This document shows, piece by piece, positions 1 through 53,016 of a DNA stretch of 53,016 bases; positions within the stretch are counted from its first letter, which is position 1; each line of letters begins with the position of its first letter. The notes beneath the pieces are model-generated. The model saw only the letters and a program-made list of their open reading frames with translations, had not been told where the DNA came from and did no database searches. A program made the position numbers and the translations under genes. This DNA comes from Hyphomicrobiaceae bacterium (GTDB lineage Bacteria; Pseudomonadota; Alphaproteobacteria; Rhizobiales; Xanthobacteraceae): positions 1 to 53,016 of the forward strand of contig JAJPJB010000091.1 of NCBI GenBank assembly GCA_021324465.1, in the 5' to 3' direction.

Positions 1-593
1 ATCGGCCCCTGCACCGCGTAGCAATCGGAAATGCTTTCACCGACCTGATATTGGAACAGATCGATGGTGTGGGCGGCGTGATGCCAGAGCAGATGATCGG
101 TCCAGCTGCGCGGCTGGCCGGCGGCATTGATGTTTTTCCTGCGGAAGAAATAAGTTTGCACGTCCATCTGCTGGATCTTCAGTTCGCCGGCTTTGATCTT
201 CTTGTGCACATATTGATGGCTCGGATTGAAGCGGCGCACGTGGCCGCCCATCGCGGTGACGCCGGTCTCCTTGGCGATCTTCACCAGATTTTCGGCGTCT
301 TCGACGCTGTCGGTAATCGGGATTTCGACCAGCACATGCTTGCCGGCGCGCATCACCTGCTCGCCCTGGCGGAAATGCAGCTTGGTGGGGGTCGTGAGAA
401 TCACCGCATCGGCGCGCCTGATGCCTTCGGACAATTCGCCGGTGTAATGCGGGATGCCGTATTTCTTGGCCACTTGCGCGGTGGCGTCCTGATTGCCGCC
501 GACCAGCGAGGTCACCTCGACATCGGGAATGCGCTTGAGCGCATCGAGATGCTTTTGTCCGAATGCCCCTTGCCCGGCAACACAGATTTTCAT
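1..593 (-). CDS. ligC: 4-carboxy-2-hydroxymuconate-6-semialdehyde dehydrogenase LigC (3' end cut by window edge)
   Basis: NAD(P)-dependent oxidation of the protocatechuate 4,5-cleavage product (CHMS, as its hemiacetal) to 2-pyrone-4,6-dicarboxylate, in the cytoplasm. The first ~197 codons are present; the gene runs off the left edge. Visible are a Gfo/Idh/MocA Rossmann start with a GxGxFGxKH motif in the first 15 residues, a VEIP motif where sugar dehydrogenases have EKP, and a run around residues 150-175 (YFFRRKN, then RSWTDHLLWHHAAH) that matches LigC of Sphingobium as I remember it. ATG at 593 is preceded by AGAGGG at good spacing. It is the last visible gene of the pcaF-ligI-ligA-ligB-ligC run. 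The ligAB neighbours settle the function against a generic sugar oxidoreductase. Confidence 0.88.
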   Translation of the reverse strand, partial: MKICVAGQGAFGQKHLDALKRIPDVEVTSLVGGNQDATAQVAKKYGIPHYTGELSEGIRRADAVILTTPTKLHFRQGEQVMRAGKHVLVEIPITDSVEDAENLVKIAKETGVTAMGGHVRRFNPSHQYVHKKIKAGELKIQQMDVQTYFFRRKNINAAGQPRSWTDHLLWHHAAHTIDLFQYQVGESISDCYAVQGP

Positions 594-631
594 CGTGACC
601 CTCTTTGAATTTCAGAATTCTCTCTCCGTCG

Positions 632-715
632 CCGTCATGCGCAGGCCTATCCCGCGCATCCGCGCCCTCAGCCTGGAGACCCAAAGACGTGGATGGCCCG
701 GGACAAGCCCGGCCC
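632..715. repeat. Imperfect palindromic intergenic repeat between ligB and ligC
   Basis: The gap holds an imperfect inverted repeat. The left part reads GCAGGCC..TCCCGCGCATCC and the right part reads GGATGGCCCGGGACAAGCC, so the right arm is close to the reverse complement of the left. It resembles the short palindromes common between genes in Bradyrhizobium-like genomes. It lies inside the presumed lig transcript and could affect mRNA stability. No ORF is supported here. Confidence 0.5.
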
Positions 716-730
716 CGACGCGTTCCAGGC

Positions 731-1678
<948 letters not shown>

Positions 1679-2206
1679 TCACTTCCGTTTCTGCGATTTC
1701 GCTTTGGATTTGGGCTTGCTGACTCTGGCTTTGCCGGCTTTGGCTTTCGCCTTGACCGCCTTCTTGGCAGTCGCCTTCTTCGCCGGCTCTGCGGAGAGGA
1801 ATTTCGACGGCGTGTTCTTGCCCGAGCGCGAGCGGTTGCCTTCGACGGAGCGGCCGCCAGCGAGCATCATCGCCGCATAATCCTGCTGCGTGGAACCGGT
1901 CATCAGCGCGGCCAGATGCTGGAACGAATGGCCATCGGTCGCGCCGAGCTTGGCGGTGAAATAAATATTGCCGCCCAGCTCGAGCATCCGGTTGTAGTCG
2001 CGCTTGAGAATGGCCTCGGTCTGCTCCGACGTGAGGTTGAACTTCTTCAGATATTCGGCCTCGTTTGCTTTGAACGCCTTGCGGTTCTCGTCCTTCATCA
2101 GCGACATGCAGAACATGTTGATGCCGAATCCTTGCCGGGACCGCTCGGCGTCGAACACAAACGTGCCCGGAATGTCGTCGTAATCGTGCTGTTGTGCGCG
2201 GGCCAT
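1679..2206 (-). CDS. ligA: Protocatechuate 4,5-dioxygenase alpha subunit
   Basis: Small alpha subunit that caps the LigB active site. The N-terminal ~120 residues match LigA (DDIPGTFVFDAERSRQG, then NMFCMSLMK, RDYNRMLELGGNIYF, DGHSFQ, MTGSTQQDYAAMM, GGRS). The start is ATG at 2206, preceded by GGGAG; the reading frame stays open further upstream, but homology begins here. The protein is about 175 residues against about 139 in Sphingobium. The surplus is a C-terminal tail of ~37 residues made mostly of Lys and Ala (AEPAKKATAKKAVKAK and onward). Such a tail also occurs on the partner subunit. The stop at 1679 is 3 nt before the ligB GTG. Confidence 0.92.
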   Translation of the reverse strand: MARAQQHDYDDIPGTFVFDAERSRQGFGINMFCMSLMKDENRKAFKANEAEYLKKFNLTSEQTEAILKRDYNRMLELGGNIYFTAKLGATDGHSFQHLAALMTGSTQQDYAAMMLAGGRSVEGNRSRSGKNTPSKFLSAEPAKKATAKKAVKAKAKAGKARVSKPKSKAKSQKRK

Positions 2207-2301
2207 CGGCTGTCTCCCAGTTTCTCTCACATATATAGCGCGGCAAAGGCTGGCAACGTAAGCACTGCGTTCATCCTCTCCCGCGGTGGAGGGCTCAAAG
2301 T

Positions 2302-3177
2302 TCAACTCCAATAAAGCCGCATCGGGTTGTCGACCAGCAAGGCCTGCTGCGCCGCGGCCGTGGTCGCCACTTTGGGGATGTAATCGACCAGCACGCCATC
2401 GTCCGGCGCTTCCCTTTTCATATTGGGATGCGGCCAGTCGGTGCCCCAGATTACACGGTCGGGAAACCGCTCGACCAGCGCCTGGCCGAAAGGCACCACG
2501 TCGTCATAGGGCGGCCCGGCGAGCGACATGCGTTCCGGACAGGTCACCTTCACCCAAAAATTCCTGTGCGCATCCATGAGCTTGTGGAAGCGTTGGTTCT
2601 CGGGGTGGTCGACGCCCTTGCGGACATCGGGCGTGCCCATGTGGTCGACCACGACGGTCGTGGGCAGCGCGGTGAAGAAGCCTTCCAGCTCCGGCAGATC
2701 GGGCATTTCGAAATAGACCACGATGTGCCAGCCGAGCTTTTCGACGCGTGCGGCAATGCGCTGCAGCACGTCGCGGGGCGTGAAATCGACCAGGCGCTTG
2801 AGAAAGTTGAAGCGGACGCCGCGCACGCCGGCCTTGTCCATCCACTTCAGTTGGTCATCCGAGACCTCCGGGCCGACGAAGGCAACGCCCTTGGCGCGCC
2901 CCTTGGAGGCTTCTAGCGCGTCAACCATCGCGCGGTTGTCCTTGGAGTGGCACGACGCCTGGACGATGACGTTCTTGTCGAGGCCCAGGAAATCACGCAG
3001 TGCGAACAGCTTTTCCTTGGGCGCGTCGCAGGGCGTGTATTTGCGTTCGGGCGCATAGGGAAATTTTTTCTCCGGGCCGAACACATGGCAATGTGCATCG
3101 ACCGCCCCCGCCGGCGGCTTGAATTTCGGCTTCGACGGATTGGGATGAAACGGAATGTAGCCAGGCGACATTGGCAC
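2302..3177 (-). CDS. ligI: 2-pyrone-4,6-dicarboxylate hydrolase
   Basis: Opens 2-pyrone-4,6-dicarboxylate to 4-oxalomesaconate, the step after LigC. It is an amidohydrolase-superfamily protein with VDAHCHVFGP near residue 30, a VQASCH segment and WGTDWPHPN near the C-terminus, as in LigI. Start choice: GAGGAG lies 9 nt before GTG 3177, with ATG 3171 two codons further in. I prefer GTG 3177 because the spacing to ATG (15 nt) is long. An upstream in-frame ATG at 3237 adds a segment unlike the family and has no ribosome site. It lies between pcaF and ligA on the same strand. Confidence 0.92.
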   Translation of the reverse strand: MPMSPGYIPFHPNPSKPKFKPPAGAVDAHCHVFGPEKKFPYAPERKYTPCDAPKEKLFALRDFLGLDKNVIVQASCHSKDNRAMVDALEASKGRAKGVAFVGPEVSDDQLKWMDKAGVRGVRFNFLKRLVDFTPRDVLQRIAARVEKLGWHIVVYFEMPDLPELEGFFTALPTTVVVDHMGTPDVRKGVDHPENQRFHKLMDAHRNFWVKVTCPERMSLAGPPYDDVVPFGQALVERFPDRVIWGTDWPHPNMKREAPDDGVLVDYIPKVATTAAAQQALLVDNPMRLYWS

Positions 3178-3360
3178 GAAAGGCTTCTCCTCATTCGTTA
3201 TTGCGGACGCGCGCCAAGGCGCGCGTCCCCAATCCATGACCGCAATCGATTGGAATTAGCACGGACACTGCAATTTACCGAAGTGCGGGACGTATGGATT
3301 GCGGGCTCCTCGCTTCGCTCGGCACCGGGACGATCGCCGCCGTCGGCGCGTCCGAAATGG

Positions 3361-4566
3361 TCAAACCCGCTCCAGCGCCAGCGACACGCCCTGGCCGACG
3401 CCGACGCACATGGTGGCGAGCGCCCGCCTGCCGTGACACTTTTCCAAGCCGTGGACGGCAGTCAGCGCCAGCCGTGCTCCCGACATGCCGAGCGGATGGC
3501 CGAGCGCAATGGCGCCGCCGTGCGGATTGACATGCTCGGCCTCATCGGCAATCCCGAGTTGCCGCAGACAGGCGAGCCCCTGCGCGGCGAAGGCCTCGTT
3601 GATCTCGATCACGTCGAAATCAGTGATCTTCAATCCAAGCCGCTCCATCAGCTTGCGCGTCGAGGGCACCGGTCCGATACCCATGATGCGCGGCGGCACC
3701 GCGGCCGAGGCCATGCCGAGCACGCGGGCGCGCGGCGTCAGCCCATGCGTTTTTGCAGCGTCCTCGCTCGCAACAATGATTGCCGCGGCGCCGTCGTTGA
3801 TGCCTGAGGCATTGCCGGCGGTGACCGTCCCGGGGGTCCGCACGATCGGCTTGAGCTTCTGCAGATTCTCGATCGTGGTGTCCGGCCGCGGATGCTCGTC
3901 CTCAGCGACCGTGACCGGGCCGGCCTTGCCGTTTGGCACCTGCACCGGGACGATCTCCTTGGTGAAGTAACCGGTGGCGATCGCCTTGGCGGCGCGCTGC
4001 TGCGAGCGTAGTGCAAAGGCGTCCTGATCGGCGCGCGTGACCTGGAACTCCTCGGCGACGTTCTCCGCCGTCTCGGCCATGGAGTCGACGCCGTATTGCG
4101 CCTTGAGCAGCGGATTGATGAAGCGCCAGCCGAGTGTGGTGTCGTAGATTTCCGCCGCGCGCGAAAAGGCTTCGCTCGCTTTGCCCATCACGAAAGGCGC
4201 GCGGGTCATGGATTCGACGCCGCCGGCGATGGCAAAATCCATTTCGCCGGTGCGGATGGCGCGCGCCGCATCGCCGACCGCATTGAGGCCGGAGGCGCAC
4301 AGCCGGTTGACGGTCACGCCCGGGATTGTCTCCGGCAGGCCGGCAAGCAGCAACGCCATGCGTGCGACATTGCGGTTATCCTCGCCGGACTGGTTGGCGC
4401 AGCCGTAAAACACCTCGTCGAGGCGAGACCAGTCGGCCTTGGTGTTGCGCGCAAGCAGCGCCTTGATCGGCACGGCGGCCAGATCGTCGGCCCGCACTTT
4501 GGCGAGCGCGCCGCCATAGCGCCCGATCGGCGTGCGGGCGGCGTCGCAGATGAAGGCGTCTCGCAT
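3361..4566 (-). CDS. pcaF: 3-oxoadipyl-CoA/acetyl-CoA thiolase (PcaF/PaaJ type)
   Basis: CoA-dependent thiolysis of a 3-oxoacyl-CoA. The sequence follows PaaJ/PcaF closely: MRDAFICDAARTPIGRYGG start, GCANQSGEDNRNVARM, nucleophile Cys90 in NRLCASG, NEAFAAQ, GHPLGMSGARL, and the C-terminal CVGVGQG. Start ATG 4566 has AGGAG 7 nt upstream; an upstream ATG at 4590 lacks family similarity. The 3-oxoadipate route is not part of the 4,5-cleavage pathway, so the gene may serve side-chain thiolysis or another aromatic branch. It is first in the minus-strand lig operon and sits directly behind the promoter at 4594-4622. Confidence 0.85.
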   Translation of the reverse strand: MRDAFICDAARTPIGRYGGALAKVRADDLAAVPIKALLARNTKADWSRLDEVFYGCANQSGEDNRNVARMALLLAGLPETIPGVTVNRLCASGLNAVGDAARAIRTGEMDFAIAGGVESMTRAPFVMGKASEAFSRAAEIYDTTLGWRFINPLLKAQYGVDSMAETAENVAEEFQVTRADQDAFALRSQQRAAKAIATGYFTKEIVPVQVPNGKAGPVTVAEDEHPRPDTTIENLQKLKPIVRTPGTVTAGNASGINDGAAAIIVASEDAAKTHGLTPRARVLGMASAAVPPRIMGIGPVPSTRKLMERLGLKITDFDVIEINEAFAAQGLACLRQLGIADEAEHVNPHGGAIALGHPLGMSGARLALTAVHGLEKCHGRRALATMCVGVGQGVSLALERV

Positions 4567-4593
4567 CGGCCGGCTCCTGTTATGTCCCAAGGG

Positions 4594-4622
4594 TATTTAG
4601 GCGGCGCGTTATGCAGCGTCAA
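4594..4622 (-). promoter_or_regulatory. Sigma70-like promoter of the pcaF-lig operon
   Basis: On the minus strand TTGACG (4622-4617) is followed after exactly 17 nt by TAAATA (4599-4594), about 28 nt before the pcaF ATG. The -35 box lies inside the palindrome at 4612-4630, so a regulator bound there would act directly on RNA polymerase. This is inference from sequence only. Confidence 0.6.
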
Positions 4623-4630
4623 ACGCTGCA
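4612..4630. promoter_or_regulatory. Perfect 19-bp palindrome, candidate operator
   Basis: TGCAGCGTCAAACGCTGCA: two perfect 8-bp arms around CAA. It covers the -35 box of the pcaF-lig promoter. No T-run follows on either strand, so a rho-independent terminator for the upstream marR gene is unlikely. The cognate regulator is not known; the adjacent MarR is one candidate, although the palindrome differs from the one at 5312-5328. Confidence 0.6.
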
Positions 4631-4684
4631 AGCTGCTTTGAAGTGGGCAGAAGCTGTGGCGATGAAATCGACCGGTGGGCGGGC

Positions 4685-5191
4685 TTACCCGAACTCTCGC
4701 AACAGCGCCAAGAGCTGCGCCCGCCGCTCCGCGCCGATCATTTCTGCCGCTTGCTTCTCATGCCGCGCTGCCAGCCGCTTGATCTGCGCCAGCACTTTCT
4801 GGCCAGCCGGTGTCAGAAGCAGCGAATGGCTGCGGCCGTCGTTGGCGGCCGAGCGGCGTTCGACCCATTGCCGGCGTTCAAGCTCGTGCAACATGCGGGC
4901 GAGCCTCGCCCGCTCGATGTTCAACGTCTTGCTGATCGCCGCCTGCGAACGGCCGGGATTGGCGGCGATGAGGACCAGAACCGAATATTGAGCCGGACGC
5001 ACGTCGAAATCGGCGAGCGTCTCGATAAAGTCTTTGAAGATCGCGACCTGGAGGCGGCGAAGAAAATAGCCGACATGGCCATTGAGCTCGGCAAGATCGA
5101 GCTTGTCGCGCGCGGCACGATTTTTCCCGCGCGGCCGCCCTTCGCCAAAGGCAGCCCGCCTTTTAAGCCCTCGCGTACTGGACGGCGTCAC
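4685..5191 (-). CDS. MarR-family transcriptional regulator (hydroxycinnamate regulator candidate)
   Basis: DNA-binding regulator of about 168 residues with the MarR winged helix: a Q-Y-S-V-L segment, an AISKTLNIERARLARMLHELE recognition helix region and DGRSHSLLLTPAG in the wing. The start is GTG 5191, chosen because GGGAGG stands 7 nt before it; an in-frame ATG at 5221 has no ribosome site. It has a basic N-terminal extension of ~35 residues. It is divergent from the binding-protein gene and the phenylpropanoid genes, with a perfect inverted repeat between. MarR proteins such as CouR of Rhodopseudomonas (p-coumaroyl-CoA responsive) play this role in known systems; the same role here is inferred from context. 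Confidence 0.85.
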   Translation of the reverse strand: MTPSSTRGLKRRAAFGEGRPRGKNRAARDKLDLAELNGHVGYFLRRLQVAIFKDFIETLADFDVRPAQYSVLVLIAANPGRSQAAISKTLNIERARLARMLHELERRQWVERRSAANDGRSHSLLLTPAGQKVLAQIKRLAARHEKQAAEMIGAERRAQLLALLREFG

Positions 5192-5311
5192 TTGCGGTCC
5201 TCCCGTGAACCGACCGCACAAGCTCTATCACGTCGCCGGCCTGGCCCGATCGCGACACCGCATTGCGGGCCGGACGGCAAAAAAAAGACCGTGGCGGACT
5301 TGACCAGATAT

Positions 5312-5328
5312 TGTTGTCAATGACAACA
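5312..5328. promoter_or_regulatory. 17-bp inverted repeat, likely MarR operator
   Basis: TGTTGTCAATGACAACA has two perfect 8-bp arms around a single A. It lies in the divergent intergenic region between the MarR gene and the LivK-type gene, about 120 nt and 100 nt from their starts. A TTGACC hexamer lies at 5300-5305 on the plus strand. Size, symmetry and place are typical of MarR-family operators. Confidence 0.65.
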
Positions 5329-5426
5329 TGTTCTCCGGTCCGGCGGCGCCAAGGGCGCCAAGATTCCAAAGCCAAGATCCCGAACAGCAAAAGCTCACGC
5401 CGCCGGCCGCAAACAGGGAGGATCGC

Positions 5427-6632
5427 ATGCGCCAGCTCGCCGGAATTGCGGCCATTGTGTTCTCGATCTTGTGGTCGCCCGCCAAGGCTGAGATGAACGG
5501 GGTCATCCGCATCGGCGTGCTCAATGACATGTCCAGCGTCTATGCGGATTTTCAGGGCCCTGGCTCGGTCGCCGCGGCGCAGCTCGCGGCGGAAGATTTC
5601 GCCAAGCAGTCCGGCCGCAGGGTCGAAATCCTCTCCGGCGATCATCAGAACAAGCCCGATATCGGCGCCGAAATCGCGCGGCGTTGGTTCGATGTCGACG
5701 GTGTCGACATGATCATCGATGTGCCGAACTCGGCGGTGGCGCTTGCCGTTGCCGATATCGCCCGCGACAAAAACAAGGTTTTCATCGGCTCGGGGGCGGG
5801 GACCGCCTTGCTGACCGGGGCGAAATGCTCGCCCAATACCGTGCATTGGACCTACGACACCTGGGCCATGGGTCATGGCGTGGCGCGTGGGCTGTTGCAG
5901 CAAGGTGCCAAGACCTGGTTCTTTGTCACCGCCGATTATGCCTTCGGCGACGACCTGCAGAAGCAGGCGAGCGAGGAGGTCCTCGCCGAGGGCGGCCAGG
6001 TGCTGGGCGGCGTGCGTCACCCGCTCGGCACAAACGATTTCTCATCGTTTCTGCTGCAGGCACAAGCCTCCGGAGCGCAGGTGATCGGGCTCGCCAATGC
6101 AGGCGGCGACACCGTCAATGCCATCAAGCAGGCGGCCGAGTTCAATCTCGGCGCCAAGCAGAAGATCGTCGCGCTGATCTTCGACCTGCAGAGCGTCCCC
6201 GCCCTGGGCCTGAAAACCGCCGAAGGCATCTCCGCGCTGAATGCATTCTATTGGGACCTCAACGCTGAGACCCGGGCCTGGTCGCAACGCTATCAAGAGC
6301 GGCATCCGCAGCATCAAATGCCCAATCACATGCAGGCCGGCGTCTACTCGGCGGCGATGGATTACCTCAAGGCCGTCGACAAGGTCGGCTCGCCGACCGA
6401 CGGCCGCGCGATTGTGGCCGCGATGAAGGCCGCGCCGGTCGACGATCCCTTGTTCGGTCATGTCACCATCCGGGAAGACGGACGGGCGCTGCATCCCATG
6501 TATCTGTTGCAGGTCAAGGCGCCGGCTCAGTCAAAAGGTCCGTGGGACGTGTTCAAGCTGGTGGCGACCATCCCGGCCGATCAGGCGTTCCGTCCGCTCG
6601 CGCAAGGCAATTGTCCGCTGGCGAGCAAATAA
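5427..6632 (+). CDS. ABC transporter substrate-binding protein, LivK/aromatic-acid type
   Basis: Periplasmic binding protein of ~400 residues (Peripla_BP_6 fold). Start ATG 5427 follows GGGAGG at 5 nt; the open frame extends upstream to 5328 but without similarity. An N-terminal hydrophobic segment ending in SPAKA is a clear Sec signal. The mature part starts MNGVIRIGVLNDMSSVYAD, and GPGSVAAAQLAAEDF is typical of the family. No permease or ATPase lies beside it, so it must share a transporter encoded elsewhere. Its place at the head of the phenylpropanoid genes suggests that it binds a hydroxycinnamate, as CouP does in Rhodopseudomonas (established for that protein, inferred here). Confidence 0.85.
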   Translation: MRQLAGIAAIVFSILWSPAKAEMNGVIRIGVLNDMSSVYADFQGPGSVAAAQLAAEDFAKQSGRRVEILSGDHQNKPDIGAEIARRWFDVDGVDMIIDVPNSAVALAVADIARDKNKVFIGSGAGTALLTGAKCSPNTVHWTYDTWAMGHGVARGLLQQGAKTWFFVTADYAFGDDLQKQASEEVLAEGGQVLGGVRHPLGTNDFSSFLLQAQASGAQVIGLANAGGDTVNAIKQAAEFNLGAKQKIVALIFDLQSVPALGLKTAEGISALNAFYWDLNAETRAWSQRYQERHPQHQMPNHMQAGVYSAAMDYLKAVDKVGSPTDGRAIVAAMKAAPVDDPLFGHVTIREDGRALHPMYLLQVKAPAQSKGPWDVFKLVATIPADQAFRPLAQGNCPLASK

Positions 6633-6754
6633 GGCACCTTCGCGCCAGGTGGCGACTTGCCCGTGATCACTTGACCGCGTGCGGAATGACCGGTTTGTTG
6701 CCGTTTGCTAGTTCTGTAACCCGAGCGGGCGCCGGCCCGTGCGCCGAGGCTAGA

Positions 6755-7540
6755 ATGTCGTGGCCTGACCTTCCCTCCTCGCTCAAGGCGGAGCGGCACG
6801 GCGCGGTCGCCGTGCTTAAGCTCGCGCGCGCCGAAAAGCGCAACGCGCTCGACGATCCGATGGTGCTTGGCATCGAGGGCTTCTTCTCATCGCTGCCGAA
6901 TGACGTGGGCGCGGTGGTGATCGCAGGCGAAGGCGAGCATTTTTCCGCCGGCCTCGACCTGACCGAGCTGTCCGAGCGCGATACATTGGCCGGTATCGAG
7001 CACTCGCGCTCCTGGCATCGCGCCTTCGAGAAGATCGAATTCGGCGGCGTGCCGGTGATCGCGGTGCTGCATGGCGCTGTCGTTGGCGGCGGTCTCGAAC
7101 TCGCCGCCGCGGCGCATATCCGCGTCGCCGAGCGCACCGCTTTCTATGCGCTGCCCGAAGCGAGCCGCGGCATCTATGTCGGCGGGGGCGGCTCGGTGCG
7201 GCTGCCGCCCTTGATCGGCACCGCCCGCGTCATGGACATGATGCTGACCGGCCGTACGCTCGGCGCTGAAGAAGGCCAGGCCATTGGGCTGACGCAATAT
7301 CTGGTCGACGAGGGCGAAGGGCTCGCCAAAGGTCTGGAGCTCGCGCGTCGCATTGCCGGCAATGCGCCGTTCACGAACTTTGCCGTGATGCACCTGTTGC
7401 CGCGCATTGCCCGAAGCGACCCGTCGACGGGCTATGTCACCGAAGCTTTGGCCGCCGCAATCGCGCAGGGTGACGAAGAAGCGAAAGCACGGCTTAAGGC
7501 ATTCCTTGAAAAACGCGCCGCCAAGGTGGCGCGCAGCTGA
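6755..7540 (+). CDS. Enoyl-CoA hydratase/crotonase of hydroxycinnamoyl-CoA degradation
   Basis: Crotonase-fold enzyme of 261 residues, expected to hydrate the side-chain double bond of p-coumaroyl- or feruloyl-CoA. Visible are the CoA/oxyanion segment GEHFSAGLDLTEL, HGAVVGGGLELAAAA with the first catalytic Glu (GLE), and ALPEASRGIYVGGGG with the second. It lacks the GWxFGGG and NWGIPPG segments that I remember from hydratase-lyases making vanillin. Start ATG 6755 follows GAGG. It is separated by 5 nt from the ligase gene, so they are co-transcribed. Exact substrate is inferred from neighbours. Confidence 0.85.
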   Translation: MSWPDLPSSLKAERHGAVAVLKLARAEKRNALDDPMVLGIEGFFSSLPNDVGAVVIAGEGEHFSAGLDLTELSERDTLAGIEHSRSWHRAFEKIEFGGVPVIAVLHGAVVGGGLELAAAAHIRVAERTAFYALPEASRGIYVGGGGSVRLPPLIGTARVMDMMLTGRTLGAEEGQAIGLTQYLVDEGEGLAKGLELARRIAGNAPFTNFAVMHLLPRIARSDPSTGYVTEALAAAIAQGDEEAKARLKAFLEKRAAKVARS

Positions 7541-7545
7541 CGCAC

Positions 7546-9441
7546 GTGGCGACAATGGCGCAGGCGAGTATGCTCCCGAGATCGAACCGCGCGCCGCTGC
7601 GGCGGGTCGATCTTGCGTCGCCGAGCGTCACGGTCGAGCGCCGCAATGACGGCACGATTGTGCTGCGCTCGCCGCGCGCGCTGCCGCCGCATCCGCAAAA
7701 GCTGACCGAACGCCTTGTGCACTGGGCTTCAGCCGCGTCGGACCGCATCTTCCTGGCGCAGCGCGACAATGCCGGCGGCTGGCGCAGCCTGACTTATGCG
7801 CAGACCCTTGCCGCGGTGCGGTCGGTCGCAGCGGCCCTGCTGCAGCGCGGTTTGTCACCCGAGCGGCCGATCGCCATCCTGTCCGGCAATGACATCGAGC
7901 ACGCGCTGCTCGGGCTGGCCGCCATGCATGTGGGCATTCCCTACGCGCCGATTTCGGTGCCCTATTCATTGCTGTCGCAGGATTTCGGCAAGCTTCGAAC
8001 CATTGTCGACGCTCTCACGCCCGGCCTTGTCTTCGCGGCCGATGGCGCAGCCTTCGCCCGCGCCATCGCCGCGACTGTTCCCGCCGGCATCGAGATCGTC
8101 GTCACCACCAATCCGCTCGCCGATCGACCGACGACATTATTCGATGCGCTTGTGGCAACGCCGGCCACCGCCGCCGTCGACAGCGCGCATGCCCGGGTCG
8201 GGCCCGACACAATCGCCAAAATTCTTTTCACCTCCGGCTCAACCGGCCAGCCGAAGGGTGTGATCAACACCCAGCGCATGCTGTGCGCGAATCAAGCGAT
8301 GATCCGCGCGGGCTTTGCGTTCTTGGCCGACGAACCGCCGGTCCTGGTCGACTGGCCGCCGTGGAACCACACCTTCGGCGGCAACCACGATTTCGGCATG
8401 GTCCTCGTCAATGGCGGCTCGTTCTACATCGACGAGGGCAAGCCGCTGCCCGGCGCCATAGAGGCGACCGTGCGCAACCTGCGCGACATCGCGCCGACCA
8501 TCTATCTCAATGTGCCGAAAGGCTATGAGATGCTGCTGCCTTATCTGCGCAGCGACGCGCAATTGCGGTCGCGGTTTTTCAGCCGGCTCAAGGTGCTGTT
8601 CTACGCTGGCGCGAGCCTTGCCCAACATGTGCGCGACGAACTTGAGCAACTCGCCATCGACACGACCGGCGAGCGGATCATCTTCTTGGCGAGCCTCGGC
8701 TCGACCGAGACCGCCCCGCTCGCCCTCGCCTGCACCTGGGATTGCGAGCGCACCGGCAATATCGGCCTGCCGGCGCCCGGCGTCGAACTGAAACTGGTGC
8801 CGCGTGAGGGCAAGCTCGAGGCGCGCCTGAGGGGGCCCAATATCACGCCGGGCTATTGGCGTGCGCCCGAGCTCACCAAAGCCGCGTTCGACGAGGAAGG
8901 TTTTTACGCAATTGGCGACGCGCTTAGATTCGACGATCCGGCCGATCCGGCCAAAGGGCTGTTGTTCGACGGCCGCCTTGCGGAGGACTTCAAGCTGGCC
9001 ACCGGAACCTGGGTCAGCGTCGGGCCGTTGCGCGCGGCCTTTATCGCGCATTTTGCGCCGCTTGTGCGCGACGTCGTGCTCGCGGGCGCGGATCGCGATG
9101 AGGTCGCAGCGCTCGTCTTTCCCGATTTCGAAGCCTGCAAAGAGCTTGCACCCGGCCTCGCGCCGGACGCTGCCGCGCAAGCCTTGCTGACCGATCCACG
9201 TGTGACCGCGGCATTCAAACGCCTGCTCGACAGCTTTCTCAGGCTCGGCACCGGCACGTCGAGCCGCGTCACGCGTATTACGCTGCTTGCCGAGCCGCCG
9301 TCGCTCGATATTGGCGAGATGACCGACAAAGGCTCAATCAATCAGCGCGCCGTGCTTAAAGCGCGCGCCGCTTTGGTCGAGGAGCTTTATGCGCCGAATC
9401 CCCCGCCGCGCGTCATCGTCGGCGAAGCGAAGCGCGCATGA
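7546..9441 (+). CDS. Feruloyl-CoA synthetase-like acyl-CoA ligase
   Basis: ATP-dependent activation of a hydroxycinnamate to its CoA thioester, by the ANL adenylate mechanism. The ~631-residue length fits the long feruloyl-CoA synthase group. The P-loop reads ILFTSGSTGQPKGVINTQR (near residue 225), followed by MLCANQ, which is typical of that group; DWPPWNHTFGGNH and SLGSTETAP are further core motifs, and the C-terminal lysine is probably in EMTDKGSINQRAVL. The start may be GTG 7546 or ATG 7555; neither has a strong ribosome site, and coupling to the upstream stop is likely. The last four bases overlap the thiolase start (ATGA). Confidence 0.88.
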   Translation: MATMAQASMLPRSNRAPLRRVDLASPSVTVERRNDGTIVLRSPRALPPHPQKLTERLVHWASAASDRIFLAQRDNAGGWRSLTYAQTLAAVRSVAAALLQRGLSPERPIAILSGNDIEHALLGLAAMHVGIPYAPISVPYSLLSQDFGKLRTIVDALTPGLVFAADGAAFARAIAATVPAGIEIVVTTNPLADRPTTLFDALVATPATAAVDSAHARVGPDTIAKILFTSGSTGQPKGVINTQRMLCANQAMIRAGFAFLADEPPVLVDWPPWNHTFGGNHDFGMVLVNGGSFYIDEGKPLPGAIEATVRNLRDIAPTIYLNVPKGYEMLLPYLRSDAQLRSRFFSRLKVLFYAGASLAQHVRDELEQLAIDTTGERIIFLASLGSTETAPLALACTWDCERTGNIGLPAPGVELKLVPREGKLEARLRGPNITPGYWRAPELTKAAFDEEGFYAIGDALRFDDPADPAKGLLFDGRLAEDFKLATGTWVSVGPLRAAFIAHFAPLVRDVVLAGADRDEVAALVFPDFEACKELAPGLAPDAAAQALLTDPRVTAAFKRLLDSFLRLGTGTSSRVTRITLLAEPPSLDIGEMTDKGSINQRAVLKARAALVEELYAPNPPPRVIVGEAKRA

Positions 9442-10670
9442 CGCCGGCTGGAATCGGCGCAACATTCGCCGACGCCGTCCTGCTCGAGGGCGTGCGCACC
9501 CCGTTCGCCGACTATAACGGCGCGCTCGCGGGCGTATCCCCGATCGATCTCGGCATCAAGGTGGCGCGCGAGGTATGCGCGAGGGCCGGCGTGCCGCCAC
9601 AGGACATCGGCGCCGTCATCGCCGGCTCCATGGCGCAAGCGAGCTTCGACGCCTACATGCTGCCGCGCCATATCGGGCTCTATGCCGGCGTGCCCATTGC
9701 GACTCCGGCGCACATGGTGCAGCGAGTGTGCGGCACCGGGATAGAGATCCTAAGCCAAGCCGCCGACGCGGTATCGCTTGGCCGCGCCGAGGTGGTGCTG
9801 TGCGTCGGCACCGAATCCATGAGCCGCAATCCGATCGCCGCCTATACGCATCGCGGCGGCTTCCGGATGGGTCAGGTCGAATTCAAGGATTTTCTGTGGG
9901 AAGCGCTGCTCGATCCGGGACCGAACACCAGTATGGGCGACACGGCTGAGAATCTGGCGCGGCAATATCAGATCAGCCGACCGCAGGTGGACGCATTCGC
10001 GTGCCGCAGCTTTGCCCGCGCTGTCGCCGCGCAGCAAAGCGGCTTCCTTCTCGGCGAAATCGCGTCGGTCAGAACCGAAATATTTGCGCTCGACGGCTAC
10101 AAGCCGCGCGGCATCAGACTGAACGGCGAGCTCACCGCGGACACCCATGTGCGGCCTTCGCCGGTCGAGACGCTGGCTGCGATCTGCCCGGCCTTTGGCG
10201 GTGTGCACACCGGCGGTAATTCGTCGGCTATAGTCGACGGCGCCGCGGCCGCGCTCGTCTCGTCGTCGGCTTACGCGCAGAAGCGCGGCCGCGAGCCGCT
10301 CGCCCAGCTCCTCGCCGTCACTGCCATTGGCGTGCCGCCGGAAATCATGGGCATCGGGCCTGTGCCGGCGATCCGGGCTGTGCTCGATCGCGCCGGTCTC
10401 GAGCTCGCCGACATCGACCGCTTCGAGATCAACGAGGCGTTCGGCGCGCAGATAATGGCCTGTTCGCGCGCGCTCGGTCTCGACGAGGACAAGCTCAACG
10501 TCAATGGCGGGGCTATTGCCATCGGCCACCCCCTTGGCGCTACCGGAGTGCGGCTCGCCGTGACACTGGCGCGCGAATTGCGCAGAAGCGGCGGGCGCTA
10601 TGGCGTCGCTTCCGCCTGCATCGGCGGCGGCCAGGGCATTGCGCTGTTGATCGAGAATAGAAGGAAATGA
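9438..10670 (+). CDS. Thiolase of the phenylpropanoid beta-oxidation set
   Basis: 410-residue thiolase with nucleophile Cys in QRVCGTGIEI (near residue 98), NEAFGAQI, GHPLGATGVRL and the second Cys in SACIGGGQG. Expected to cleave 4-hydroxybenzoylacetyl-CoA (or the vanilloyl form) into aroyl-CoA and acetyl-CoA. It overlaps the ligase gene by 4 nt and is followed after 3 nt by the SDR gene, so all are one operon. It differs clearly from the PcaF-type thiolase at 3361-4566, so the locus carries two thiolases of different subgroups. Substrate is inferred. Confidence 0.85.
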   Translation: MTPAGIGATFADAVLLEGVRTPFADYNGALAGVSPIDLGIKVAREVCARAGVPPQDIGAVIAGSMAQASFDAYMLPRHIGLYAGVPIATPAHMVQRVCGTGIEILSQAADAVSLGRAEVVLCVGTESMSRNPIAAYTHRGGFRMGQVEFKDFLWEALLDPGPNTSMGDTAENLARQYQISRPQVDAFACRSFARAVAAQQSGFLLGEIASVRTEIFALDGYKPRGIRLNGELTADTHVRPSPVETLAAICPAFGGVHTGGNSSAIVDGAAAALVSSSAYAQKRGREPLAQLLAVTAIGVPPEIMGIGPVPAIRAVLDRAGLELADIDRFEINEAFGAQIMACSRALGLDEDKLNVNGGAIAIGHPLGATGVRLAVTLARELRRSGGRYGVASACIGGGQGIALLIENRRK

Positions 10671-10673
10671 AGC

Positions 10674-11435
10674 ATGGACATCAAAGGACATGCGGCGATC
10701 GTCACGGGCGGCGCCTCGGGACTCGGCGCCGCCACGGCGCGCATGCTGGCCGCAGCCGGCGCCAAGGTCGCGATTTTTGACGTGAACAAAAAAGCCGCCG
10801 CGGAGGTGGCGATCGACCTCAACGGCATCGCCATCGATTGCGACGTGACGCAAAGCGCGCCGACCGAGCAGGCCATTGCCAAAGCGACCGCCGATCACGG
10901 CCCTGCCCGCATCATCGTCAATTGCGCCGGCGTCGGTCCGGCGCGACGCATCGTCGGCCGCGACGGTGTCATGCCGCTTGAAGAGTTTTCGCGCGTGATC
11001 GCCATCAACCTGATCGGCACGTTCAACGTGATGCGGCTCGCCGCCGCGCAGATGCAGACTCTCGAGCCGATGCAAGATGGCGAGCGCGGCATCATCGTCT
11101 GCACCGCTTCGGTCGCCGCCTATGAGGGGCAGATCGGCCAAGCCGCTTATGCCGCTTCCAAGGGCGGCGTGGTCAGCCTCGTCTTGCCGGCGGCACGCGA
11201 ATTCGCCCAGTTCGGCATCAGTGTCAATGCAGTGGCGCCGGGAATTTTCTCGACCCCGATGCTGCACGCCTTGCCGGAAGCCGCCCAGCAGAGCCTTGCC
11301 GCCTCCGTGCCGTTCCCGAAGCTGCTGGGGCAGCCGCCCCAATTCGCCGCGCTGGTGCAGCACATGATCGAGAACCGCTATCTCAACGGCGAGGTCGTTC
11401 GCCTCGACGGCGCGCTGCGCATGGCTCCCAGGTGA
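10674..11435 (+). CDS. SDR 3-hydroxyacyl-CoA dehydrogenase (HSD10-like)
   Basis: Short-chain dehydrogenase of 253 residues: TGGASGLGAAT cofactor loop near residue 12, NCAGVG, the catalytic Ser in CTASVAAYEG, YAASKGG with the Tyr/Lys pair, and a VAPGIFSTPML C-terminal loop that resembles type II 3-hydroxyacyl-CoA dehydrogenase (HSD10). Expected to oxidise 3-hydroxy-3-aryl-propionyl-CoA to the 3-oxo form. Start ATG 10674 has AAGGAA upstream, 3 nt after the thiolase stop. Such SDRs take the place of FadB-type dehydrogenases in aromatic side-chain beta-oxidation. Confidence 0.85.
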   Translation: MDIKGHAAIVTGGASGLGAATARMLAAAGAKVAIFDVNKKAAAEVAIDLNGIAIDCDVTQSAPTEQAIAKATADHGPARIIVNCAGVGPARRIVGRDGVMPLEEFSRVIAINLIGTFNVMRLAAAQMQTLEPMQDGERGIIVCTASVAAYEGQIGQAAYAASKGGVVSLVLPAAREFAQFGISVNAVAPGIFSTPMLHALPEAAQQSLAASVPFPKLLGQPPQFAALVQHMIENRYLNGEVVRLDGALRMAPR

Positions 11436-11438
11436 CGG

Positions 11439-11915
11439 ATGACAGAAGACGCGGCAGGGATTAGAGAACAACCGCCGTCTGTTCTCATGTTCAAAAACAC
11501 CCGCCATCTACGCATCGAATGGGGCGACTGCGACCCCGCCGGCATCGTGTTCTATCCGCGCTATTTCGCGATGTTCGACACTTCGACCACCGAGATGTTG
11601 GAAGCCGCCATCGGCATGAGCAAGTTCGACTATCTCAAGGCTTTCAAATTCATCGGCCATCCGATCGTCGAGACCCGCGCGGTGTTTCGTATTCCCAATC
11701 GCTTCGGCGACAAGGTCGAGATCGAAACAGCCGTTACAGCGCTGGGCAAGACCAGTATCAAGATCGAGCATCGGCTGATCAAAGCCGGGGCATTATCGGT
11801 CGAGGGCTTTGAGACGCGGGTATTTGTCGCGCCCGATCCGGCCGATCCGGAGCGCATCAAGGCGCAGCCGATCCCGCCCGAATTTGTCGCGCGGCTCACG
11901 CATGGCAAGAGCTGA
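11439..11915 (+). CDS. 4-hydroxybenzoyl-CoA thioesterase
   Basis: Hot-dog fold thioesterase, 158 residues. The segment WGDCDPAGIVFYPRYFAMFD carries the Asp nucleophile of the Pseudomonas-type 4-hydroxybenzoyl-CoA thioesterase family (GDCDPAGIV). It would release 4-hydroxybenzoate (or vanillate) and CoA, closing the beta-oxidative side-chain pathway. ATG 11439 lies 3 nt after the SDR stop; ATG 11487 (before FKNTRHL) is an alternative that would remove a 16-residue leader. Last gene of the operon that begins at 6755 or earlier. Confidence 0.88.
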   Translation: MTEDAAGIREQPPSVLMFKNTRHLRIEWGDCDPAGIVFYPRYFAMFDTSTTEMLEAAIGMSKFDYLKAFKFIGHPIVETRAVFRIPNRFGDKVEIETAVTALGKTSIKIEHRLIKAGALSVEGFETRVFVAPDPADPERIKAQPIPPEFVARLTHGKS

Positions 11916-11992
11916 AAGAGCCGCGCCGACAGCGTAGCTGTGCCGCCGCGATCTTGCTAGAAGCAAGCCACCTCGAAGGGAGATGAACGCCC

Positions 11993-13012
11993 ATGCGTGT
12001 CGACGCGTATACCCACTTTTTTCCGGAAAGATTTTTCACCAAGCTCAATGAAGTCGCCGCCGACTACAAGGATATGGGCAAGCGCATCCGCTCGCTGCCG
12101 GCTTTGTTCGACCTCGACGTGCGCAAGAAGATTGTCGACGGCCACAAGGATTACCAACAAATCCTCTCCTATCCGCAGCCGCCGATCGAGAAATTCGCCA
12201 GGTCGCCGGCCGACATCGACGAGTTCTGCAAGATCATCAACGACGGCTTTGCCGAGCTGATCGCGAAGGAGAACGACCATTTTCCCGGCTGGGTGGCGCA
12301 GATCTCGCTTGCCGCTTCCGACTGCGGCGTCGCCGAAGCCGAACGGGCGCTCAAGAACGGCGCGCTCGGCGTGCAGATCTACACCAATGTGGCCGGCAAG
12401 GCGCTCGATCGGCCCGAATATATGCCGTTCTGGAAAAGGATGAACGAGCTTGGCGCGCCGATCTGGCTGCATCCGGCGCGCGGCGCCGAGACGCCCGATT
12501 ACATTTCCGAGACCAAGTCGCTTTATGAGATCTGGTGGACCTTCGGCTGGTCCTACGAAACCGGCTGCGCCATGATGCGGCTCGTCTATTCCAAGATCAT
12601 GGACAATCACCCGAACCTGAAAATCATCACGCATCACTTCGGCGGCATTGTGCCCATGCTTGAGGGCCGCATCGGCCCCGGCAATGACGCGATGGGCTCA
12701 CGCACCACCGACGAAGATTACGTGTCGCTGCGCAACAGCCTGAAAAAGCGTCCGCTCGATTACTTCAAGCAGGACTTCTGGGCCGATACGGCGGCATTCA
12801 CGGCCGTGCCGGCGACCAAGGCCGGCATGGAATTCTTCCCCGTCGACAAGATCGTGTTCGCCTCCGACTGTCCGTTCGATCCGGAAGGCGGCACGATGTA
12901 TCCGCGCGAGACGCTGAAGATACTGGACTCGCTCGGTCTCGATAAGGCCACTTACGACAAGGTGTTCTACAAGAATCTCGAAGCCGTGACCGGCAAGAAG
13001 CTGGTAAAGTAA
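11993..13012 (+). CDS. Amidohydrolase-family decarboxylase/hydrolase (ACMSD-like), HxH altered
   Basis: 339-residue Amidohydro_2 protein. The N-terminus reads DAYTHFFP, where ACMSD and relatives have DxHxHxxP, so the first metal-binding His is Tyr. IWLHPARG, ITHHFGG and FASDCPFD keep the later His and Asp ligands. ATG 11993 lies 78 nt after the thioesterase gene with GGGAG upstream; it may belong to the same transcript. Possible roles are decarboxylation of a hydroxylated benzoate or hydrolysis of a ring-cleavage product; the sequence does not decide. It is not LigJ-like by the motifs I remember. Confidence 0.75.
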   Translation: MRVDAYTHFFPERFFTKLNEVAADYKDMGKRIRSLPALFDLDVRKKIVDGHKDYQQILSYPQPPIEKFARSPADIDEFCKIINDGFAELIAKENDHFPGWVAQISLAASDCGVAEAERALKNGALGVQIYTNVAGKALDRPEYMPFWKRMNELGAPIWLHPARGAETPDYISETKSLYEIWWTFGWSYETGCAMMRLVYSKIMDNHPNLKIITHHFGGIVPMLEGRIGPGNDAMGSRTTDEDYVSLRNSLKKRPLDYFKQDFWADTAAFTAVPATKAGMEFFPVDKIVFASDCPFDPEGGTMYPRETLKILDSLGLDKATYDKVFYKNLEAVTGKKLVK

Positions 13013-13106
13013 TTCCACCTCTTGCCGCGCCGGGAGCGAGTGAGCGAAGCGAACGCGGGTGCCTGTCGGCCGAGTCTCAGTCCAGCGGATGGGCCCCTCG
13101 CCCTGG

Positions 13107-13138
13107 CCTCTCCCCGCAAACGCGCAAGCGGGGAGAGG
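13107..13138. repeat. Palindromic intergenic repeat (11-bp arms)
   Basis: Perfect arms CCTCTCCCCGC (13107-13117) and GCGGGGAGAGG (13128-13138) around a 10-nt loop, between convergent genes. No T-run longer than three follows, so it is not a clear terminator. The stem resembles the one embedded in mutS at 16816-16843. Confidence 0.65.
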
Positions 13139-13152
13139 ATTTTGTCTTACGT

Positions 13153-14505
13153 TCACGCCGCTTCGCGATCGACGTTCACGGCATCATATTCGGCCGAGAC
13201 ATCCCGACCGGTATAGTCCTTCAGGAACATGGTCGCGATGATCGAGACGATCGCCGTGATCAGGATGTAGATTGCAATCGGCGTGCCGGATTTGTACGCG
13301 GCGAACAGCGCCGTCGCGATCAGCGGCGCCGGCCCGCCGGCGGTGATCGAAGCGAGCTGATAGGCGATCGAGGCGCCGCTATAGCGCAGCCGCGGCGTGA
13401 AGCTTTCCGCGATCAGCGCCGCTTGCGGCCCGTATTGCATATCGTGCGGGATCAGCGACAGCATCATGGCGATGAAGATCAGCACCGACGAGCCGGTGTC
13501 GATCAGGCCAAAATAGATGAAGCCGAACACGCCCATCGTGGCGGCGCCGATGATATACATCTTCTTGCGGCCGATGACGTCGGAGAGGTAGCCGCTGAGC
13601 GGAATGGTGATCGCGGAGATGCAGACCGCGGCCAGCACGCCCGCCAGCAACAGATCGCGCGAGGCATGCAGCGTCGTCGTGCCATAGGCGAAGATGAAGG
13701 CGGTGAACACATAGAACGGCGCCTGCTCGGAGGTCCGCGCCAATGCCGCTGCTATGATGGTGCCGGGCTGTTTGCGGCACACCTCCAGGATCGGCGTCCG
13801 CTCGATCTTGTTTTCCGCGATCAGATTGCGGAACACCGGCGTCTCGAGAATGCGTAGCCTTATCCACAGGCCGATGCCGACCAGCACGATGCTGAACGCG
13901 AAAGGAATACGCCAGCCCCAGGCCAGAAAGCTGTCGCCTGACATCTGACTGAAGACGAGAACGGCGAGGTTGGCCAGGAACAGGCCCGCCGGCCCGCCGA
14001 ATTGCGGCCATGATGAGAGGAAGCCGCGCTCATTGTTGTGACGGGCCCACTCCATCGACAGCAGCACCGAGCCGCCCCATTCGCCACCGACGCCGATGCC
14101 CTGCAGCATGCGCAGAATGGTCAACAGCACGGCGCCCCACAGGCCGATCACGGCATAGCCGGGCAGGAGAGCGACCAGGAAAGTCGAAATGCCCATCAGC
14201 AGCAAAGTGACGATCAGCGTCGACTTGCGGCCCATGCGATCGCCGAAATGGCCGAAGATGAAGGCGCCGATCGGGCGCCCGACAAAGCCGACGAAATAAA
14301 TACCGAATGCGTTGAGTGTCGCCGTGAGCGGGTCCTCGTTCGGGAAGAACAGCTTGCCGAAAACGAGGCCGGCCATGGTGCTGTAGAGGAGAAAATCGTA
14401 CCACTCGATGGTGGTGCCTACCGTCGCCGCGACCACCGCGCGACGGAGCTCGCGAGCATGCTGGTCCGGCGTGAGCGCGTAATTGACATCAGTCACCGCT
14501 ACCAT
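13153..14505 (-). CDS. MHS-family MFS transporter
   Basis: 450-residue major facilitator with about 12 hydrophobic segments. It shows the metabolite:H+ symporter signatures: GTTIEWYDFLLYS in TM1, FGHFGDRMGRK in the loop between TM2 and TM3, and GIGVGGEWGGSVLL in TM4-5. ATG 14505 follows AAGGAGGGA, a strong site. MHS carriers import organic and aromatic acids (PcaK-like function in the broad sense, shikimate, KgtP). It converges on the aromatic operon, so an aromatic or ring-cleavage acid is a reasonable guess. Confidence 0.85.
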   Translation of the reverse strand: MVAVTDVNYALTPDQHARELRRAVVAATVGTTIEWYDFLLYSTMAGLVFGKLFFPNEDPLTATLNAFGIYFVGFVGRPIGAFIFGHFGDRMGRKSTLIVTLLLMGISTFLVALLPGYAVIGLWGAVLLTILRMLQGIGVGGEWGGSVLLSMEWARHNNERGFLSSWPQFGGPAGLFLANLAVLVFSQMSGDSFLAWGWRIPFAFSIVLVGIGLWIRLRILETPVFRNLIAENKIERTPILEVCRKQPGTIIAAALARTSEQAPFYVFTAFIFAYGTTTLHASRDLLLAGVLAAVCISAITIPLSGYLSDVIGRKKMYIIGAATMGVFGFIYFGLIDTGSSVLIFIAMMLSLIPHDMQYGPQAALIAESFTPRLRYSGASIAYQLASITAGGPAPLIATALFAAYKSGTPIAIYILITAIVSIIATMFLKDYTGRDVSAEYDAVNVDREAA

Positions 14506-14799
14506 TGTCGTTCCCTCCTTGGATGGGCGTTATGTTTCGATTGCACTTCCTCCTTCACCCGCCGCATCAGCGGCTTTTATCGCCGCTTGAAGCGGCGTTG
14601 CCGATGATCATCCTCTCTTTGCTCGCGCTTGCCAAGGCGGCAGAATGACTTGGACGTCGCCTTGTGTTGCCTCGGTTGCGTCTGAAACTGCGCCCACTCT
14701 GCCGCCGAGTTCCTGATGCTCGCGCCCGCGCCTTTGCCTGGGGACTGACAGCCCCGGGGTCGATGAAACGGCGCCCATCATCTGCTAGCGTCACGCGCC
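14506..14799. other. Intergenic region between the MHS transporter and mutS
   Basis: 294 nt between divergent genes. No gene is supported; a minus-strand open frame of about 93 codons entering mutS has no codon signal or ribosome site. Promoters for both genes must lie here, but I see no convincing -35/-10 pair. Confidence 0.4.
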
Positions 14800-17637
14800 A
14801 TGGACGCCGCACGCACCAATCTGGCGGAATCTGACGACGCCGCCGCAAAGCCTGCCGATCCGGCGGTTTCGGGGGCGCCCGGATCGGCCGACGATGTCGG
14901 CCGCGCCACGGCCAAAGCGAGCGACGACTCCGCTCGCGTAACGCCGATGATGGAGCAATATATCGAGATCAAAGCCGCCAATCCGGATTGCCTTCTGTTC
15001 TACCGGATGGGCGATTTTTATGAGCTGTTCTTCGCTGACGCCGAAGTCGCCTCGCGCGCGCTTGGCATCGTACTGACAAAGCGCGGCAAGCATCTTGGCC
15101 AGGACATTCCGATGTGCGGCGTTCCGATCGAGCGCGCCGACGAATATCTGCATCGGCTGATCGCGCAGGGTCATCGCGTGGCCGTCTGCGAGCAGCTTGA
15201 GGACCCGGCCGAAGCGCGCAAGCGCGGCAGCAAAAGCGTGGTGCGCCGTGATGTCGTGCGCCTCGTCACGCCCGGCACGTTGACCGAGGATTCGCTGCTC
15301 GACGCTACCCGCAATAATTATCTCCTGGCCGTCGCGCGCTCCCGCGCCTCGAGCGGCGACGATCGTTTCGCGCTCGCCTGGATCGACATCTCGACCGGCG
15401 AATTTCGCGTTGCCGAATGCGAGCGTGCAAGCCTTCCGGCCGAGATTGCGCGCATCGAGCCGGGCGAGATCATCGTGCCTGACGCGCTTTATGCCGATGC
15501 CGAGCTTGCACCGATGCTGCGCGCGCGCCCGGCGGTGATGCCGCTCAGCCGCGACGTGTTTGACGGCGCTACCGCCGAGCGGCGGCTGGCCGCCTTCTTC
15601 GGCGTCGCAACAACGGCGGCGTTTGGCGCCTTCTCGCGGCTCGAGCTTACCGCCGCAGCCGCCGCGGTCACTTATATCGAGCGCACCCAGGTCGGTAAGC
15701 GGCCGCCCTTGTCGCCGCCGGCGCGGGAAACCGCGGCCGCCACGCTGGCGATCGATCAGGCGACGCGCAGCAATCTCGAGCTCATACGCACCATCGCCGG
15801 CGAGCGGCGCGGCTCGCTGCTCCACGCCATCGATCGCACGGTGACGGCGGCCGGCGCGCGGCTTCTGGCGCAGCGCCTTGCGGCGCCGCTTACCGACCCG
15901 GTGGAGATCGCGCACCGGCTCGACGCGGTCAGCGCTTTTGTCGCCGACAGCGCCACGCGCACGGACCTGCGCGTGCTCCTTAAGGCGGTGCCTGATTTTG
16001 CGCGTGCGCTCTCGCGCCTTGTCATCGGCCGCGGCGGACCGCGCGACCTCGCGGCAATCCGTGACGGAATTTTCGTTGCGGCCGAATTCGCGGCGCGGAT
16101 TGCGGCGATGATCGACATTCCGCGCGATCTGACCCAAGCCGTCACCGCGCTGCGCCGGCCGCCGTCCTCCACTGCCGCGGAGTTGGCCAACGCACTCGCC
16201 GACGAATTGCCCGCATTTCGCCGCGACGGCGGCTTCGTCCGTGCCGGCTATTTGCCGGCGCTCGACGAAGCGCGGGCGCTACGCGATGAATCGCGCCGGG
16301 TCATCGCCGCGCTGCAAGGTCGCTATGCCGAAGCAACCGGCATCCGCGCGTTGAAGATCAAACATAACAATGTGCTCGGCTATTTCGTCGACGTCCCCGC
16401 GCAGCACGGCGAAAAGCTTCTGTCGCCGCCGCACAACGCGACCTTCATCCATCGCCAGACCACCGCCGGACAAGTGCGCTTCGCCACCGCCGAGCTCGGC
16501 GAACTCGAAGCCGAGATCGCGACCGCGGCCGAACGGGCGCTGGCGCTCGAACTCGAAATTTTCGACAAGCTCGCCGCGAGCGTCGCCGCGGCAAGCGTCG
16601 AGATCAAAGAGGCCGCGGCCGCGCTGGCGGCGATCGACGTGGCAACGGCGCTCGCTGCACTCGCAGTCGAACGCGATTACGTGCGTCCTGATGTCGACAA
16701 CAGCCTCGCCTTTGCCGTCAGCGGCGGCCGCCACCCGGTCGTGGAACAAGCGCTCACGGCTGACGGCGGGCCGTTCGTCGCCAACGACTGCGATCTGTCC
16801 CCGCCGCCCGCTCCCTATCCTCCCCGGCGAGCGGGGGAGGATAAGGTCGGGGCGGCCGGCCGCATCTGGCTTGTCACCGGCCCGAACATGGCCGGCAAAT
16901 CGACCTTTCTGCGCCAGAACGCGCTGATCGCGGTCCTCGCGCAAATGGGCAGTTTCGTACCGGCGCGCTCAGCCCATATCGGCGTGGTCGATCGGCTGTT
17001 TTCGCGCGTCGGTGCCGCCGACGATCTGGCGCGCGGCCACTCGACCTTCATGGTGGAAATGGTCGAGACCGCGGCGATCCTCAATCAGGCCGGCGCGCGG
17101 TCGCTGGTCATTCTCGATGAAATCGGCCGCGGTACCGCCACTTTCGACGGGCTCTCGATCGCCTGGGCGACCATTGAGCATCTGCACGAGAGCAACCGCT
17201 GCCGCGCATTGTTCGCCACGCATTTTCATGAAATGACGGCGCTCGCCACCAGGCTCGACCGTGTCCACAACGCCACCATGCGGGTGAAGGAATGGCAGGG
17301 CGATGTCGTATTCCTGCACGAGGTCGTGCCCGGCGCAGCCGATCGCTCCTACGGCATTCAAGTGGCAAAACTTGCCGGCCTGCCGGCCAGCGTGATCGAG
17401 CGCGCCAAAGTCGTGCTGGCCCAGATCGAGGCCGAGGACCGCGCCTCGCCGCGCAAGGTCATCGACGATCTGCCGCTGTTCGCCGCCGCCCGCCCCGCGC
17501 CCGCCGCGCAAGCCGATCCGATGCTCACCGCGCTCATCGCGGCGCTCGATGCGCTGCATCCCGATGAAATGTCGCCGCGTCAGGCGCTTGAAGCGCTTTA
17601 TGCGCTCAAGGCGACGCTGGCACAGCGCGCTTCATAG
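14800..17637 (+). CDS. mutS: DNA mismatch repair protein MutS
   Basis: Mismatch-recognition ATPase, 945 residues (family ~870-910). The mismatch-binding GDFYELF motif (Phe-Xaa-Glu) lies near residue 70, after an N-terminal extension of ~45 Ala/Asp-rich residues. Walker [10 protein letters not shown] is at 694-702, followed by the signature segment [14 protein letters not shown], Walker [17 protein letters not shown] and ATHFHEM. Just before Walker A (residues ~670-687) the protein has a Pro/Arg-rich insert encoded by a palindromic repeat (16816-16843), kept in frame. The last 32 nt overlap the convergent membrane-protein gene. Confidence 0.97.
16816..16843. repeat. Palindromic repeat embedded in frame in mutS
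   Basis: Arms TATCCTCCCC and GGGGAGGATA pair perfectly over 10 bp around an 8-nt loop. The element codes for part of [14 protein letters not shown], a segment that related MutS proteins, as I remember them, lack between the CDLSP motif and Walker A. It resembles the intergenic palindrome at 13107-13138. Confidence 0.6.
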
Positions 17638-18421
17638 CCCGCATCCGCACGAGCAGCAAAATTCCGCTCCAGGCAACGCTGACTGACAAGCCGATCGCAA
17701 GCGCCCACCACGAGCCGAGCGGCCCGGCTGTGTAATGCACGGCCAGAAAGGCGAGCGACAATCCGACAAAGGCGATCTGCGCATGCGCCAGCATGCTTGC
17801 GGTCGCTTTGCCGCCGACCCGCGGATGCAGGATGACGATCGAGCTGCACAGAATGATCGGAAACAGCGCAAACATGCCGGACGCGAACGAGCCGATCCGA
17901 TAGCTCGCCGTGGTCACGACCGCGACAACGATCGCCGCGGCAATGGCGCGCAGCGGAATGTCGTAAGGCGTGCGCAGGAATGTCTTGGGCGGGCCGGAAG
18001 CGCGGTAGCGCCAAGCGAGCGGAATGGTGACGCTGAACACGGCGATATTCAGCAGCGTGGCGGTCTGCGGCGTCCAGGCGACCAGGCGCAGGAGGGTGGT
18101 GACAGCAAACCAGACCGCAAGCGATAGGCCGAGGCTGAGCAACATGCCGCGGCGCTGCGCGAGGACGACATAGGCGGCTGAGAAAATTGAAACGGCAGCG
18201 CCGGTCGCGAGGCTGCCGATCGCACTTGCGGCAATGAAGCTTGGCGGATGCTCGATCGCGAGAATGACATAGGCCGCACCAGCCGCGGTCGGCAGCGCCG
18301 CGATCAAAGCGCCGACGAACGGGCCGGTGCGCTCGACCGTGACCGATGTTATGACGACGACGATCGCGGTGAGCACCATCTTCAGGAGAAGGCCGTACCA
18401 GAAGAGAAGTTCGGGGGACAT
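17606..18421 (-). CDS. Polytopic membrane protein of unknown function
   Basis: 271 residues with about eight hydrophobic segments; no catalytic or transport motif that I recognise. The N-terminal part has [19 protein letters not shown] and the C-terminal half has [16 protein letters not shown] followed by a [11 protein letters not shown] loop, an internal layout that suggests two related halves. ATG 18421 is the probable start, although upstream signal is weak. It overlaps the end of mutS tail-to-tail by 32 nt. Function unknown. Confidence 0.7.
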
Positions 18422-18588
18422 TTTCGTTACCCGTCATTCCGGCCGAGCCGACGGATGCGGCCTGCGGCCCGCCCCCTGACAGCTCCGCGAGAGCCGGAAG
18501 CCATAATCACGATCGGGGCGTTATTGTCGCGGACGGAGGCCACGGAATCCGAGTTCACGTCTGCCGACGCGTCCCGCAATGACGTGAG

Positions 18589-19098
18589 TCATACGCGTTG
18601 CAGACTGACCTCGACTGGAGGGCCGCTTTTGATCGTCTGATAGACGACGCAGTAGCGCTCGGTGAGTTTGAGGAGCTGGTCGAGCTTGTCCTGCGGCGCA
18701 TCGGTGTCGAGGTCGAAGCGCAGGCGAATTTGCGCAAAACCGACCGGCGCGTCCCTGGCAACGCCGAGCGTGCCGCGGAAATCGAGATCGCCCTCGGCGG
18801 CGACTGCGCCGGATTTCAATGGAATCTCCAGCGCGGTGGCGACCGCCTTGAGGGTCACGCCGGCGCAGGCGACCAGCGCCTCGAGCAGCATGTCGCCCGA
18901 GCACAATTCCATGCCGGAGCCGCCGGTAGCGGGATGCAGGCCGGCGACCGCCAACGCGCGCCCGGTCTCGACCCTGCAGGCGATATTGGTGTCGTCGAGC
19001 GTGCCCTTGGCTTTCAGCGTGATGAAGCCGGCCTTGGGATCGGCCTTGTAACGCTCCTTGATCGGCGCTTGCAGTGCGCGCAGCTCGGCGGCATCCAT
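18589..19098 (-). CDS. OsmC-family protein
   Basis: 169 residues. OsmC/Ohr-type proteins reduce organic hydroperoxides with a Cys pair. Cys66 lies in MELCSGDMLLEAL and Cys150 in LTERYCVVYQT, both at family-typical places, with a further Cys78 in VACAG. ATG 19098 follows AAAAGGA; the open frame reaches 19212 but homology starts at 19098. It is the last gene after an ssuCB-like importer and may be co-transcribed. Sulfur uptake and thiol-based peroxide defence are a plausible pair, but the link is only positional. Confidence 0.88.
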   Translation of the reverse strand: MDAAELRALQAPIKERYKADPKAGFITLKAKGTLDDTNIACRVETGRALAVAGLHPATGGSGMELCSGDMLLEALVACAGVTLKAVATALEIPLKSGAVAAEGDLDFRGTLGVARDAPVGFAQIRLRFDLDTDAPQDKLDQLLKLTERYCVVYQTIKSGPPVEVSLQRV

Positions 19099-19202
19099 TG
19101 AGGGGTCCTTTTCTAAGTTCGCGGCGGGACAATATAGACGATGGACGACCGATGACAGAGGGCGGATGCTTGCCCCGTCGTCGTCCGTCCATCTGTCGTC
19201 CG

Positions 19203-19994
19203 CTACCACCATAGCGCCGCGCCAGCCGCGGCCTTCTGCTCTTCGCCGGGCTCGGCGCCGGCGCGGTTGAGCGAGCGATCGAGCGCGCTCAGCAAGCGGC
19301 GCTTGACAAAATCAAAGGCGGCGGACTGCCGATCGCGCGGCCGCGGCAGGTCGACCCCGATCTCCTCGAAAATATGTCCCGGGCGCGGGCGCATCACCAT
19401 GACGCGGTCTGCCAGAACAATGGCTTCTTCGACGTCATGGGTGACCACAATCAAAGTGGGCTTGGCATCGGCCCACAGATCAAGCAGATGGTCCTGCAGA
19501 TCGCCGCGGGTGAAGGCGTCGAGCGCCGAGAACGGCTCGTCCAGCAACAGGACCTCCGGGCGCGGCACCAGCGCCCGGGCAATCGAGGCGCGCTGCGCCT
19601 GCCCCCCCGACAGCTCGCGTGGCCAGACCTGCGCCTTGTCGGCAAGGCCGACGCGCTTGAGCGCAGCCGCGACCCGCTGCGCGCGCTCGTCCTTTGGCCG
19701 ATCGTGCAGACCAAAGCCGACATTGTCGGCGACTTTGAGCCACGGCAGCAGCCGCGGCTCCTGAAAGATGATGCCGATCTTCTCATGCGGCGCGCTGATG
19801 CGCTCGCCATCGAGCAGGACCGCGCCCTCACTCGCCGGATCGAGCCCGGCGACGGCGCGCAGCAAAGTCGACTTGCCGCAGCCCGAACCGCCGATCACCG
19901 CCACGATTTCGCCGAGCGCGACTTCCGCCGACACGCCCGAAAGCGCATGCACGCCGTTCGGATAAACCTTGCCGACCCGGTCAAGAACGAGCAT
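19203..19994 (-). CDS. ABC transporter ATP-binding protein, SsuB/TauB type
   Basis: 263-residue ATPase of a NitT/TauT-family importer. Walker A GGSGCGKST at 35-43, RELSGGQAQRAS signature, LLLDEPFSALD Walker B, THDVEEA switch. FQEPRLLPW is typical of the sulfonate/nitrate/taurine group. It lies 132 nt downstream of the permease gene, with a degenerate palindromic repeat in the gap. The C-terminus is extended by ~25 Ala/Glu-rich residues. Confidence 0.92.
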   Translation of the reverse strand: MLVLDRVGKVYPNGVHALSGVSAEVALGEIVAVIGGSGCGKSTLLRAVAGLDPASEGAVLLDGERISAPHEKIGIIFQEPRLLPWLKVADNVGFGLHDRPKDERAQRVAAALKRVGLADKAQVWPRELSGGQAQRASIARALVPRPEVLLLDEPFSALDAFTRGDLQDHLLDLWADAKPTLIVVTHDVEEAIVLADRVMVMRPRPGHIFEEIGVDLPRPRDRQSAAFDFVKRRLLSALDRSLNRAGAEPGEEQKAAAGAALWW

Positions 19995-20126
19995 CGGTCT
20001 TACTCACAGTATCGCGACCGCGACGCAGCGCGAGCACCGCAGATGCGGAACCTTCCCAGATTCGGCATTTGCGACGACCCCAAGTCTGCAGCGCACCACT
20101 TCGTGCTGCACCGCTCCGGGAAGCAG

Positions 20127-20963
20127 TCAGTCATGCCGCACCACATCTTCCCAGCGCAGAAACGGCGCGGCTGCGAGCGCGATCAGCCAATCGGTGACTT
20201 TGCCGATAATCGCGAACGCTACGATCGCGGCAACGATCTCCGCCGGCTTGCCGAGCTGCTGGCCGTCGATCAACAGATAGCCGAGCCCCTCGGAGGCTCC
20301 CAAGAATTCGGCGGCAACGACGAACATCCAGCCCAGTCCGAGACCTGAACGCAACGAAATGATATAAGCCGGCAGTACCGCTGGCAGGAGGATGCGGTAC
20401 ACCATCTCGGTATCGGACAAGCGGAAGGCGCGGCCGACTTCGACAAGCTTGCGGTCGACCGATTGGATTGCGCCCATCAGCCCGAGATAGACGGGAAAAA
20501 ATACACCGACGGCGATCAGCGTAATCTTCGAAGCTTCGAAAATACCGAGCCAGAGAACGAACAGCGGCACCCAGGCAATCGACGGAATCGCGCGCAGCGC
20601 CTGCAGGGTCGGATCGAGGAGACGCCGGACAAGCGGTGAGTAGCCGGCCGCCGCGCCGACGATGGTGGCGGCGACAACGCCAAAACCGAATCCGGCCGCG
20701 ACGCGGCCGAGCGTCACCAGCGTATCGCGCTGCAGGTCGCCGGTCCGCGCCAGATCGACGAATGTCGTGAACACGACCGAGGGCGGCGGCACCAGGCGGC
20801 CGGTCGACCATCCCATGCGCACGATGATTTCCCAGGCCGCAGCGAGCGTGACCGGCAGCACCAAGCCAAGCGCCGGCCGGGTCAGCCGCGTCCAGCGGTT
20901 CGCTCCCGCCGGCTCATTCGCCGGGGTCCCTTCGGCGACAATGGTCATGCTCGAAAGAGACAT
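20127..20963 (-). CDS. ABC transporter permease, SsuC/TauC type
   Basis: 278-residue inner-membrane subunit with six hydrophobic stretches. The EAA loop reads VDRKLVEVGRAFRLSDTEMVYRILLPAVLPAY, as in SsuC/TauC. Start ATG 20963 or 20948 (before TIVAEG); the first is kept. It stands between the binding protein and ATPase genes of the same importer. Substrate probably an alkanesulfonate or related small anion, based only on family. Confidence 0.92.
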   Translation of the reverse strand: MSLSSMTIVAEGTPANEPAGANRWTRLTRPALGLVLPVTLAAAWEIIVRMGWSTGRLVPPPSVVFTTFVDLARTGDLQRDTLVTLGRVAAGFGFGVVAATIVGAAAGYSPLVRRLLDPTLQALRAIPSIAWVPLFVLWLGIFEASKITLIAVGVFFPVYLGLMGAIQSVDRKLVEVGRAFRLSDTEMVYRILLPAVLPAYIISLRSGLGLGWMFVVAAEFLGASEGLGYLLIDGQQLGKPAEIVAAIVAFAIIGKVTDWLIALAAAPFLRWEDVVRHD

Positions 20964-21000
20964 GGCTGCGCTGCCAAATGCAATGCGGCCGTTCCCTCGC

Positions 21001-21082
21001 CGCCCCCGGCTTGACCGGGGGCGATGTTGTCCCGGGACGCAGGCGGCCAGGCCGCGTGGATTGCCGGGTCAAGCCCGGCAAT
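21001..21082. repeat. Pair of GC-rich palindromes between ssuA-like and permease genes
   Basis: Hairpin 1: arms CGCCCCCGG and CCGGGGGCG (21001-21023, 5-nt loop). Hairpin 2: arms ATTGCCGGG and CCCGGCAAT (21060-21082, loop TCAAG). The two share the CCCGGCTTGA/TCAAGCCCGG core in opposite sense. This is the repeat type common in Bradyrhizobium-like genomes; here it sits inside an operon and could tune expression of permease against binding protein. Confidence 0.7.
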
Positions 21083-21097
21083 GACCAGGTAAAGGAC

Positions 21098-22075
21098 TTA
21101 CGCCGCGGTCACGAATCGGTCATCCACCAGATCATCGAGCGACCGCCTCACATCGACGCCGGGCGGGATCACGCCCGCCTGCTGCAGCGCCAGTCCGGCC
21201 TTGAGGATGGTGTCGCGCTGCTCCGGCCCGATGCGATTGAAGGTGAGCTCGGTGCGCTCTTTGAGCTGGATGTCGACGACATTTTCCGGAAGCTTTGTGA
21301 TCGCCATGAATACCTTCTTCTCGTCGTCGTAGTGGCTCAGGCAATATTTGCGCGCCTCTTCGTAAGTCGTGAGCACGCGCTTGGCGAAATCCGGATATTT
21401 GTTCAGGAAATCCTCGGTGGCATTAAGGATGCCGTAGGTGTTCGCCGCCTTGTTGCGGTAGAACAGCCGGGCACCGTCCTCGACCTGCGCCTGCGCCATC
21501 ATCGGATCAAGGCCGGCCCAAGCATCGACATCGCCGCGGATGAGCGCGATCTTGCCGTCGGGATGCTGCAACAGCACTGGCACGATGTCCTTCTCGCTCA
21601 TGCCCACCGATTGCAGCGCACGCACCAGGAAGATGTGCGGATCGGTGCCGCGCGTCACTGCGACGCGCTTGCCTTTGAGGTCCTCGATCTTGTTAATCGA
21701 AGTGTCCTTGCGGGTCACCAAAGCCGTCCATTCCGGGCGCGAATAGACGTAGATTGACTTGATAGGATTGCCGTTGATCTTGCTGAGGAGCGCCGCCGAC
21801 CCTGCGGTCGAGCCGAAATCGATCGACCCGGCATTGAGGAACTCCAGCGCCTTGTTGGAGCCAAGCGTCTGCACCCAGCGGATGCCGATGCCGTCCTTGG
21901 CAAACTCTTTTTCAAGGAGCCCGTTCTGCTTGAGCACCATCGAGACCGGATTGTAGGTCGCCCAATCGATGCGAATTTCCGCTGGCTTGTCGGCGGCACG
22001 CGCGGGTCGCGCCAATCCATAGGGCAGAAGACCGGCGCCGACGGCGCTGCCCAGAAATGTGCGGCGTGAGAGCAT
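21098..22075 (-). CDS. ABC transporter substrate-binding protein, SsuA-like
   Basis: 325-residue periplasmic protein. The N-terminus has SRRTFLG, a Tat-type twin-arginine motif, with cleavage likely after ARPARAADK. WATYNPVSMVLKQNG and LRxxGxxDAWAGLDP-like segments fit aliphatic-sulfonate binding proteins. GGGAGG lies upstream of ATG 22075. A perfect TATAAT (minus strand, 22174-22169) lies ~95 nt upstream in an AT-rich stretch, without a good -35. First gene of an ssuA-C-B-osmC order. Confidence 0.88.
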   Translation of the reverse strand: MLSRRTFLGSAVGAGLLPYGLARPARAADKPAEIRIDWATYNPVSMVLKQNGLLEKEFAKDGIGIRWVQTLGSNKALEFLNAGSIDFGSTAGSAALLSKINGNPIKSIYVYSRPEWTALVTRKDTSINKIEDLKGKRVAVTRGTDPHIFLVRALQSVGMSEKDIVPVLLQHPDGKIALIRGDVDAWAGLDPMMAQAQVEDGARLFYRNKAANTYGILNATEDFLNKYPDFAKRVLTTYEEARKYCLSHYDDEKKVFMAITKLPENVVDIQLKERTELTFNRIGPEQRDTILKAGLALQQAGVIPPGVDVRRSLDDLVDDRFVTAA

Positions 22076-22091
22076 GAAGGACCTCCCTACA

Positions 22092-22110
22092 ACATAATTC
22101 TTCTTTATGT
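22092..22110. promoter_or_regulatory. Weak inverted repeat in the ssuA/glnD divergent region
   Basis: ACATAA and TTATGT pair over 6 bp with 7 nt between, within the only clearly AT-rich stretch here (22086-22180), just upstream of the SsuA-like gene. It could be a LysR-type (CysB/Cbl-like) site, but the sequence alone cannot show this. Confidence 0.25.
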
Positions 22111-22243
22111 GGCTTGCACTTGGAGGTCAAATAGAAACAACTATCGCATACACGTCAGAATGTAGAATATTATAGCTGCAAACCCGTGACGGCCTTTTCG
22201 CTCGTTTTGCCACCTCCCACTTCAGGACGACCTTAAGGAGGCG

Positions 22244-22282
22244 ATGACAGTGCGCCCGGCCTCCGTTATCTCGGTGCGATGA
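22244..22282 (+). CDS. Putative leader ORF overlapping the glnD start
   Basis: AAGGAGG at 22235-22241 is the best ribosome site upstream of glnD, yet it is not placed for the glnD ATG. It lies 8 nt before GTG 22250 (and 2 nt before in-frame ATG 22244). This frame encodes 10-12 residues and stops at TGA 22280-22282, overlapping the glnD ATGATG. Translational coupling of glnD to a leader peptide is the simplest reading. Expression is not shown. Confidence 0.4.
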   Translation: MTVRPASVISVR

Positions 22283-23166
22283 TGCTCGATGCGCAAAAAG
22301 CCGCGCCAAAATCCGATGCCGCGAGCCTGATCGATCCGGTGGCGGTGGCCGCCGACTTGGCGGAACTCGCCGCGACCTATGCCGGCCGCGAGCGCGAATT
22401 GCGCGCCGCGGTGGCGCAGCGCCTCAAGGCAACACTCAACGAGGCGCGGGCACGCGCCGAAGCTCTGCTGTTGAAGGACCGGCATGGTCGGCGTTGCGCC
22501 GAGCGGCTGTGCCAGATGCACGACGACATCATCCGCGTCCTGTTCGACTTCACCGGCACGGTGCTCTATCCGCCGCGCGTCCTGTCCGAGGCCGAGCGCA
22601 TGGCGGTGGTCGCGACCGGGGGCTACGGGCGGGGACTGCTGGCGCCGGGCTCCGACATCGATCTGCTGTTTCTGTTGCCGTACAAGCAGACCGCCTGGGG
22701 CGAGTCGGTCGCCGAGGCGCTGTTGTATTGTCTCTGGGACATGGGGCTGAAAGTCGGCCATGCCACCCGCTCGGTAAACGACTGCATCCGCCAGGCCAAG
22801 GCCGACATGACCATCCGTACCGCGCTTCTGGAATCGCGCTACCTGTTCGGCGAGAAAAAGCTGTTCGATGAGCTGACGCAGCGCTTCGACAAGGAAGTGG
22901 CGCAGGGCACCGCGCCCGAATTCGTCGCCGCGAAGCTTGCCGAGCGCGAGGAGCGCCATCGCTGTGCCGGTCAGTCGCGCTATCTGGTCGAGCCTAACGT
23001 GAAAGACGGCAAGGGCGGCCTGCGCGACCTGCACACTCTGTTCTGGATCGCCAAATACGTCTATCGCGTGCGCGAGCCGGAGGGGCTGATCGCACGCGGC
23101 GTGTTCGACCGCGACGAATACAGGATGTTCCGCCGCTGCGAGGATTTTCTCTGGTCGGTCCGCTGA
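22279..23166 (+). CDS. glnD: GlnD (PII uridylyltransferase), N-terminal part before an in-frame TGA
   Basis: Bifunctional enzyme that uridylylates and deuridylylates PII in response to glutamine. This 295-residue part holds the nucleotidyltransferase domain: GGYGRG from 114, then PGSDIDLLF with Asp126 and Asp128 as metal ligands, and later YLVEPNVKDGKGGLRDLHTL. It ends FLWSVR-TGA. The frame continues without shift after the TGA with NMHF. Relatives read FLWSVRC[NH][LM]HF as I remember them, so TGA stands exactly where a Cys codon is expected. ATG 22279 (or 22282) is the start; no in-frame start exists upstream before a stop at 22234. Nonsense mutation, sequence error or readthrough cannot be told apart here. 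Confidence 0.9.
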   Translation: MMLDAQKAAPKSDAASLIDPVAVAADLAELAATYAGRERELRAAVAQRLKATLNEARARAEALLLKDRHGRRCAERLCQMHDDIIRVLFDFTGTVLYPPRVLSEAERMAVVATGGYGRGLLAPGSDIDLLFLLPYKQTAWGESVAEALLYCLWDMGLKVGHATRSVNDCIRQAKADMTIRTALLESRYLFGEKKLFDELTQRFDKEVAQGTAPEFVAAKLAEREERHRCAGQSRYLVEPNVKDGKGGLRDLHTLFWIAKYVYRVREPEGLIARGVFDRDEYRMFRRCEDFLWSVR

Positions 23167-23169
23167 AAC

Positions 23170-25074
23170 ATGCATTTTGTCGCCGGTCGGGCCGAGGAGC
23201 GGCTGTCGTTTGACATCCAGCGCGATATCGCGGTGCGGCTCGGCTATACCGCGCATCCAGGCTTGCGCGATGTCGAGCGCTTCATGAAGCACTATTTCTT
23301 GACCGCCAAGCAGGTCGGGGATCTCACCGCCATCCTTTGCTCGGGCCTGGAAGATCTACAGGCCAAGCCTGCGCCGGTCTTGAGCCGCATCATTCCCTGG
23401 CGCTCGCGCACGCTTCGCAGGACGCTTAGCGAATCCGAGGATTTCATCGTCGACAACAACCGCATCAATATCGTGCGCGCCGACGTGTTTCGCCGCGATC
23501 CGGTCAATCTGATTCGGCTGTTTCATCTGGCGCAAAAGCATAATCTTGCCTTCCATCCCGAAGCGATGCGGGCGGCGACGCATTCGCTGAAACTGATCAA
23601 CAAGGACGTCCGCGAGGACGAGGAAGCCAATCGCCTGTTCCTGGAGATTCTCACCTCGAAGAACGATCCGGAGACCGTGCTGCGGCGCATGAACGAAGCC
23701 GGCGTGCTCGGCGCTTTTGTGCATGCCTTCGGGCTGATCGTGGCGATGATGCAGTTCAACATGTATCACAACTACACGGTGGATGAGCATTTGATCCGCT
23801 GCATCGGCGTGCTCAACGAGATCAGCCGCGGCGGGAATCCCGAATTTTCACTCGCCGGCGATCTGATCAAGACGATCCAGCCGCAGCATCATGCCGTGCT
23901 CTGCGTCGCGCTGTTCCTGCACGACATCGCCAAGGGCCGCGTCGAGGATCATTCGCTCGCTGGCGCGCGGTTGGCGCGGCGGCTCTGTCCGCGGCTCGGG
24001 CTCAGCGCCGCCGATACCGAGCTCGTCGCCTGGCTGGTCGAAGTGCATCTGGTGATGTCCACGGTGGCACAGTCGCGCGATCTGTCCGACCGCAAGACGA
24101 TCGAGAACTTCGCTGCGGTGGTGCAGTCGCTCGAGCGGCTGAAGCTTCTGACCATTCTCACCACCGCCGATATTCGCGCCGTCGGTCCCGGCGTGTGGAA
24201 CGGCTGGAAGGCGCAACTCCTGCGCACGCTCTATTACGAGACCGAGCCGGTGCTGACCGGCGGCTTCTCCGAGGTCAATCGCGCGCAGCGCGTCGCCATG
24301 GCGCAGGCCGAATTCCGCGCCGAGCTGAAAGGTTGGCCGGACGAAGAGCTCAGCGCCTATGTCGAGCGGCTCTATCCGGCGTACTGGCTGAAGGTCGATC
24401 TGGCGCACAAGCTCGCGCATGCGCGTTTTGTGCGCGAGACGGAAACGGCGGGACGGAAGCTTGCCACCAGTGTCGGCTTTGATGCGGCGCGCGGGGTCAC
24501 CGAGCTCACGGTGTTTGCGCCGGATCATCCCTGGCTGCTCTCGATCATCGCCGGTGCCTGCGCGCTGGCGGGCGCCAATATCGTCGATGCGCAGATCTAT
24601 ACGACCACCGACGGACTCGCGCTCGACACGATTTCGGTATCGCGTGAATTCGAGCGCGACGAGGACGAGGCGCGGCGCGCCGCGCGCATCAGCGACGCCA
24701 TCGAAAAGGCGCTGCGCGGCGAGATGAAATTGCCGGAGATCGTTGCCAAGCGCGCGCCGGCAAAGGGGCGCCTGAAGGCGTTCGCCATCGAGCCCGAAGT
24801 CACCATCAATAATCAGTGGTCGAGCCGCTACACCGTGGTCGAGGTCACCGGCCTCGACCGGCCGGGCCTCTTGTATGAGCTGACCACGACACTCTCGAAG
24901 CTCAATCTCAATATCGCGTCCGCGCATGTCGCGACCTTCGGCGAACGTGTCGTGGACGTGTTCTATGTCACGGATCTTCTTGGCGCACAGATATCGACGC
25001 CGACGCGGCAAGCCGCGATCAAGCGGCCCCTGCTGGCGCTGTTCGCGCCGCCGGCGGAAGGCAAGGCTGCGTGA
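23170..25074 (+). CDS. glnD: GlnD, C-terminal part (HD and ACT domains)
   Basis: 634 residues in the same frame as the preceding part. It contains AEERLSFDIQRDIAVRLGY, the HD phosphohydrolase (uridylyl-removing) domain with FLHDIAKGR and DHS, and two ACT domains (VFAPDHPWLLSIIAG and EVTGLDRPGLLYELT) that sense glutamine. ATG 23170 lies just one codon after the TGA, so translational restart could produce this half separately, although no ribosome site is obvious. The cut falls inside the helical region between transferase and HD domains, so a two-chain GlnD would need to reassemble. Confidence 0.9.
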   Translation: MHFVAGRAEERLSFDIQRDIAVRLGYTAHPGLRDVERFMKHYFLTAKQVGDLTAILCSGLEDLQAKPAPVLSRIIPWRSRTLRRTLSESEDFIVDNNRINIVRADVFRRDPVNLIRLFHLAQKHNLAFHPEAMRAATHSLKLINKDVREDEEANRLFLEILTSKNDPETVLRRMNEAGVLGAFVHAFGLIVAMMQFNMYHNYTVDEHLIRCIGVLNEISRGGNPEFSLAGDLIKTIQPQHHAVLCVALFLHDIAKGRVEDHSLAGARLARRLCPRLGLSAADTELVAWLVEVHLVMSTVAQSRDLSDRKTIENFAAVVQSLERLKLLTILTTADIRAVGPGVWNGWKAQLLRTLYYETEPVLTGGFSEVNRAQRVAMAQAEFRAELKGWPDEELSAYVERLYPAYWLKVDLAHKLAHARFVRETETAGRKLATSVGFDAARGVTELTVFAPDHPWLLSIIAGACALAGANIVDAQIYTTTDGLALDTISVSREFERDEDEARRAARISDAIEKALRGEMKLPEIVAKRAPAKGRLKAFAIEPEVTINNQWSSRYTVVEVTGLDRPGLLYELTTTLSKLNLNIASAHVATFGERVVDVFYVTDLLGAQISTPTRQAAIKRPLLALFAPPAEGKAA

Positions 25075-25281
25075 CTCCTGCTCCCCGCCGTGCACGGAGA
25101 AGGGGGATTTAAGGACCTCCCCGCCGGGCTCAAACTCGCGGCACCGCCTCCTCACCCGCGCTTCGCACGGACGACCTCTTCCCGCACGGCATCGCACGGC
25201 CGGGACAGGTGAAGTAACCCCCCTTAAACCGTCCCAAACTACCGTGTTTGCAGCGCCGGGGCGCGGCGCTGGGGACCCAAT

Positions 25282-27390
25282 ATGGCGTGGCGTCAGGGAC
25301 GAAAGCGCGCGAGCGGCGGCTTGAGCCTTGATCTTCGCCTGTCGCCCGAGGACCGCACCGGCGGCCCGCCGAAAGCCGACACCAGTCGCCGCCGCGAGGC
25401 GCCGCCCACCCGTGCGCCCAAGAAGAAGAAGCGCAGCGGCAGGAGCCGGGCCCGCGCCGGTCGGCTGATCTACTGGGGCTGCGTGCTTGCGCTCTGGGGC
25501 CTGATCGCCGGCGCGGGTGTTCTGGTCTGGGTCGGCATGCATCTGCCGCCGATCCAGTCGCTTGAAATTCCCAAGCGCCCACCGTCAGTTCTCATCCTCG
25601 GCACAAACGGCGCAACTCTTGCCACACGTGGTGACATGGGCGGCGCCGCGGTGCCGCTGAACGAATTACCGGCTTATGTGCCGAACGCCTTCGTTGCCAT
25701 CGAGGACCGCCGCTTCTATGCGCATTACGGCGTCGATCCGCTCGGCATTGCGCGCGCGCTGATCGCCGACATTTTGCGGCGCCGCTCCTCGCAGGGCGGC
25801 TCGACCATCACGCAGCAGCTTGCCAAGAATCTGTTCCTCACCCAGGAGCGCACAGTCTCGCGCAAGCTGCAGGAAATCGTGCTCGCGCTCTGGCTCGAGC
25901 ACAAATATTCCAAGCGGCAGATTCTCGATCTTTATCTCAACCGCGTCTATTTCGGCTCGGGCGCCTATGGCGTCGAGGCGGCGGCGCAGCGCTATTTCGG
26001 CAAATCGGCGCGCCGCCTAACCCTTGCCGAAGCCGCCATGCTCGCCGGTCTCGTGCAATCGCCGTCACGCCTTGCGCCCAACCACAATCCCGAAGGCGCC
26101 GAGCGCCGCGCCGCGATCGTGCTCGCCGCCATGGCGGCGCAGAAGATGATCGGTGCGGACGCCGAAAGGGCGGCGTTGGCGCATCCCGCGCATGCCATCC
26201 CGCCGACCGGCGGCGGCTCGGCCAATTATGTCGCCGACTGGGTGATGGATGCGGTCGATGACTTGATCGGCAAATTTGACGAGGACATCGTGGTCGAAAC
26301 CACGATCGATCCGGCGCTGCAGAGCGCCGCCGAGCAGGCGCTTGATGACACGCTCAATGCCAAAGGCGGGAAATTCGATATCGCGCAGGGCGCTCTGGTG
26401 GCGATGACGCCGGACGGCGTGGTGCGTGCGCTGGTCGGTGGAAGGAATTACGGGCAAAGCCAGTTCAATCGCGCCATCGATGCCAGGCGCCAGCCCGGCT
26501 CGGTCTTCAAGCCGTTCGTCTATCTGACCGCGCTCGAACACGGGCTAACGCCCGACAGCGTCCGCGACGACGCGCCGATCCAGGTCAAGGGTTGGAAGCC
26601 GGAGAATTTCGAGCGCCAATATGCCGGGCCGGTGACGCTCACGCAGGCCCTGGCCAATTCGCTCAACACGGTCTCGGTGCGGCTGACGCTGGAAGTCACG
26701 CCGGAGGCCGTAGTGCGCACGGCTTACCGGCTCGGCATCACCTCGATGCTTGCGCCCAATGCCTCGATCGCGCTCGGCACGTCCGAAGTGGCGCCGATCG
26801 AGATCGTGACGGCTTATGCGACCTTTGCCAACGGCGGGCTTGCCGTCTCACCGCATGTCGTCGCCCGCATCCGCACCGCGGACGGCAAGACGCTCTATGC
26901 CCATGCCAATGCGCCGCTCGGCCGGGTTGTCGATGCGCGCTATGTCGCCATGATGAACATGATGATGCAGCAGGTGCTGCTGTCGGGCACCGCGCGCGGC
27001 GCCAGTCTGCCGGGCTGGCAGGCGGCCGGTAAAACCGGCACCAGCCAGGATTATCGCGATGCTTGGTTTATCGGCTACACCTCGCACCTGGTCACCGGCG
27101 TCTGGCTTGGCAATGACGACAATTCACCGACCAAACGCGCGGTGGGCGGCGGCCTGCCCGTCGAGATCTGGAGCCGCTTCATGGGGGTGGCGCATCGAGG
27201 CGTGGTGCCGACTCCGTTGCCGGGCCTCGAAAGCGGCGGCTGGTTCGAGCCTACGCCGCAACCGCCGGCACCGGTCGGGCCGGTGGCAGGCAACCGATAC
27301 GGCCAATCCTATTCGCAGCAACCAGCACCGCAGCGCAGCTCTGGCGGCCTGGATTTTTGGCTGTTGGATAAATTATTTGGGCGGCGATGA
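25282..27390 (+). CDS. Class A penicillin-binding protein (PBP1A type)
   Basis: Bifunctional murein synthase, 702 residues. A basic cytoplasmic N-terminus (~60 residues, KKKKRSGRSRAR) precedes one TM helix (63-85). The GT51 glycosyltransferase has catalytic Glu141 in AIEDRRFYAHYG and QGGSTITQQLAKN. The transpeptidase has S407-V-F-K410, SLN and K584-T-G. The C-terminus is Pro/Gln-rich. ATG 25282 follows GGGGACC. The 207-nt gap after glnD has G/C hairpins but no gene. In several rhizobia murJ follows glnD, as I recall; here it does not. Confidence 0.94.
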   Translation: MAWRQGRKRASGGLSLDLRLSPEDRTGGPPKADTSRRREAPPTRAPKKKKRSGRSRARAGRLIYWGCVLALWGLIAGAGVLVWVGMHLPPIQSLEIPKRPPSVLILGTNGATLATRGDMGGAAVPLNELPAYVPNAFVAIEDRRFYAHYGVDPLGIARALIADILRRRSSQGGSTITQQLAKNLFLTQERTVSRKLQEIVLALWLEHKYSKRQILDLYLNRVYFGSGAYGVEAAAQRYFGKSARRLTLAEAAMLAGLVQSPSRLAPNHNPEGAERRAAIVLAAMAAQKMIGADAERAALAHPAHAIPPTGGGSANYVADWVMDAVDDLIGKFDEDIVVETTIDPALQSAAEQALDDTLNAKGGKFDIAQGALVAMTPDGVVRALVGGRNYGQSQFNRAIDARRQPGSVFKPFVYLTALEHGLTPDSVRDDAPIQVKGWKPENFERQYAGPVTLTQALANSLNTVSVRLTLEVTPEAVVRTAYRLGITSMLAPNASIALGTSEVAPIEIVTAYATFANGGLAVSPHVVARIRTADGKTLYAHANAPLGRVVDARYVAMMNMMMQQVLLSGTARGASLPGWQAAGKTGTSQDYRDAWFIGYTSHLVTGVWLGNDDNSPTKRAVGGGLPVEIWSRFMGVAHRGVVPTPLPGLESGGWFEPTPQPPAPVGPVAGNRYGQSYSQQPAPQRSSGGLDFWLLDKLFGRR

Positions 27391-27409
27391 GGAATGCCTC
27401 GTACCATCG

Positions 27410-29569
27410 CTAGATCGCGCGCAGATCATGGTTCTTGAGCGGCAGCGAGCGGATGCGCTTGCCGGTGGCGGCGAACAGCGCGTTGCATAGTGCGGGCGCA
27501 AGCGGCGGCACCGGCGGCTCGCCGACGCCGCCCCAAAAGCCGCCGCTCGGCACCAGCACGGTCTCGACCTGCGGCACCTCGCCGATGCGCAGCATTTCGT
27601 AGTCGTGGAAATTCGACTGCTCGGCGCCACCGCCGGCAATCGTGATCTCGCCGTATAAGGCGGCGGTCAGCGCATAGACGATCGCGCCCTGGATCTGCAT
27701 CTCGATCGACAGTGGATTGACCACATGCCCGGGATCGATCGCCGCGACCACGCGGTGCACGCGCAGGTTCCCCTTGGTGACCGAGAGCTCGACCACCTGC
27801 GCGCAATAGGAGCCGCAGGCCTGATTGAGCGCGATGCCGCGATACACGCCCGGCGGCGGCGGGCGATCCCAGTTCGCTTCTTTCGCCGCTGCATCCAGCA
27901 CCGCGAGATTTCTTGGATTCTTGCCGAGCAGCTTGCGCCGATAGAGATAGGGATCGACGCCGGCCGCATGCGCCATCTCATCGACAAAGCATTCCTTGTA
28001 GAAAGCGTTCTGCGTGTAGTTGATGGCGCGCCACACGCCGAGCGGCACCGGCGTCGGGCGAATGTCGTAGTCGACCAGATAATTGGGTACGTCATAGGGC
28101 ATTTCCTCGCCGAGCCCGCTGATGAAAGTCCAGTCGACAAAATTGTTGCCGAAGGAGGGCACCAGCGACGCGACGAAGGACGGCCCGGCGAGCCGGACGC
28201 TCCAGCCGATCGGCAGGCCCTCGGCATCGAGCGCGGCGGTCAGCCGCGCCATGCCGAACGGGCGATAGAGATCGTGCTGAATATCCTCTTCGCGGCTCCA
28301 GATCAGCTTCACCGGCTCGCTGACTTCCTTGGCGATCAGCACGGACTGGCGGATGTATTCTTGGATCGGCGCGCGCCGCCCGAAGCCACCGCCGAGCATC
28401 ATGCGATGCAGAATGACCTTGTCGTTCGGCACGCCGGCAGCGATGGCGGCGGTCGCCACCGCGGTCGCGGGATCCTGCGTCGGCACCCAGAGCTCGACGC
28501 CGCTGTCGGTGACGCGGGCGGTGCAGGTCTGCGGCTCCATCGTGGCGTGCGCCAGGAACGGTACGGCATAATCGGCCTGGATGGTTCGTGCCGCGCCGGC
28601 AAGCGCTGCTTTTGCGTCGCCGATTTTGTGGCCGACCTGTGCCGGTTCGGCGTCCAGTCCGCCGCGCACGAACGCGGCGATCGAGGCCGTCGACACGCCA
28701 CCATTGCCGCGATCGTCCCAGGTCACCTGCAGCGCGTCGACGGCGCGTTTGGCGCGCCACCAGGAATCGGCAATGACCGCGACGGCGTCATCCATGCGCA
28801 CGACGCGCCGCACGCCATTCATGCCGGCGATCGAATTTTCGTCGACGGCTTTGAGCGCGCCCTTGTAGACCGGGCACTGCCGGATCGCGGCGTAGAGCAT
28901 GTTCGGCAGCCGCACATCGATCGCGTAAACCGGCTGCGCGGTGACCTTGTCGTAAACGTCAAGCCGCCTCTGCCGCGTGCCGGCGAGCTTCCAGGTGCGT
29001 GGATCCTTCAGCTTGATGTCGCCGACTGGCGCAAGGCGTGCAGCTTCCTCCGCAACCGCGCCGAAGCTCAGGGTGCGGCCGCTCGGTCCATGCGTAATGA
29101 TACTCTTGTGCGCCACACATTCCGTGGCCGGTACGCGCCAGCGCGCCGCCGCGGCGCCAATCAGCATATTGCGCGCGGCGGCGCCGGCTTTGCGCAGATA
29201 AAGCTGCGATGAGGCGATCGAGCGGCTGGCGCCGGTCGACATGTCGCCCCAGGCATTGTTGCGGCGCGCGTTCTCGCGCGGCGATACGAGCTGGGTGCGA
29301 ACTTTGCTCCAGTCGCATTCGAGCTCTTCGGCGACCAGCATCGCAAGTCCGGTGAGCGCGCCCTGACCCATCTCCGAGCGCGCGATCCGGATCGTCACCG
29401 TATCGTCACGGGCGATGGTCAGCCAGCACGTAATCTCGGGCGGGACGTCGGCATGCGCCGTCGTGGCCCGTCGGGTTTCGAACGGGACCGCAAAACCCAA
29501 GGCCAGCCCGCCGCCCGCCGCGCTCACCCCAATCAGAAATGTACGGCGGTTAAAGTCGCCGCCGGCCAT
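27410..29569 (-). CDS. Molybdopterin-binding aldehyde/isoquinoline oxidoreductase large subunit (IorB-like), Tat-exported
   Basis: 719-residue molybdenum hydroxylase subunit of the xanthine oxidase family. NRRTFLIG with a following hydrophobic run is a Tat signal, as in IorB-type periplasmic enzymes. MGQGALTGLAMLVAEEL, LGGGFGRRAPIQEY, WRAINYTQNAF and GGVGEPPVPPLAPALCNA (catalytic Glu) are family marks. No gene for the 2Fe-2S alpha subunit (IorA) lies on either side in this window, so the partner must be elsewhere or the protein is not a functional hydroxylase. Substrate unknown. It converges on the PBP gene. Confidence 0.9.
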   Translation of the reverse strand: MAGGDFNRRTFLIGVSAAGGGLALGFAVPFETRRATTAHADVPPEITCWLTIARDDTVTIRIARSEMGQGALTGLAMLVAEELECDWSKVRTQLVSPRENARRNNAWGDMSTGASRSIASSQLYLRKAGAAARNMLIGAAAARWRVPATECVAHKSIITHGPSGRTLSFGAVAEEAARLAPVGDIKLKDPRTWKLAGTRQRRLDVYDKVTAQPVYAIDVRLPNMLYAAIRQCPVYKGALKAVDENSIAGMNGVRRVVRMDDAVAVIADSWWRAKRAVDALQVTWDDRGNGGVSTASIAAFVRGGLDAEPAQVGHKIGDAKAALAGAARTIQADYAVPFLAHATMEPQTCTARVTDSGVELWVPTQDPATAVATAAIAAGVPNDKVILHRMMLGGGFGRRAPIQEYIRQSVLIAKEVSEPVKLIWSREEDIQHDLYRPFGMARLTAALDAEGLPIGWSVRLAGPSFVASLVPSFGNNFVDWTFISGLGEEMPYDVPNYLVDYDIRPTPVPLGVWRAINYTQNAFYKECFVDEMAHAAGVDPYLYRRKLLGKNPRNLAVLDAAAKEANWDRPPPPGVYRGIALNQACGSYCAQVVELSVTKGNLRVHRVVAAIDPGHVVNPLSIEMQIQGAIVYALTAALYGEITIAGGGAEQSNFHDYEMLRIGEVPQVETVLVPSGGFWGGVGEPPVPPLAPALCNALFAATGKRIRSLPLKNHDLRAI

Positions 29570-29700
29570 TGATGACCCCCGGATTCATCACCCTGATTTC
29601 CCATTGCAAGAATGCCAGATTCCGGCTGGACATAAAGCATCAATGTTGTGTGTCCGACAAAAAATAGCATCCGATCCAGCAAATTAAGGGAAAAGCGGTA

Positions 29701-30237
29701 ATGTCCACACCAGCGGCTTACGATCTGGCAACGCTCGAGGCGCGCATTCGTGCCATCGAGGATCGGCTCGATATCTATAATCTGATCGCCGGCCATCCGC
29801 CGAGCGCCGACACCGGCGCGCAGGCCTATGCCGAGGCGGTCTATATGGAAGACGGCGTGTTCGACCGCGGCCCCGATTTGGCCGGCACCACCGGCAACAA
29901 GGCAATGGGCGCCCTCCTGGCGAGCCCCGGCCATCAAGCCGCCATCGCCGACGGCATCGCGCACTTTACCGGATTACCGCACGTCACCGTGAATGGCGAC
30001 GAGGCCGTGGTGATTTCCTACCTGCAGATCCTCACGCCCAAGAAGACCGGCGACGCCATCGAAGTGCCCAATCACGGCGCCTCGCGCGGCTACCATATTC
30101 ACCGCGTGGTGACCAATCGCTGGGAGCTCCGGCGCACGTCATCGGGCTGGAAGATCAAGCGGCGCACGCTGCGGCTGGTCGATGGCAGCGCGCCGTCGCG
30201 CGAGATTTTGCGCGACGCGCTTAAGCCTTATGCGTAA
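29701..30237 (+). CDS. SnoaL/NTF2-like protein
   Basis: 178-residue protein of the SnoaL_4-type cone fold: LEARIRAIEDRLDIYNLI, then YMEDGVFDRG, HFTGLPHVTVNGDEAVVISYL and a WELRRTSSGWKIKRRTLR end, the usual order for this fold. Members act as isomerases, hydratases or hydroxylating-dioxygenase-like small subunits; none can be chosen here. Start ATG 29701 follows AAGGGA. It is divergent from the IorB-like gene. Confidence 0.75.
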   Translation: MSTPAAYDLATLEARIRAIEDRLDIYNLIAGHPPSADTGAQAYAEAVYMEDGVFDRGPDLAGTTGNKAMGALLASPGHQAAIADGIAHFTGLPHVTVNGDEAVVISYLQILTPKKTGDAIEVPNHGASRGYHIHRVVTNRWELRRTSSGWKIKRRTLRLVDGSAPSREILRDALKPYA

Positions 30238-30285
30238 CTCATTGCGCAGCCGCCTCGGACGCATGGAGGCTGCTGCCGCGCGTTG

Positions 30286-30540
30286 TCACTCTTCGCCGCC
30301 GTATTTCGCGCCGAGGTCGCGCTGGATCATCAGGCGAATGAACGGATCGGGATCGTCGCCAAGGTAGTCGTTCGAATTATAGATCGGGCCGCAGTGGAAC
30401 AGATTGCTACCGCGACATGACGACGCCACGGTCGGCGCGGCGGCGGGCTTAGATCGTTTTGATTTGGGCGACGCGTCCGCATTGGACGCCGCGATGAAGC
30501 CGACGGCGAAAACCAGCAGCAAGGTCAGGCGTGATGGCAT
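30286..30540 (-). CDS. Small secreted protein, unknown
   Basis: 84 residues. ATG 30540 follows GGGAG. A signal peptide (PSRLTLLLVFAVGFIAASNADA) covers the first ~23 residues, then a Lys/Pro stretch, then SSCRGSNLFHCGPIYNSNDYLGD with two Cys that could form a disulfide, and DPDPFIRLMIQRDLG at the end. The open frame extends upstream to 30843 but that part looks unlike a protein. No function is known to me. Confidence 0.65.
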   Translation of the reverse strand: MPSRLTLLLVFAVGFIAASNADASPKSKRSKPAAAPTVASSCRGSNLFHCGPIYNSNDYLGDDPDPFIRLMIQRDLGAKYGGEE

Positions 30541-30730
30541 GACGGCCGCTCCCGGGAACGGACTGGACCTACCTGGCGAGTGTAACCCTGACGATGCGGA
30601 TTTATTCGCCGACAATTCAGGCGGTCGTCCTTGAGGGCGAATTTCTCTCCCGCAAAGGAGCGGGCGCGCGTCAATGGAAGGGGCGCTGCGCGGCACGGAA
30701 ACTGCCGTCCGCTCGTGCACCAGACTGACT

Positions 30731-31732
30731 CTAATGCCGCGCCTCACTGTCGAGATGCGCCATCTGCGCCGGATCATAGCGCGCACCGGCCGTGAGCGCA
30801 GGCGACACGACGGCATCGATGCGCGCGAGATCATCGGCCGCAAGCGCCAGATCGAGCGCGCCGAGTGACTCGGACAGCTGCGCGCGGCGGCGCGCGCCGA
30901 TCACCGGCACGATGTCGTGCCCGCGCGAGCGCGCCCAGGCAATGGCGAGCTGCGCCGCGGTGGCGCCTTTCTCTTTGCCGATCTGCGCCAAAGTATCGAC
31001 CAAGTTGAGATTCTTCTGCAGATTGCCCGGCGCGAAGCGCGGCATGCGAACGAGGCGGATATCGCCCTTGCTGTCGCTTGCCGGCACCCGTCCGCTCAAC
31101 AGCCCGCGCGAGAGCACGCCATAAGCGGTGATGGCGATGCCGAGCATACGCGCCGTCGGCAGGATCGAGGCCTCGATGCCGCGACTCATCAGCGAATATT
31201 CGATCTGCAGATCGCAGATCGGGTGCACCGCGGCGGCGCGCTTGAGCGTCGCGGCGCCGACCTCCGACAGCCCGATATGCCGTACGTAGCCGGCGCGCAC
31301 CAGTTCGGCGACGGCGCCGACGGTCTCCTCGATCGGCACCGCCGGATCGAGCCGCGCCGGGCGATAGATGTCGACATAGTCGGTGCCGAGCCGGCGCAGC
31401 GAATAGGCCAAAAAATTCTTCACCGCCGCCGGCCGGCAGTCATTGCCGAGCCATGCGCCGTCGGGCCCGCGCAACGCGCCGAACTTTACCGAATAGACGA
31501 GCTGAGCGCGCGGCATGCCTTCGAGCGCGCGGCGGATCAGCATCTCATTGTGGCCCATGCCATAAAAGTCGCCGGTGTCGATCAGCGTGATACCGGCTTC
31601 GACCGCGGCGCGCAGTGTCGCGATGCTCTCGGTCTCGTCGGCTAAGCCATAGACGCCCGGCGACATGCCCATGCAGCCGAGTCCTAGGACTGATACTTCC
31701 GGGCCGCTGCGGCCCAGCGCGACTGTTTGCAT
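30731..31732 (-). CDS. Aldo/keto reductase lacking the catalytic His
   Basis: 333-residue AKR (beta8alpha8 barrel, NADPH). GLGCMGMSPGVYG, DTGDFYGMGHNE (Asp, Tyr) and the Lys in YSVKFG are present. The tetrad His, seen as YYQHRIDP in the neighbouring paralogue, is replaced: here the segment reads YRPARLDP. ATG 31732 follows GGGGAAG. Forms a tandem with the AKR gene 41 nt upstream on the same strand. Substrate unknown. Confidence 0.85.
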   Translation of the reverse strand: MQTVALGRSGPEVSVLGLGCMGMSPGVYGLADETESIATLRAAVEAGITLIDTGDFYGMGHNEMLIRRALEGMPRAQLVYSVKFGALRGPDGAWLGNDCRPAAVKNFLAYSLRRLGTDYVDIYRPARLDPAVPIEETVGAVAELVRAGYVRHIGLSEVGAATLKRAAAVHPICDLQIEYSLMSRGIEASILPTARMLGIAITAYGVLSRGLLSGRVPASDSKGDIRLVRMPRFAPGNLQKNLNLVDTLAQIGKEKGATAAQLAIAWARSRGHDIVPVIGARRRAQLSESLGALDLALAADDLARIDAVVSPALTAGARYDPAQMAHLDSEARH

Positions 31733-31773
31733 GGTCGCTTCCCCATGACACTCTGCGAAAGCGAGAACGCGTC

Positions 31774-32760
31774 TTAGACATAGACGCTTTTCATCTGCGC
31801 TTCCGGATAGCGCAGGCCGGCGGCGGCGCCGACGGGAATGGCGTCGGAAATCTGCGCAAGCTCGGCGGCGGTGAGCTTGACCGACGCCGCACCGATATTT
31901 TCCAAGAGCCGCTCTTTGCGCTTGGTGCCGGGAATCGGGATGATGTCATCGCCCTGCGCGAGCAGCCAGGCGAGCACGAGCTGGCCGCGCGTGCAATGCT
32001 TCTTCTGCGCCAGGTCTTCGAGGCGCCGCACCAACGACAGATTGCTGGACAGATTTTCAGAGGCGAAGCGCGGGTGCCGTTTGCGCGCGTCGGTTTCGGC
32101 GAGTTCGACATCCCCGGTGAGCAGCCCGCGGCCGAGCGGCGAATAGGCGACCAGCGCGATGTCGAGCTTGCGGGTGGTCGCTAAGGTCTCCTCGGCATCG
32201 GCGCGATAGAGCAGCGAGAATTCGTTCTGCACGGCGGCGAGCGGATGGGTCGCATGCGCGCGGCGGATCGTGGCCGGGCTTGCCTCGCTGATGCCGAGCG
32301 CGCGCACTTTGCCCTGCTGCACCAGCTTCGCCATGGCGCCGACCGTGTCCTCGATCGGCACGCTCGGATCGATGCGATGCTGGTAGTAGAGATCGATCAC
32401 CTCGACGCCGAGCCGCTTCAGGCTCTTCTCGCACGACGCGACGACGAATTCCGGCCGGCCGTCGGCGAATCTGCCGTCCTTGCCGCCGAGATTGCCGAAC
32501 TTTGTCGCCAGCACCACCTCGGCGCGGCGGCCCTTGATCGCCTTGCCAAGAAGCTCCTCGTTGTGGCCCGCGCCATAGGCGTCCGAGCTGTCGAGAAAAT
32601 TGATGCCGTGATCGAGCGCCTCATGAATGAGCGCAATCCCGTCGTCATCGCTCACGCTGCCGTAAATGCCGGAGAGTGACATGCAGCCAAGCCCGATCGC
32701 CGACACCTGGATGCCGGAGGAACCGAGGGTGCGTTTGGGGAAAGTTTTGGTGCTGGTCAT
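31774..32760 (-). CDS. Aldo/keto reductase
   Basis: 328-residue AKR with the full Asp-Tyr-Lys-His tetrad: DSSDAYGAGHNE, ATKFGN and LYYQHRIDP. GGGAG precedes ATG 32760. It resembles AKR13-type quinone/perakine reductase-like proteins of bacteria. The two AKRs are paralogous, but one has lost His, so they may differ in activity. Followed downstream by the other AKR; preceded by the MFS gene. Confidence 0.9.
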   Translation of the reverse strand: MTSTKTFPKRTLGSSGIQVSAIGLGCMSLSGIYGSVSDDDGIALIHEALDHGINFLDSSDAYGAGHNEELLGKAIKGRRAEVVLATKFGNLGGKDGRFADGRPEFVVASCEKSLKRLGVEVIDLYYQHRIDPSVPIEDTVGAMAKLVQQGKVRALGISEASPATIRRAHATHPLAAVQNEFSLLYRADAEETLATTRKLDIALVAYSPLGRGLLTGDVELAETDARKRHPRFASENLSSNLSLVRRLEDLAQKKHCTRGQLVLAWLLAQGDDIIPIPGTKRKERLLENIGAASVKLTAAELAQISDAIPVGAAAGLRYPEAQMKSVYV

Positions 32761-32815
32761 GTGACTCCCGCCTGATCGCCCATTGTCGCACCGCGAATAT
32801 AAGCTACGGCCGCGA

Positions 32816-34138
32816 TTACGACAGGTCCGCGAGGCGGATCCTGCGGGTAAGGGCCCAGGTCAAGAATGCGGCGCAGCCCATGGCCGAGACGACGCCGGCG
32901 ACCGGCCAGGCGGAATGACCGAGATAGGCGCCGATGGCAGCGGCGGCGATCGCGGCGGTCGACTGCTGGGTAAAACCCATGATCGACGAGGCCGTGCCGG
33001 CGCGATCCGGGAACGGCGTCAGCGCGCCCGCCATCGAGGCCGGCAGCGTAAAGCCCATGCCGGCAAAATAGATCGTCATCGCGCCGACCAGCCAGATCAC
33101 ATTGGTGAGGCCAAGCGCCGTGACCAGCGCCACAATTAGGCCGCCGATGGCCAACGCCACCGTGCCGATGCCGATGGTGCGATTGATGCCGAGCCGCAGA
33201 ACAATGCGCGACGCGGCGAAGGTGCCGAGCGTGTAGCCGGCCGCGCTGATCGCAAAGGTGATGCCGAAAACAAGCGGCGAAAGCCCGTAGCGCGGACCCT
33301 GCATGACCAGCGGCGCGCCGGAAATCCAGGCGAACAGTCCGACAAAGGTCATGGTCAAAATGGCGAGATTGGCAAGGAAGGCGCGATGCGTCACCACCGA
33401 GCGGTAGAGCTGACCCATGGCCTGCAGGGAAAACGGTCCAGGCGTCCGTTTGGCCAGGGTTTCCGGCAACAGATAAGTGATTGCGGCGCCGGCGATCAGC
33501 GCGAAGCTGATCAGCAGGACAAAGCAGGCGCGCCAGCCGAACGCGGTCTGCAACACGCCGCCGATCATGGGCGCCACGATCGGCGCCAGGCCGGTGATCG
33601 CCCCCATCAGCGACAATTCGCGGCTCGCCTGCACGCCCGAATGGATGTCGCGCACCACGGCGCGGGCCAGCACGATGGCGCCGGCGCCGCCCAGCGCCTG
33701 CGCAAAGCGCGCCGCGATCAATTGATTGATCGTCTGCGCCGCGGCGCAAGCGAGCGTGGCGAGGCCAAACAGCGCGAGCGCCACCAGCAGCACCGGCTTG
33801 CGGCCGAAGCGGTCCGACGCCGGCCCGTAGACGATCTGACCGATACCGAAGCCGAACAGATAGCAGGCGATGGTCAATTGCACTTGCGCGACCGGCGCGG
33901 CAAGCGAGCGCCCAATATCCGGCAGCGACGGCAGATACATGTCCATCGACAGCGGCCCAAGCGCGGTCAGAAACGACAGCAACAACGTCAGCGCGAACGA
34001 GCCGGGAGCGAGCATTTGCAATGAATTCGGCAAGATTTCGCCAAGCATTGCGGCGAACCGCGCAGCGCCATGCTTGGGCTGACGACACGATCGATGATGC
34101 GATTCGTCGGCGACTGTCGTAGCTGTCGGAGGCTCCAT
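32816..34138 (-). CDS. Bcr/CflA-type multidrug efflux MFS transporter
   Basis: Up to 440 residues, 12 hydrophobic segments. SMDMYLPSLPDIGRSL in TM1 and GPASDRFGRKPVLL after TM2 are the marks of the Bcr/CflA drug:H+ antiporter group; VVRDIHSG is also typical. Start unclear: ATG 34138 (AGGCG upstream) or ATG 34048 nearer the first TM helix. Stop lies 55 nt before the AKR start, so it may lead a transcript with both AKRs. Confidence 0.87.
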   Translation of the reverse strand: MEPPTATTVADESHHRSCRQPKHGAARFAAMLGEILPNSLQMLAPGSFALTLLLSFLTALGPLSMDMYLPSLPDIGRSLAAPVAQVQLTIACYLFGFGIGQIVYGPASDRFGRKPVLLVALALFGLATLACAAAQTINQLIAARFAQALGGAGAIVLARAVVRDIHSGVQASRELSLMGAITGLAPIVAPMIGGVLQTAFGWRACFVLLISFALIAGAAITYLLPETLAKRTPGPFSLQAMGQLYRSVVTHRAFLANLAILTMTFVGLFAWISGAPLVMQGPRYGLSPLVFGITFAISAAGYTLGTFAASRIVLRLGINRTIGIGTVALAIGGLIVALVTALGLTNVIWLVGAMTIYFAGMGFTLPASMAGALTPFPDRAGTASSIMGFTQQSTAAIAAAAIGAYLGHSAWPVAGVVSAMGCAAFLTWALTRRIRLADLS

Positions 34139-34192
34139 CGCCTAGCCGCTTTCTGCTGGCGCATGAGAGCTATGCGCGGAAGCCGTCCCACG

Positions 34193-34999
34193 TCACGTGC
34201 CCGCCGGCTTGCGCCCCTGCTTTGCGATCTGAATCTGCGAATAGATGTGCTTGCGCAATTCGCCGAAGCGTGGCAGCGAGCGCGTCTCGAGCTGGGTGCG
34301 CTCGCCGGGCAGATCGATGGTCACGTCCTCCATGATCACCGTCGGTGCATGCGACATGATCAAGACGCGCTGCCCGAGATAGACCGACTCGTCGATGTCG
34401 TGGGTGACGAACAGCACGGTGACGCCCAGCTTGCGCCACAGCACACGGATGAGATCTTCGAGATCGGCGCGGGTCTGTGCATCGACCGCGGCAAAGGGCT
34501 CGTCCATCAACAGCACGTGCGGCTCATAGGCGACAGCGCGCGCAATGGCGACGCGCTGCTGCATGCCGCCGGAAAGCTGCCAGGGATAGGCGCTCTCCAC
34601 ATTGCGCAGATCGACAGCAGCGAGCGCATCGCGCACAAGTTCCTCGCGCCGCTCGGCGGACATCTTCTTCCGCTTCAGCGGCAGCGTCACATTGTCGTGC
34701 ACGGTCATCCATGGAAACAGGCTGCGGCCATATTCCTGAAACACCACCGCCATAGCCGGCGGCGGACCGGTCACCGCATGGCCCTCCAGCACAACGCTGC
34801 CCGCCGTCGGCGCCAAAAGCCCGGCAATGCATTTGAGCAGCGTCGTCTTCCCGGCGCCCGAGGGCCCGACGATGCATACGAGCTCGCCTTGCGCGACACT
34901 GAAACTCACGTCGCGAATGGCCTCGACGGTGCGGCTTGCACCCTCATAGACCTTGCGCAGGCCTTTGACTTCGAGCATGGGCGTCGATGCGCGATTCAT
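34193..34999 (-). CDS. ABC transporter ATP-binding protein, NitT/TauT type
   Basis: 268 residues. Walker A GPSGAGKTT at 45-53, QLSGGMQQRVAIARA signature, LLMDEPFAAVDAQTR, THDIDESVYLG. Last gene of a four-gene importer (binding protein, two permeases, ATPase) on the minus strand. AGGGACGG stands before ATG 34999. Substrate not predictable from the ATPase. Confidence 0.92.
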   Translation of the reverse strand: MNRASTPMLEVKGLRKVYEGASRTVEAIRDVSFSVAQGELVCIVGPSGAGKTTLLKCIAGLLAPTAGSVVLEGHAVTGPPPAMAVVFQEYGRSLFPWMTVHDNVTLPLKRKKMSAERREELVRDALAAVDLRNVESAYPWQLSGGMQQRVAIARAVAYEPHVLLMDEPFAAVDAQTRADLEDLIRVLWRKLGVTVLFVTHDIDESVYLGQRVLIMSHAPTVIMEDVTIDLPGERTQLETRSLPRFGELRKHIYSQIQIAKQGRKPAGT

Positions 35000-35017
35000 T
35001 TCCGTCCCTCGCCGCGC

Positions 35018-35803
35018 TCAAGCCGCCCGCTGGGTGCGGCGCAGCCCGTGATACCAGCCCAGCAGCCAAGACTCGATGACGCGGAAGATGAACGACAGCG
35101 CGATGCCGATCAGCCCGAGCAAAATGATGCCGCTCCACATTTCCGGGATGGCGAAGGTGCGCTGATATTGCACCAGCGAAAAGCCGATGCCGTTCGAGGC
35201 GGCGAACATTTCGCTGACCACCATCAGGATGATGCCGATCGACAACGATTGCCGCAGGCCGGCGAAGATTTGCGGGCTCGCGCCGGGCAGCACGAAATGC
35301 CACAGCCGCGCCGATTTGCCGATCCGATAGCTGCGCACCGTCTCGGCCAGCACCTCGTCCAGCGCGCGCACGCCGGCGACCGTATTGAGCAGCACCGGCC
35401 AGATGCAGCCGAAAATGATGACGAGCGTCTTCATCTCGTCGCCGATGCCGACGAACAGGATCAGCACCGGCACCAGGACCGGCGGCGGAATGGCGCGCAG
35501 AAACTCCAGCACTGGCTCGAGCGTCATGCGCAAGTTGCGCGAGGCGCCGATCGGGATGCCGCAGGCGATGCCGAGCAGTGCCGAAGCCAAATAGCCGATG
35601 GCGAAACGAACCAGCGACGGCACCACATTCGCCATCGCGTCCGGAGAAAGCCAAAGCCTCACAAAAGTCTGCAGGATCGTCCGCAGCGGCGGAAAATAGA
35701 AGCTTTGACTGCCGGCGCTCGAAAGCCACCAGGCGGCAAAGAGCGCCAGCGGCAGCGCCAGCACCACCGCGGCGCGGCGCGCCAGGGCCGCTGCGCCGCT
35801 CAT
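35018..35803 (-). CDS. ABC transporter permease, NitT/TauT type (second permease)
   Basis: 261 residues, six hydrophobic segments, EAA loop LAETVRSYRIGKSARLWHFVLPGASP. ATG 35803 overlaps the stop of the other permease by 4 nt (ATGA). Two different permease subunits imply a heterodimeric channel, unlike the single-permease SsuABC importer at 19203-22075. Confidence 0.92.
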   Translation of the reverse strand: MSGAAALARRAAVVLALPLALFAAWWLSSAGSQSFYFPPLRTILQTFVRLWLSPDAMANVVPSLVRFAIGYLASALLGIACGIPIGASRNLRMTLEPVLEFLRAIPPPVLVPVLILFVGIGDEMKTLVIIFGCIWPVLLNTVAGVRALDEVLAETVRSYRIGKSARLWHFVLPGASPQIFAGLRQSLSIGIILMVVSEMFAASNGIGFSLVQYQRTFAIPEMWSGIILLGLIGIALSFIFRVIESWLLGWYHGLRRTQRAA

Positions 35804-36621
35804 CGCGCGACCTCCGCGCTATCGAGCCTGATCGAGGGATGCCAGGACAGCACCCGCCGCTCCAGCGCCCGGGCGCCGACATTGACGACGACGCCGATAA
35901 TGCCAGTGACGATGACATAGGCATACATGATGGTGACGGCACCGCCGGATTCGGTCTGCGAGATCTCGCGGCCGAGGCCTTCGGTGTCGATCGCGATCTC
36001 GCTGGTAATCGCAAGAATGAGCGCCACCGCCGCGGCAAGGCGCACTCCGGTCATCAGGTAAGGCAGCATGGTCGGCCAGATCACGTAGCGGATCTGCGCC
36101 CAGGTGCCGAGCCCATAGGAGCGCGCGGTCTCCCGCGCCACCGGATCGACGTCCTGCACGCCGTAGAGCACCTGGATCAGGACCTGCCAGAACGACGCAT
36201 AGACGACGAGGATGAGCGTGGATTCCAGTTGCGTGCCGAACAGCAGGACGGCGAGCGGAATGAGCGCAACGGACGGAATCGGCCGCAGGAACTCGATGGT
36301 CGAATGCGTCATCGTGCGCAGCAGGTTCGAGCCGCCGATCACGATGCCGATCACTGCGCCGGCGACGATCGAAATGACGAGTCCCAGCGCCCAGGCCTGC
36401 ATGGTGTCGCCGAAGGCGCGCCAGAAATTCGCGGTCATCAGCTCCTTGGCCAGCGCCACCATGATGACGCTGAACGGCGGCAGATAATTTGGCGAGACAA
36501 GCCCGATGCGCGGCACGATTTCAAGCAACAGGGCAAAGCCGATAAGGCCGCCGACGCCGCGCAGCCAAGCAAGCATGCCGGCCTTGAGCTTGGCCGGTGG
36601 CTTTGTCGTCGGCGCGGTCAT
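35800..36621 (-). CDS. ABC transporter permease, NitT/TauT type (first permease)
   Basis: 273 residues with six hydrophobic stretches. The EAA loop reads DPVARETARSYGLGTWAQIRYVIWPTMLPY. It precedes and overlaps the second permease gene. The binding-protein gene lies 141 nt upstream; that gap holds a palindromic repeat around 36663-36733. Confidence 0.92.
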   Translation of the reverse strand: MTAPTTKPPAKLKAGMLAWLRGVGGLIGFALLLEIVPRIGLVSPNYLPPFSVIMVALAKELMTANFWRAFGDTMQAWALGLVISIVAGAVIGIVIGGSNLLRTMTHSTIEFLRPIPSVALIPLAVLLFGTQLESTLILVVYASFWQVLIQVLYGVQDVDPVARETARSYGLGTWAQIRYVIWPTMLPYLMTGVRLAAAVALILAITSEIAIDTEGLGREISQTESGGAVTIMYAYVIVTGIIGVVVNVGARALERRVLSWHPSIRLDSAEVAR

Positions 36622-36662
36622 GCGAAGAAGAATGGGTTTGGACCGAGCGGATATCTCATACC

Positions 36663-36733
36663 GGTCGTCCGCGCGAGAGCGGGGACCCGGATTTCGATGC
36701 CCAAGCCGCCGGATTCCCGCTTGCGCGGAAATG
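36663..36733. repeat. Palindromic repeat between binding protein and permease
   Basis: Gapped imperfect inverted repeat: CGTCCGCGCGAGAGCGGGGACCC on the left and GGATTCCCGCTTGCGCGG on the right, the common alphaproteobacterial intergenic palindrome style. Lies within an operon, as the one at 21001-21082 does. Confidence 0.5.
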
Positions 36734-36762
36734 AGCGGATTAAATCCAACGCTATCGTGTGC

Positions 36763-37734
36763 CTACTGCGGCAAGAGCGCAGCGACATCGGCCTTCTTGG
36801 TGATCAGCCCGTCTTCAAGCGCATCGTCCGCCAGCGCCTGCGTCGACTGGCGATTGAACTCGGTTGGCCAGCGCGGCAGCGTGATCTTCGCGGCGACCTC
36901 CGGCGTGATGCGCGTATAGGTCGGGATGATCTGGCGGACTTCGTCGGTGTGCGAATCCGCGTAAGCCAGCGACTCGGTGATCGCCGTCTTGAAGCGCTTG
37001 ACGATGTCGGGATGCTCGTTGGCGTACTTCACCGACGTGAAATAGACCGCGATCATCATTTTCGGCGCGACGTCGACCAGATTCCAGTCGACCACTTTGG
37101 CGCCGCGCTGCAGGGCGATGGTAAGGAACGGCTCGACGATCCAGCCAGCCTCGATGCGATGCTCGGCGAGCGCCGCCGGCATATCGGGGAACGGCACTTC
37201 GATGAATTTCACCTTCTTGGGATCGCCGCCGGCGGCGCGCACGCCGGCCCGCACCGACGTATCGCCGATATTGTTGAGATTGTTGACCGCGACGGTCTTG
37301 CCCTCGAGATCCTTGGCGGTTTTGATCGGGCTGTCGCCGGGAGCGATGATGGCTGAGAAATCATGCCCACGCTCGCCGGTCGAGGAGGCGCCGGGAGCGA
37401 CGCCGATAAACTGCAGGCCCTTGGTCTGCGCGATCAGCATCGAAGGGATATTGCTGAAGCCGAACTGCATCTGGCCCGACAGCACGCCGGGAATGATGGC
37501 GGCGCCGCCGCCGGCGGTGGACAGGTCGATTTCCAGATTCTGCTTGGCGAAGAAGCCCTTCTTGATGCCGAGGTAGATCGGCGCACAGTCGCCGATCGGG
37601 ATGACGGCAACGGAAAGCTTGTCGGCGGCCGCTGCAGTGCCCCAAGTCAACGGCAGCAGCGCAATGGCGGCAAAAGCTGCACAGGCGCCAAGCCATGCGC
37701 GCCGATGGAGCGGTAGTTTTGGGTTCAAAAACAT
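36763..37734 (-). CDS. ABC transporter substrate-binding protein, NitT/TauT type
   Basis: 323 residues. Signal peptide with HRRAWLGACAAFAAIALL and cleavage near TAAAADK. IGDCAPIYLGIKKGFFAKQNLEID and GGAAIIPGVLSGQMQFGF are typical NMT1/NitT features. GGGGGAG precedes ATG 37734. First gene of the importer. Because a TetR-controlled catabolic cluster stands just upstream on the same strand, it may import that cluster's substrate. Confidence 0.9.
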   Translation of the reverse strand: MFLNPKLPLHRRAWLGACAAFAAIALLPLTWGTAAAADKLSVAVIPIGDCAPIYLGIKKGFFAKQNLEIDLSTAGGGAAIIPGVLSGQMQFGFSNIPSMLIAQTKGLQFIGVAPGASSTGERGHDFSAIIAPGDSPIKTAKDLEGKTVAVNNLNNIGDTSVRAGVRAAGGDPKKVKFIEVPFPDMPAALAEHRIEAGWIVEPFLTIALQRGAKVVDWNLVDVAPKMMIAVYFTSVKYANEHPDIVKRFKTAITESLAYADSHTDEVRQIIPTYTRITPEVAAKITLPRWPTEFNRQSTQALADDALEDGLITKKADVAALLPQ

Positions 37735-37845
37735 GAACTCCCCCTGTTTTCTGCATTCCCTCCGGATCGCGGAAACTGATCAGCGGCTGCGGCGGTGTCA
37801 AGCTCTCGCCCATTTTGACGCGGATGGGGACCCGCCGTCAAAACT

Positions 37846-37859
37846 GTAAACTACTTTAC
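37846..37859. promoter_or_regulatory. Palindrome upstream of the NitT-type importer
   Basis: GTAAACTACTTTAC has 5-bp arms around CTAC, 112 nt upstream of the binding-protein start. Its GTAA/TTAC ends resemble those of the palindrome at 42150-42165 next to the TetR gene, although the spacing differs by 2 nt. A shared regulator is possible but unproved. Confidence 0.35.
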
Positions 37860-37988
37860 GGCCGGATGGCCGCTACAGCATTTATGACTCTGAGAGCCTA
37901 ATCGACCAGGCCCGCGCTGTTCGCCCGTTGTCCCATACCGCTGTCGAGCCAGCGTTGTTTTCGAGACTTCCTAACGTGGGCGCGGGCA

Positions 37989-38180
37989 CTAGCCGTCCAC
38001 GATTGCGACGGCCCTGGCCCAACCCGCTGATGCTTTCGCGATTTTCACTGGAAAGCAGATGACGGTGAAGCCCGTTGGGGGAAGCCGATCGAGATTGGTC
38101 AGCTTTTCCATGTGGCAATAGCCGATATCGCGGCCGGCCTTGTGCCCTTCCCAGATGATCGACGGATCGCCGTCACCGAT
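37989..38180 (-). pseudogene. 3' remnant of a cyclase-family (kynurenine-formamidase-like) gene
   Basis: Minus-strand codons end at TAG 37991-37989 and read [19 protein letters not shown], then HMEKLTNLDRLPPTGF, TVICFPVKIAKASAGWARAV, AIVDG-stop. This is the C-terminal end of a PF04199-type cyclase. Upstream in frame a TGA closes it at about 38190, and the 5' two thirds are missing. It abuts the truncated BKACE gene on the opposite strand. Confidence 0.7.
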
Positions 38181-38183
38181 TGA

Positions 38184-38671
38184 AAATCATGCGACATGCT
38201 CGCCGAACGCTTCAAGACGCGAGGCACCAAGCCGGAATGGGAGGTCTTCAGCATCTCGCATCTGCTGCAGGACTCGATGCGGCTGATCGAGGCCGGCTAC
38301 GACAAGCCGCCCTATTTCATCAACTTCGTCCTGAATGCCGTCGGCTTCCAGGGCGGCTATCCGTACACGCCGAAAATCCTGCAAACCTGCGTCGACTTCC
38401 TGCCGAAGGACAGCATCTTCTGCGTCAGCGCGATCGGCCCGGCACAATTGCCGGCAACACGCAGGCCATCCTGATGGGCGGCCATATCCGCGTGGGTCTT
38501 GAAGACAACAACTACTATGCGCGCGGCAAGCTGGCGAAAAATGAGGAATTGGTGGCTCGGGCAGTTCGGATCATCCGTGAGCTCGGCGCCGAGCCGGCGA
38601 CGCCGGCCGAAGCGCGCGAAATGGTGGGACTTGCGGCGGTGGCCAAGCCGGCGAGATTCGCGCATGCATGA
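38184..38671 (+). pseudogene. Truncated, frameshifted BKACE (DUF849) beta-keto acid cleavage enzyme
   Basis: The C-terminal half of a beta-keto acid cleavage enzyme: [49 protein letters not shown], then after loss of one base near 38457 in another frame [54 protein letters not shown]. The N-terminal half with the zinc-binding motifs is absent. Enzymes of this family cleave 3-oxo acids with acetyl-CoA. No functional product is expected. Confidence 0.85.
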
Positions 38672-38675
38672 TGGG

Positions 38676-38790
38676 CAGCTAGCGCGACCAGCGTCTTGAT
38701 CTTGAGCTCGGCGGCGAATTTCTCGAGGAGCCATCTGGCGGCAGGTCGAGATTGTGCTTCCGCGCCGCGATCGAAGGTTGTCCAGGCAGC
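38676..38790 (-). pseudogene. Possible decayed C-terminus of an Ldh-family dehydrogenase
   Basis: Two minus-strand frames together give LPGQPSIAARKHNLDLPPD and then, after a shift, WLLEKFAAELKIKTL. The intact Ldh-type gene at 43107 ends in a similar ALAAELKIKPL. The match is short, so the call is tentative. Confidence 0.35.
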
Positions 38791-38833
38791 GCAAGGCTCT
38801 GATCGCGCCCACGTGCACGCTGCGTTTGCTTGC

Positions 38834-39715
38834 TCACACCACACTCCGATGCCGCGCAATGCAGGTCTTCAGCACCTCCTGCATCGGCCTGCCCCACCAG
38901 GTGTTGGAGAAAATCTCGATCTCGGCATAGCCGGCAAAGCCTTCGGCCTCGACCGCGGCGCGGATCGAAGGGATATCGATGACGCCGTCGCCCATCATGC
39001 CGCGGTCGTTGAGAATATCGGTGGTCGGCACCATCCAGTCGCAGACGTGAAAGGCGAGCAGGCGCTGCTTGCCGGCGCGGGCGATCTGCGGCAACAGCTG
39101 CGGATCCCACCAGGTGTGATAGACGTCGAGCGCGATGCCGATCCGGCCTGTTCTGCCGGGGTCCAGCCGGTCGCAGATATCGAGCGCCTGCGCGATGGTA
39201 TTGATGCAGGCGCGATCGGCGGCATAGCACGGATGCAGCGGCTCGAGCGCGAGCGGCATTTCCGCCGCGGACGCATAGTCCAGAAGATCGGCAAGCGCGT
39301 CCTCCACCTGACGGCGCACGGCGATGATGTCCTTCGACGGCGCGCTGCCCGGGCGCGAGTATTGCGGCAGGCCGCCGGCCACCAGCACCAGGCATGGCGC
39401 GTTCAGCGCTTTCGCCTCATCCACGGCGCGGCGGTTGTCGTCGCGCATCTCCGCGCGGTGCGCCGCATCGGCAGCAAACATGCCGCCGCGACAATAGCCG
39501 GAGAGCTCCAAGCCGGCGTCGCGTGTCAGCTTCGCGGCGCGGGAAAGCCCGATTGTCGCCACCTGATCGCGCCACGGGTCGATGGCACGAATGCCAAGGC
39601 GCGCGCAGGCCTCGATGATCGCCGCGAGATCGCCCTGCTTGCGCACGGTCGCGGTGTTCAACGACAGCCAGCGGTGATCCCGCGAGAAATCGCGCCGCTC
39701 AGGCATCGATGCCAC
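38834..39715 (-). CDS. Sugar phosphate isomerase/epimerase-like TIM-barrel protein
   Basis: About 293 residues, AP_endonuc_2/xylose-isomerase-like barrel. LSLNTATVRKQGDLAAIIEAC, LALEPLHP (metal Glu), IGIALDVYHTWWDP (Asp, His), LAFHVCDWMVPT and YAEIEIFSNTWW (Glu) give the divalent-metal site. The start is GTG 39715 or ATG 39706; both overlap the end of the DUF993 gene, so the genes are coupled. It is probably an epimerase or isomerase of a sugar or cyclitol intermediate, judged by family and neighbours. Confidence 0.85.
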   Translation of the reverse strand: MASMPERRDFSRDHRWLSLNTATVRKQGDLAAIIEACARLGIRAIDPWRDQVATIGLSRAAKLTRDAGLELSGYCRGGMFAADAAHRAEMRDDNRRAVDEAKALNAPCLVLVAGGLPQYSRPGSAPSKDIIAVRRQVEDALADLLDYASAAEMPLALEPLHPCYAADRACINTIAQALDICDRLDPGRTGRIGIALDVYHTWWDPQLLPQIARAGKQRLLAFHVCDWMVPTTDILNDRGMMGDGVIDIPSIRAAVEAEGFAGYAEIEIFSNTWWGRPMQEVLKTCIARHRSVV

Positions 39716-40889
39716 GCACCGCCAGCACCGCCTTCATGCGCGCGACCGCGCGATCCGGATCGGACAAGAGCCCAGCCTTGTCGGCGAGACGGAAGATGTC
39801 GGCAAGATGGACTGTCGAGCGCGCGCTTTCCTGGCCGCCGACCAAAGTGAAATGATCCTGATGGCCGTTGAGATAAGCCATGAAGACGACGCCGGTCTTA
39901 TAGAAGCGCGTCGGCGCCCTGAAGATGTGGCGCGATAGCGGCACCGTGGGCCGCAGCACGTCGTGGAAGCCTTCGACATCGCCCGCTGCAAGCCGCGCGA
40001 CCGCGTGGGACGCCGCCGGCGCAATCGCGTCGAAAATACCGAGCAGCGCATGGGAATAGCCCTGCGCATCGCCGGCGATCAGTTCGGCATAATTGAAGTC
40101 GTCGCCGGTATACATTTTCACCGAGTGATCGAGCCGCCTGCGCATGTCGATCTCGTACTGTTTGTCGAGCAGCGACACCTTGACGCCATCGACCTTCGCC
40201 GCATGCGCATTGATGACGCCGAGCGCAATCTGTGTCGCCGCCTTGAGGTCACTCGTGCCCCAGTAGCCTTTGAGCGCCGGATCGAACATGTCGCCGAGCC
40301 AATGGATGATCACCGGCTCGCGCACTTGCGACAGAATGCGGTCGTAGACCTTCTCATAGTCGCCCGCGCCGCGCGCGAGGCGTGCCAGCGCGCGCGAGGC
40401 CATCAGGATGACGCGACCTCCGGCGCCCTCGACCGCCGCCACCTGCTCCTCATAGGCGCGGATCACGTCGTCGATCGAGCGCGCATCTTCCGGCGCCAGA
40501 TGATCGGTGCCGGCACCCGACGCGATCAGGCCGCCGCGCCGCTTGGCGGCGGCGACCGCGCGCCTGATCAGTTCGAGCGAGGTCGGCCAGTCGAGCCCCA
40601 TGCCGCGCTGCGCGGTATCCATGGCCTCGGCGACACCGAGCCCGAGATCCCAGATGTGCTCGCGGAAGGCGATGGTGCGATCCCAGTCGATCGCCGCAGC
40701 GAGCCAGGGATCGACATCGGCGCGCGGATCGGCGACGACATGCACGGCCGAATAGACCACGCGATTGAGCGCGCCCTGCAGGCGAGCCGGAAAGCTTCGC
40801 GGCGCGCTCAGGTGATAGTTCTCGAGGCCGCCGTCGGCGCGCGGCAGCCGCACCGCCAAGCGCGACAAGGTGGTGGTGTGCTGGTTCAT
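39699..40889 (-). CDS. DUF993 dihydrodipicolinate-synthase-like protein
   Basis: 396 residues. Resembles the DUF993 group of the class I aldolase (DHDPS-like) barrel: AIDWDRTIAFREHIWDLGLG, ASGAGTDHLAPED, VILMASRAL, IHWLGDMFDPALKGYWG, DGVKVSLLDKQYE (a candidate Schiff-base Lys lies in this VKVS segment), and MYTGDDFNYAELI. GGAGG precedes ATG 40889. I know of no firm biochemical function. It stands between an NAD-dependent oxidoreductase and an isomerase, which suits an aldol cleavage or dehydration step. Confidence 0.85.
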   Translation of the reverse strand: MNQHTTTLSRLAVRLPRADGGLENYHLSAPRSFPARLQGALNRVVYSAVHVVADPRADVDPWLAAAIDWDRTIAFREHIWDLGLGVAEAMDTAQRGMGLDWPTSLELIRRAVAAAKRRGGLIASGAGTDHLAPEDARSIDDVIRAYEEQVAAVEGAGGRVILMASRALARLARGAGDYEKVYDRILSQVREPVIIHWLGDMFDPALKGYWGTSDLKAATQIALGVINAHAAKVDGVKVSLLDKQYEIDMRRRLDHSVKMYTGDDFNYAELIAGDAQGYSHALLGIFDAIAPAASHAVARLAAGDVEGFHDVLRPTVPLSRHIFRAPTRFYKTGVVFMAYLNGHQDHFTLVGGQESARSTVHLADIFRLADKAGLLSDPDRAVARMKAVLAVRGIDA

Positions 40890-40971
40890 CGCCGCCTCCG
40901 TCAGCGCATGTCCCGGAAAGGTGGAGACCGGGTTCCCGTCCCCGCAAGGTCGGACAAGGACATGCGCAAAA

Positions 40972-42129
40972 TCAACCCAGCGTCAGCTCGGGCACGTCGA
41001 CCCAACGGCGCTCGCGCCAGCTTTTGAGCGCGCATTCGACGAGCTGCACGCCCTTGGCGCCTTCAAGCAGCGTGTATTTGTAAGGCGCGTCCTCGCAGAC
41101 ATGCCGGATGAACATCTCCCACTGCTCCTTGAAGCCGTTCGCATAGGGCACGTTATCAGGAACGCGCTGCCAGTCGGCGTAGAAATCATAATTGCGCTTT
41201 TCGTCCGGATTCCAGACCGGGCGCGGCGTCGCCTGGCGCGGCTGGATCATGCAGTCGGCGAGGCCCGCCACGGCCGAGCCATGCGTGCCGTCGACCTGGA
41301 AGGTGACGAGATCGTCGCGATAGACCCGCGTCACCCACGACATATTGATATGCGCGATCACGCCGCCTTTGAGGCGGAATGTCGCGTAAGCCGCGTCATC
41401 CGCGGTCGCCTTGTATCTTTTGCCGCGCTCGTCCCAGCGCTCGGGAATGTCAGTCGTGCCGATGCAGACCACGCTTTCGACCGCGCCGAACAGATTGTCG
41501 AGCACATAGCGCCAGTGGCAGACCATGTCGAGAATGATGCCGCCGCCGTCCTCGGCGCGATAATTCCATGACGGGCGCTGCGCCTCTTGCCAATCGCCCT
41601 CGAACACCCAATAGCCGAACTCACCGCGCACCGACAGCATGCGGCCGAAAAAGCCGGAATCACGCAGCATGGCGAGCTTCTTCAATCCGGGCAGGAACAG
41701 CTTGTCCTGCACCGTGCCGTGCTTGACGCCTTTCGCATTGGCAAGCCGCACCACCCGCATCGCCTCGTCGAGATTGGTCGCGATCGGCTTTTCACAATAA
41801 ATGTGCTTGCCGGCCTCGATCGCCTTGGTGAGCAAAGCCGGCCGCGCCTGCGTGGTCGCCGCATCGAAGAAGACGCTGTCGTTCCTGTCGGCCAGCGCCT
41901 TGTCGAGGTCGGTGGTCCAGCGCGCGACGTTCCAGGTCTTGGCAAGGCGCTCCACCTTCTCAGCATTGCGTCCGACCAGGATCGGATCCGGAACGACGCG
42001 ATCACCGTTGGAGAGAACGACGCCGCCCTGCGCGCGGATCGCGACGATCGAGCGGATCAGATGCTGATTGAGGCCCATCCGACCGGTCACGCCGTTCATG
42101 ATCAGGCCAAGACGCTTTTCCGGCACCAT
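40972..42129 (-). CDS. Gfo/Idh/MocA-family oxidoreductase
   Basis: 385 residues. NAD(P)-binding Rossmann start (NGVTGRMG), the catalytic-domain motif IYCEKPIATN (EKP), and AEDGGGIILDMVCHWRYVLD with the conserved His. ATG 42129 with GAAGAGG upstream. It is the first gene of an oxidoreductase-DUF993-isomerase run, with a TTGACT/TAAGTA promoter and a palindrome just upstream. Expected to oxidise or reduce a sugar, glycoside or cyclitol hydroxyl. Confidence 0.9.
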   Translation of the reverse strand: MVPEKRLGLIMNGVTGRMGLNQHLIRSIVAIRAQGGVVLSNGDRVVPDPILVGRNAEKVERLAKTWNVARWTTDLDKALADRNDSVFFDAATTQARPALLTKAIEAGKHIYCEKPIATNLDEAMRVVRLANAKGVKHGTVQDKLFLPGLKKLAMLRDSGFFGRMLSVRGEFGYWVFEGDWQEAQRPSWNYRAEDGGGIILDMVCHWRYVLDNLFGAVESVVCIGTTDIPERWDERGKRYKATADDAAYATFRLKGGVIAHINMSWVTRVYRDDLVTFQVDGTHGSAVAGLADCMIQPRQATPRPVWNPDEKRNYDFYADWQRVPDNVPYANGFKEQWEMFIRHVCEDAPYKYTLLEGAKGVQLVECALKSWRERRWVDVPELTLG

Positions 42130-42149
42130 GCGCCTCTTCTGTACGCGTT

Positions 42150-42165
42150 GTAACTATTTGGTTAC
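42150..42165. promoter_or_regulatory. TetR-operator-like palindrome
   Basis: GTAACTATTTGGTTAC: perfect 5-bp arms around a 6-nt centre, 21 nt upstream of the oxidoreductase start and overlapping the -10 box. Lies between the TetR gene and its likely target. Position suits repression. Confidence 0.55.
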
Positions 42166-42191
42166 TTACTGCTCATGGGCCGGCGAGTCAA
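42163..42191 (-). promoter_or_regulatory. Sigma70-like promoter of the oxidoreductase operon
   Basis: Minus strand TTGACT (42191-42186), 17-nt spacer, TAAGTA (42168-42163). Transcription would start near 42156, inside the palindrome, and read into the Gfo/Idh/MocA gene. Confidence 0.55.
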
Positions 42192-42283
42192 GCATGCGGA
42201 GCTCGAACGCGCTCATTCCGGCGCAAGCAGGATCCAGCATCGGGTCGCCGCTTGCGCGGTGACCAGCGGAATTGCCAGCCCGT

Positions 42284-42985
42284 TCAGGCGCGCACAAATG
42301 CATCGACCACGGCAATGATATGCTCGCCCCACGCCTTGATCTCGGCATCCGCGGTCAGGTCGCGGCGGAAGACTACCGACAGCGTCCAGCGATTGGACAG
42401 ATAGAAAAATCCGATCGACGCGATGGTGATGTACAGCTTGAGCGGATCGACGCCTTTGCGAAAATGCCCTTTCGCCACGCCGCGCTCCAGAATCTCGGAA
42501 ATCAACGCGATCAGCGGCGAATTCACGTCGACGGCGCGGGCCGAGCGTTTCAGATATTTCGCCCTGTGCAGATTCTCTGTGTGCAGGAGACTCAGGAATT
42601 CGGGATGCTGCAAAAAATAATCCCAGGTGAAGCGCACAAGCTTGTGCAGCGCCGGGACCGGATCGAGATCGCGCAGGTTGAGCCGCAGCTCGGCCGAGCG
42701 GATGCCGGCATAGATCTGCTCCAGCGCGGCGAGGTAAAGGCCCTCCTTGTCGGCGAAATAATGATAGATCATCCGCTTGTTGGCGCCGGATCGCGCGGCG
42801 ATCGCATCGATGCGCGCGCCGCCATAGCCTTTTTCGGCAAATTCCCGCACCGCCGCGGCCAGTATGGTGGCGGCAGTCCGTTCCGGATCGCGCGTGGCGC
42901 CATAGACGGAGGTTCGCTTCGCGACTTGTCGCGGCGAAACACTGGCTGCCGCTGAACGCCGCTTTGCCTTTATCATCTTTGGCAT
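42284..42985 (-). CDS. TetR-family transcriptional regulator
   Basis: About 233 residues. The helix-turn-helix region reads ILAAAVREFAEKGYGGARID, then AIAARSGANKRMIYHYFADKEGLYLAAL. The C-terminal ligand domain has PEFLSLLHTENLHRAKYLKRS, similar to the RutR-like group. ATG 42985 is preferred (AAAGG upstream) over ATG 43033; a basic leader (KMIKAKRRS) precedes the DNA-binding part. It lies upstream of the oxidoreductase operon on the same strand, with a palindrome in between. Confidence 0.9.
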   Translation of the reverse strand: MPKMIKAKRRSAAASVSPRQVAKRTSVYGATRDPERTAATILAAAVREFAEKGYGGARIDAIAARSGANKRMIYHYFADKEGLYLAALEQIYAGIRSAELRLNLRDLDPVPALHKLVRFTWDYFLQHPEFLSLLHTENLHRAKYLKRSARAVDVNSPLIALISEILERGVAKGHFRKGVDPLKLYITIASIGFFYLSNRWTLSVVFRRDLTADAEIKAWGEHIIAVVDAFVRA

Positions 42986-43106
42986 TGCTGCCTTTATTGT
43001 GCGCGCAACGGCGCCTTGTCCAGTTCGCTGCAAGGCCTGCCCCGCCGATCAAGCCGCATTCCAGGCCTCGCGGGCGGCAGCGCTTTAGCATCCGCTGATC
43101 CGGAAC

Positions 43107-44174
43107 TCAGCGTTCGCGCAGCGGTTTGATCTTCAGTTCCGCGGCGAGTGCGTCGAGTTGCGCGACGAGCGGCTTGGGTAGCGGCACGCCGTCGCGGCGG
43201 CGTTGGGCGCGGCATTCGCCGCGGCGATCGCCCGGCAGGCGGATCGTCGCGACGCCGGGCAGGCGCTTGGAGGCGCGCAGCTCACGCACGTGGCGGTCGA
43301 CTTCGGACATGAACGTGTTCAGCGGCACAAAGCGCGCGATGTCGACGGCGACAATGAAATGCCCGGTATTGGTCGCGCTCTTGTCGTCGGCATTGAAATC
43401 GAGGACGTCGCGGCCGAAGGCGGCGCCGTTGAGCACGCCGGCGATCAGCCCGATCATCAGCGCCAGGCCTGCGCCTTTGTATTCGCCCATCGGCAACAGC
43501 AGGCCTTCATGCGCCCGATTGGCGTCGGTGATCGGCGCGCCGGTTTCGGCATGGACGAACCAGCCCTCCGGCATTTTCAGCCCGCGCTGCGCACATTTCT
43601 TCACGGTACCGTAGGCAACGATCGAGGTCGCGATATCGAGCACCAACGGGCCCGTGCCTGACGGCACGCCGATCGCGAGCGGATTGGTGCCAAGCAGGAG
43701 ATCGGCGCCGCCCCAGACCGCCATGTGATTGGCATTGGCGACCGCCGCATAGAGCCCGACCATGCCCTGGCGCGCCGGCATTTCCGCATAGAGCCCGGCC
43801 GGCCCGGCATGATTGGAGCGGCGCACGCCGACCCATGCCACGCCGTTCTCCCGCGCCAGCGTGATCGCTTCGTCGCTGGCGCGCGACATCACCAGATGGC
43901 CCATGCCGTTGTCGCCGTCGACCAGCGCGGTCGCCGGGGCGGTGCGCATAACGGTGATGTTTGGATGGGCGTTGAAGCCGCGAGCCCTTAGCCGCCGGAT
44001 ATATTGCGGCAGCCGGAATATGCCGTGGCCGTCGGCGCCGGTGAGATCGGCCTCCGTCATCAACGCGGCGCATTTCTCGGCGTCGGCCGCAGGCAGACCC
44101 GCCGCGACAAAGGCGTCCGCGATCAGCGCGCGCGTGACGCTTGACGGGACATTGACGAGGTCGGCATTGCTCAT
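43107..44174 (-). CDS. Ldh/malate dehydrogenase-family oxidoreductase (PF02615)
   Basis: 355 residues. NAD(P)-dependent oxidation of a 2-hydroxy acid or reduction of a 2-oxo/imino acid. DLTGADGHGIFRLPQYIRRL (catalytic His), VGVRRSNHAGPAGLYAE, GTNPLAIGVPSG, and PMGEYKGAGLALMIGLI are family marks. ATG 44174 is chosen by homology and an AGG at good distance; the open frame upstream to 44462 crosses a repeat and is not coding. Neighbours suggest an acid intermediate of the same cluster. Confidence 0.9.
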   Translation of the reverse strand: MSNADLVNVPSSVTRALIADAFVAAGLPAADAEKCAALMTEADLTGADGHGIFRLPQYIRRLRARGFNAHPNITVMRTAPATALVDGDNGMGHLVMSRASDEAITLARENGVAWVGVRRSNHAGPAGLYAEMPARQGMVGLYAAVANANHMAVWGGADLLLGTNPLAIGVPSGTGPLVLDIATSIVAYGTVKKCAQRGLKMPEGWFVHAETGAPITDANRAHEGLLLPMGEYKGAGLALMIGLIAGVLNGAAFGRDVLDFNADDKSATNTGHFIVAVDIARFVPLNTFMSEVDRHVRELRASKRLPGVATIRLPGDRRGECRAQRRRDGVPLPKPLVAQLDALAAELKIKPLRER

Positions 44175-44211
44175 GACTTGGCCTGCGATTTTAACGATCC
44201 ATGTCGATCGA

Positions 44212-44288
44212 TCATTGCGAGCGAAGCGAAGCAATCCAGTCGGGTGGCGCCGCTCCGGATTGCTTCGTCGCGTTGCTCCTCGCAATGA
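44212..44288. repeat. BOX-like palindromic repeat
   Basis: Starts TCATTGCGAGCGAAGCGAAG and ends with its near reverse complement (GCTTCGTCGCGTTGCTCCTC then GCAATGA). About 77 nt. This repeat is very common between genes in Hyphomicrobiales. It lies between the amidohydrolase and Ldh-type genes. Confidence 0.8.
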
Positions 44289-44301
44289 CGGGATTGGTGC
44301 G

Positions 44302-45309
44302 TTACGCCATCGCGCGCTGCTTGGCGAGAATCTTCGCCGCGTGGTCGTGCAGGATCTTCTGCCGATCCCCTTCGCTGATCGAGAGCGACTGCACATGCCG
44401 CACGCAGTCGAGCATGCCCATATCATAGGGATAATCGCTGCCCAGGAAGATGCGGTCGGCACCGACCAGATCGATCAAAAGCTCGAGCGTCTTCTTGGAA
44501 TGCAGGATCGTGTCATAAAGAAAGCGATCCAGGTATTTTTCCGGCGAATGGCTTAAGTGCGCTTTCGGCTCCGGCCGCACCTGCCAGCCGTGCACCCAGC
44601 GCATGCCCTGATACGGAATGAAGCCGCCGCCATGCACCATGACGAAATTCAGCCTCGGATAGCGCTCGAGCACCCCGCCGAAGATCAGGCAGGCCGCGGC
44701 GATCGTGGTGTCGAGCGGATTGCCGATCAGGTTGGTCAGGTAATACGAGCGCAGCCGGTCGGCGCCGGCGACATTGCCGGGATGGATCACCATGAAGGCG
44801 TCGAGCTCGGCGGCGGCGGCCCACAGCGGCTCAAAGCTCGGATCGTCGAGATTTTTGCCGCCGACATTGGAGCCAATCATCGCCCCGTGCATGCCAAGCT
44901 TGGTCATGGCGCGGCGCAATTCGTCGGCGGCTCTCTCGGGCGCCTGGATCGGCAGCGTGGCGATGGCGGCAAAGCGGTCGGGAAATTGCTTGACCAGCGC
45001 CGCCATCTCGTCGTTCTGCAGGATGGATGCGGCGACGCCGACGCCCGCCTCCTGGCCGTAGAGCCAGGTCTGCGGCGTCGCGGAGAGCACATGCATGTCG
45101 ACCAGCGCCGCGTCCATGTCGGCCAGCCGCCGCTCGATCGCGTGTCCGCCGCGCGGAAACGGCTTGTAGGGGGTGCCGGCGACCTCGATGACGGAATTGT
45201 CGGCATCGATCGGCGTGAGCTTCAAGCCAAGCCGCGGGATCTCCTTCTGCAGGCGCTTGATCGCACGGTCCGACAGCACATGCGTGTGGGTGTCGATGGT
45301 CTTTTTCAT
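44302..45309 (-). CDS. Amidohydrolase-family protein (ACMSD-like)
   Basis: 335 residues, Amidohydro_2. DTHTHVL carries the intact HxH metal motif, MVIHPGNVAG a further His, FVMVHGGGFIPYQGMRW another, and FLGSDYPYDMG the Asp. Very similar in plan to 2-amino-3-carboxymuconate semialdehyde decarboxylase. GGGAGG precedes ATG 45309. It leads the minus-strand cluster and is divergent from the CoxL-like gene. Decarboxylase or hydrolase; substrate unknown. Confidence 0.88.
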   Translation of the reverse strand: MKKTIDTHTHVLSDRAIKRLQKEIPRLGLKLTPIDADNSVIEVAGTPYKPFPRGGHAIERRLADMDAALVDMHVLSATPQTWLYGQEAGVGVAASILQNDEMAALVKQFPDRFAAIATLPIQAPERAADELRRAMTKLGMHGAMIGSNVGGKNLDDPSFEPLWAAAAELDAFMVIHPGNVAGADRLRSYYLTNLIGNPLDTTIAAACLIFGGVLERYPRLNFVMVHGGGFIPYQGMRWVHGWQVRPEPKAHLSHSPEKYLDRFLYDTILHSKKTLELLIDLVGADRIFLGSDYPYDMGMLDCVRHVQSLSISEGDRQKILHDHAAKILAKQRAMA

Positions 45310-45474
45310 TGCTCCTCCCGACGGGCCTCATGTCGCACCGGCGCGATGTCGCACCGCCGCGGCATGTTGTGCCCGCAACCGCCGGGGGCAAGCAAGAGGT
45401 TCGGAAGGACGGACGCGGCTGGCGCGCACGACGCGTTCTGCACCATGAAATGGCTGCATCGAGCAGCCAATGAG

Positions 45475-45634
45475 CCTTACATTGCACGGCCGACCGCGGC
45501 ACCGGAAAGACTTCAAGTCAAGGATGCCATAGCCGTTTGCAAGCAAAGGCTATGGCATCGCCGCAGGCGGCGGCCTTCGGCCGTCCTTGAGTTGAATTTT
45601 TCCCGGTGCTTCCATGTGGCCATGCAATGTAAGG
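45475..45634. repeat. 160-bp MITE-like nested inverted repeat
   Basis: The ends are CCTTACATTGCA and its exact reverse complement; with one mismatch the arms extend to 17 bp. Inside, GCACCGG..CAAGGA pairs with TCCTTG..CCGGTGC, and GCCATAGCC pairs with GGCTATGGC around a 13-nt loop. It has no ORF and no clear target duplication. The element fills the middle of the 452-nt gap 45310-45761; I see nothing else in that gap. Confidence 0.7.
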
Positions 45635-45761
45635 ATTGCTTCGCGCCGATAGCGGCAGACTTACCGGTGCCGACACCGTCTTCTCAGCCACCCATTTCAA
45701 CTATAAAGACCGGCCCGAATTCCTCACAACACCCCCGAACACTCACCTCTGCGGAACCCCA

Positions 45762-48107
45762 ATGGACGCGACCACGGACAAGACGAACGCTCATTCCTTT
45801 CACGGCCGCGTCGAGGACGAGCCTTTGGTGCGCGGGCGCGGCCGCTATGTCGCCGACGCGCCGCTGCCGAACCAGGCCTATGCGTTCTTCGTGCGCTCGC
45901 CGCATGCCTCCGCCAAGATCGTAAGCATCGATACGGCCGCCGCCGCCGCGATGCGCGACGTGATTGCGGTCCTGACCGCAAAGGACATGGAGAGCGTCGG
46001 CAATATCTCGCGCCATCCGCCGGTGCCGGGTCGCGGCGGCGCCAAGCTCGTGATCCCGCATCGGCCGGCGCTGGCCGGCGAGCGGGTCGTGCATATCGGC
46101 GAGCCGGTGGCCATGGTGATCGCCGAGAGCGCGCTCGCCGCGCAGGACGCCGCCGAATTCGTCCATGTCGAATATGAGGAGTCCACGCCGGTGGTGGACG
46201 CGCGCGACGCGCTGCGCCCCGGTGCGCCGCAGATCTGGCCGGAGGCGCCCGGCAATCTCGCCGTCGATTGGCCCGGCCCCAATCCCGATCCCGCCGCCAA
46301 CGCCGCCGAGGTCGCGCATATCTTCGCCTCGGCCAAATATGTGGCGCGCACGGCGGAGCTGAACCAACGCCTCGTCGTTGCCTCGATGGAGCCGCGCGGC
46401 GCCACGGCAAGCTACGACGCCGCGTCCGACAGCTATGTGATGCGTACCTGCTCGCAGGGCGCCGGCGCCATGCGCGAAAACATCATGGCGATCATGGGCT
46501 GGCCGAAGGAGAAGATTCGCGTCATCACCGAGGATGTCGGCGGCGCGTTCGGTCTGAAAACCTCCGCCTATCCGGAATATATCGCGCTGCTGGTCGCCGC
46601 GACAAAACTCAGGCGCCCGGTGCATTGGATGTCGAGCCGCTCCGAAGCATTTCTGAGCGACAATCAGGGCCGCGACATCTTTACCGAAGCGGAGCTGGCG
46701 CTCGACGAGAACGGAAAGTTCCTGGCGCTGCGCATTCGCAACATCGCCAATCTCGGCGCCTATATCGGCGCGGTCGGAGCCAATATTCCGACCACCAATT
46801 TCACGCGCTGCCTGCCCGGCATGTACGACATCAAGCGCATCGATGTGTCGACCAAATGCGTGTTCACCAACACGGTCCCGACCGCGCCCTACCGCGGCGC
46901 CGGCCGGCCGGAGGCAAATTACACCCTGGAACGGCTGGTCGATGAGGCGGCGCGGATTTCCGGCATCGATCCGGTCAAGTTGCGCCGGCGCAATCTGATA
47001 AAAAAATCGCAGATGCCGTACAAGACCGCGGTCGGTACCACGATCGACTCGGGCGAGTTCGAGTCGATCCTCGACAAGGCGCTCCAACTTGCCGACTACG
47101 AGCATTTCAAGCAACGCAAGCGCGAGGCGGCGCGGCGCGGCAAATATCGCGGGCTTGGCATCTCCTGCATGCTCGAACATGCCGGCGGCTCGCCGGTCGA
47201 AACGGCGGCACTGACGTTTCCGGGTGACGGCACGCTGCTGTTGAGCCTGAATGTGCAGAATACCGGCCAAGGCCATGCCACGGTGTTTCCGCAAGTGGTC
47301 GCCGAGCGGCTGGGCATTGCCGTGGCAAAAATCCGCCACCGCAACGGCGATTCGTCCAACGAGCTCCCCGGCTATGCCTCGGTCGGCTCGCGCTCGGCGA
47401 TGACGGCGGGCCATTCCATCGCCAGGGCGATCGAGACGGTGCTGCAAAAAGGTAAGCCGATTGCCGCCGCCATGCTCGAGGCCGGCGAAAGCGATATCAT
47501 GTATGAGGACGGACATTTCGCCGTCGTCGGCACCGATCGCCGTGTATCCTTGTTCGACGTCGCGGCGCGCGCCGCCGCGATGAAAAAGCGCGGGGAGATC
47601 GCCGAAGATCTCGACACCAAGGCCACAAGCGAGACCCCGCAATCCTTCCCGAACGGCTGCCATGTTGCCGAGGTCGAGATTGATCCCGACACCGGCCGTA
47701 TGACGATCGTCTCTTATGCCGCAGTCGATGATTGCGGCACGCCGCTCAACGCCACGATCGTCGAGGGCCAGCTGCACGGCTCGCTGATGCAGGGACTCGG
47801 CCAGGCGCTGATGGAAGCGACCGTCTACGACAAGGAGTCCGGCCAATTGATAACCGGCTCGTTCATGGATTACGCCATGCCGCGCGCCGATGATGCAGCG
47901 CCCCTGCGCGACGCCATGCACAACGTGCCGGCCACCACCAATCCGCTCGGCGTCAAGGGCGTCGGCGAGGCCGGCACCACCGCGGCGATTGCCGCGGTGA
48001 TGAACGCGGTCGCCGACGCGATCCCGAATGGCGCCGGCGCGCATCTGCAAATGCCGGTCACCGCGCCGAAATTGTGGGCGGCCTGTCAGCGGGCGAAGAC
48101 GGCATAA
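45762..48107 (+). CDS. CoxL-form-II-like molybdopterin-binding subunit (xanthine oxidase family)
   Basis: 781 residues from ATG 45762 (the open frame upstream to 45636 comes from the repeat). N-terminal RGRGRYVADAPL, then GEPVAMVIAES, DVGGAFGLKT, PYRGAGRPEANY (376-382 is the form II active-site loop, not AYxCSFR of true CO dehydrogenase) and GVKGVGEAGTT with the catalytic Glu near 735. It would need FAD (CoxM) and FeS (CoxS) subunits, but none is adjacent. No signal peptide. Substrate unknown. Confidence 0.9.
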   Translation: MDATTDKTNAHSFHGRVEDEPLVRGRGRYVADAPLPNQAYAFFVRSPHASAKIVSIDTAAAAAMRDVIAVLTAKDMESVGNISRHPPVPGRGGAKLVIPHRPALAGERVVHIGEPVAMVIAESALAAQDAAEFVHVEYEESTPVVDARDALRPGAPQIWPEAPGNLAVDWPGPNPDPAANAAEVAHIFASAKYVARTAELNQRLVVASMEPRGATASYDAASDSYVMRTCSQGAGAMRENIMAIMGWPKEKIRVITEDVGGAFGLKTSAYPEYIALLVAATKLRRPVHWMSSRSEAFLSDNQGRDIFTEAELALDENGKFLALRIRNIANLGAYIGAVGANIPTTNFTRCLPGMYDIKRIDVSTKCVFTNTVPTAPYRGAGRPEANYTLERLVDEAARISGIDPVKLRRRNLIKKSQMPYKTAVGTTIDSGEFESILDKALQLADYEHFKQRKREAARRGKYRGLGISCMLEHAGGSPVETAALTFPGDGTLLLSLNVQNTGQGHATVFPQVVAERLGIAVAKIRHRNGDSSNELPGYASVGSRSAMTAGHSIARAIETVLQKGKPIAAAMLEAGESDIMYEDGHFAVVGTDRRVSLFDVAARAAAMKKRGEIAEDLDTKATSETPQSFPNGCHVAEVEIDPDTGRMTIVSYAAVDDCGTPLNATIVEGQLHGSLMQGLGQALMEATVYDKESGQLITGSFMDYAMPRADDAAPLRDAMHNVPATTNPLGVKGVGEAGTTAAIAAVMNAVADAIPNGAGAHLQMPVTAPKLWAACQRAKTA

Positions 48108-48111
48108 GGTC

Positions 48112-48232
48112 TCCCGCATGCGATGCAGCATGAAATGCTGCATCGCCGGTCCGGGATCGTCGCGAACTCTGAGCCTGCGACGGTCCCGCATCTACAGCAC
48201 ACCGTTGCACGCCGCGCTGGGCCCCGGGAGAC
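48112..48232. repeat. Degenerate copy of a palindromic repeat after the CoxL-like gene
   Basis: GATGCAGCATGAAATGCTGCATC (hairpin, arms GATGCAGCAT) is followed by GTCCGGGATCGT, GAGCCTGCGACGGTCCCG and GTTGCACGCCGCGCTGGGCC. The order resembles the repeat units at 52651-52980. It could stop transcription, but no T-run is present. Confidence 0.5.
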
Positions 48233-48257
48233 AAACGAGCGAGCTCTCGCCTCTGGC

Positions 48258-48464
48258 TTACCGCCGCCTCGCCATCATCACATTCGCCACGAGGGCCGCG
48301 AGGCAGCCGAACAGCAAAATCGCGCCGCTCGCCCAGGCTGCTGCCGGCGCTAGCATCGCGATCAGGCCGGCAATGACGACGACAACGACGATCGCAAGCG
48401 CCAGCGCGCCGTCTTCGACAAACAGGCCGGCAAGCTCGCGAAAAGCTGCAGCGAGCGCGCTCAT
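48258..48464 (-). CDS. Small two-helix membrane protein
   Basis: 68 residues with two hydrophobic helices (ALAIVVVVVIAGLIAMLAP and GAILLFGCLAALVANVMM) and a basic end. Its ATG overlaps the stop of the preceding membrane-protein gene by 4 nt, so the two are co-translated and may form one complex. No known family recognised. Confidence 0.6.
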   Translation of the reverse strand: MSALAAAFRELAGLFVEDGALALAIVVVVVIAGLIAMLAPAAAWASGAILLFGCLAALVANVMMARRR

Positions 48465-49207
48465 GATGCCGGCACGGCCGCACGGCGATTGAGCAGCGCC
48501 ACCGACGCAAGCCCGGTGACCAGGAACAGCGCGATGAACCCGACAATGGCGAGATCCTCGCCGGGCCAGGCGACGCCAAAGCCCTCGCCGGTCCAGAACG
48601 TGCCAAAGGCCGAGAGCATCACGCCGACTGCAAATTTCAGCACATTCTCCGGAACGCGTGCCAACGGCTGATGGATCACAAGCCCGACGAGCGCGACCAG
48701 AAGGCAGGCGGCGGCGGCGGCCGCGCTTACCGGAACGAGCGTGCCGCGGCCCGCGCTCACCGCAACGACGATGAACACGACCTCAAGACCCTCCAGCAGC
48801 ACGGCCTTGAAGCTGGCCAAGCCGGCAAACCAATCGAGCCGCTGCGCGTGATGGCGCGCCTGGTCGCGCAATTCCGCTGTTTCGCTGGCAAAGGCGCTCG
48901 CCTCGTCATGCAGGGGAATAATGCCGGCGGCGCGCAAAATCGCCTTGCGCAGCCAGCGCATGCCGAACAGCAAAAGCAAGATGCCGATCGCAATCTGCAG
49001 CACGGCGAGCGGCGCGCGATCAAGCAGCGGCCCGAGCGCAAGCACGATCAGCGCCAGCAGCGCGAGGCCGGCACCGGCGCCGAGCCCGGCCGGCCGCCAG
49101 CCGCGCACGACGGCGACGGCCAGCACGATGGTCATCGCCTCGACCGCTTCGACCATAGCGGCGAGAAAAGCCGCCGTAACCGCCGATCCGGCATGCAAAC
49201 TGAGCAT
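48461..49207 (-). CDS. COG4280-like membrane protein with two ExxE motifs
   Basis: About 248 residues, seven or so hydrophobic segments. Two helices carry acidic pairs: MVEAVEAMTIVL (Glu20, Glu23) and LLEGLEVVFIVV (Glu139, Glu142). The second recalls the REGLE motif of FTR1 iron permeases and the pair points to an internal duplication. Start ATG 49207 has GGAG 9 nt upstream; in-frame ATGs at 49222 and 49249 are alternatives. A cation transporter is a reasonable guess but unproved. Confidence 0.7.
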   Translation of the reverse strand: MLSLHAGSAVTAAFLAAMVEAVEAMTIVLAVAVVRGWRPAGLGAGAGLALLALIVLALGPLLDRAPLAVLQIAIGILLLLFGMRWLRKAILRAAGIIPLHDEASAFASETAELRDQARHHAQRLDWFAGLASFKAVLLEGLEVVFIVVAVSAGRGTLVPVSAAAAAACLLVALVGLVIHQPLARVPENVLKFAVGVMLSAFGTFWTGEGFGVAWPGEDLAIVGFIALFLVTGLASVALLNRRAAVPAS

Positions 49208-49344
49208 TTGCTGACACTCCATGAACCGGCGGATCGCCGCAAATCGCATTGGTTTTAGGTCTGTTGCTTTCTATAGATGAGCCCTGTTGCCGCTGTGACA
49301 AGAGCGCGCCAGGTCGGACACCCGTTATAGGCATGGAGATCGCA

Positions 49345-50082
49345 ATGAGGAAAGCGGAACCGGACCGCGACGACAAGCCGCCGCTCGCCGTGCCGGTGCT
49401 GCTCAGTTTCGTCGCCGGCTATGTCGACAGCTACACCTATCTGGCGCTGTTCGGCCTATTCGCCGCGCAGGTGACCGGCAGCTTTGTCATTGCCGGCGCC
49501 GAATTCGTCACCAGCGATTACGGCATTGCCGGAAAGCTTCTCGCCATCATCGCTTTCATCGCCGCAGCCGCGATCACCACCGCGCTGATCATGCTGGTGC
49601 GCCAAGCCGGCCGCGCGACGCTTGCGCATATGCTGGCGCTGGAAGCCGCGCTGCTTGCAATCTTCGCGGTCATGATTCTGTTCGGCCCGTCGATCAAGGA
49701 TGCGCGCGACTGGCACGGCATCGCCGCCGGGCTGTTCGCCGCCGGCGCCATGGGCGCACAGAGCGTGCTGGTACGGCTTCTGATGAAAGGCATGCCGCAG
49801 ACCAATGTGATGACCGGCAATATGACTCAGCTCGGCATCGCCCTGACCGAGTTGCTCTTTGCGCGGCGCAGGCTCAAGCGCAGCGATCACAGCGCCGCCG
49901 ATATCGCCGAATTCGCGAAAGTGCGCGGGCAGCTTGTCATCGTGCTGTCGATCGCGCTTGGCTTTCTCTTTGGCGCCGCGATCGGTGCGACGGCGTTTGC
50001 GACGACCGGCTTGCGCGGGGCGCCGGTCGCGGTGGCCATTGTCGCCGGTCTCGCGGTTTGGGCGCGGGAGCGAGCGGCTTGA
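49345..50082 (+). CDS. DUF1275 (YoaK-family) membrane protein
   Basis: About 245 residues with six hydrophobic segments. LLSFVAGYVDSYTYLALFGLF at the start, VTGSFVIAGAEF, and GMPQTNVMTGNMTQLGI in the middle are typical of DUF1275. GGAG stands 6 nt before ATG 49345; ATG 49333 and 49249 are weaker. Function of the family is not established. Divergent from the membrane-protein pair. Confidence 0.85.
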   Translation: MRKAEPDRDDKPPLAVPVLLSFVAGYVDSYTYLALFGLFAAQVTGSFVIAGAEFVTSDYGIAGKLLAIIAFIAAAAITTALIMLVRQAGRATLAHMLALEAALLAIFAVMILFGPSIKDARDWHGIAAGLFAAGAMGAQSVLVRLLMKGMPQTNVMTGNMTQLGIALTELLFARRRLKRSDHSAADIAEFAKVRGQLVIVLSIALGFLFGAAIGATAFATTGLRGAPVAVAIVAGLAVWARERAA

Positions 50083-50217
50083 GCGCGCGCCTGCTGGCTG
50101 AAACAACTCTAAGACGCGCGGTCTAGCGCCAAACCTTCATTGATGCACGGTTACTATTTTGCCTGTGGCCGTGCGCGCAATGGACAAATCTGCCTCAGGC
50201 CCGGCGCGGTTTGCGCT

Positions 50218-50772
50218 CTAATCCGGCCTCGCCCGCGCTCGCGTCGCCGCACGCACCGCGCCGCGCGCCTTCACCTGCCCGACATTGCGAAACCGATGTC
50301 CGGCCGTTTCCTTCGCCCGCAGCGGCGCGCGGCTGTGCTCGTTGTTGAGATGCACGAGATGCTTGAGCATGCCCATGAAGGCCGAGCGCTCGCTCGCCTT
50401 CAGCGGCGCCAGAATGAGTCGCTGCGTCGCGAGCACCGCGGGCTCGATCTGACGAATGAGCCGTCGACCTTCCGGCGTGATCGACAGCGATTTGGTGCGC
50501 CGGTCGTGCAGCCCGTTGACGCGCTGGATCAGCCTCTTCTTCTCCAGGCGCGCCACCACGCCGCCGATCGTGGTGCGGTCGAGCGCGACCACGTTGCACA
50601 ATGCGGTCTGGTCGATCCCGGGATGGCTGCCGATTGCAACCAAGGCCGCATATTGCACCGGCGTCATGTCGAAGGCCTTGGCCTGATCGAGGAACAGGGC
50701 AAAGGAGATCTGATGCAGCCGGCGGATGAGATGACCGGGCATTTCCAGAAGGCGCTTGTCGTCCGTCGTCAT
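50218..50772 (-). CDS. MarR-family transcriptional regulator
   Basis: About 184 residues from ATG 50772 (ATG 50850 would add 26 residues). MarR core: MTPVQYAALVAIGSHPGIDQT, LDRTTIGGVVARLEKKRLIQR, HDRRTKSLSITPEGRRLI. A basic C-terminal tail of ~25 residues (RAATRARARPD at the end) is unusual for MarR. It is divergent from the HpaB-type monooxygenase gene and probably controls it. Confidence 0.87.
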   Translation of the reverse strand: MTTDDKRLLEMPGHLIRRLHQISFALFLDQAKAFDMTPVQYAALVAIGSHPGIDQTALCNVVALDRTTIGGVVARLEKKRLIQRVNGLHDRRTKSLSITPEGRRLIRQIEPAVLATQRLILAPLKASERSAFMGMLKHLVHLNNEHSRAPLRAKETAGHRFRNVGQVKARGAVRAATRARARPD

Positions 50773-50839
50773 CGCCGTCTCGCGTTCCGCGGGCACCGCT
50801 CGCGATGCAACTCCCGGCCGCATCATGCGGCAAGCCGAA

Positions 50840-50869
50840 TTGACGCTCAAGCGCGATTATCGGTAGACT
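50840..50869 (+). promoter_or_regulatory. Putative promoter of the hpaB-like gene
   Basis: TTGACG at 50840-50845, then 18 nt, then TAGACT (50864-50869, four of six consensus bases). It lies ~135 nt upstream of the ATG, and the candidate operator follows directly. Confidence 0.4.
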
Positions 50870-50870
50870 G

Positions 50871-50893
50871 AGCATAATGATCAGCATACTGAT
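50871..50893. promoter_or_regulatory. Direct repeat and palindrome, candidate MarR site
   Basis: AGCATAATGAT (50871-50881) is followed by AGCATACTGAT (50883-50893), a 10/11 direct repeat with 12-bp period. The second copy lies within the palindrome ATCAGCATACTGAT (50880-50893, arms ATCAG/CTGAT). It sits just after the putative promoter between the divergent MarR and HpaB-type genes. Confidence 0.45.
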
Positions 50894-51003
50894 GAATTGC
50901 TGCCTGGGTTGAGCGCGGCGAAACCCAGGAGTGGCGCGGGAGCCGGCGATCGTTCCCGGATTTCGCTCTGCTCAATCCGGGCCACGTTAAAGTGGAGGAC
51001 GAC

Positions 51004-52566
51004 ATGCCCGAGCATCCCGAGGCGATCATTGCCGGCAAGAAGCGCCCGTTCACCGGCGCCGAGTTCTTGGAATCCCTGCGGGATGGCCGCGAAGTCTATA
51101 TCTATGGCGAACGCGTCAAGGACGTCACCACGCATCCGGCCTTCCGCAATGCGGCCGCCTCGGTGGCGCTGCTCTATGACGCGCTGCACGACAAAGAACA
51201 CAAGGAGGTGCTCACTGCGCCCACCGATACCGGTTCTGGCGGCTATACCCACAAATATTTCAAGGCGGCGCGCTCGCGCGAGGAGGTGATCGCACAGCGC
51301 GACGCCATCGCGGCCTGGGCGCGGCTGTCCTACGGCTGGATGGGAAGGAGTCCCGATTACAAGGCGGCATTTCTCAATACGCTCGGCGCCAATGCCGAGT
51401 TCTATGGGCAATATGCCGCCAACGCCCGCGCCTGGCACAAGCGCGGCCAGGAGGCCGTGCTTTATCTCAACCACGCGCTGGTCAATCCCCCGATCGACCG
51501 CAACAAAGCGGTCGAGCAGGTCAAGGATGTGTACATCACGGTGCAGAAGGAGACCGACGCCGGCATCTATGTTTCCGGCGCCAAGGTCGTCGCCACCAAT
51601 TCCGCGCTGACGCAATACAATTTCCTCGGCCAGAATATGGGCCAGGAGATCACCGACCCGGCGATGATCGTGATGTTCATCGCGCCGATGAACACGCCGG
51701 GGATAAAGCTCATCTGCCGGCAGTCTTATGAGTTCGCCGCGGCGGCCGCGGGCTCGCCTTTCGATTATCCACTCACCTCGCGCTTCGACGAGAACGATGC
51801 GATCTTCGTCTTCGACAATGCCTTCATCCCCTGGGAGAACGTGATCATCTACCGCGACTTCGAACGGCTGAAGAATTTCTATCCGCAATCGGGCTTTTTC
51901 AACGGTTTCACGTTGCAGGGCTGCACGCGCCTTGCCGTCAAGCTCGATTTCATTATCGGCCTGTTGGTCAAGGCCGCGCGTGCCACCGGCGTCGAGAGCT
52001 TCCGTGGCGTGCAGGCGCAGATCGGCGAAGTGATCGGCTGGCGCAATCTGTTCTGGTCGCTCACCGACGCCATGGCTTGCAATCCCGTGCCCTGGGTCAA
52101 CGGCTGCGTGCTGCCCAATGCGCGGGGCTCTGCCACCTATCGCTTGTTCATGACGGAGGCCTATCCGGCGATCCGTAACATCATTGAGAGGGTGGTCGCC
52201 TCGGGGCTGATTTATCTGCCTTCGCATGCGCGCGACTTCAAAAATCCCGATGTCGACAGATATCTCGCGCGCTTTGTGCGCGGCTCGAATGGCATCGACT
52301 ACAAGGAGCGGATCAAGATCATGAAGCTTCTTTGGGACGCGATCGGCTCAGAATTCGGCGCCCGCCACGAGCTCTACGAGATGAATTACTCCGGCAGCCA
52401 CGAGCTGATCCGCCTGTTCCAATTGCAGCAGGCGCAAGGCAATGGCGCGCTCAAAGCGATGGAAGCGCTCGCCGACCAGTGCATGGCCGATTACGACGAG
52501 GACGGCTGGAGGCACCCGGCCTATCAGAATTCGGGCGATGTAAGCCTGGTCGGGAAGATATCTTAG
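51004..52566 (+). CDS. 4-hydroxyphenylacetate 3-hydroxylase (HpaB)-family flavin monooxygenase
   Basis: 520 residues. FADH2-dependent aromatic (phenol ortho-) hydroxylase oxygenase subunit, needing a separate flavin reductase that is not seen here. Visible: FTGAEFLESLRDGREVYIYGE, PPIDRNKAVEQVKDVYITV, SGAKVVATNSALTQYNF, FDENDAIFVFDNAFIPWENV and LPSHARDF, matching the HpaB/pyoverdin-ChlX plan. GGAGG stands 6 nt before ATG 51004, so GTG 50992 is unlikely. The Arg/Ser/Thr flavin site cannot be judged from sequence alone. The substrate may be a phenolic acid. Confidence 0.9.
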   Translation: MPEHPEAIIAGKKRPFTGAEFLESLRDGREVYIYGERVKDVTTHPAFRNAAASVALLYDALHDKEHKEVLTAPTDTGSGGYTHKYFKAARSREEVIAQRDAIAAWARLSYGWMGRSPDYKAAFLNTLGANAEFYGQYAANARAWHKRGQEAVLYLNHALVNPPIDRNKAVEQVKDVYITVQKETDAGIYVSGAKVVATNSALTQYNFLGQNMGQEITDPAMIVMFIAPMNTPGIKLICRQSYEFAAAAAGSPFDYPLTSRFDENDAIFVFDNAFIPWENVIIYRDFERLKNFYPQSGFFNGFTLQGCTRLAVKLDFIIGLLVKAARATGVESFRGVQAQIGEVIGWRNLFWSLTDAMACNPVPWVNGCVLPNARGSATYRLFMTEAYPAIRNIIERVVASGLIYLPSHARDFKNPDVDRYLARFVRGSNGIDYKERIKIMKLLWDAIGSEFGARHELYEMNYSGSHELIRLFQLQQAQGNGALKAMEALADQCMADYDEDGWRHPAYQNSGDVSLVGKIS

Positions 52567-52650
52567 GTGGATGGCTGCGATGCCGCCTGGCGCAGCGTCG
52601 GCGGCGCACCGCCACAAGCGCGTTCACGCGCGTCCTCTGCGCGCCAGAGC

Positions 52651-52747
52651 GCCGCGCCCGAAAAACAAACAACGTGACGTTCCCCGGATGCGGTGCAGCG
52701 TGGAGCGAAGCGGAACGGTGCACCGCTGATCCGGGGCCTGCGCAAGC
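52651..52747. repeat. 97-bp direct repeat, copy 1
   Basis: Identical over 97 bp to 52884-52980 (offset 233). The unit carries GTGCAGCGTGGAGCGAAGCG and an internal GGTGCACCG, making a partial palindrome. It follows the HpaB gene in the 450-nt block 52567-53016, in which no gene is supported. Confidence 0.9.
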
Positions 52748-52883
52748 TCAGCTCCTGAAACATTCGAGCCTGTGACGGTCCCGGGTCGGCGGCGCACCGC
52801 TCCACTTCGTTCCGCGCTGCGCTGCGCCCGGGATACGCGGATCGATGCCGCGCTGCGCCCGGGAAACGCAGATACGACGCCGC

Positions 52884-52980
52884 GCCGCGCCCGAAAAACA
52901 AACAACGTGACGTTCCCCGGATGCGGTGCAGCGTGGAGCGAAGCGGAACGGTGCACCGCTGATCCGGGGCCTGCGCAAGC
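52884..52980. repeat. 97-bp direct repeat, copy 2
   Basis: Exact copy of 52651-52747. Both copies are followed, after different spacers of 22-25 nt, by GAGCCTGTGACGGTC, the last 15 bases of the window, so a larger tandem array may go on beyond the edge. Confidence 0.9.
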
Positions 52981-53016
52981 GTGGCGCGTGCCAAGAGCGC
53001 GGAGCCTGTGACGGTC

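What the first reader, a model, noticed from the sequence alone, without database searches (positions are those of the whole stretch)
22279..25074. glnD broken by a single in-frame TGA at a conserved Cys codon
The frame is intact on both sides and all domains are present. TGA replaces the Cys of the conserved FLWSVRC motif, a one-base change from TGC. An ATG follows one codon later. GlnD is central to nitrogen control, so loss would matter. Options: nonsense mutation, assembly error, natural split protein with restart, or recoding. TGA in place of Cys is also the sign of selenocysteine, but GlnD is not a known selenoprotein and I could not find a convincing SECIS stem.
Basis: partly seen in the sequence, partly recalled or inferred. 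Interest (0 to 1): 0.8.

Follow-up and report, generated by a model that had tools for sequence, protein, structure and literature searches.

The report
Single false-looking stop in glnD
A nitrogen-control gene in the draft genome of an environmental bacterium is cut by one stop codon that its relatives lack, and because the same draft also cuts an essential gene in the same way, this is most likely a sequence error rather than new biology.

Summary
In detail: one in-frame TGA (window 23164-23166, codon 296) splits a glnD that is otherwise full length and in frame. All 17 same-genus loci that cover the site (16 of 19 congeneric genomes) have Cys TGC, and 80 of 80 wider alphaproteobacterial loci have Cys, so the TGA is private to this assembly. 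Selenocysteine or recoding is not supported: no selA hit, no selB over cut-off, the tRNA-Sec hit is a tRNA-Ser, no UGA-reading tRNA among 43 tRNA hits, no unusual fold after the TGA, and glnD itself ends in TGA. An evolved split is not supported: the following ATG is an ordinary codon in 15 of 17 congeneric loci. glnD shows no decay (dN/dS 0.11-0.19 against the five closest relatives; relatives' mean 0.15). In 1.39 Mb (about 30%) of the same genome, four other genes look cut by a single stop; in two (clpA, accC) relatives all have Glu there. accC was the only copy found and is essential (recalled), so its stop can hardly be real. Best reading: a base error in a draft assembly. A very recent true nonsense mutation remains possible. 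Raw reads would decide. Low interest.

The parts
22279..23166 (+). N-terminal piece of glnD (295 aa; nucleotidyltransferase and first part of GlnD_UR_UTase)
23164..23166 (+). private in-frame TGA at codon 296, where relatives have Cys
23170..25074 (+). C-terminal piece of glnD (634 aa from the in-frame ATG; rest of GlnD_UR_UTase, HD, ACT)
25072..25074 (+). the gene's own terminal stop, also TGA
   Evidence: sequence

Best explanation
glnD is an ordinary, intact gene in the living organism, and the TGA is a single-base error in the consensus of a draft assembly (a miscall, damaged template, or thin coverage). Shown: the stop is private to this assembly, the gene shows no decay, and the same assembly has single in-frame stops in other conserved genes, including the only accC found. 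Inferred: that these stops are errors and that the glnD stop has the same cause. Read data were not available.
For: Private: 17 of 17 same-genus loci TGC, 80 of 80 GTDB loci Cys. No decay: dN/dS against the five closest relatives 0.114-0.190, mean among relatives 0.152; 11 amino-acid changes private to this copy, the stop included, against 0-19 in 13 relatives. No second glnD. Other single stops in the same genome: clpA TAG where 11 of 11 aligned relatives have Glu; accC TAA where 17 of 17 aligned relatives have Glu, its two pieces matching TIGR00514 1-240 and 243-446, and only one match at E <= 1e-60 in this genome; an acyl-CoA dehydrogenase TAG and a PaaK-like ligase TAG, less firmly. AccC is essential for fatty acid synthesis (recalled), so that stop is hard to believe. 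A congeneric draft, G017, also shows one TGA inside accC. glnD 'appears to be essential' in Sinorhizobium meliloti (PMC3596328, passages). Spurious internal stops from assembly are documented (PMC11017572, abstract and passages).
Against: No reads were seen, so an error is not shown. The last 400 kb sampled gave no clear case among 17 candidates, so stops are not dense everywhere. The genome scores 99.67% complete with 107 contigs, which is not a poor assembly by those measures. Caulobacter glnD deletion mutants are viable when glutamine is supplied (PMC4848567, passages), so a true glnD loss is possible. The share of G:C>T:A among private substitutions is only slightly higher in this genome (13 of 80 against 58 of 531 in relatives; counted), so a damage signature is not shown.
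Confidence: 0.68

Rival explanations
1. A true, very recent nonsense mutation (fixed in the sampled strain or a variant in the population). GlnD activity would be lost, PII proteins would stay unmodified and glutamine synthetase would be kept adenylylated.
For: A single change from a codon seen in all relatives would produce it. The gene is otherwise intact. glnD loss is survivable in Caulobacter with glutamine (PMC4848567, passages). Other genes of the assembly carry stops, which a genome accumulating real mutations would also show.
Against: The stop in the only accC found would be lethal if real (essentiality recalled). No decay in either half. mutY is present and over cut-off, so no sign of that mutator route (mutM and mutT not searched).
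Confidence: 0.26
2. A natural split protein: the 295-aa and 634-aa pieces are made separately, the second by restart at ATG 23170, and act together or alone.
For: ATG lies two codons after the TGA. In Sinorhizobium meliloti a GlnD lacking its N-terminal domain supports viability, though it cannot modify PII (PMC3596328, passages).
Against: The break lies inside one Pfam domain. The ATG is an ordinary Met codon in 15 of 17 congeneric loci. No Shine-Dalgarno-like stretch by eye, no promoter-like site in 23000-23300. No relative has the split.
Confidence: 0.04
3. Recoding: UGA read as selenocysteine, cysteine or another residue.
For: TGA stands exactly at an invariant Cys.
Against: selA: 0 hits. 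selB best 179.6 bits against a cut-off of 242.25. The one tRNA-Sec hit over cut-off is a tRNA-Ser with anticodon tga. None of 43 tRNA hits has anticodon tca (42 by ARAGORN, one by eye). Fold after the TGA is not special (z 0.67). The other broken genes have TAG or TAA at Glu positions. glnD ends in TGA. The tRNA list lacks some expected genes such as tRNA-Ile, so it is not complete.
Confidence: 0.01

Closest known systems
GlnD, [protein-PII] uridylyltransferase/uridylyl-removing enzyme (TIGR01693, NF003467)
   Same: Full set of domains, full length, normal purifying selection
   Different: One in-frame TGA, seen in no relative examined
Spurious internal-stop pseudogenes of draft assemblies (Cooley and Wright 2024, PMC11017572; abstract and passages seen)
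   Same: Single base change making an internal stop in an otherwise intact gene; several such genes in one assembly
   Different: No read data or near-identical genome available here to prove the error
Truncated GlnD-sm2 of Sinorhizobium meliloti (PMC3596328, passages seen)
   Same: Would resemble the C-terminal piece if restart happened
   Different: That one is an engineered deletion; here nothing shows that the C-terminal piece is made

Membership tests
GlnD uridylyltransferase | NT, GlnD_UR_UTase, HD and ACT domains in order | tested here: met
   pieces searched apart; read through, one TGA
GlnD uridylyltransferase | one uninterrupted reading frame | tested here: not met
   TGA at 23164-23166
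Selenoprotein | selA, selB and tRNA-Sec in the genome | tested here: not met
Selenoprotein | SECIS-like stem just after the UGA | tested here: not met
   80 nt fold z 0.67; 148 of 200 shuffles fold as well; no Rfam hit in the window at gathering score
UGA reassignment or suppression | tRNA with anticodon tca | tested here: not met
   0 of 43 tRNA hits; list lacks some expected tRNAs
Artefactual internal stop | private to one assembly, no decay | tested here: met
Artefactual internal stop | same assembly breaks single-copy essential genes | tested here: met
   accC; essentiality is recalled
Artefactual internal stop | raw reads disagree with the consensus | not testable with these tools
   no reads held

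The most novel reading that the evidence does not exclude
A free-living alphaproteobacterium that truly runs without full-length GlnD, either by a recent loss or by using the two pieces as a split nitrogen sensor.
Probability: 0.05. Interest if true: 0.45.

Novelty: not a real feature. Interest (0 to 1): 0.08.

Why it matters
If taken at face value the finding would suggest a bacterium without its central nitrogen sensor, or a new selenoprotein. Showing that the same draft also breaks its only accC warns against reading single in-frame stops in draft genomes as biology. If the stop were real, it would be a natural glnD loss in a group where a relative's glnD is reported to appear essential.

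Tried and rejected
Selenocysteine: selA, selB, tRNA-Sec and folding, rejected. UGA-reading tRNA: rejected as far as the tRNA list goes. Restart: no promoter-like site and an ordinary Met codon in relatives. A second glnD copy: none; the other hit is a GlnE-like 1074-aa frame. A mutator by mutY loss: mutY is present. This is suggestive only. Plasmid records: no match.

Scan of the own genome: 56 mechanical candidates in 993 kb (an earlier stricter pass over 593 kb gave 22), 17 in a further 400 kb with a slightly laxer threshold. Of these 73, five were judged interrupted genes. Followed up by family search: L210, L219, L207, L208, L215, the window's 38181 site and glnD; L208 proved to be two neighbouring genes and L215 matched nothing. 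clpA was tested against relatives. The rest were sorted by eye as neighbouring genes or antisense frames. Control: the same scan on 80 GTDB loci (875 kb) gave 36 candidates, by eye one clear interrupted gene (L026, a MAG); the codon model came from the own genome, so this control is weak. Frameshifts were not scanned.

Calls that failed: script error, wrong file name; rerun; bad search term; asked again with plain terms.

Full report
What is there. The glnD frame runs from ATG 22279 to TGA 25072-25074 with one interruption, TGA 23164-23166 at codon 296. The pieces fit NF003467 at 9-298 and 301-927, so two model positions, the stop and the following Asn codon, are all that lies between them. 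The stop lies inside the GlnD_UR_UTase domain.

Relatives. Of 20 genomes searched in the genus, one is the own genome and 19 are relatives; 16 relatives have a glnD locus covering the site, 17 loci in all, and 17 of 17 have TGC. Of the other three, G005's contig starts after the site, and G003 and G017 gave no glnD. In 80 GTDB loci, 75 have TGC and 5 TGT. No stop was flagged inside the matched part of any relative's glnD. Named close relatives are MAGs of Xanthobacteraceae; the own record is not named.

No decay. dN/dS against the five closest of 13 relatives is 0.190, 0.163, 0.114, 0.158 and 0.128; the mean among relatives is 0.152. Against the closest, the N part has 0.250 and the C part 0.167. 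Private amino-acid changes: 11, the stop included, against 0-19 in the 13 relatives. A gene long dead would look different.

Not recoding. selA gave no hit, selB none over cut-off, and the one tRNA-Sec hit over cut-off is a tRNA-Ser. None of 43 tRNA hits has anticodon tca (the 43rd, at a contig start, reads CAT by eye). The list lacks tRNA-Ile and a few others, so it is not complete. The 80 nt after the stop fold no better than shuffles (z 0.67). A literature search for GlnD with selenocysteine listed 8 of 9 papers; none is about GlnD as a selenoprotein by its title (listing only).

Not an evolved split. The ATG after the stop is present in 15 of 17 congeneric loci as an internal Met, so it did not arise as a start. 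No promoter-like site was found at 23000-23300.

Same kind of break elsewhere. I scanned 1.39 Mb (window plus 67 stretches of 20 kb) for stops inside coding signal. Besides glnD, four genes look cut by one stop. clpA has TAG where 9 relatives have GAG and 2 GAA. accC has TAA where 14 have GAA and 3 GAG; its pieces match TIGR00514 at 1-240 and 243-446, and the own genome has one match at E <= 1e-60. An acyl-CoA dehydrogenase has TAG at a site that varies in relatives (the 7 of 13 relatives with the motif show Glu or Gly); its downstream piece starts at profile position 36-37, while its 101-aa upstream piece matched no family at E <= 0.001 and a 99-aa version gave only chance-like hits. A PaaK-like ligase has TAG, with pieces matching TIGR02155 at 2-237 and 258-422; relatives were not compared. 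The last 400 kb gave no clear case. Different stop codons at Glu and Cys sites speak against a single reassigned codon.

Why error is favoured. AccC is essential (recalled), and this genome has one copy, so its stop is hard to accept as real. The same process explains glnD. Cooley and Wright (PMC11017572, abstract and passages) report that many internal-stop pseudogenes in public bacterial genomes come from assembly, platform and coverage. What this does not show is the reads, so a true recent mutation keeps about a quarter of the probability. If it were real, loss of GlnD would be expected to cause glutamine need, as in Caulobacter (PMC4848567, passages); in Sinorhizobium meliloti glnD is said to appear essential (PMC3596328, passages).

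Verdict. Interest is low.

Noticed in passing
L219:7269-8618 (G000:C3, minus strand): accC, the only close copy found, is cut by an in-frame TAA where 17 of 17 aligned relatives have Glu.
   Followed up: yes
L164:2636-5083 (G000:C3, plus strand): clpA is cut by an in-frame TAG at 4748-4750 where 11 of 11 aligned relatives have Glu.
   Followed up: yes
L210:3366-4700 and L207:798-2249 (minus strand): An acyl-CoA dehydrogenase and a PaaK-like CoA ligase look cut by single TAG codons.
   Followed up: partly
window 38184-38471: A 96-aa piece matching positions 128-215 of 274 of the beta-keto acid cleavage enzyme family (51.4 bits); the 50 aa before its upstream stop match nothing, so it looks like a decayed remnant.
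   Followed up: partly
G003 (congeneric genome, 97% complete): No glnD found in two searches, only a GlnE-like frame; an assembly gap or a real absence.
   Followed up: no
G001: L006 and L024: Two different partial glnD sequences (87% and 72% identical to the query) at the ends of two contigs, perhaps contamination.
   Followed up: no
L026:288-290 (minus strand): The SsuA-like neighbour of glnD in a related MAG is interrupted by an in-frame TAA, judged by eye.
   Followed up: no
L259 (G017 accC): A congeneric draft shows one TGA inside the matched part of accC.
   Followed up: no
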